Positions 1 through 25,654 of a DNA stretch of 25,654 bases are shown here, one piece after another. The translations under genes and the position numbers were made by a program. Position 1 is the first letter of the stretch; every line of letters begins with the position of its first letter. This DNA is from a virus. The DNA is taken from positions 1-25,654 of IMG/VR virus record IMGVR_UViG_3300021961_000570; one strand, given 5' to 3'. The notes beneath the pieces were generated by a model, which saw nothing but the letters and a program-made list of their open reading frames with translations, was not told the origin of the DNA and did no database searches.

Positions 1-1
1 A

Positions 2-181
2 GGAAGAACTGGTAAGGATCTAAATATTCAAATTAATTTGGATAATATCGATAACGTTATTAAACAATATAAGAAAATTAAAAAATATCAAAAATCATCT
101 CTGTATGCTATCAAAACAATGGACGGCACAGAAGATATTGTGAGTTCATTGATAAAGGAAGCGGAGGAAAATCCACTGTAA
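2..181 (+). CDS. C-terminal fragment of an unidentified phage protein
   Basis: An open frame enters from the left edge and runs 59 codons to a TAA. The visible part is rich in Lys, Ile, Asn and Asp, reads as mostly helical, and ends with an acidic tail (EEAENPL-like ending). The next gene, speD, starts one base after the stop, so the two are probably co-transcribed. I do not recognise the family from this fragment. The 5' end is outside the window, so neither its length nor its domains can be judged. Confidence 0.6.
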   Translation, partial: GRTGKDLNIQINLDNIDNVIKQYKKIKKYQKSSLYAIKTMDGTEDIVSSLIKEAEENPL

Positions 182-182
182 A

Positions 183-509
183 ATGGGGAAGCATTATTTA
201 CTTAATTTGTATGGATGCTCGTTTGTCCTTTTGGACGACGAGCGTTGTCTTATAGACTTACTGGAAAACGCAGCAGTTGCAAGTGGTGCGACCGTAGTTC
301 AGACTATCTCAAAGAAGTTTGAACCACAGGGAGTTACTGTGATTTGTCTGCTATCCGAAAGTCATATTAGTATTCATACATGGCCCGAGGAAGGTAAGGC
401 AGCAGTGGACGTTTATACTTGCGGAGACTGTAATCCAAAGATTGGATGCGATATTATCATTGAGCAGTTATATGCGCAGAACCATACGTTAAGTTATATT
501 GAACGGTAA
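183..509 (+). CDS. speD: S-adenosylmethionine decarboxylase proenzyme (SpeD)
   Basis: SpeD is a pyruvoyl enzyme that decarboxylates S-adenosylmethionine to give the aminopropyl donor for spermidine synthesis. The 108-aa product has the short prokaryotic length. The self-processing site is visible: Glu59-Ser60 in LLSESHISIHTWPEEG, where cleavage before Ser60 would create the pyruvoyl group. His65 and Cys80 (VYTCGDC) fit the other processing and catalytic residues of the family. All key residues are present, so the enzyme is probably active. The start is the first ATG, one base after the upstream stop. No spermidine synthase is in the window, so product use would depend on host enzymes. speD is a known auxiliary metabolic gene of cyanomyoviruses. 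Confidence 0.93.
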   Translation: MGKHYLLNLYGCSFVLLDDERCLIDLLENAAVASGATVVQTISKKFEPQGVTVICLLSESHISIHTWPEEGKAAVDVYTCGDCNPKIGCDIIIEQLYAQNHTLSYIER

Positions 510-527
510 CAAAAGTTACAAAAGTTT

Positions 528-556
528 TTGCATAACTATACTAACAGGTCTATAAT
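528..556 (+). promoter_or_regulatory. sigma70-type promoter for the riboswitch/micropeptide operon
   Basis: TTGCAT at 528-533 and a perfect TATAAT at 551-556 are separated by 17 bp. The predicted transcription start, about 7 bases downstream (near 563), coincides with the first base of the riboswitch aptamer. The -10 box is flanked by a short inverted repeat, GGTC (547-550) and GACC (557-560). The host sigma70-type polymerase would recognise this, as expected for an early phage gene. Confidence 0.78.
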
Positions 557-562
557 GACCTT

Positions 563-657
563 ACGTTCATCCGAAAGGACGGAAGTAAGCCGACGCGGAA
601 CGGATCGTTCATTCGCTATTCGGAAATAGCGAACGCAAACGCCGACTGAAGGAACGC
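563..657 (+). promoter_or_regulatory. Glutamine riboswitch (glnA / Downstream-peptide motif class)
   Basis: The segment carries the sequence marks I know for the cyanobacterial and cyanophage glutamine riboswitch: CGTTCATCC near the 5' end, GGACGGAAGTA in the core, and GAAGGAACGC at the 3' end. CGTTC (564-568) pairs with GAACG (652-656) to close P1. TCC (570-572) and GGA (577-579) form a small GAAA-capped hairpin. An internal hairpin has a 9-bp stem (612-620 with 625-633) and a CGGA loop. It begins at the predicted transcription start and lies 31 bases before a short ORF, the classic Downstream-peptide arrangement. No terminator separates aptamer and ORF, so control of translation is more likely. 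Ligand and on/off sense are inferred from the family. Confidence 0.85.
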
Positions 658-688
658 TCTTTAACCTAAAAAACTAAGGAGAACCCTA

Positions 689-826
689 ATGTCTAAAGTA
701 GTTTATCGCGGTGTTGAGTATGATACTCAAAAGCGTCTTGAGTATCAACAACAAATGATGCAACAACCCCAACAGCAAAACGAAGTCTATCGTGGCGTTA
801 AGTTTGTAAAGGAGGGGCACAAATGA
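689..826 (+). CDS. DUF4278/PirA-like micropeptide under the riboswitch
   Basis: This 45-aa protein has two copies of a YRGV motif, at residues 6-9 (VVYRGVEYD) and 34-37 (EVYRGVKFV), joined by a Gln-rich linker. To my knowledge the YRGVxY motif marks DUF4278. That group includes the cyanobacterial small protein PirA, which binds the nitrogen regulator PII and is controlled by a glutamine riboswitch. A strong Shine-Dalgarno, AAGGAG at 676-681, precedes the ATG. The next small ORF overlaps its stop (ATGA). I infer that the phage uses it to interfere with host nitrogen or arginine control; only the motif and the riboswitch context support this. Confidence 0.78.
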   Translation: MSKVVYRGVEYDTQKRLEYQQQMMQQPQQQNEVYRGVKFVKEGHK

Positions 827-921
827 AAAAACTCAACGTACTTCAACTCATTAAAGAGCAGAAGCAAAAAGAAGAGAGGCGTCGTAAAGCATCTCTTGCT
901 ACTTTAGTAGCAGCAAAATAA
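823..921 (+). CDS. Small basic protein, 32 aa
   Basis: The ATG at 823 overlaps the stop of the YRGV peptide gene in an ATGA junction and is preceded by AAAGGAGGGG at 808-817, so translational coupling is likely. The product is one short charged helix with a Lys/Arg/Glu-rich centre (KEQKQKEERRRKAS) and a hydrophobic end (LATLVAAK). A rho-independent terminator follows directly, making it the last gene of a two-gene riboswitch operon. The family is not recognised. The Shine-Dalgarno and tight packing are the main evidence that it is real. Confidence 0.6.
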   Translation: MKKLNVLQLIKEQKQKEERRRKASLATLVAAK

Positions 922-925
922 TTTA

Positions 926-954
926 GAGGGAGACTTGACTCTCCCTCTTTTTTT
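926..954 (+). terminator. Rho-independent terminator of the riboswitch operon
   Basis: GAGGGAGA (926-933) and TCTCCCTC (940-947) form a perfect 8-bp stem around the 6-base loop CTTGAC, followed by seven T residues (948-954). It lies 4 bases after the stop of the 32-aa gene. The loop and 3' arm also form part of the next promoter. Confidence 0.88.
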
Positions 955-963
955 ATGTATAAT
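935..963 (+). promoter_or_regulatory. sigma70-type promoter for the thyX operon, overlapping the terminator
   Basis: TTGACT (935-940) and TATAAT (958-963) are exactly 17 bp apart, and TG directly precedes the -10 box. The -35 box sits in the terminator loop and first base of its 3' arm; the rest of the 3' arm and the T tract form the spacer. The predicted start near 970 leaves a leader of about 16 bases before the ATG at 986. Confidence 0.75.
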
Positions 964-985
964 TATCTTCGTATAGGTTGATAAC

Positions 986-1165
986 ATGGATAGAGAAAAA
1001 CTTAAGTTAATTGTCAGAAATCTTGAGTCTCTAGTGGATTGTTTAAAGTCAGAAATTGGTTCAGATCCTGACATTAAAGAACCCACTTATGATGAGATTA
1101 AAACTTTTTTAACTGATTACGACGAAGTATTTTATGATGAGGAAGATGAATACAATGTACGATGA
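986..1165 (+). CDS. Small acidic protein upstream of thyX, 59 aa
   Basis: The first gene after the promoter at 935-963. Its 59-aa product is acidic, with an N-terminal helix (REKLKLIVRNLESLVDCLKSE) and a C-terminal Asp/Glu/Tyr-rich stretch (FYDEEDEYNVR). Its 3' end overlaps the start of thyX by 11 bases in another frame, and its GAGGAAG stretch (1139-1145) may serve as the thyX ribosome site. A similar short acidic ORF before thyX seems plausible for cyanophages, but I cannot name a family. Confidence 0.62.
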   Translation: MDREKLKLIVRNLESLVDCLKSEIGSDPDIKEPTYDEIKTFLTDYDEVFYDEEDEYNVR

Positions 1166-1865
1166 TTTCGAGTTTATGAAACCAGAAGTAAAACTAATCA
1201 GTGTTACTCCTGACGCAGAAAAGCACATGGCATATTGTGCTCGCGTAAGTAACCCTGCAAATCAGGAGAATGAAAAGTTCTCTGGACTACTCAAGTATTG
1301 TATTCAGCATCAGCACTGGAGCATCTTTGAGCAAGCATCGATGACCGTAGAGATTAATACAACTCGTGGTATCGCGGCTCAAATTCTCCGGCATCGTTCG
1401 TTCACATATCAAGAATTTTCTCAGCGTTATGCCGATGCAAGTCTTCTAGGCAAATCAATCCCTCTTCCTGAACTTCGTAGACAGGACGATAAGAATCGTC
1501 AGAATAGTATCGACGATATTCCTGACTATTTGAAACTGACCCTGACAGAAGATATCCGTGTTCATTTTGAGAGTGCTCTGCGCCTCTACAACCGTCTTCT
1601 AGACAAGGGAGTAGCAAAGGAGTGTGCAAGGTTTGTATTGCCTTTAGCGGTGCCTACAAGACTCTATATGACCGGTTCTGTGCGGTCGTGGATCCATTAT
1701 ATCGATCTTCGCTCTGCACACGGTACGCAGAAGGAACATATGGAGATTGCAGAACTTGTTCGTTGTATCTTTACTTGTCAGTTCCCTGCAGTATCTGAAG
1801 CACTTGGATGGACACGTGAAGGTTGCTCTGAGTGTGTTGATGCACCATCTATTACTATTGAATAA
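1155..1865 (+). CDS. thyX: Flavin-dependent thymidylate synthase ThyX
   Basis: ThyX makes dTMP from dUMP with methylene-tetrahydrofolate and a reduced FAD, supporting phage DNA synthesis. The signature RHRxxSxxxxSxR-type motif is seen as RHRSFTYQEFSQR (residues 79-91). A second conserved stretch, RSWIHYIDLRSAHGTQKE, matches the C-terminal substrate-binding region. The 236-aa length is normal. Upstream in-frame ATGs at 1134, 1137 and 1146 are possible. I chose 1155 because AGGAAG (1140-1145) then lies 9 bases before the start. thyX is common in cyanomyoviruses, where it replaces the ThyA-type enzyme (Td) of T4. Confidence 0.95.
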   Translation: MYDDFEFMKPEVKLISVTPDAEKHMAYCARVSNPANQENEKFSGLLKYCIQHQHWSIFEQASMTVEINTTRGIAAQILRHRSFTYQEFSQRYADASLLGKSIPLPELRRQDDKNRQNSIDDIPDYLKLTLTEDIRVHFESALRLYNRLLDKGVAKECARFVLPLAVPTRLYMTGSVRSWIHYIDLRSAHGTQKEHMEIAELVRCIFTCQFPAVSEALGWTREGCSECVDAPSITIE

Positions 1866-1868
1866 ATA
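1861..1868 (+). promoter_or_regulatory. Possible T4-type late promoter
   Basis: AATAAATA fits the cyanomyovirus late -10 pattern NATAAATA read by the gp55 sigma factor. It overlaps the thyX stop codon (TAA 1863-1865) and lies 26 bases before the TTG start of the next gene. In AT-rich DNA the 8-mer can occur by chance, so position is the main support. Confidence 0.45.
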
Positions 1869-1894
1869 TCCTTACATACAATGGAGGTGTAACA

Positions 1895-2143
1895 TTGGCA
1901 ACATATCCAGTGATTAATAAACAAACTGGCGAACAAAAAGAAGTTGTTCTCAGTGTTCATGATTGGGAACAATGGAAAAAAGATAATCCAGACTGGGATA
2001 GAGATTGGTCAGATCCATCAACTTGTCCAGCATCAGGAGAAGTTGGTGAGATTTATGATCGACTTGTAAAATCTCACCCAGGATGGAATGATGTTCTTCA
2101 TAAAGCATCAAAAGCACCAGGATCAAAAGTAAAACCAATTTAA
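1895..2143 (+). CDS. Conserved small hydrophilic protein, 82 aa (FmdB-like opening)
   Basis: The likely start is TTG at 1895, because a strong GGAGGTG (1883-1889) lies 5 bases before it and there is no suitable ATG nearby. The product opens MATYPVINKQTGEQKE and contains a Trp- and Asp-rich core (DNPDWDRDWSDPST), then PGWNDVLHKASKAPGS near the end. The opening and DWDRDWSD block resemble small FmdB-type phage proteins, but the Cys pairs of that zinc ribbon are absent, since only one Cys is present. It sits between thyX and phoH. Function is unknown. Confidence 0.72.
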   Translation: MATYPVINKQTGEQKEVVLSVHDWEQWKKDNPDWDRDWSDPSTCPASGEVGEIYDRLVKSHPGWNDVLHKASKAPGSKVKPI

Positions 2144-2150
2144 TTATTCT

Positions 2151-2906
2151 ATGGCAAGAAGAAGAAGGGCAGAGGATCAACCAATTGGCGTTGGAATGAC
2201 TGCAAAGCAAATGAAACGCAAAAAACCAATTGGTGCCGATTTGATGAGAGAGATTGAACCTCTCACAGATAATCAAAAACTTTTGTATAAATCATATGAA
2301 AAAAATCAAAACATCGTTGCGTATGGATGTGCAGGAACAGGTAAAACATTCATCACTCTATACAATGCTCTTCAGGATGTTTTAGATGAAAGAAGCCCTT
2401 ATGAAAAAATCTATATCGTAAGGTCTCTTGTTGCTACTCGCGAAATTGGTTTCCTCCCAGGAGACCACGAAGACAAGTCATCTCTTTATCAAATTCCTTA
2501 TAAGAATATGGTAAAGTATATGTTCCAGATGCCTGATGATGCTTCATTTGAAATGCTCTATGGCAATCTCAAAACTCAAGGAACGATTAGTTTTTGGAGC
2601 ACTTCTTTTATTCGTGGTACAACTCTTGATAATGCGATCATCATCGTGGATGAATTCCAAAACTTGAACTTCCACGAACTTGATAGTATAATTACTCGTG
2701 TAGGTGAAAATAGTAAGATTTGTTTCTGTGGAGATGCCACTCAAAGTGATCTTATTAAAACGAATGAAAAGAATGGAATTGTTGATTTTATGAAAGTTCT
2801 TCGTGTTATGCCTTCAATTGATATTATTGAATTTGAAGTTGACGATATTGTTCGCTCTGGATTTGTGAAAGAATATATTCTTGCTAAAATGGAAGTCGGT
2901 GTATGA
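2151..2906 (+). CDS. phoH: PhoH-like P-loop ATPase
   Basis: A 251-aa PhoH-family ATPase. Walker A is GCAGTGKT (residues 59-66) and Walker B is IIIVDEFQN (about 163-171). The intervening YIVRSLVATREIGFLPGD and the later CFCGDATQSDL are typical of the family, whose fold is related to the helicase core. The basic N-terminus (MARRRRAE) is short. phoH is widespread in marine phages and has been linked to phosphate stress in some hosts, but its biochemical role in phages is unsettled. It overlaps the next gene by 4 bases (ATGA), suggesting co-translation with the nuclease. Confidence 0.95.
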   Translation: MARRRRAEDQPIGVGMTAKQMKRKKPIGADLMREIEPLTDNQKLLYKSYEKNQNIVAYGCAGTGKTFITLYNALQDVLDERSPYEKIYIVRSLVATREIGFLPGDHEDKSSLYQIPYKNMVKYMFQMPDDASFEMLYGNLKTQGTISFWSTSFIRGTTLDNAIIIVDEFQNLNFHELDSIITRVGENSKICFCGDATQSDLIKTNEKNGIVDFMKVLRVMPSIDIIEFEVDDIVRSGFVKEYILAKMEVGV

Positions 2907-3583
2907 GTTTTATTCATCATAATTACTTAGGTGATCTTGAATTAGAAAAGAAAGAAACGAATGGCATCCGTTTGTACCATCTTCCTGATGGGCAATGGGT
3001 GCCTTCAATTACTTCTGTGACTTCTTTTTACAATCGACAGATTTTTGTTGAGTGGAGAAAGAGAGTTGGTGCAGAAAAGGCAAATGCGATTACTAAAAAA
3101 GCAACTGCAAGGGGAACAGATTTTCACCAAGTCTGTCAGGATTATCTTGAAAATAAAGAACTAAACTGGGATGATTATCAACCCCTGACAAAGTTTATGT
3201 TTCATCATGCGAAACCTTATCTTGACAAGATAAATAATATTCATGCAATTGAAAGAACTCTCTACTCTGAATATCTTGGACTTGCTGGAAGAGTTGATTG
3301 TATTGCCGAATATGAAGGAGAGTTGGCAGTTATTGACTTCAAAACTTCAGAAAAAATTAAACCAGAAGAGTGGATTGAAAACTACTTTGTTCAAGAAACT
3401 TTTTATGCAGCTGCTTATTATGAACTTACCAACATTCCTCCTGTTAAATTAATCACCTTAATGGTAACTCCTGGTGGTGAAGTCAAAGTATTTGACAAAA
3501 GAAACAAAGCAGACTATATTAGACTATTAGTTCGCTACATTAAAGAATTTGTACATCACAATATTAGGCCAGATGGAGAATGA
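2903..3583 (+). CDS. PD-(D/E)XK (RecB/Cas4-like) exonuclease
   Basis: This 226-aa protein has the motifs of RecB-type nucleases: GTDFH (residues 71-75, His75), GRVD (129-132, Asp132), an IDFK core (Asp145 and Lys147), and QETFYAAAYY (164-173) for motif QxxxY. These are the metal-binding and catalytic elements of the PDDEXK_1 group. The gene overlaps phoH by 4 bases upstream, and its end overlaps the start of gp33, so it belongs to the replication cluster. A role in DNA processing during replication or recombination, or in host DNA breakdown, is likely. The exact substrate cannot be read from sequence. Confidence 0.85.
   Translation: MSFIHHNYLGDLELEKKETNGIRLYHLPDGQWVPSITSVTSFYNRQIFVEWRKRVGAEKANAITKKATARGTDFHQVCQDYLENKELNWDDYQPLTKFMFHHAKPYLDKINNIHAIERTLYSEYLGLAGRVDCIAEYEGELAVIDFKTSEKIKPEEWIENYFVQETFYAAAYYELTNIPPVKLITLMVTPGGEVKVFDKRNKADYIRLLVRYIKEFVHHNIRPDGE
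3492..3520 (+). promoter_or_regulatory. sigma70-type promoter inside the nuclease gene, upstream of gp33
   Basis: A perfect TTGACA (3492-3497) and TATATT (3515-3520) are 17 bp apart, within the last 30 codons of the nuclease gene. The predicted start near 3527 gives a leader of about 45 bases to the gp33 ATG at 3573. This would let gp33-gp59-DUF1825 be transcribed separately from phoH. Confidence 0.65.
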
Positions 3584-3830
3584 ATTAGAAAAGGTACTCG
3601 AAAGCAAGTTCTTCTGCCCATCACGATTTGCACAGGAGATTGAAAATCTTGTGCAAGTTAATGTTGAAATGAACTATATTGATGCGATCATTTATTTTTG
3701 TGAGCAGAATAATATAGATCTAGAATCAGTTCCAAAACTCATCTCAAAACCATTGAAAGAAAAGATTAAGTATGAAGCAATGGAACTAAACTTTCTTAAG
3801 AAAACTTCCCGTGCAAAATTAGTCTTTTAA
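3573..3830 (+). CDS. 33: Late transcription co-activator gp33
   Basis: In T4, gp33 bridges RNA polymerase and the gp45 sliding clamp so that late promoters fire. The 85-aa product (MENELEKVLESKFFCPSRFAQEIE...) has the gp33 pattern of a short helical protein that ends in a hydrophobic tail (SRAKLVF), consistent with the clamp-binding end. The frame is open from an ATG at 3549, but that lies well inside the upstream gene. The ATG at 3573 is preferred because it begins the conserved sequence and follows a GG-rich site. It overlaps the nuclease stop and shares one base with the gp59 start. Confidence 0.8.
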   Translation: MENELEKVLESKFFCPSRFAQEIENLVQVNVEMNYIDAIIYFCEQNNIDLESVPKLISKPLKEKIKYEAMELNFLKKTSRAKLVF

Positions 3831-4426
3831 TGATGCCCTTTGATTCATATAAATGTTATCTGTCTTTGAAAAATCATTTTACAAAAGATAGTTATGATTA
3901 CTTCAAGTATTGTGGCAAATCAAGAGCAACTATTCAGTCTTTCTACAAACGGAAAGACCGTATGTGGTTTGAAAAGATTTCAAGACAAAAAACTGATCAA
4001 GAAGTTGTAGATTTTTTTGTTGCTAACTTTGTATCTTGTAATGATCCAGAGTCTCTTTGGATTGGTGAAATGATTAAAGAGGGAGAAGCAAGATATCAAA
4101 ACTGGCAGAAAAAGGTACAATCACTTTCATATGTCTTCAAGGAAGAGAGTCAATCTCTGTTTGAAGAAAATAAATTTGAGGATGTCTTTAAATGTTCAAA
4201 AGGACATCCTGTTCTTTTGAAAAAGTATTTGAGTGGTAAAGTATCATTAGAGACTATGGTTCTTTTGGATAAAATCTTTTCATATTCAAATAACTTTGAT
4301 AAAAAACTTCAAGACCCGGTGTGGCAAACCGTAAGTCGTCGGATTAAAAAATATAATCCATTTCTAAATATTGATGTATTTCGTTTTCGTAAAATTTTGA
4401 AAGAAGTAATTCTAGGAGAAAAATGA
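3830..4426 (+). CDS. 59: DNA helicase loader gp59
   Basis: gp59 loads the replicative helicase gp41 onto gp32-coated forked DNA in T4. The 198-aa product starts MMPFDSYKCYLSLKNHF, matching the N-terminal domain where gp59 proteins begin with a Tyr-rich helix. It contains FFVANFVSCNDPESLWIGEM, which I recognise as the most conserved block of the family. The second half (GHPVLLKKYLSGKVSLETMVLLDKI, DPVWQTVSRRIKKYNPFLNID) matches the C-terminal domain. Length is close to T4 gp59 (217 aa). A second ATG at 3833 is an alternative start. The order gp33-gp59-gp32 matches T4. Confidence 0.9.
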   Translation: MMPFDSYKCYLSLKNHFTKDSYDYFKYCGKSRATIQSFYKRKDRMWFEKISRQKTDQEVVDFFVANFVSCNDPESLWIGEMIKEGEARYQNWQKKVQSLSYVFKEESQSLFEENKFEDVFKCSKGHPVLLKKYLSGKVSLETMVLLDKIFSYSNNFDKKLQDPVWQTVSRRIKKYNPFLNIDVFRFRKILKEVILGEK

Positions 4427-4767
4427 GTTTCTTTGATTCTGAAGTCGTTCGCGCAGAGATGGCTGAAATTTCTGAACTGCAAGAAGAAATATATGGAAGC
4501 ATTTTTAAGTTTCCATCAATGACAAAAGAAGATAAGATTCATCATGTCGATCTTCTTGAAAGGCTTTTAAACAAACAACAAATTCTTTATACACGCTTAA
4601 GTCTTTCTGATGACCCTGAGGCAAAGGAAATGAAGCAGCGTATTGCTGAGTCTGCTGCGATGATGGGTCTTCCTGCCAATGTTGATATGAATATCATCTT
4701 TGGTAATATGACTAAGATGCTTGATGCAATGAAAACCCAGATTGACAAGACGGGTTCCGACCTGTAG
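4423..4767 (+). CDS. DUF1825-like protein
   Basis: A 114-aa, mostly helical protein beginning MSFFDSEVVRAEMAEISELQ. The FFDSE opening, central LLERLLNKQQILYTRLSLSDDPEA and the Met-rich end (MGLPANVDMNIIFGNMTKML) resemble DUF1825, a small family otherwise found in cyanobacteria; this is my recollection, not a search. It overlaps gp59 by 4 bases (ATGA) and lies directly before gp32, so it is embedded in the replication cluster. Its last codons contain the gp32 promoter. The function of DUF1825 is unknown; position suggests a replication-linked or host-takeover role. Confidence 0.7.
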   Translation: MSFFDSEVVRAEMAEISELQEEIYGSIFKFPSMTKEDKIHHVDLLERLLNKQQILYTRLSLSDDPEAKEMKQRIAESAAMMGLPANVDMNIIFGNMTKMLDAMKTQIDKTGSDL

Positions 4768-4770
4768 AAT
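4742..4770 (+). promoter_or_regulatory. sigma70-type promoter for gp32
   Basis: A perfect TTGACA (4742-4747) and TAGAAT (4765-4770) are 17 bp apart, with TG just before the -10 box. The -35 box codes for the Ile-Asp-Lys near the end of the DUF1825-like protein, and the -10 box includes its TAG stop. The predicted start near 4777 gives a leader of about 38 bases to the gp32 ATG. GAGGT at 4806-4810 supplies the ribosome site. Confidence 0.75.
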
Positions 4771-4814
4771 AACGAAGTACACAAAGGCCAAATCCCAACA
4801 AATACGAGGTACAA

Positions 4815-5768
4815 ATGTCTAATTTTGCAAATCTGAAAAAGCAATCTTCGCTTGGTTCACTGACTGAGAAACTGGTGAAGCAAGTAGAAAAGATGAACAC
4901 CACTTCTGGTGGTGCTGATGAACGTCTCTGGAAACCAGAGATGGATAAAACAGGTGTAGGTTCTGCAGTAATTCGCTTCCTGCCTGCTCCTGATGGTGAA
5001 GATGTTCCTTGGGTAAAGATGTATACTCACGCTTTCCAAGGTCCTGGTGGTTGGTATATTGAAAACAGTCTGACTACGATTGGTCAGAAAGATCCCGTGT
5101 CTGAATATAATCGCGGTCTCTGGAACAGTGGCAGTGACAAGGATAAGGACACTGTTCGTAAGCAAAAGCGTAAACTGTCTTACTACTCTAATATTTACGT
5201 TGTAAAGGATCCTGCAAATCCTGCAAACGAAGGTAAAGTATTTCTCTTTAAGTATGGTAAGAAGATCTTTGATAAGATCCTGAATGCTATGCAACCTGAG
5301 TTTGATGATGAAGATCCGATTAATCCTTTTGACTTCTGGCAGGGTGCAAACTTCAAGATCAAGATCGTGAAGAAGGATGGTTACTGGAACTACGATAAGT
5401 CTGAGTTTGATCGTGTTGCTCCTCTTCTAGATGATGACGATGCACTCGAAGCGATCTGGAAGAAAGAATATTCTCTCTCTGCAATCACGGCTCCAGATCA
5501 GTTCAAGTCATACGAAGACCTTGAGAAGCGTATGAATTATGTTCTTGGTGTTGGTGGAACTAACACTCCTACTCAGTCTCGTGCTGTAGTGGAACAAGAG
5601 GATGAATATGAATCTTATAGTGCTCCTGTAAGTCGTGAGACTAAAGTAATGGAAGAACTTGAAGAGTCTTACAATCGTAGTAAGTCTCCTTCACTTCCTA
5701 AGATCACTTCAGACGACGAAGATGAAGATGATGCACTCAGTTATTTCCAAAAACTTGCTGAGGACTGA
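4815..5768 (+). CDS. 32: Single-stranded DNA-binding protein gp32
   Basis: gp32 coats single-stranded DNA during replication and recombination. The 317-aa product aligns with T4 gp32 (301 aa): a basic N-terminal domain (residues 1-20) for cooperative binding, then an OB core with YSNIYVVKDPANPANEG and VFLFKYGKKIFDKI, which match the most conserved T4 stretch, then FWQGANFKIKI. The tail is acidic (SDDEDEDDALSYFQKLAED), as expected for recruiting partner proteins. Unlike T4 gp32, the whole protein has no cysteine, so the His-Cys3 zinc site is absent; the corresponding segment reads DPVSEYNRGLWNSG. It has its own promoter and a terminator just beyond its stop. Confidence 0.93.
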   Translation: MSNFANLKKQSSLGSLTEKLVKQVEKMNTTSGGADERLWKPEMDKTGVGSAVIRFLPAPDGEDVPWVKMYTHAFQGPGGWYIENSLTTIGQKDPVSEYNRGLWNSGSDKDKDTVRKQKRKLSYYSNIYVVKDPANPANEGKVFLFKYGKKIFDKILNAMQPEFDDEDPINPFDFWQGANFKIKIVKKDGYWNYDKSEFDRVAPLLDDDDALEAIWKKEYSLSAITAPDQFKSYEDLEKRMNYVLGVGGTNTPTQSRAVVEQEDEYESYSAPVSRETKVMEELEESYNRSKSPSLPKITSDDEDEDDALSYFQKLAED

Positions 5769-6782
5769 TCATTCGTAAAGTCTAATATTATCACCCTTCT
5801 TAAGGTTCTCAGTAACGTATTGCTGAGAACCTTTTTTGTATGGCATAATATCATCTAGATCATTAAAGATTACATTGAGATATCTTGGTTTGAGAACGTA
5901 AATATTTCTCTTTGCTTCCTCTATATTCAACTCATATTCATAATTGGTGACTGCTCTAACAAAAGAAGTTGAAGGAACTAAAACAGAATAACCAAGACCA
6001 GCATCCCAGTATTCATAATAACGTGGATTGGTTGGACTGCTGTTTATTGAATTTTCTATAATTGTATAAATGACTTGTTCTTGACCTGATGTAGATACTG
6101 TTGGAAAAATGACATTAGGTATTTCTGGAAGTTCATAAGTAAAATAGTTTTCAGAAATTTCTGTAATTACGTGTTTTCCATTATATTCTATTTCCGAAAC
6201 TCCTTCGATTGTGACTTGATCTCCCACAGATGCAGGAATAGTATCGGCCATAAAAACACTTACTGTTTTACTTGGAGTGACACCACCATCCTGAGTAGCA
6301 GCAATCGTTGCAATTGTTGAGTTGATTGTTTCTATAAAGTTACCACTAGTCTTCCAAGTTGGAGAAATTCTCAAACCACCTTGAAGAACAGTAACTCCTA
6401 ATGAGTTTTTTATTTCTTCAGTTTCATAATGATGAATTCCACTATAAAGGTTGTCATAAGAACCATAACGATCTAACATTACCTTATCAAAAGTTCTTTG
6501 AGTCATCGGCCATTCTGATTGAATATTCAGAATGTTATTTGAAAGAAGAACAATCCAATCTAAAGTTGAATCGTTGTAAAATTTAGCAGCAACATTATCT
6601 GGTCTTTCGTCACCTATAATTGAATACTTCTCAAAGAATGCAAGATTACCAAAGATATCTTCACGAAGTTTTCCACGCTTGAATAGATTCTTGACAGGAA
6701 TATACTCAGAGATATATTTCTCTCCTGGATTTCTGGAAACGTATTCAAAGTTGGGAACTTGTCTGAAGTATGGTTTAGTCAT
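5769..6782 (-). CDS. 53: Baseplate wedge subunit gp53
   Basis: gp53 is the wedge component that joins neighbouring wedges in the T4 baseplate. The 337-aa product opens with a conserved gp53 block: YFRQVPNFEYVSR, then ISEYIPVKNLFKRGKL, then VAAKFYNDSTLDWIVLLSNN (residues 67-86). The end (VLKPRYLNVIFNDLDDIM, YVTENLKKGDNIRLYE) also fits. T4 gp53 is 196 aa. The extra length is a central insert of roughly 130 residues, Thr/Ser/Val-rich and beta-like (SVFMADTIPASVGDQVTIEG), probably a surface domain. Its stop codon directly abuts that of convergent gp32 (TGA/TCA), and it lies 1 base after gp48 in the same transcript. Confidence 0.88.
   Translation of the reverse strand: MTKPYFRQVPNFEYVSRNPGEKYISEYIPVKNLFKRGKLREDIFGNLAFFEKYSIIGDERPDNVAAKFYNDSTLDWIVLLSNNILNIQSEWPMTQRTFDKVMLDRYGSYDNLYSGIHHYETEEIKNSLGVTVLQGGLRISPTWKTSGNFIETINSTIATIAATQDGGVTPSKTVSVFMADTIPASVGDQVTIEGVSEIEYNGKHVITEISENYFTYELPEIPNVIFPTVSTSGQEQVIYTIIENSINSSPTNPRYYEYWDAGLGYSVLVPSTSFVRAVTNYEYELNIEEAKRNIYVLKPRYLNVIFNDLDDIMPYKKGSQQYVTENLKKGDNIRLYE
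5804..5837 (+). terminator. Rho-independent terminator after gp32
   Basis: GGTTCTCAG (5804-5812) pairs with CTGAGAACC (5823-5831) in a perfect 9-bp stem, extendable by three pairs, followed by six T residues (5832-5837). It acts on the plus strand only, because there is no matching A tract on the left side. The hairpin lies inside the last codons of the convergent gp53 gene. Confidence 0.88.
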
Positions 6783-6783
6783 A

Positions 6784-8253
6784 TTAGAAACCTATATCGT
6801 GAGGATAATCTTTATAATCAGTATCATAAATTGGAGTTAGTTCTTGGAACTGAAGAGATAATGTGTACGCAACCATAGTTCCATCTTCATAGGTTGCATA
6901 AGATCCAAGAGGAGTATAATCAACAGAACAATTTGTTAATGCACACGCTTTTTTATCATTATCTGGACTAATTAAATTCAATCCAGGATGTTTTGGTGTA
7001 TTTCCTTTACAGTATTGAATTGTAAAAACATAAGGTGCTCTTAAAAATAAACCAGTTTCCTTTCTAACAGCCATATGATACTTAAAATATTTTATAATTT
7101 TTTTAATATCATCTGCTTCTTTTTGACCTCTTGCAGACATTTTAAACTGAAATGAGAAAGGTCTTAATTGAGGACCTTGGAAAAGCAATTCAAGGTTTGG
7201 ATTGAGAATTACATTATCAGTTCTTGCAAGGACATTATTAATACTTGCTGCTTGTCCTGCAAGATATCTTTGAAACCTCCCCTGTTGATTTCTCATTTCT
7301 TGATTTACCTCTCTCATAAATCTTTGAAATTCATTTCCTAATTGACTGCCTGGAGTGTTCATAAATGTATTTGATTTTTCGTATAAAGCAGCATCAATTG
7401 CATTTACACTATCAGGGCCCCAATCAACAGAGTTTTGATCGCTGATAGGTGCTTGTATTGCTAAAAAAATAGGTCCTGCAACTGGTGTATAACTTCTTTC
7501 ACCAAAACTGAATTGTAATCCAGATCCACCACCACCTGTTCTTGAACTTATTTCACACGCTGTAAATTTTATTTTATCTTGATCATCCTTCATATCTTTT
7601 GGATATTTTACATAACTTCCAGTAGGGACACCTGATACGGATGCTGGATCTGTTACTTTAAGTTCTCCTCCTGTGCCTGTTCCAGTTTGATCTGGTCCTG
7701 GTAATTGAGGTGCTGGTGGTGGAGTTCCTCCTTGACCAGGTTGTTGAGGTGAAGTTGTCGCAGTGCTTTGTAATTTTGCTGCTAATTGTTTTGCTAATCC
7801 TGGTTCAGTTTTTACTGCAGTGTTAATCACAGAATTTTGAATTGCTTCATTTAAAACTCCGCCGCGAGTAGTTAGTGATTTTATTGCTTCTGGTCCTAAA
7901 ATGGGATCACCAACTTTTTTTCCTGGTGGTATTCTTCCTGCATCTGCATCTTCTTGAGTATAAGGATTGGGTGGATTACCAACACTAAATGTTTTTCCCC
8001 CATCGGATGTAGTTGCTACGCGAACAAATCCTCCTTGGTTGAAACCATCAGAACTTGTAGAAGAACCTGATGTCCAAGGATCACCATTACCTGCTCTTCC
8101 ACCAGGTTTTGCTGTATAAAATACAATAGTGGTAGGATTTATAACTCTTCCTGAAGAATCTTTTTCGTATGTTGTAACTGTTCTAAAAAATAATGGACCT
8201 CCTCCTGGTAATGATGGTCCTGTTTGATCACTATAAAGATATCTTGCACTCAT
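6784..8253 (-). CDS. 48: Baseplate tail-tube junction protein gp48
   Basis: gp48 sits on the baseplate hub and connects it to the tail tube. In this 489-aa protein, the conserved part is the C-terminal half: NPNLELLFQGPQLRPFSFQF followed by ADDIKKIIKYFKYHM, and VDYTPLGSYATYEDGTMVAY near the end, matching the tube-like fold of T4 gp48 (364 aa). The first 230 residues are Gly/Pro/Ser/Thr-rich and of low complexity, with poly-Pro and Gly-Gln stretches, so they are probably a flexible extension. A very strong Shine-Dalgarno (AGGAGGAG) precedes the ATG on the minus strand, and late-promoter elements lie 60-80 bases upstream. Confidence 0.82.
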   Translation of the reverse strand: MSARYLYSDQTGPSLPGGGPLFFRTVTTYEKDSSGRVINPTTIVFYTAKPGGRAGNGDPWTSGSSTSSDGFNQGGFVRVATTSDGGKTFSVGNPPNPYTQEDADAGRIPPGKKVGDPILGPEAIKSLTTRGGVLNEAIQNSVINTAVKTEPGLAKQLAAKLQSTATTSPQQPGQGGTPPPAPQLPGPDQTGTGTGGELKVTDPASVSGVPTGSYVKYPKDMKDDQDKIKFTACEISSRTGGGGSGLQFSFGERSYTPVAGPIFLAIQAPISDQNSVDWGPDSVNAIDAALYEKSNTFMNTPGSQLGNEFQRFMREVNQEMRNQQGRFQRYLAGQAASINNVLARTDNVILNPNLELLFQGPQLRPFSFQFKMSARGQKEADDIKKIIKYFKYHMAVRKETGLFLRAPYVFTIQYCKGNTPKHPGLNLISPDNDKKACALTNCSVDYTPLGSYATYEDGTMVAYTLSLQFQELTPIYDTDYKDYPHDIGF

Positions 8254-8312
8254 CAGAACTCCTCCTCATTTACAAGAGGATTAGTCATCTCAATTTTTTG
8301 TAGAGTATGAGA

Positions 8313-8337
8313 CATTTATAGGAGTTTTTTATTTATT
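8313..8337 (-). promoter_or_regulatory. Late promoter elements for gp48-gp53
   Basis: Read on the minus strand, TATAAATG (8320 to 8313) lies about 60 bases before the gp48 ATG, and AATAAATA (8337 to 8330) lies just before it, overlapping the stop codon of the 128-aa gene. Both resemble the T4/cyanophage late -10 element (N)ATAAATA. Which one is used cannot be told from sequence. Confidence 0.6.
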
Positions 8338-8715
8338 TAGACGGAATTTTGCATAAGGTATTGATAACATTTCATCAAGTTCGTCATACTTTACTACATG
8401 AAGTTTTCCTGCAACTTCTTCCCAAGTATATTGTCTACCTTCTCTCCAGTGAAAATTAATTGCTTTAAATCCCCATCTTTCTAATGAAGTGCAGGCAATC
8501 AATGGATGTTGATCATATTCAATTTCTGGTGTTTTAGGATTGTAAATGAATGTATAAAACTTTCCTGGTTCGGGATATAATACTTCTTCTTTAAGAGTAT
8601 CCATAATGATTAACATTAAGTCTTCTGGATCACTAGTTCCAGCATCAGCAATTTTCTTTTTGAGTTCTCTCATTCGTGGAGGAACATTAGCATACTGACC
8701 AAAACCTTGTGCCAT
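8329..8715 (-). CDS. Conserved phage protein of unknown function, 128 aa
   Basis: Unidentified. The 128-aa product has a helical N-terminus (MRELKKKIADAG, DLMLIIMDTLKEEV) and then a distinctive beta-like core: KFYTFIYNPKTPEIEYDQHP, then GFKAINFHWREGRQYTWEEV. The pattern (aromatic-Tyr-x-Pro-Lys-Thr, acidic-Tyr-Asp-x-His-Pro-Leu-Ile, Gly-Phe-x-x-Ile-Asn-x-His) reminds me of small proteins seen next to head-completion or end-protection genes in several large phages, but I cannot name it. Its start shares one base with the gp4 stop (TAATG-type junction). In T4, gp4 is followed directly by gp53, so this gene and gp48 occupy that gap here. A virion or assembly role is inferred from context. Confidence 0.75.
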   Translation of the reverse strand: MAQGFGQYANVPPRMRELKKKIADAGTSDPEDLMLIIMDTLKEEVLYPEPGKFYTFIYNPKTPEIEYDQHPLIACTSLERWGFKAINFHWREGRQYTWEEVAGKLHVVKYDELDEMLSIPYAKFRLNK

Positions 8716-9170
8716 TATCGTGAGTTAAAAAGTTCTTCTTCTGTGATGACTTTAAATTCTAACATTCTATCCGCACACCATTCTTGTGCTGCTTTCCACT
8801 TTGCTTGATTCACTGCATAAGTTCTACATTCGTGCAGATAAGATTTAGTCACTCTTGATTTTTGTTTTGGTGGAACCGTTTGTTTCTTTGGTTTCACTTC
8901 AATTACATAAGTTTTAATTTTACCGGATGACTCTTGGACTTTAATTAAGTAGTCTGGAAAATATCGATGTACTCTACCATCCACAGGAGACACATAAGAA
9001 ATACAAAATTCTTCAGATGCCCAAGAAACAATACTTGGATTATGGTCACAGTAATAACAAAACTTGCGCTCCCAACTACTTCTACAAATTATATTATTTG
9101 CATCACCTTTATACTTTTCTGGATAAGATGGTTTATAGATACTTTTAATGCTTTCTGCCATTTCCAGCAT
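8715..9170 (-). CDS. 4: Head completion protein gp4 (PD-(D/E)XK nuclease fold)
   Basis: gp4 (also called gp50/65) completes T4 heads after DNA packaging. The 151-aa product matches it strongly: NNIICRSSWERKFCYYCDHN, then SWASEEFCISYVSPVDGRVH, then FPDYLIKV and YVIEVKPKKQ. The Pro-Asp (72-73) and Glu-x-Lys (91-93) give a TnsA/PD-(D/E)XK-like nuclease core, with Glu34 in WERKF as a further conserved acid. All expected acids are present. The start may be ATG 9170 or the internal ATG at 9161 (MAESIK). Neither has a good ribosome site; 9161 better matches the usual gp4 start. A late promoter lies about 20 bases upstream. Confidence 0.9.
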   Translation of the reverse strand: MLEMAESIKSIYKPSYPEKYKGDANNIICRSSWERKFCYYCDHNPSIVSWASEEFCISYVSPVDGRVHRYFPDYLIKVQESSGKIKTYVIEVKPKKQTVPPKQKSRVTKSYLHECRTYAVNQAKWKAAQEWCADRMLEFKVITEEELFNSR

Positions 9171-9190
9171 ACATAATATATTAGTAAAAG

Positions 9191-9198
9191 TATTTATA
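9191..9198 (-). promoter_or_regulatory. T4-type late promoter for gp4
   Basis: TATAAATA on the minus strand is a perfect late -10 element. It lies in the 55-base gap between the divergent gp4 and gp54-like genes, with a predicted leader of only about 15-23 bases to the gp4 start. No comparable element reads toward the plus-strand gene at 9226. Confidence 0.75.
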
Positions 9199-9225
9199 GG
9201 TGACTAACTATTACGCAAAAATAAA

Positions 9226-10272
9226 ATGGCAGAAACTGGACAAACTCGCACTACAGACGCAAACGGTAATACGGTAGTCACCTCAAGTGAAGGTCTTTCA
9301 TATACTATTATTAATAATGGACCAGCTCCTGGAGTTCCACTTCAATCAACTACAACAACATCAGGAACTGGAACAAGTCCTGGTAATGGATCTCCATCTT
9401 CGAGTGCATCAGGTCAGTCAGGCCCTCCGCCAAAAAATTACAGTGCAGCAATTGATTTAAAATCAAGAATACTTCAACCAGCACTTACATCTCATTATCA
9501 AGTTTGGATTAGTGTAGAAAAATTTAGAAATTTTCCAAGTCTATTTGACGGCACTTTATATGATTTTATGAGCAAATTAGATTCAAGACTTCCAGGATCA
9601 AGTGAACTTTTGTTAATAAGTTGCTCTGAAGCGTCTTTACCTGGATCATCATTAACCACTCAAGAACTAAATGATGATTACACCGGAATTACGCAAAGAC
9701 ATGCATATAGGAGATTATATGATGATCGTATAGATTTTACTTTTTATGTAAATCAAACATATGATCAGATCAGATTTTTTGAAAGGTGGATACAGTTTAT
9801 ATCTGGCGAACAAATATCAACAAATCAAGAAACTCATTTTGTTAGATTTAAATTTCCTGAGACTTACAAAACAACTATTTTTATTGACAAATTTGAAAGA
9901 AATGCACAACCAAGAATAGGAAAAAATATTGAAACTAATGGACCTCATACTGGAGCAAAGTTATCATATGAGTTTATTAATGCGTTTCCAATTTCTATAA
10001 ATTCAATGCCAATTTCTTATGATAGTTCGCAACTACTTAAGTGTACTGTTTCGTTTAGTTATGATCGATATCTTATGAAGAACACAAGCGTAATTACTTC
10101 AACTACTTCTGAGCCATCGGTGCCACTTCCAACACCAGGAATTCCACAAAATCCTCAATTTGTAACTGATGCCACCGGTCAGTTTGGACAGACTGCACTT
10201 AGTTTAAATCAAAATCTTCTAGGAACAAGTCCAGGACAAATTAATCCTGGTAGTGGTGGACTTGTTTCATAA
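9226..10272 (+). CDS. 54: Baseplate tail-tube initiator gp54-like
   Basis: gp54 primes polymerisation of the tail tube in T4. In this 348-aa protein, the first ~75 residues are a low-complexity Ser/Thr/Gly/Pro region. The core follows: HAYRRLYDDRIDFTFYVNQT, FFERWIQFISG, TTIFIDKFERN and INAFPISINSMPISYDSSQL with a final CTVSFSYDRYL. That last pattern (Pro-Ile-Ser at a strand end, then Thr-Phe/Val-Ser-Phe-x-Tyr) is the tube-protein-like ending shared by gp54 and gp19. T4 gp54 is 320 aa. Assignment to gp54 rather than another tube paralogue is favoured by the adjacent gp48 and gp26. No clear Shine-Dalgarno is seen. Confidence 0.7.
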   Translation: MAETGQTRTTDANGNTVVTSSEGLSYTIINNGPAPGVPLQSTTTTSGTGTSPGNGSPSSSASGQSGPPPKNYSAAIDLKSRILQPALTSHYQVWISVEKFRNFPSLFDGTLYDFMSKLDSRLPGSSELLLISCSEASLPGSSLTTQELNDDYTGITQRHAYRRLYDDRIDFTFYVNQTYDQIRFFERWIQFISGEQISTNQETHFVRFKFPETYKTTIFIDKFERNAQPRIGKNIETNGPHTGAKLSYEFINAFPISINSMPISYDSSQLLKCTVSFSYDRYLMKNTSVITSTTSEPSVPLPTPGIPQNPQFVTDATGQFGQTALSLNQNLLGTSPGQINPGSGGLVS

Positions 10273-10276
10273 GCAG

Positions 10277-10284
10277 AATAAATA
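10277..10284 (+). promoter_or_regulatory. Late promoter for gp26 and downstream tail genes
   Basis: AATAAATA matches the late element NATAAATA and lies in the short gap between the gp54-like gene and gp26, 27 bases before the gp26 ATG. TAGGA at 10303-10307 supplies a ribosome site at a suitable distance. Confidence 0.6.
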
Positions 10285-10311
10285 ATCATACTGAAGTTTC
10301 TATAGGACATT

Positions 10312-11031
10312 ATGCCTTTACCTAAGATTTCTACACCAACTTATGAACTTGAGTTGCCTTCAACTGGACAAAAAATTAAGTACAGACCTTTTCTTGTAAA
10401 AGAAGAAAAACTGTTAGTAATTGCATTAGAATCTGAGGATACAAAACAGATTACAAATGCAATTAAGACTGTAATTAAAAACTGTATTGAAACCAAGGGA
10501 GTAAAAGTAGAAGCACTTCCTACGTTTGATATTGAGTATCTTTTCTTGAACATTCGTGGAAAGTCTGTTGGGGAGGAAATTGAGGTTAATATCATTTGCC
10601 CCGATGATGGCGAAACACAAGTTCCTGTAAAAATTAGCGTAGATGATATTCAAGTTCAGAAGAATCCAGATCATAATAAACAAATTAAACTTGATGATTC
10701 TATTATGATGGAAATGAAGTATCCATCATTGGATCAATTTATTAAGAGTAATTTTGATCTTTCCTCAGATAGTACGATGGATCAATCATTTGAATTAATT
10801 TCTTCTTGTATTGATAAGATTTACACTGAAGATGAAGTTTGGTCTACCTCAGATGTAACCAAGAAAGAACTTATGGAGTTCTTGGACCAAATGAACTCTA
10901 CTCAATTTAAAGAAATTGAAAAGTTCTTTGAGACAATGCCTAAACTTTCTCATACTATTAAAGTTACAAATCCAAATACTGAAGTTGAAAATGAGGTCGT
11001 ATTGGAGGGACTCTCAAGTTTTTTCGCATAG
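10312..11031 (+). CDS. 26: Baseplate hub assembly protein gp26
   Basis: gp26 is needed for baseplate hub assembly in T4. The 239-aa product shows the family pattern: MPLPKISTPTYELELPSTGQ, then IKYRPFLVKEEKLLVIALES, then IKNCIETKGVKVEALPTFDI and EYLFLNIRGKSVGE. The N-terminal half (residues 1-120) is the conserved domain. Its CPDDGE stretch has a single Cys, so the zinc ribbon seen in some relatives is not evident. The C-terminal part is helical. T4 gp26 is 208 aa. gp51 follows directly, the same order as in T4. Confidence 0.9.
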   Translation: MPLPKISTPTYELELPSTGQKIKYRPFLVKEEKLLVIALESEDTKQITNAIKTVIKNCIETKGVKVEALPTFDIEYLFLNIRGKSVGEEIEVNIICPDDGETQVPVKISVDDIQVQKNPDHNKQIKLDDSIMMEMKYPSLDQFIKSNFDLSSDSTMDQSFELISSCIDKIYTEDEVWSTSDVTKKELMEFLDQMNSTQFKEIEKFFETMPKLSHTIKVTNPNTEVENEVVLEGLSSFFA

Positions 11032-11042
11032 GAATGAGTCAT

Positions 11043-11210
11043 ATGGACCTGGAGAGTTACTTCAGGTTAAACTTTTCCTTGATGCAGTATCATAAATATT
11101 CATTAACAGAGATTGAAAATATGATGCCCTGGGAGAGGGACATTTATGTGATCTTATTGAAACAGCATCTGGAAGAAGAAGAACTCAAACAACAACAGCA
11201 GCAGCGATAA
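11043..11210 (+). CDS. 51: Baseplate hub assembly protein gp51
   Basis: A 55-aa protein, MDLESYFRLNFSLMQYHKYS continuing to ENMMPWERDIYVILLKQHLE and ending in a Glu/Gln-rich tail with five Gln codons. It fits the short C-terminal cytosolic segment translated after gp26, which in T4-type phages is gp51, a factor for hub assembly that is not in the final virion. The 'tight Met-Pro-Trp-Glu-Arg' block is typical. An in-frame ATG at 11034 would add three residues. 11043 is preferred because AGGA (11030-11033) is then 9 bases upstream. The next gene starts on the base after its stop. Confidence 0.8.
   Translation: MDLESYFRLNFSLMQYHKYSLTEIENMMPWERDIYVILLKQHLEEEELKQQQQQR
11091..11098 (+). promoter_or_regulatory. 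Possible internal late promoter in gp51
   Basis: CATAAATA fits NATAAATA and lies inside gp51 (codons for His-Lys-Tyr), 113 bases before the first tape-measure-like gene. It could boost the large genes downstream, but coding constraint alone could produce it. Confidence 0.3.
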
Positions 11211-13517
11211 ATGAGATCAGTATCCGAAAAAATCGATGAAAGAATTTTAAGGCTACTGGGTCTTGAGGATGTTTTTGACCTTGATTATGATACTTATTTA
11301 ACTCTTCTTAAGGAAGCAATTGTTACCGGGTCAAAAAAGTTACCTCAAGAAGAACTGGCATTACTTGCTAATGAAAGAAAAAGAGTAAGAGGAAAGAAAG
11401 GTAGATTCAGTCCAAAGAAAGAAAAAATAACTGCAGGTAAAGTTGCGACAACAAAGTTTCTAAAACCAGCAAAGAAAACACTAGCACTTCCACCTTCACA
11501 GATTAATGCGGAACAAGGAGGTGTTGGTGGATTTGTTGGAATTAAAAAAACTTTAGATTCTATCTTAAGTACTTTAGGATCTAAGTTTAAGTTTGATCAG
11601 AAGCAAGCAGACCAAGATAGAAAAGAAAAAGAAACAGAAAAAAGAGGAAAAAGAGAAGCATCATTAGAGGGATTTAAAAAAGGAGTTGCTGGAATTGTAG
11701 CAACGACTAAAAAAATGCTTGATCCTTTTCAAGCAATTATTGATCGTATTTGGAAATTTATATTCTTTACTTTACTTGGTAGAGCATTCACTAAGTTTAT
11801 GGAGTGGATGGGTGATAAGGGAAATCAAGAAAAGTTTAATTCCTTCATAGAATTTTTAACTGATCATTGGCCTGCTCTTGCTGGCCTTTATGTTTTATTT
11901 GGAACTAGTTTTGGAAAATTAGTTCGTGGATTATTGAAAGGTGCAACAAGAATGATCGTTGCTCTTGTTGCAAATGCTGGTAAAATAAAGAATTTTATAA
12001 CAAAACATAAAAAGCTTGCATTTTTGGGTCTTGCTATAGCTCCACTTGCTACCAGAGAACTTGGAAATTTATTAGGAGAGAATAAAGAAACTCCAGAATC
12101 AGGTTTAATACCAACGAAGAATCCAGATTTAGATCAAGCAAAACAAGACGCAGACAAAGCTGCAAATACTAAAGTTCCAACATTAAATTTTGGTGGGATG
12201 GTTCCTAAGTTTAATGTTGGTGGAATACTTCCGTCATTTGCAATGGGAGGAATGGATTTTTCTGGCGGTGTTCCTATTACTGGAGCAGGTCAGGATGATA
12301 CTCTAATTGCAGCAAAAACTGGTGAAGCAATTCTGACTGAAAAAGATCAAGCAGATTTAAGTCAGAGATATGTAGATAGAAACACTGGACAACCTTTGAA
12401 TGTTCCTCAATATCTTGCGGGAAGAAAACCTGGTTCTGTAAACTTAGGAAACTTAAGATTTCCTGGATTTGGTGGTGGATTTTTTAATGGTGGAATGATT
12501 CCAAAGTTTAATAATGGTGGAATAGTTGGTGGAGTAATGAACCTCCTCTCCAAACCTAAAGGTCTTAGTGTTAAAGGAGTTCAAGCAGGATTCACTGGTA
12601 TGGCGAAGGAAGGTTTTGAATCCATTATGGGTGGTGCTGGATTTAGAAATCCAATCAAACCTTCTTTAGTTGGTAAAGGATCTCGTCCGATTTTGGGTCA
12701 TGGTGCGTATTCCGCACCGACTGCTGCTGGTGCTAGTAGATATGTAAAACCTGGTGGTGGAATTGTTAAAACAATAGTTCCTGGCGGCGCAAGGGGAATT
12801 AATTTTATAGAACCACAATCTGTTGTAAGTCCATCTACCTTTGATAAAGGAAAGGCACTAGCAGACAAGTTGCTTTCTGGTAGATATGCTAATAGTTCTC
12901 TTGCCAATAGACTTCGCTCTCAATTATTGAGTGGAGCAGCACAGAGGACTGGAATGGGATTGGGAAGAACGCTTTCTCGTGGTGCTGGATTATTAAATGC
13001 TCCTGTTATTAGTGATATGTTGTTTCCGGAGGGAACAACTGCGTATGATCAACTTAGTGGTCCAAATGCATACTATAATGCAGCTGGTTACAGAGGTTCT
13101 AAACCGATGCAGCGTATGGGGGGTGGATTGATTAAAGAAAACACTGGAATGAATGTTCCTGGCGCAACAGCAGATAGACAACACATTCTTGCCCAACCAG
13201 GCGAATACGTTCTTCCAGTTGACACTGTAAATCGCCTTGGAACTTCTTTAATTGATAAATTAGTTGCCATGACTGATAGTAATTCTAATCCATATTTGGG
13301 AAGAGGGACTGTAAGAAGACCACAAATTACTCCATACAATTCTTTTGGTTCTAATGGTGGTGGTATGATGACTCTTCCACCAATCACACAATCAGCATCA
13401 GGAGGAAGAGCAAGGTCTGCTGGTCTTGGTGGTGGTTCTGAAGTTCCTGAGTTTTCTGCAACTGCTCCTGGTAATGAAAGAGCAATGAATGCAAGTATCT
13501 ACGGATTGGTAGGATAA
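11211..13517 (+). CDS. Tape-measure-like virion protein A, 768 aa
   Basis: A large structural protein of uncertain name. Order: a charged N-terminus (1-100), a Lys/Glu-rich coil (about 125-160), a hydrophobic segment IDRIWKFIFFTLLGRAFTKF (about 177-196), more hydrophobic helices (AGLYVLFGTSF, KLAFLGLAIAPLATRELGNL), then a long Gly-rich part. It twice carries a motif usual in tail tape-measure C-termini: GAGQDDTLIAAKTGEAILTE (about 357) and ADRQHILAQPGEYVLPVDTV (about 655), each preceded by Gly-Gly-Phe/Met repeats (GGMVPKFNVGG). Position between gp51 and gp27 is where T4 keeps gp27-28-29, and gp29 is the T4 tape measure. The hydrophobic segment matches the next gene (RFIFFTALGWALPKI), so the two are probably paralogues. 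Role as gp29 replacement is inference. Confidence 0.68.
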   Translation: MRSVSEKIDERILRLLGLEDVFDLDYDTYLTLLKEAIVTGSKKLPQEELALLANERKRVRGKKGRFSPKKEKITAGKVATTKFLKPAKKTLALPPSQINAEQGGVGGFVGIKKTLDSILSTLGSKFKFDQKQADQDRKEKETEKRGKREASLEGFKKGVAGIVATTKKMLDPFQAIIDRIWKFIFFTLLGRAFTKFMEWMGDKGNQEKFNSFIEFLTDHWPALAGLYVLFGTSFGKLVRGLLKGATRMIVALVANAGKIKNFITKHKKLAFLGLAIAPLATRELGNLLGENKETPESGLIPTKNPDLDQAKQDADKAANTKVPTLNFGGMVPKFNVGGILPSFAMGGMDFSGGVPITGAGQDDTLIAAKTGEAILTEKDQADLSQRYVDRNTGQPLNVPQYLAGRKPGSVNLGNLRFPGFGGGFFNGGMIPKFNNGGIVGGVMNLLSKPKGLSVKGVQAGFTGMAKEGFESIMGGAGFRNPIKPSLVGKGSRPILGHGAYSAPTAAGASRYVKPGGGIVKTIVPGGARGINFIEPQSVVSPSTFDKGKALADKLLSGRYANSSLANRLRSQLLSGAAQRTGMGLGRTLSRGAGLLNAPVISDMLFPEGTTAYDQLSGPNAYYNAAGYRGSKPMQRMGGGLIKENTGMNVPGATADRQHILAQPGEYVLPVDTVNRLGTSLIDKLVAMTDSNSNPYLGRGTVRRPQITPYNSFGSNGGGMMTLPPITQSASGGRARSAGLGGGSEVPEFSATAPGNERAMNASIYGLVG

Positions 13518-13521
13518 TCAA

Positions 13522-16500
13522 ATGGCAAAAACAATCAATCCTTCAAAACTACTACCATCAGCAAAATCAACAGCAATTGTAAGGGTTGGAAAACCTAATA
13601 TTATTGCAAAAACATCTCCACTATCAAAAGGTTTATTAGCAACAAGACAATCAAAGGATGCTACAGATGCAAATAATAAATTAGTTAAAGTAGATAAGTT
13701 TCTAAAATCAGATCTTATAGTCTCTCAAAAGAAAGCAGAAGTCAAGAGAAAGGATACTGAAAAAGAAGACTTTGCAGAAGCAGAAAAGAAATTAGAACTT
13801 CCAAAATTTAAAGGAATAAAACTTCCAGGAATTTCTTTACCTTCCTTAGGGTTTATGGATAGGGTAAAGAGGTTTATATTCTTTACAGCACTTGGATGGG
13901 CATTACCAAAGATACTTGAATTCTTACCTAAACTTGAGGGATTTGCAAATATTATAGGTGGTGTTTATAACTTTGCTGAAGGATTATTTGGTAAGTTATT
14001 TGATGGTTTTATGAGTCTCGTGAAGTTTGGTGGAGACTTAAAAGACAAAACACTAGGATTTATTGCAACGGCAAAGGCAGGTGTAGGTGGAAATTATCAA
14101 AAAGAGTTTGATAAGTTAGAGAAGCAATTCAACACTTTTGTAAATGCTTCTATTATTGCTGGTGTATTAAGTGCTGATATTGGACTTGCTGCGGAATTTC
14201 TAGAGAGAAAATTAGGAAGAAAACTTACTCCACAAGAATTGAAAGAATTTGGTGTGAAACCAGGTTCTGTAGAGGGTAGAGCAATTCAAAGACCTGGAAC
14301 AAAGGCAGAGAGAGCAGCAGCAAAGCAACAAAAAAGAATACAGGGTGCAGAATTAAGAGCAGCAGCAAAAAAACCAAAACCAAAACCTTCTTTATGGCAA
14401 AAATTAACAGGTGGATTAAAATCAAAGTTCGCTGGAGTTGCAGGAAAACTTGCTAAACCATTTTCAAAATTTGCAGGTGCTGCTATTCCTGGTCTTGGTG
14501 CTGCTATTGGATTTGCAGATGCCCAAGCAAGATCAAAGTCTGGGGATAAACTTGGAGCATTTCTTGCTGGATTAAGTGCAAGTTTAGATGCTTTTACTGC
14601 TGCTGTTGCTGTTGCTGGATTAGCATCTGCAGCAACTGGAGTTGGATTACCTGCTGCTGCTGTGTTAGCAACTGCCGCCACAGCAGCAGGTGCTATTTCT
14701 ATGAGTATTGATGTTGTTCTTTTAATTCGTGATATTTTAAAAGCATTTGGAGTTCCTGTATTTAATAAAGGTGGAAGAGTTGTTCGTAAGTATCAAGGTG
14801 GTGGAAATACAAGAGGAGGAAGACCAGTAGGAGCATCAAAGAGAAGAGGAATTACTCCTGCTACAAGAAAAATAAAACAAACAAAACCACCAAAGTCTCA
14901 ACCTGGTAGAGATGTTGGTGGCGAAAACAAAATCAAGAGACTATATCCAAATACAGGAAAACGATTTATAACAGAACAAGAGTGGAGAGATTCTGGTTCA
15001 ACCTTAACTTATAATGAGTATCTTGTTCAAGAAAGGCAGAATGAAGGAAAGAAACCAAATCCATATAAAGCACTTACATCAACCGCAAAAATCTTAAAAG
15101 AAATTCCACTTGTTGGTGGAATTATGGGTGCTGCTGTTGATATTGCATTAGGCCAAAAACCAGATGTAAATGTTTATCGTTCTCTCTCTGCTGGAATTGG
15201 AAGTCTTGTAGAAAGTCTTGCAAATCAAAAGACAAACCAAAGTGTAACTTCTTTAATGAGAAACATTAAAGGTTTTGCTGAAGGTGGTAAGGTTCCTGCA
15301 TCAAGAGAACTTAAAGGAGATTATAGATCTCTTAGTTCTGGTGATATGATTGCTAAAGTTCTTGGTCCTACCATTGATCAAAGAGTGAATGAAGCAATTC
15401 AAAGTATTCAAAAAGAATTGCAAAAGAGAAAAGAAGGAGCACCTGGACAACCTCCTGGACAACCTCCTGGACCTTCGAGAACTGATGATGGTGCTCCTCC
15501 AGGTGATTATGATTCTGGAAAAACCGGATCTTATGCATCTGGCGCTTATATCGGTGAACCTGGTGATACTGATGGACAACAAACTGGACTTGATATGAAC
15601 TTATCTGGTGGAATAGGAACACCAATATATGCACCTAGAGATTTAATTTATAGATCCAAAGGCACTGATGGTAATCCTTCTGTTGGATTAAATGGAACTC
15701 CTGACGTTTTGGGTCCAAGTGGATCTGGTTTTGGGTATTATGGGGCTTATTATTTTAAAGAAGGAAATAAAGAGTATGAAGTTTTAATGGGGCATTTTAG
15801 AGATACTCCATATAAAGGTTCTAAAGATGGTCAAGTTATACCAAAGGGAACTCTATTAGGTTATCAAGGTGCTTCTGGAAGAACCATAGGTGCTGGAGGT
15901 AAACCATATCCACATATTTCACTTCATTTAAATGGAATTGGTTTTAGTGCATCTAATCAAAAGTTAGTAGAATTTGCTGATAGTCTGGTAAAGTCTGGAG
16001 GAACTAAAGCAAAGGATCCACCTTCTACTGCAAAAGGAACATCAATTGCATCTTGGTATGGTCCAGATTTTTATGGAAATCAAACTGCAGATAATACTGG
16101 AAAATATATTCTAAAAAGAGATAGTCTTTGGGTAGCACATAAAACACTACCATTTGGAACCAGAGTTAAATTTACATATAATGGAAAAACGATAACTTTA
16201 CCTGTTAGAGATAGAGGACCATTTGAGCCTGGAAGAGACTGGGATTTAACCGAAGCAGCTGCGGAACAAATTGGACTAAAAACCGGATCCAGAAGTGGAA
16301 CAGGATCTGTTCAATATGAAATTTTAGGAAAACAAGGTGGTGGTCTTATATCACCAAGAAAACCAAATCGTCCAATTCCAAATTCCTTTGCGTCTTATGA
16401 AACTTATGGAAGTGGTATGATGATTGCAATTCAACCAATTATTGTTGAAAAACAAGTTCCAGTTTCAGGTGGCGGAAACAAGATGATTGCATTCCCGGTT

Positions 16501-16548
16501 CCAGTTGCTGTAAATAGTAATATTGATAACGCTTTCATTGGAGGATAA
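13522..16548 (+). CDS. Tape-measure-like virion protein B with M23-like and RlpA-like domains, 1008 aa
   Basis: The largest protein here. It has a basic N-terminus and the segment MDRVKRFIFFTALGWALPKI (about 112-131) shared with the previous gene. An Ala-rich hydrophobic stretch (about 344-406) and a Gly/Lys/Arg-rich region follow, then a PGQPPGQPPGP linker (about 640-651). Two wall-directed folds come next. The first (about 670-815) resembles M23 peptidases: TGLDMN, GTPIYAP, MGHF (His758), GTLLGYQGASGRTIG and PHISLHL. However, the first zinc His is Gln687, and Ser800 stands at the expected second position of HxH, so activity is doubtful. The second (about 839-935) is an RlpA-like double-psi barrel: ASWYGPDFYGNQTA, VAHKTLPFGTRVKF, and VRDRGPFEPGRDWDLTEAAA. 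His873 and Asp897 are kept, but the Glu of the TAxGExY motif is replaced (Lys861). It probably acts on or binds peptidoglycan during entry. Confidence 0.75.
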   Translation: MAKTINPSKLLPSAKSTAIVRVGKPNIIAKTSPLSKGLLATRQSKDATDANNKLVKVDKFLKSDLIVSQKKAEVKRKDTEKEDFAEAEKKLELPKFKGIKLPGISLPSLGFMDRVKRFIFFTALGWALPKILEFLPKLEGFANIIGGVYNFAEGLFGKLFDGFMSLVKFGGDLKDKTLGFIATAKAGVGGNYQKEFDKLEKQFNTFVNASIIAGVLSADIGLAAEFLERKLGRKLTPQELKEFGVKPGSVEGRAIQRPGTKAERAAAKQQKRIQGAELRAAAKKPKPKPSLWQKLTGGLKSKFAGVAGKLAKPFSKFAGAAIPGLGAAIGFADAQARSKSGDKLGAFLAGLSASLDAFTAAVAVAGLASAATGVGLPAAAVLATAATAAGAISMSIDVVLLIRDILKAFGVPVFNKGGRVVRKYQGGGNTRGGRPVGASKRRGITPATRKIKQTKPPKSQPGRDVGGENKIKRLYPNTGKRFITEQEWRDSGSTLTYNEYLVQERQNEGKKPNPYKALTSTAKILKEIPLVGGIMGAAVDIALGQKPDVNVYRSLSAGIGSLVESLANQKTNQSVTSLMRNIKGFAEGGKVPASRELKGDYRSLSSGDMIAKVLGPTIDQRVNEAIQSIQKELQKRKEGAPGQPPGQPPGPSRTDDGAPPGDYDSGKTGSYASGAYIGEPGDTDGQQTGLDMNLSGGIGTPIYAPRDLIYRSKGTDGNPSVGLNGTPDVLGPSGSGFGYYGAYYFKEGNKEYEVLMGHFRDTPYKGSKDGQVIPKGTLLGYQGASGRTIGAGGKPYPHISLHLNGIGFSASNQKLVEFADSLVKSGGTKAKDPPSTAKGTSIASWYGPDFYGNQTADNTGKYILKRDSLWVAHKTLPFGTRVKFTYNGKTITLPVRDRGPFEPGRDWDLTEAAAEQIGLKTGSRSGTGSVQYEILGKQGGGLISPRKPNRPIPNSFASYETYGSGMMIAIQPIIVEKQVPVSGGGNKMIAFPVPVAVNSNIDNAFIGG
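15442..15473 (+). repeat. Short tandem repeat coding for a Pro-Gly-Gln linker
   Basis: The 12-base unit CCTGGACAACCT is present twice, followed by a partial third copy. It encodes PGQPPGQPPGP and separates the helical, tape-measure-like part of the 1008-aa protein from its wall-directed domains. It may vary in copy number by slippage. Confidence 0.7.
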
Positions 16549-16550
16549 AA

Positions 16551-17885
16551 ATGCCCGCGAATATTGCAGCACAAGGCGGTCAGGCACAAGTTAATTTATT
16601 TGAGATTGAATCAAACTATGATAAACCTAAGTTAGACTTAGCAGGTGGTATTATTGAATTAAATTATTATGAAAGTATTCTCGATAATACAGTAAGAGCA
16701 ACTGCAACTCTTGCTGACACCGGTTATAGAAAAGAACAAGGTTCCGCAGTTACTGAAGAGAAAGGAATTAAACTTACAACTGGTGAAAAAGTTAGTCTAA
16801 AAATTACTGATGGATATAATACGACTTTATCTTTTCTTGGGAACAAACATTTAGTAGTACAAGTACCGAGGCAAACTGCAGGAACAACTAATAAAATTAC
16901 TTTTGACTTGGATCTTATCACTTCAGAGGCAGTAAATAATGATTTGGTTCCATTTAGAGTCACTAAAAGATATGATGGAAAAATTTCTGATACTGTGGAA
17001 AAAATATTAAAAGAAGTATTAAAGACTACTAAAGAACTTGATATTGATACAACTTTAAATTCTTTAAGTGTTTTGCCAATAACTAAAAAACCTCTTGGTC
17101 TACCATTTGGACAATGCACTTGGTTGGGTCCAAGATCAGTTCCCGATGTTCAAGATGCAAAAGGGAAACTTGCTGGGTTTCTTTTCTTTGAAACTTATGA
17201 GGGTTATAAGTTTAAATCTATTGATAAACTATTTGAACAGAAACCGAAGAGAAAGTTAATCTTTAATAATTTAATTGGAGAAGTTCCTCCTACATATGAT
17301 GCAAAAATATTACAATATTCTTTTACAAGTTCTTTAGATCTTAAAAATATTTTACAGACAGGATCTCATTTGAAGTCAGAATTAAGAGCAATGAATCCTT
17401 ATGAGAGTTCTTATCGCAAAAATGAGGCAGACTCTAAGGATCAATTTAATGAAACTAATAATGCTGGAAAAGAGCAGCCTGTAATTGGAAAATTTTTAAA
17501 TATTCAAGAACAATCATCAAGAATATCTTTTAAACTTGATGATATGGGCGCACTTGTTCCTGGAAAAACATTAAAGGATCAACTTCAAAAATCAACTTAT
17601 GTAAACTATAACAATGATGAGATTTTGAGACAATCTTACATGCGTTATAATAATCTCTTTTCAACCAAACTTTCTATTATAATTCCCGGAGATTTCAGTC
17701 TTCATGCAGGAGATTTGTTACACTGTGATTTTCCTGAAGTTACAAGTAATAATACAAAACTTGTAAGTGAGAAGGTAAGTGGTATATATATGATATCAGA
17801 TGTGTGTCACCGTATAACAAAAAATAGTTGTTATACACGACTCAACTTAGTGAGAGATTCAATTGGTAGAAAAGCATCTAAGTAA
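16551..17885 (+). CDS. 27: Baseplate central hub protein gp27
   Basis: gp27 forms the trimeric hub ring that holds the gp5 spike. The 444-aa product (T4: 391) opens with QAQVNLFEIESNYDKPKLDL and GGIIELNYYESILDNTVRAT, typical of the first tube-like domain of hub proteins. It later has LTTGEKVSLKITDGYNTTLS, FLFFETYEGYKFKSIDKL, and ends with FSTKLSIIIPGDFSLHAGDL, then ISDVCHRITKNSCYTRLNLV, matching the second tube-like domain that ends hub proteins of this type. GGAGGATAAAA precedes the ATG. The neighbours gp26, gp51 and a gp5-like gene support it. Confidence 0.88.
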   Translation: MPANIAAQGGQAQVNLFEIESNYDKPKLDLAGGIIELNYYESILDNTVRATATLADTGYRKEQGSAVTEEKGIKLTTGEKVSLKITDGYNTTLSFLGNKHLVVQVPRQTAGTTNKITFDLDLITSEAVNNDLVPFRVTKRYDGKISDTVEKILKEVLKTTKELDIDTTLNSLSVLPITKKPLGLPFGQCTWLGPRSVPDVQDAKGKLAGFLFFETYEGYKFKSIDKLFEQKPKRKLIFNNLIGEVPPTYDAKILQYSFTSSLDLKNILQTGSHLKSELRAMNPYESSYRKNEADSKDQFNETNNAGKEQPVIGKFLNIQEQSSRISFKLDDMGALVPGKTLKDQLQKSTYVNYNNDEILRQSYMRYNNLFSTKLSIIIPGDFSLHAGDLLHCDFPEVTSNNTKLVSEKVSGIYMISDVCHRITKNSCYTRLNLVRDSIGRKASK

Positions 17886-17886
17886 A

Positions 17887-18102
17887 ATGGAAAAGTCACT
17901 TCAACAGCATATTAATGATGATCGCGATGAGTTAGATAACCCTAACACAGGTAGTCAGCGTCGTCGTCATTTAGAGGATGAGCTTGATGCTCTAGAAGCT
18001 TATCAAGCAAATCATCCAGATGAAGAACATGATCCAACAGCTCTAGAACTTTACTGTGATACTCATCCAGATGCTCTAGAATGTAGAGTTTATGAGGATT
18101 AA
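17887..18102 (+). CDS. Small acidic protein between gp27 and gp5, 71 aa
   Basis: A 71-aa, strongly acidic protein (MEKSLQQHINDDRDELDNPN...) with two related stretches, LEAYQANHPDEEHDPTA and LELYCDTHPDALECRVY, each built on an L-E-x-Y-x-x-x-HPD pattern. The frame is open from 17863, but that ATG is inside gp27; the ATG at 17887, one base after the gp27 stop, is preferred. Its stop overlaps the start of the gp5-like gene (TAATG), so it is translated with the hub and spike genes. It could be a hub-assembly factor or small structural piece. No family is recognised. Confidence 0.65.
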   Translation: MEKSLQQHINDDRDELDNPNTGSQRRRHLEDELDALEAYQANHPDEEHDPTALELYCDTHPDALECRVYED

Positions 18103-18788
18103 TGAACGCATACTCTGGAAACTTTGATTTAAATACTGTATCTGCTCTACCAAGATGGTTTGGTAGAGTAGTTTCCAGTGTATCGTGGCAAGATAATATT
18201 GAAGCAGCACATTTTGATCCTAAAAATCAAAAAGGTTGGGGTTATCGTTATCGTGTAAGATACTTTGGTTTGCATTCCGGAAGCACTCAAGATCTTCCAG
18301 ATGATCAGTTACCAATGGCAAATGTGATTATGCCAGTGACTGCAGGTTCGGGTCTTGGTGGGTTTATTGATACTCCCGCGATTTCTGCGGGAACAATAGT
18401 GACGGGTATTTTTCTTGATGGAATGGCAGGACAAGAGCCTTACATTGATGGTATTCTAATCAATTCAAACAATTCAGTTCAAAAGTCTCAACCAAAAGAT
18501 GAGATCGGAGGACTTCAACTTTTTAATGATACATATAAAGGAACTAATCCACAGACTGGAGCATTTGTACCCGACTTTCTTCAAGCAATTAAACCAATTA
18601 ATAGACCTTCAAATGCAAGCACTCAGTATAGAGTAGCACAACAAAATCCTCTTACAATAGATGAATTGAGAGCAAGAACAGCAGCAAGAGAAGCAGCGGG
18701 ACCTCAAGTTGGTGATGTAGTAACAGATCAAGAAACTAAAAATCTTATAGAGCAGGAAAGAAAAATTGGAAGAACAGGAACTTTGTAA
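18102..18788 (+). CDS. 5: gp5-like spike protein, OB-fold domain only (no lysozyme)
   Basis: In T4, gp5 is a trimeric spike with an OB-fold domain bound to gp27, a lysozyme domain and a beta-helical needle. This 228-aa protein has the OB part: PRWFGRVVSSVSWQDN (residues 17-32), YRYRVRYFGLHSGSTQDLPD, LPMANVIMPVTAGSGLGGFI, TIVTGIFLDGMAGQEPYIDG. That is the gp5/VgrG-type OB pattern, residues about 17-130. The rest is a short polar tail (RTAAREAAGPQVGDVVTDQE). No lysozyme motif and no needle repeats are present, so it corresponds only to the first third of T4 gp5 (575 aa). Other nearby genes may supply the missing parts. Confidence 0.75.
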   Translation: MNAYSGNFDLNTVSALPRWFGRVVSSVSWQDNIEAAHFDPKNQKGWGYRYRVRYFGLHSGSTQDLPDDQLPMANVIMPVTAGSGLGGFIDTPAISAGTIVTGIFLDGMAGQEPYIDGILINSNNSVQKSQPKDEIGGLQLFNDTYKGTNPQTGAFVPDFLQAIKPINRPSNASTQYRVAQQNPLTIDELRARTAAREAAGPQVGDVVTDQETKNLIEQERKIGRTGTL

Positions 18789-18800
18789 GGAGATAATAAT

Positions 18801-19868
18801 ATGTCAGTAATTCCAGCAGGATCAGCACCATCTAAAGCGATTGTTCAAAGAGCAGATATACATCACACTCTTGATAATCCAGAAATTGGAAGGGCTGCAA
18901 GTGAACAACTAGAAGACGGAAAAAGACAAGAGGCTGTTCAAAGTTCTTGCAAATCTGATAATAGTGATATGAAGGGTATCCAACTCGTCATTAAAAACCT
19001 TCAGAATGATCTTGAAAGAATCAAAAGATTTTCAAATGTTAACTCTGCGTTTGATGCACTTACAAATGAGAATGAAGAACCTTGGAAGTCTATTAAGAAA
19101 GTTATAAATTTCTCTGCGACTGATATTGCTGGTTATGTAAAAAACATTATGGGTCGTGTTCGTGGGTGGGTTATGAACACTATTCAAAATAAAGTTAAGG
19201 AAGTATTACCTTTTCTTTTTCCGGGAGAGATGCCATCTTTTCTAGATAAACTTGGAAAAGGAATCAATGGTCTTTCCTGTGCTTTTGCTAAGATTGTTCG
19301 AGGACTTGCTAAAACAGTCGGCAATCTTTTATTACAAATGCTCGATAAGTTTATCAATGGTCCTATGTGTCTAGCAGAAAACTTTGTTAATAATCTTTTA
19401 AAACAAATTCTTGGTCCTATTGAAACAGCAATTAAATCAGTTCTTGCTATAATTGGAGGTGCTTTAGCAGCAATTCAAAATCTTGCTACTAGTTTGTTTA
19501 ATGCTCTAGATTTTATTACAGGTATTCTTAATTTCTTTAAGTGTGATGATGATAAGGCGTGCCCGACAGTTGATCAAATAAGTTTGTCTGGGGCAGCTTC
19601 TCCAGGTGGAGATGTTCCAGGTCCTAATTCAAGAACTCAATCTTCATCTGCATCTGATGGAGCACAAACAACTGTAGATAATGCAACTTCTCCAGGTGTT
19701 GGTAACGCTAAGTCTTCCTCTGAAGTAGATGCTAGAGTTGCTGCTGCATCTAATACTGATATTGATCAGACATTAAATCAACAAGCACAGGATTATGCGC
19801 CAGGAACTACTGCCAGACAGAGAGCGGATGCAGCAAATAGAGCAAAACAAGCATTAAATTTCGAATAA
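18801..19868 (+). CDS. Predicted virion protein with long hydrophobic helical core, 355 aa
   Basis: Not recognised by family. Three regions are seen. The N-terminus (1-100) is polar and helical, with HHTLDNPEIGRAASEQLEDG and a coil (IQLVIKNLQNDLERIKRF). The middle (about 141-248) is strongly hydrophobic and helical, interspersed with Gly and Lys: FLDKLGKGINGLSCAFAKIV, LLLQMLDKFINGPMCLAENF, IKSVLAIIGGALAAIQNLAT, FITGILNFF. The end (250-355) is Ser/Ala/Asp-rich and likely flexible. A good ribosome site (AAGGAGATAATAAT) precedes the ATG. Lying between the gp5-like OB protein and beta-rich structural genes, it is probably carried in the tail; the hydrophobic middle could contact membrane or line a tube. 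That role is inference. Confidence 0.62.
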   Translation: MSVIPAGSAPSKAIVQRADIHHTLDNPEIGRAASEQLEDGKRQEAVQSSCKSDNSDMKGIQLVIKNLQNDLERIKRFSNVNSAFDALTNENEEPWKSIKKVINFSATDIAGYVKNIMGRVRGWVMNTIQNKVKEVLPFLFPGEMPSFLDKLGKGINGLSCAFAKIVRGLAKTVGNLLLQMLDKFINGPMCLAENFVNNLLKQILGPIETAIKSVLAIIGGALAAIQNLATSLFNALDFITGILNFFKCDDDKACPTVDQISLSGAASPGGDVPGPNSRTQSSSASDGAQTTVDNATSPGVGNAKSSSEVDARVAAASNTDIDQTLNQQAQDYAPGTTARQRADAANRAKQALNFE

Positions 19869-19869
19869 T

Positions 19870-21015
19870 ATGGCAGATCAATACAGAGACTCCTGCGTAG
19901 ACAGGCAAAATAAAAATAGAAAATCATTTAAAGGAAACCCAGTTGATCCCATTCGGGTTTCTTTCTATGATAAAGATGGTATGAGAGTAAATGATGTGAC
20001 CCGCAGTGAAGCAAACTGTATTGCAAGTTTAAATCCACAGCAACAGTTCTTTTATCAAGATGGAAATGGGTATCAAAGAGAGATTTTAATAGACAAAGTA
20101 AATGCACTTTCAATTCTAGATGCTCTTCCTGATGCACCAGCATGTCCAACAAATCCTCAACTCTGTGGTCCTCCAAGAGTTCAGTTTTTTGGTGGAATGG
20201 GAATGGGTGCAATGGCAAATGCTGTCATTAGTCCAAACTCAGGATCAATTATTGGATTTGATATTGTAAATCCTGGATTCAATTATCTTACTCCACCTTT
20301 TGCAAATCTTGTAGATGAATGTGGGTATGGATCAGGCGGAACTTTGAGAGTACAATCTCGACCATATACAGGAGGTGATCCTCAGAAAAGTGGTTTAGAA
20401 ATTAAAAATATTGTTATTACTGCACCTGGAGATGGGTATCTTGCAGCTCCTAATGGTGCTTTAGGTGGAAATGGTAGGGTATGGAAAGATGTTAATGAGG
20501 GATATGTTGAAACCGAAGATGGTGGGTATTATGTTGTCCCCACTGGTAAACAACCACCAGACCTTCTTCCTGGAGATGAGTTTTTCCCACCCCAACCCCA
20601 ACCTCAACCAAATCTACAATTAGACCCACAATTACCAACTTATCCTGCTGTAACTGAGATAGAAGAAGTTTTTGTAGATAATCCTGGTTTTGGTTATGAA
20701 CCTGGAGACACTTTAGAAGTAGTATCTGATGATGGAACAAGTAAAGGAGCAGTTCTTGAACCTGTTATAAATGATAGAGGAGAGATTACTCAAATAAGAG
20801 TCGTAAGTCCTGGAATTGGATTTGTAGATCTCCCAGAAATTATTATAAATTCTATTAGGGGTTATAATGCAAGATTAATTCCTGTTCTTAAAGTTACTCC
20901 AATAGCAGATGTTCCAGATCCTACAATTATTCCACCAGGAACTCAATTAGTTTCTGTTGTTGATTGTGTAGGAAGAATTCCACCCAAAACCCAATTTGAT
21001 ATAGTACCAAGATAA
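19870..21015 (+). CDS. Predicted virion protein with repeated PGxGY beta modules, 381 aa
   Basis: A beta-rich 381-aa protein with at least four copies of a 'Val-x-x-Pro-Gly-x-Gly-Tyr/Phe-x-x-Pro' module: DIVNPGFNYLTPPFANL (about 130), IVITAPGDGYLAAP (about 181), VFVDNPGFGYEPGDTLEV (about 267) and IRVVSPGIGFVDLPEIII (about 309). A Pro/Gln-rich linker (PPQPQPQPNLQLDPQLP) precedes the last two. Such repeats are common in T4-type phage structural proteins of marine phages. Cysteines are conserved-looking (ACPTNPQLCGPP, VDECGYG, VVDCVGR) and may pair. It starts one base after the previous gene and ends one base before the next. A tail-spike or fibre-attachment part is likely; precise role unknown. 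Confidence 0.65.
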   Translation: MADQYRDSCVDRQNKNRKSFKGNPVDPIRVSFYDKDGMRVNDVTRSEANCIASLNPQQQFFYQDGNGYQREILIDKVNALSILDALPDAPACPTNPQLCGPPRVQFFGGMGMGAMANAVISPNSGSIIGFDIVNPGFNYLTPPFANLVDECGYGSGGTLRVQSRPYTGGDPQKSGLEIKNIVITAPGDGYLAAPNGALGGNGRVWKDVNEGYVETEDGGYYVVPTGKQPPDLLPGDEFFPPQPQPQPNLQLDPQLPTYPAVTEIEEVFVDNPGFGYEPGDTLEVVSDDGTSKGAVLEPVINDRGEITQIRVVSPGIGFVDLPEIIINSIRGYNARLIPVLKVTPIADVPDPTIIPPGTQLVSVVDCVGRIPPKTQFDIVPR

Positions 21016-21016
21016 G

Positions 21017-21595
21017 ATGGCAAAATCCAAAAATTACGAAACAAAAAGAACAGGAACAAAGGATGGTCAAATATCTTTTGGTCACATTCACGGTGATCAA
21101 GTAAAATCCTCAATAATGCTTCAGGGTCAGGAGTCTCTTGAATATATTTCAATTGATCAAACTGAACCAAGAAAAAGATGGATGACATCTAGGTGTCGTG
21201 GTAGATATCAAGTCAAGTGTGGAGATGATATTCCAAAGGATCAAGTTGGAATGTGGTTTAATGCAGACCGTAGTGATATTTTAATTCAAACTAAGGGAAG
21301 ATTGAGATTAGAAGCAGAAAATATTGATTTGATTGCTCGTGGTCCAGATCCAAGTAAAGGTGTTATTAATATTATATCTAATGAAAGTGTAAACGTAGAG
21401 ACTAAAAAGTTTACTGCAAACACAAGTGAATCTATTAGTCTATATACTGATGGTGAGATGCAACAGACAGCAGTAAATATTATGAAGATTTATAGCGGTA
21501 GCATTCAAAAAATGACATCCATGAGTGCTTTAAAAGGACCATCTCTTCCAATCCTTGGAAACTTACTCCAGTTAACAAAAACATTCCCATTATAA
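21017..21595 (+). CDS. Possible stand-alone needle/beta-prism protein (gp5 C-terminal-like), 192 aa
   Basis: The N-terminal half resembles an OB/insertion region (KDGQISFGHIHGDQVKSSIM, RKRWMTSRCRGRYQVKCGDD). The second half is built of short alternating strands: SDILIQTKGRLRLEAENIDL, GVINIISNESVNVETKKF, SISLYTDGEMQQTAVNI. Spacing of roughly 8-10 residues per strand with Ile/Val at regular steps is what the triple-stranded needle of gp5 or VgrG looks like. Since the nearby gp5-like OB protein lacks such an end, this may be the separated needle. It could instead be another spike or fibre base. I rate the structural nature as likely and the needle assignment as tentative. Confidence 0.6.
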   Translation: MAKSKNYETKRTGTKDGQISFGHIHGDQVKSSIMLQGQESLEYISIDQTEPRKRWMTSRCRGRYQVKCGDDIPKDQVGMWFNADRSDILIQTKGRLRLEAENIDLIARGPDPSKGVINIISNESVNVETKKFTANTSESISLYTDGEMQQTAVNIMKIYSGSIQKMTSMSALKGPSLPILGNLLQLTKTFPL

Positions 21596-21598
21596 TCT

Positions 21599-22411
21599 AT
21601 GTCAAGTTCAAGTGATTTTGAGTTGATTCACGGTCAACTTCATGTAACAAAAGACCCATCAAAACCAGAAATTTTAGGAAGAGGTCCTCTTTCTATTCAC
21701 GGAGCCACCTATCAACAAGGACCAAATCTTCAAGGAGAAGATCAGGCTTTCCCAAATATTTGGGCAACAACAATGATAGGTCCCTTGCAGAATAGTGATT
21801 CACCTCCGCCGTTTATTCCTGGAGTAATTACTGCTTGTGGAATAGTAAATAATTCTCCATATTCTCTTGCGGTCATTGGTGATGCTGCTATTTTGAACAA
21901 TATGGATGTAAATCAAGATATAACCGCAGGTAATCTTATACAAGCTGGTGGTAATATTGTCGCTAGAGGTGATGTTAAATCGCAATGTGGCGGTCATGTA
22001 TTATCTGCAAAGAAAAACTTTGATATTCCTCACCCAACAAAAGAGGGATGGAGACTTACTCATACTTGTGTAGAGGGTCCAGAAGCAGCAGTTTATATTC
22101 GCGGAAGAGTTAAAAATAAAACTGAAATAAGTCTTCCCGAATATTGGAAAGGTCTTGTAAATATTGATACGATTACTGTCAATTTAACAGCAATCGGTGC
22201 TCATCAAGATGTTATCATCAAGAGATGGGATGATGAAAAAGTATATCTTCAAGCAAAGGGAGGTATGCCTATTGATTGTTTCTATCACATTATGGCAGAA
22301 AGAAAAGATACAGAAAAATTAATTCCAGAATATGAAGGATCTGTTGAAGATTATCCTGGAGATAATTCTCAAAGATCTATTGCTGGATATCATTATGACG
22401 TTAAGGAGTAA
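21599..22411 (+). CDS. Virion protein with a conserved 'KNFDIPHPTK' module, 270 aa
   Basis: The first half is beta-like with Gly-rich strands (VIGDAAILNNMDVNQDITAG, NIVARGDVKSQ). The second half (about 136-240) is a highly conserved-looking block: KKNFDIPHPTKEGWRLTHTC, VEGPEAAVYIRGRV, ISLPEYWKGLVNIDTITVNL, TAIGAHQDVIIKRWDDEKVY and DCFYHIMAERKDTEKLIPEY. I recall this block as a recurring C-terminal module of structural or fibre-type proteins in marine T4-like phages, often placed near S74 chaperone fibres. Its function is not known to me; a trimerisation or carbohydrate-facing module is one option. It lies 3 bases downstream of the needle-like gene and directly before the S74 fibre. Confidence 0.65.
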   Translation: MSSSSDFELIHGQLHVTKDPSKPEILGRGPLSIHGATYQQGPNLQGEDQAFPNIWATTMIGPLQNSDSPPPFIPGVITACGIVNNSPYSLAVIGDAAILNNMDVNQDITAGNLIQAGGNIVARGDVKSQCGGHVLSAKKNFDIPHPTKEGWRLTHTCVEGPEAAVYIRGRVKNKTEISLPEYWKGLVNIDTITVNLTAIGAHQDVIIKRWDDEKVYLQAKGGMPIDCFYHIMAERKDTEKLIPEYEGSVEDYPGDNSQRSIAGYHYDVKE

Positions 22412-22415
22412 ATAA

Positions 22416-23633
22416 ATGGCAGAATTTAATGGATTTACACCAAGAGAGGCACCAGAAGTTCCAGCAAATCCCAATTCAGGTAGTTTGAATATTAGTGGTC
22501 TAGGATCTTTTGGGTCATTATACGTTAGTGGAGTAGTAACAGCGGTAACATATTATGGAGATGGGTCATACTTAACAGGAGTTGGAACAGTTTCTTCTCA
22601 GTGGGTAACAACAATAGCGGGAATTCATACACTTTCTAATGTTGGCATAGGAACTATAAACCCAACAGTAAAATTAGATGTTGCCGGAGAAATTAAATCT
22701 AGAAGAACGAACAATACTTTTGAAGGTGGTCAATTAACATTTACACGGTCTGTTGATGATGCTGATGCATATACAATTGATGTTTATGGAAATACTATAG
22801 CAAATGCAAGATTAAGATTTATTGATGTTGATTCTACTGCAGAAAGAATGTCGATTGATAAGTCAGGAAATATTCTTATAGGTACAGGATCTTCGACAGG
22901 AACTGCATCACAACCACTTCAAGTTAATGGTGGTGTTTATATTTCTAATAATGTTGGTATAGGAGCAACAAATCCGGGTGCTAAACTTCAGGTTGATGGT
23001 AATGTTAGAATTGGAAATTCTAACACTTCTAACGAACTAAGATTTTATGGAATTGTTGGAGATAATCCTGGTGGATATAATCATTCTGCCATCATTGAGC
23101 GTAAATGGGGTTTAGATGATCAATCAGAACTTCTTATTTTTAAAGGAAATGATCCAGATACTGGAACTATTCACGATAGGATGAGAATTGTTGCTTGTGG
23201 TCGTATTGTTTTTCATAGTTATAATGATTTTGCTGATGTTGATACTTACATTGGGGCAGCAGGAACATCTAACATAAATGGGTCTGGATATTTTAATGGA
23301 AATAATCTAACTGTCACTGGAACAGTTACTCAGAATTCTGATGAATCTCTGAAAGATAATATCAGAACAATATCTGATGGATTAGAAAAAGTTCTTAAAC
23401 TTCGTGGAGTTGAATTTAATAGAAAGGATGAAGAAGAAAGTATTCAACACATCGGATTAATAGCACAAGAGGTTGAGAAAATTATTCCTGAGGTCGTAAC
23501 TAAAGATATGAATGGACTCAAATCAGTTGCTTATAGCAATCTTGTGGCAGTTTTGGTAGAGTCCATCAAAGAATTAAATCAAAAGGTTGAACGCTTGACA
23601 TCCATTGTAGAGTCTAGTACAATACTTAGGTAA
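22416..23633 (+). CDS. Tail fibre protein with C-terminal S74 intramolecular chaperone
   Basis: A 405-aa fibre protein. The shaft contains typical repeats (GNVGIGTINPTVKLDVAGEI-like at about 76 and NNVGIGATNPGAKLQVDGNV at about 178). The end (about residue 305 on) is a Peptidase_S74 chaperone domain: NSDESLKDNI with the catalytic Ser308 just after Asn307 and Lys313, then GVEFNRKDEE, HIGLIAQEVEKIIPEVV and a closing coil (LNQKVERLTSIVES). In this family the chaperone helps three chains fold and then cuts itself off. The serine, the Asp and the Lys are present, so cleavage is plausible. AAGGAG lies just before the ATG. The gene's last codons contain the next promoter. Confidence 0.88.
   Translation: MAEFNGFTPREAPEVPANPNSGSLNISGLGSFGSLYVSGVVTAVTYYGDGSYLTGVGTVSSQWVTTIAGIHTLSNVGIGTINPTVKLDVAGEIKSRRTNNTFEGGQLTFTRSVDDADAYTIDVYGNTIANARLRFIDVDSTAERMSIDKSGNILIGTGSSTGTASQPLQVNGGVYISNNVGIGATNPGAKLQVDGNVRIGNSNTSNELRFYGIVGDNPGGYNHSAIIERKWGLDDQSELLIFKGNDPDTGTIHDRMRIVACGRIVFHSYNDFADVDTYIGAAGTSNINGSGYFNGNNLTVTGTVTQNSDESLKDNIRTISDGLEKVLKLRGVEFNRKDEEESIQHIGLIAQEVEKIIPEVVTKDMNGLKSVAYSNLVAVLVESIKELNQKVERLTSIVESSTILR
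23595..23623 (+). promoter_or_regulatory. sigma70-type promoter for the right-hand gene cluster
   Basis: A perfect TTGACA (23595-23600) and TACAAT (23618-23623) are 17 bp apart, inside the last codons of the S74 fibre gene. The predicted start near 23630 gives a leader of about 19 bases to the ATG at 23649. It would restart transcription after the late block. Confidence 0.75.
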
Positions 23634-23648
23634 TCAACGGACGACCCG

Positions 23649-23831
23649 ATGCAAGACGAGTACCTCTCACGCTGCGTGGTGGACCCTATCAAGCGTACAG
23701 TGTATCTGTATTCTAGTGAAGGTTCTGAAAAGCAAGTGACCTGTGATACGGTAGAAGAATTTATGAACGTGCTAGAGTTCGTTCGTTCTACAGTGGATGA
23801 AGAGACACTCTCATACGCAAATCCACTTTAA
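23649..23831 (+). CDS. Conserved small protein, 60 aa
   Basis: The 60-aa product (MQDEYLSRCVVDPIKRTVYL...) reads as a short beta-hairpin (RTVYLYSSEGSEKQVTCDTV) followed by a helix (EEFMNVLEFVRSTVDEETL). GGACGA lies just before the ATG, and a consensus-like promoter directly upstream supports it. GC content is visibly higher than in the fibre genes before it, closer to the speD and riboswitch region. Similar short proteins occur in cyanophages, but I know of no function. Confidence 0.65.
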   Translation: MQDEYLSRCVVDPIKRTVYLYSSEGSEKQVTCDTVEEFMNVLEFVRSTVDEETLSYANPL

Positions 23832-23893
23832 GTTCCAAAAAAGGTCGAAAAAAATCCCGGCAAAATTTTACTCTTATTACTTTTTTGAAAAGT

Positions 23894-24097
23894 ATGGTTT
23901 ATAAAATTTCATACAAAGACCTCAAAGATGAACCAGTCAAAACCACTCCAGAGAATGTGAAAGAGGCAAATGAAGCACTCTTTGCAGCAAAGTGGAATCT
24001 TCCCAAAGCAGCAAAGCACTGCGGAATGTCACAAAAAGAAATGAAGTTGACATTCTGGGAATATGTGAAGTATAATCCTATCACGTATCAAGCGTGA
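23894..24097 (+). CDS. Small protein with possible helix-turn-helix, 67 aa
   Basis: The 67-aa product (MVYKISYKDLKDEPVKTTPE...) has a central stretch, EALFAAKWNLPKAAKHCGMS followed by QKEMKLTFWEYV, that fits a helix-turn-helix: Ala-x-x-Ala-Ala-Lys before a Cys-Gly-Met-Ser turn. An upstream in-frame TTG at 23885 would add three residues; the ATG is preferred because neither start has a strong ribosome site. Its 3' end carries the promoter for the HNH gene. A DNA-binding regulator is possible but unproven. The 62 bases before it (23832-23893) are AT-rich and hold no clear element. Confidence 0.62.
   Translation: MVYKISYKDLKDEPVKTTPENVKEANEALFAAKWNLPKAAKHCGMSQKEMKLTFWEYVKYNPITYQA
24047..24076 (+). 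promoter_or_regulatory. sigma70-type promoter for the HNH endonuclease gene
   Basis: A perfect TTGACA (24047-24052) and a perfect TATAAT (24071-24076) are 18 bp apart, inside the last 17 codons of the preceding gene. The predicted start near 24083 leaves a leader of about 22 bases to the ATG at 24105. A second TATAAT at 24101-24106 overlaps the start codon and has no matching -35 box. Confidence 0.65.
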
Positions 24098-24104
24098 TTT
24101 TATA

Positions 24105-24542
24105 ATGAAAGTGTATGGTCCTTACACAGCAAAAGATGGAAGACAAAGAATTGTTCTCTATGAAAATGGTAAAAGAACAACGGTTTCTTATCCAAAATAT
24201 CTTTTAGAACAAAAACTTGGTAGACCTCTTTTGCCTGATGAAACCTGTGACCATATAGATGGAGACTTTACTAACAATTCACTTGACAATTTACAAGTTT
24301 TAAGTAGAGTAGATAACATAAGAAAACACGCAGCAATACATAACAGAGCAGAAATGATTTGTTGTGTATGTCCTGAGTGTGATAAATCTTTCTATAAACC
24401 AGCAAGAGACATTAGACATAACAATCTAAAACAACAAAAAGTTGGTCCATTTTGTTCTAAATCTTGTGCTGGAAAACATAGTCAAAGGTTAAATAAAACT
24501 TTTAGAGGAGGGAAACCAAATCTAAATTACAAGCCCGTGTGA
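24105..24542 (+). CDS. HNH endonuclease next to tRNA-Leu
   Basis: A 145-aa HNH-type nuclease, probably a free-standing homing endonuclease. The HNH core is DETCDHIDGDFTNNSLDNLQ followed by VLSRVDNIRKH (residues about 46-76): the Asp-His pair of the first strand, the Asn of the helix and the LxVLSRxxN block that is typical of this group. A Cys-rich C-terminus follows, CCVCPECDKSF and FCSKSCAGKHSQ, with five to six Cys likely to bind zinc. The stop codon (24540-24542) lies within the first 10 bases of the tRNA-Leu gene, so the gene may have inserted against the tRNA. It has its own promoter upstream. Confidence 0.88.
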   Translation: MKVYGPYTAKDGRQRIVLYENGKRTTVSYPKYLLEQKLGRPLLPDETCDHIDGDFTNNSLDNLQVLSRVDNIRKHAAIHNRAEMICCVCPECDKSFYKPARDIRHNNLKQQKVGPFCSKSCAGKHSQRLNKTFRGGKPNLNYKPV

Positions 24543-24606
24543 CCCAGCGGAATGAGGTTCTCGACTTAAAATCGAGCAGTCGGCGGTTCGAATCCGCCCA
24601 CGGGTA
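24533..24606 (+). tRNA. tRNA-Leu (anticodon UAA)
   Basis: A 74-base cloverleaf. The acceptor stem GCCCGTG pairs with CACGGGT (one G-U pair at the end). A 3-bp D stem (ACC/GGT) has GG in its loop. The anticodon stem CTCGA/TCGAG encloses CTTAAAA, giving anticodon TAA for the UUA codon. The T stem GGCGG/CCGCC encloses TTCGAAT. The discriminator is A73, as leucyl-tRNA synthetase wants, and no CCA is encoded. The variable region is only 5 bases (CAGTC), whereas bacterial tRNA-Leu has a long variable arm. UUA is a codon likely to be more used in this AT-rich phage than in its host. Confidence 0.88.
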
Positions 24607-24607
24607 T

Positions 24608-24620
24608 GAGGTTCTACCTC
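24608..24620 (+). other. Small hairpin after tRNA-Leu
   Basis: GAGGT and ACCTC form a 5-bp stem with a 3-base loop, starting two bases after the tRNA 3' end. There is no T tract, so it is probably not a terminator. It could help tRNA 3' processing or be chance. Confidence 0.3.
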
Positions 24621-24648
24621 TAAATAAACAAAAGTAAAGGACTATTCT

Positions 24649-24918
24649 ATGAAATACAGAATAGATACCAGATACGTTTGGTATAATCGCGGAACTCAAA
24701 TTGTTCTGATGTATTTCATAAATCAAATACCCTTTACTTTTGATGACCTTCCAGACGAATCAATATTCGATTTGGAACTGATTAAATTAGCAGATAACGA
24801 AAGACGTTTTGAACCAGAAGACCTTTACCAAACATCATACTACTTAATGCTTGAAGAATGTCATCCTCTCTTATATGAGTTGGAACTGGAAAATCCAGAA
24901 ATGTTACCTGCTGATTAA
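24649..24918 (+). CDS. Small acidic protein between two tRNAs, 89 aa
   Basis: An 89-aa protein (MKYRIDTRYVWYNRGTQIVL...) with a beta-like N-terminus and a helical, very acidic second half (LADNERRFEPEDLYQTSYYL, LEECHPLLYELELENPEM). AAAGG at 24636-24640 is 8 bases before the ATG. It fits exactly between tRNA-Leu and tRNA-Thr, its stop being one base before the latter. The family is not recognised; small acidic proteins of this kind in phage accessory regions often act on host targets, but nothing here shows a function. Confidence 0.68.
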   Translation: MKYRIDTRYVWYNRGTQIVLMYFINQIPFTFDDLPDESIFDLELIKLADNERRFEPEDLYQTSYYLMLEECHPLLYELELENPEMLPAD

Positions 24919-24919
24919 T

Positions 24920-24991
24920 GCCCTTGTAGCTCAGTGGTAGAGCAATGGTTTTGTAAACCATTGGTCGTCTGTTCGAATCAGATCGGGGGCT
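24920..24991 (+). tRNA. tRNA-Thr (anticodon UGU)
   Basis: A 72-base cloverleaf with all elements. The acceptor stem GCCCTTG pairs with CGGGGGC (two G-U pairs). The D stem GCTC/GAGC has an AGTGGTA loop. The anticodon stem ATGGT/ACCAT encloses TTTGTAA, giving anticodon TGT for ACA. The T stem GTCTG/CAGAT encloses TTCGAAT. The variable region is 5 bases. The discriminator is T73 and no CCA is encoded. It starts one base after the preceding CDS. Confidence 0.93.
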
Positions 24992-25009
24992 CTGAGTTCT
25001 ATAACTCCA

Positions 25010-25168
25010 ATGTCACTAATATCACAACAAGACCGCCAAATGGTCATTGAAGCACTTGAATATTATGTTCAAAAACTTAAGGAAGATAACTGCACTCCTG
25101 CCTCTATCAGTGCATTCCAAACACTCCTTAACTGGGTTGAACTGGAGCATTTCAAAAATGAGAATTAA
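25010..25168 (+). CDS. Small helical protein, 52 aa
   Basis: The frame from the ATG at 25010 encodes MSLISQQDRQMVIEALEYYV, then QKLKEDNCTPASISAFQTLL and NWVELEHFKNEN. It reads as two amphipathic helices joined by a Cys-Thr-Pro turn. The next gene overlaps its end by 11 bases in another frame. No clear ribosome site is seen, and the gene may be read from a tRNA-containing transcript. Family unknown; codon pattern and the amphipathic regularity suggest it is real. Confidence 0.55.
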   Translation: MSLISQQDRQMVIEALEYYVQKLKEDNCTPASISAFQTLLNWVELEHFKNEN

Positions 25169-25331
25169 TTTATGGTTCTGTCCAGAAATGAAACAATGGC
25201 GGTGGACACTCACAGATAACTCAAGACCAGTTTGCAAACAAGAATCTGGGCAGCAACCTCATCTTCGTGATGCAATGAATGATGTAGCAAACACTGTTGA
25301 ATATATGTTAGAATGCAAACAAAGTGAGTAA
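25158..25331 (+). CDS. Small conserved-looking protein, 57 aa
   Basis: The 57-aa product (MRINLWFCPEMKQWRWTLTD...) looks like a small Trp-rich beta-sheet followed by a helix (HLRDAMNDVANTVEYMLECK). The frame is open from 25047, but those codons overlap the 52-aa gene; the ATG at 25158 begins the well-formed part and overlaps that gene by 11 bases. The arrangement of strands, Cys and a closing helix resembles small phage accessory proteins. Function is unknown. Confidence 0.6.
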   Translation: MRINLWFCPEMKQWRWTLTDNSRPVCKQESGQQPHLRDAMNDVANTVEYMLECKQSE

Positions 25332-25341
25332 AAATACTTAA

Positions 25342-25654
25342 ATGAAATCAGATTTTTTTATAGATAAGGTAAGTAAAGAAGAAGTCAAAGAACTTCTTTA
25401 TACCTACCATTATCTTAAAGATGAATCCAAAGATTTTAAATCTGGTTTCAATTATGGACTTTACCGAAACACTTTCACAGATGTCCTTAGAATTGGCAAC
25501 TGTCTTGGTGCTTGCATTTTTACTGGCCTCCCAGTTCCAGAAATAGCAAAAGGAGCATTTGGATTAAATCGTAATGAACAACAAGGACTTTTCGAACTTT
25601 CAAGACTTTGCATCGAACCTAGTACGCAGTCACGAGAATATAACATCACTTCTT
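25342..25654 (+). CDS. N-terminal part of a possible Mom/GNAT-like protein
   Basis: The frame runs 104 codons from ATG 25342 to the window edge without a stop, so the 3' end is missing. The visible part shows ELLYTYHYLKDESKDFKSGF, NYGLYRNTFTDVLRIGNCLG, ACIFTGLPVPEIAKGAFG and QQGLFELSRLCIEPSTQSRE. A 'HYL... YGLY ... LG-x-x-xF-x-Gxp ... LELSRLCI' order is what I associate with Mom-type proteins of phages, a GNAT-like fold that modifies adenine in DNA, or related acyltransferases. The assignment is tentative because the C-terminal half cannot be seen. Confidence 0.6.
   Translation, partial: MKSDFFIDKVSKEEVKELLYTYHYLKDESKDFKSGFNYGLYRNTFTDVLRIGNCLGACIFTGLPVPEIAKGAFGLNRNEQQGLFELSRLCIEPSTQSREYNITS

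Follow-up and report, generated by a model that had tools for sequence, protein, structure and literature searches.

Altered M23-like and RlpA-type domains in an exchangeable slot on a tail protein of T4-like cyanophages

Genomic context of protein Y

The stretch of viral DNA analysed here (25,654 bases; hereafter the window) encodes a 1008-aa tail protein, designated Y, flanked by a gp26-like/X pair on one side and by a gp27-like hub gene on the other (Table 1). The order gp26-like, X, Y, gp27-like, gp5-like is the same in phages S-SM2 and S-SCSM1, and the Y homologue of S-SCSM1 is a virion protein according to a note in the S-SCSM1 record. Because its gp32 (single-stranded DNA-binding protein) shares 72% identity with the counterpart in Synechococcus phage S-SM2, the window is, judged by sequence comparison, a fragment of a T4-like cyanophage.

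The frame and length of the Y open reading frame had been given correctly in a first-pass annotation made from the sequence alone. That annotation had also placed the protein among the tape measures; the sole family recognised in Y was that of its N-terminal scaffold, which has no named function. The scaffold is common to the Y homologues and the C-terminal tail to the close relatives, while the region between them varies.

A Pfam scan of the X protein of the window revealed no lytic domain, and in relatives X also bears exchangeable wall-acting domains, namely GH19, CHAP and glucosaminidase (L003:4699-6993, L006:4717-6993, L009:6146-8995). The gp5-like protein of the window gave no match to a lysozyme domain in Pfam and PHROG scans. 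The gp5-like hub/spike is split over three open reading frames (18102-18788, 18801-19868 and 19870-21015), which correspond to successive parts of phrog_1922, and one longer reading frame takes the place of these three in L002 and L007. Further downstream, positions 22416-23633 encode a tail-fibre-like protein with a C-terminal Peptidase_S74 intramolecular chaperone (E 5.6e-17).

Table 1. Genes, domains and residues at the Y locus (positions in the window)
Feature	Position	Strand	Evidence or conservation
Protein X, upstream of Y and distantly related to it, 768 aa	11211..13517	+	Profile matches
Tail protein Y (P0001), 1008 aa, cassette-bearing	13522..16548	+	Open reading frame; slot X-Y-gp27 as in S-SM2 and S-SCSM1
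N-terminal scaffold of Y, residues 1-226, common to Y homologues	13522..14199	+	phrog_35997, E 8.6e-23; alignment; 80 viral loci
M23/LytM-like domain with altered zinc site, residues about 676-825	15547..15996	+	Profile, AlphaFold model, alignments
Gln687 at the zinc-His position of HxxxD	15580..15582	+	Q 27/30, E 2, H 1
Asp691 at the zinc-Asp position	15592..15594	+	Asn in 22/30, Asp in 8/30 copies
His758, equivalent of the catalytic YxH histidine	15793..15795	+	His 30/30
His798-Ile-Ser800-Leu-His802, replacing HxH	15913..15927	+	H798 30/30, S/T800 30/30 (28/2), H802 30/30
RlpA-type double-psi beta-barrel (DPBB_1), residues 843-932	16048..16317	+	PF03330, E 1.5e-10, above cut-off
Asp857-Asn858-Thr859, with Thr in place of the RlpA Glu and Asp two residues earlier	16090..16098	+	Alignment
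His873, conserved RlpA histidine	16138..16140	+	Alignment
Asp897 of the DRGPF motif	16210..16212	+	Invariant in RlpA alignment
C-terminal tail of Y, residues 937-1008, kept when cassettes differ	16330..16545	+	Alignment, 74-84% to L002/L003/L006
gp27-like tail/hub protein	16551..17885	+	phrog_350, E 2.2e-73
gp5-like OB protein	18102..18788	+	phrog_1922 over OB part only

The M23-like domain

Towards its C-terminus, Y carries an M23/LytM-fold domain followed by an RlpA-type double-psi barrel. Such a tandem had been proposed in the first-pass annotation and was confirmed by profiles, alignments and AlphaFold fold matches; the residues singled out there (Q687, H-I-S-L-H, H873, D897 and the missing Glu) and their numbering were right, and its span of 15550-16330 came close to the two domains, which occupy about 15547-15996 and 16048-16317.

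In the window protein the M23 match was weak (PF01551, 14.5 bits, E 6.2e-4 for one genome, below the Pfam cut-off), and the same M23 stretch was matched by several independent members of the family, with E-values down to 0.0023 Pfam-wide and down to 2.6e-5 for a single genome. Profile-profile comparison (hhalign) against only three M23s likewise gave a weak match (probability 49%), and a PDB profile search with the family returned only TagE (E 0.18). The AlphaFold model, a check that had been suggested at the outset, reached a core pLDDT of about 88-95 for this domain and displayed the LytM beta-sheet fold: Foldseek matched it to LytM 2b0p (prob 1.00, TMt 0.49), to latent LytM and to phage M23 peptidases (E 7.5e-5).

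When the domain was aligned with canonical M23s, Q687 and D691 fell on the His and Asp of HxxxD, H758 on the histidine of YxH, and H798 and S800 on HxH. The YxH-type catalytic histidine is thus present (His758), while Gln687 stands for the zinc-binding His of HxxxD. The second His of HxH, likewise a zinc ligand, is replaced by Ser or Thr in 30/30 copies, with the reservation that the register of HISLH may be shifted by two, in which case the first His rather than the second would be lost. The M23-like domain is not a canonical zinc peptidase.

A domain search with the M23-like domain yielded 51 viral loci, and residues were counted in thirty distinct copies aligned to canonical M23s. H758, H798 and H802 were invariant, and the zinc His was Gln in 27, Glu in two and His in one, which rules out that Q687 is a sequencing error or an oddity of a single protein. 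In nearly all loci the domain lies in the Y slot, ruling out a mobile domain found in unrelated proteins. Over 136 pairs from 17 loci, median identity was 69% for the M23-like domain vs 34% for the gp27-like protein, at pS values of 0.57 and 0.61, respectively, that is, at near-saturated synonymous divergence; recent transfer of the domain is accordingly disfavoured as the source of the high identity. These comparisons indicate strong purifying selection on the M23-like domain, and its altered site is selected rather than decaying, because the domain is far better conserved than the gp27-like gene at such synonymous divergence.

A pattern scan of 84,980 prokaryote genomes, of limited sensitivity, found no M23-like relative. 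Among 50,697 phage records, searched with similarly limited sensitivity, there was no good match and only a partial, weak one in Bacillus phage Bobb. In an M23 variant outside the main family (L158:118-1911), Glu occupies the zinc-His position and HxH is replaced by PHTSVDF.

The RlpA-type barrel

The barrel matched TIGR00413 (E 4.7e-18, below the TIGR00413 cut-off) and, both by sequence and by fold, PDB 4avr (PA4485; TMt 0.80). It has the double-psi fold and the conserved RlpA residues His873 and Asp897; the Glu of TA[NS]GE is absent, Thr859 aligning at its position. No SPOR domain match was found, and the barrel is part of the 1008-aa tail protein, not a stand-alone lipoprotein.

Related barrels, gathered by a single-sequence scan, form a variant clade with the motif T-A/S-D-[GN]-T, in which Thr replaces the RlpA Glu in the loci read out. 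The variant barrel sits either on Y (window, L002, L150, L021) or at the N-terminus of a roughly 800-aa spike-like protein (L109:7609-9966, L153-L165). In the variant-barrel modules checked, Y also carries a LAS-type domain, which is M23-like, canonical M23, permuted M23, VanY, or a weak match to DUF5715, which on inspection by eye we consider M15-like. From these alignments, the altered active sites appear as conserved features of two families and not as peculiarities of the window protein.

We take the Glu of TA[NS]GE to be the catalytic residue of P. aeruginosa RlpA. In V. cholerae RlpA, an Asp predicted to lie in the active site is required (PMC8820737). The barrel of Y may cut weakly, perhaps via Asp857 or Asp897, or may only bind.

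An exchangeable slot for wall-acting domains

Between the conserved ends of Y, Pfam recognised a wall-acting domain in 37 of 47 distinct homologues and none in the remaining 10/47. The contents of the slot were tail lysozyme PF18013 (15), DPBB (12), M23 (6), VanY or M15 (6), SleB-type Hydrolase_2 (4), SLT (1) and Amidase_3 (1), counts in which some proteins carry two domains and some matches lie below the curated cut-off. An M23 followed by a DPBB also fills the slot of L051, and pairs of VanY or M15 with DPBB occur there in L021, L023, L033, L037 and L041.

Several M23 domains of the slot are seemingly circularly permuted (L040:8648-9076, L042:8636-9061, L059:8666-9097, L060:6487-6912, L153:1298-1744, L160:1028-1474 and L163:1274-1720). 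In these copies a GxHxHxE hairpin precedes the HxGxD and HL motifs, the catalytic residues being intact, and the canonical M23 profile matches in two pieces of swapped order, which become one piece after rotation. An order-dependent fold search with a model of the permuted-looking domain found no M23.

Possible function of the cassette

We consider it likely that the C-terminus of Y is a wall-entry cassette, composed of the M23-like domain and the RlpA-type barrel, in an exchangeable slot, and the cassette is probably part of the passage of these phages through the host wall. The M23/LytM-fold (LAS-type) domain would engage the peptide stems and the RlpA-type barrel the glycan strands; contraction of the tail would deliver the cassette to the periplasm, and the cassette would locally open or grip the peptidoglycan. 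We infer peptidoglycan as the target and delivery by the tail from the slot and by analogy with phage A-1(L), and the time at which the cassette would act is likewise an assumption of this model.

The idea, already put forward in the first-pass annotation, that the tandem replaces the lysozyme of gp5 was supported in part: no such domain was found on the gp5-like protein, most relatives have wall-lytic domains in the same slot, and A-1(L) provides a precedent (PMC10966104). The accompanying suggestions of a division into one binding and one cutting domain and of an adaptation to the thick cyanobacterial wall found no support; as to the latter, several relatives have an ordinary tail lysozyme in the same Y slot.

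It may be that neither domain cuts, because the zinc ligands are changed in most M23-like members and the RlpA Glu is Thr. From the residue pattern, we give about an even chance that the M23-like domain is a peptidoglycan-binding pseudo-peptidase; that it has remained an active enzyme, its metal site being changed, is appreciably possible, and a regulatory or other role seems quite improbable. Overall, we lean slightly to binding for this domain.

The best-surviving alternative, which we judge somewhat unlikely, is that the M23-like domain is still a peptidoglycan peptidase whose site, with a different metal arrangement or metal-free, is built around His758, His798 and His802 together with the Gln/Glu/His and the Asn/Asp pair. 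Both catalytic His and the new His are kept in 30/30 copies, the domain is under strong purifying selection, and position 687 takes only metal-capable residues (Q, E, H), all of which would suit an enzyme. However, three ligand changes normally abolish zinc binding in M23, and, with a spacing of four residues along a strand, His798 and His802 would be too distant from each other to bind one metal if the strand is regular. The M23-like domain is also the only wall domain seen in several lineages, such as L093, L107, L113 and L126, whose X/spike proteins, as far as scanned, gave no further match to a lytic domain in Pfam, but the contigs of these lineages are incomplete and further lytic enzymes may lie elsewhere. 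A bolder proposal, in our view unlikely, is that the domain represents a new, still-active class of wall-cleaving enzyme, a LytM fold whose zinc ligands have been replaced and in which three His are fixed. Such an enzyme would be the principal wall-entry domain of some uncultured T4-like phages from aquatic habitats and would, at the sensitivity used, be absent from isolates and bacterial genomes.

With an M23 fold without the canonical zinc site, the domain might also be a degenerate LytM factor, one that does not touch the wall but, like EnvC and NlpD, switches on a host amidase or attaches to proteins of the division machinery. An M23 fold that has lost its zinc ligands is the hallmark of the EnvC/NlpD type (PMC9662197), and L014, a canonical M23 of the Y slot, matched EnvC in a PDB search; nevertheless, both catalytic His are retained in 30/30 copies and the slot is otherwise occupied by enzymes, which makes this role very improbable. 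An assembly function, with the two barrels as structural or self-processing parts of the tail hub unrelated to the wall, is equally improbable: Y adjoins hub genes and its scaffold can do without a recognised wall domain in 10/47 homologues, but nearly all the domains exchanged with the cassette are peptidoglycan enzymes, and in A-1(L) the paired domains lyse cells (PMC10966104).

In this one slot of the tail protein, relatives swap wall-acting domains between conserved ends, and two conserved variant families were identified, an M23 lacking the zinc ligands and an RlpA barrel lacking the Glu. Cutting by the M23-like domain would bring new chemistry to a well-known fold; binding alone would make it a pseudo-enzyme of phages that is more strongly constrained than the hub gene next to it.

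Comparison with known systems

In T4, gp5 carries a lysozyme on the hub module for DNA entry, whereas the window has its cassette on Y and no lysozyme was found on its gp5-like protein. The tail-associated M23 lysins of the SP-beta CwlP type, which we take to have a canonical zinc site, differ from Y in their Gram-positive host and in the lack of an RlpA barrel. Like Y, SP-beta CwlP and other such lysins are proteins associated with the tail whose M23 domain serves entry (PMC9662197). EnvC and NlpD share with the window domain an M23 fold without an intact zinc site (PMC9662197), but they are host division regulators, while the window domain keeps both catalytic His and is set in a phage tail. 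The tandem of L051, an uncultured phage with the same scaffold, differs from that of the window in an M23 match above the Pfam cut-off, an intact HLH and a DPBB with the TANGE Glu; the first zinc position of its M23 reads Tyr in the alignment.

The closest parallel is the baseplate hub gp15 of the cyanophage A-1(L) (PDB 8KEA), which likewise combines an RlpA-like barrel, there named an endoglucanase, with an M23 domain on a tail protein, and whose DPBB and M23 domains each lyse Anabaena cells (PMC10966104). The A-1 genome record (L148:12978-15676) gives the hub gene as two open reading frames (lysozyme and peptidase) vs one 899-aa chain in the solved hub. Unlike Y, gp15 has a true hub barrel scaffold with an extra lysozyme-like domain, the opposite domain order, and an intact HLH motif and RlpA Glu. 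The tandem itself is therefore of a known kind; what is new, as far as the sequences indicate, is that two active sites are altered in a conserved way and that cassettes are exchanged so extensively at a single slot of the tail.
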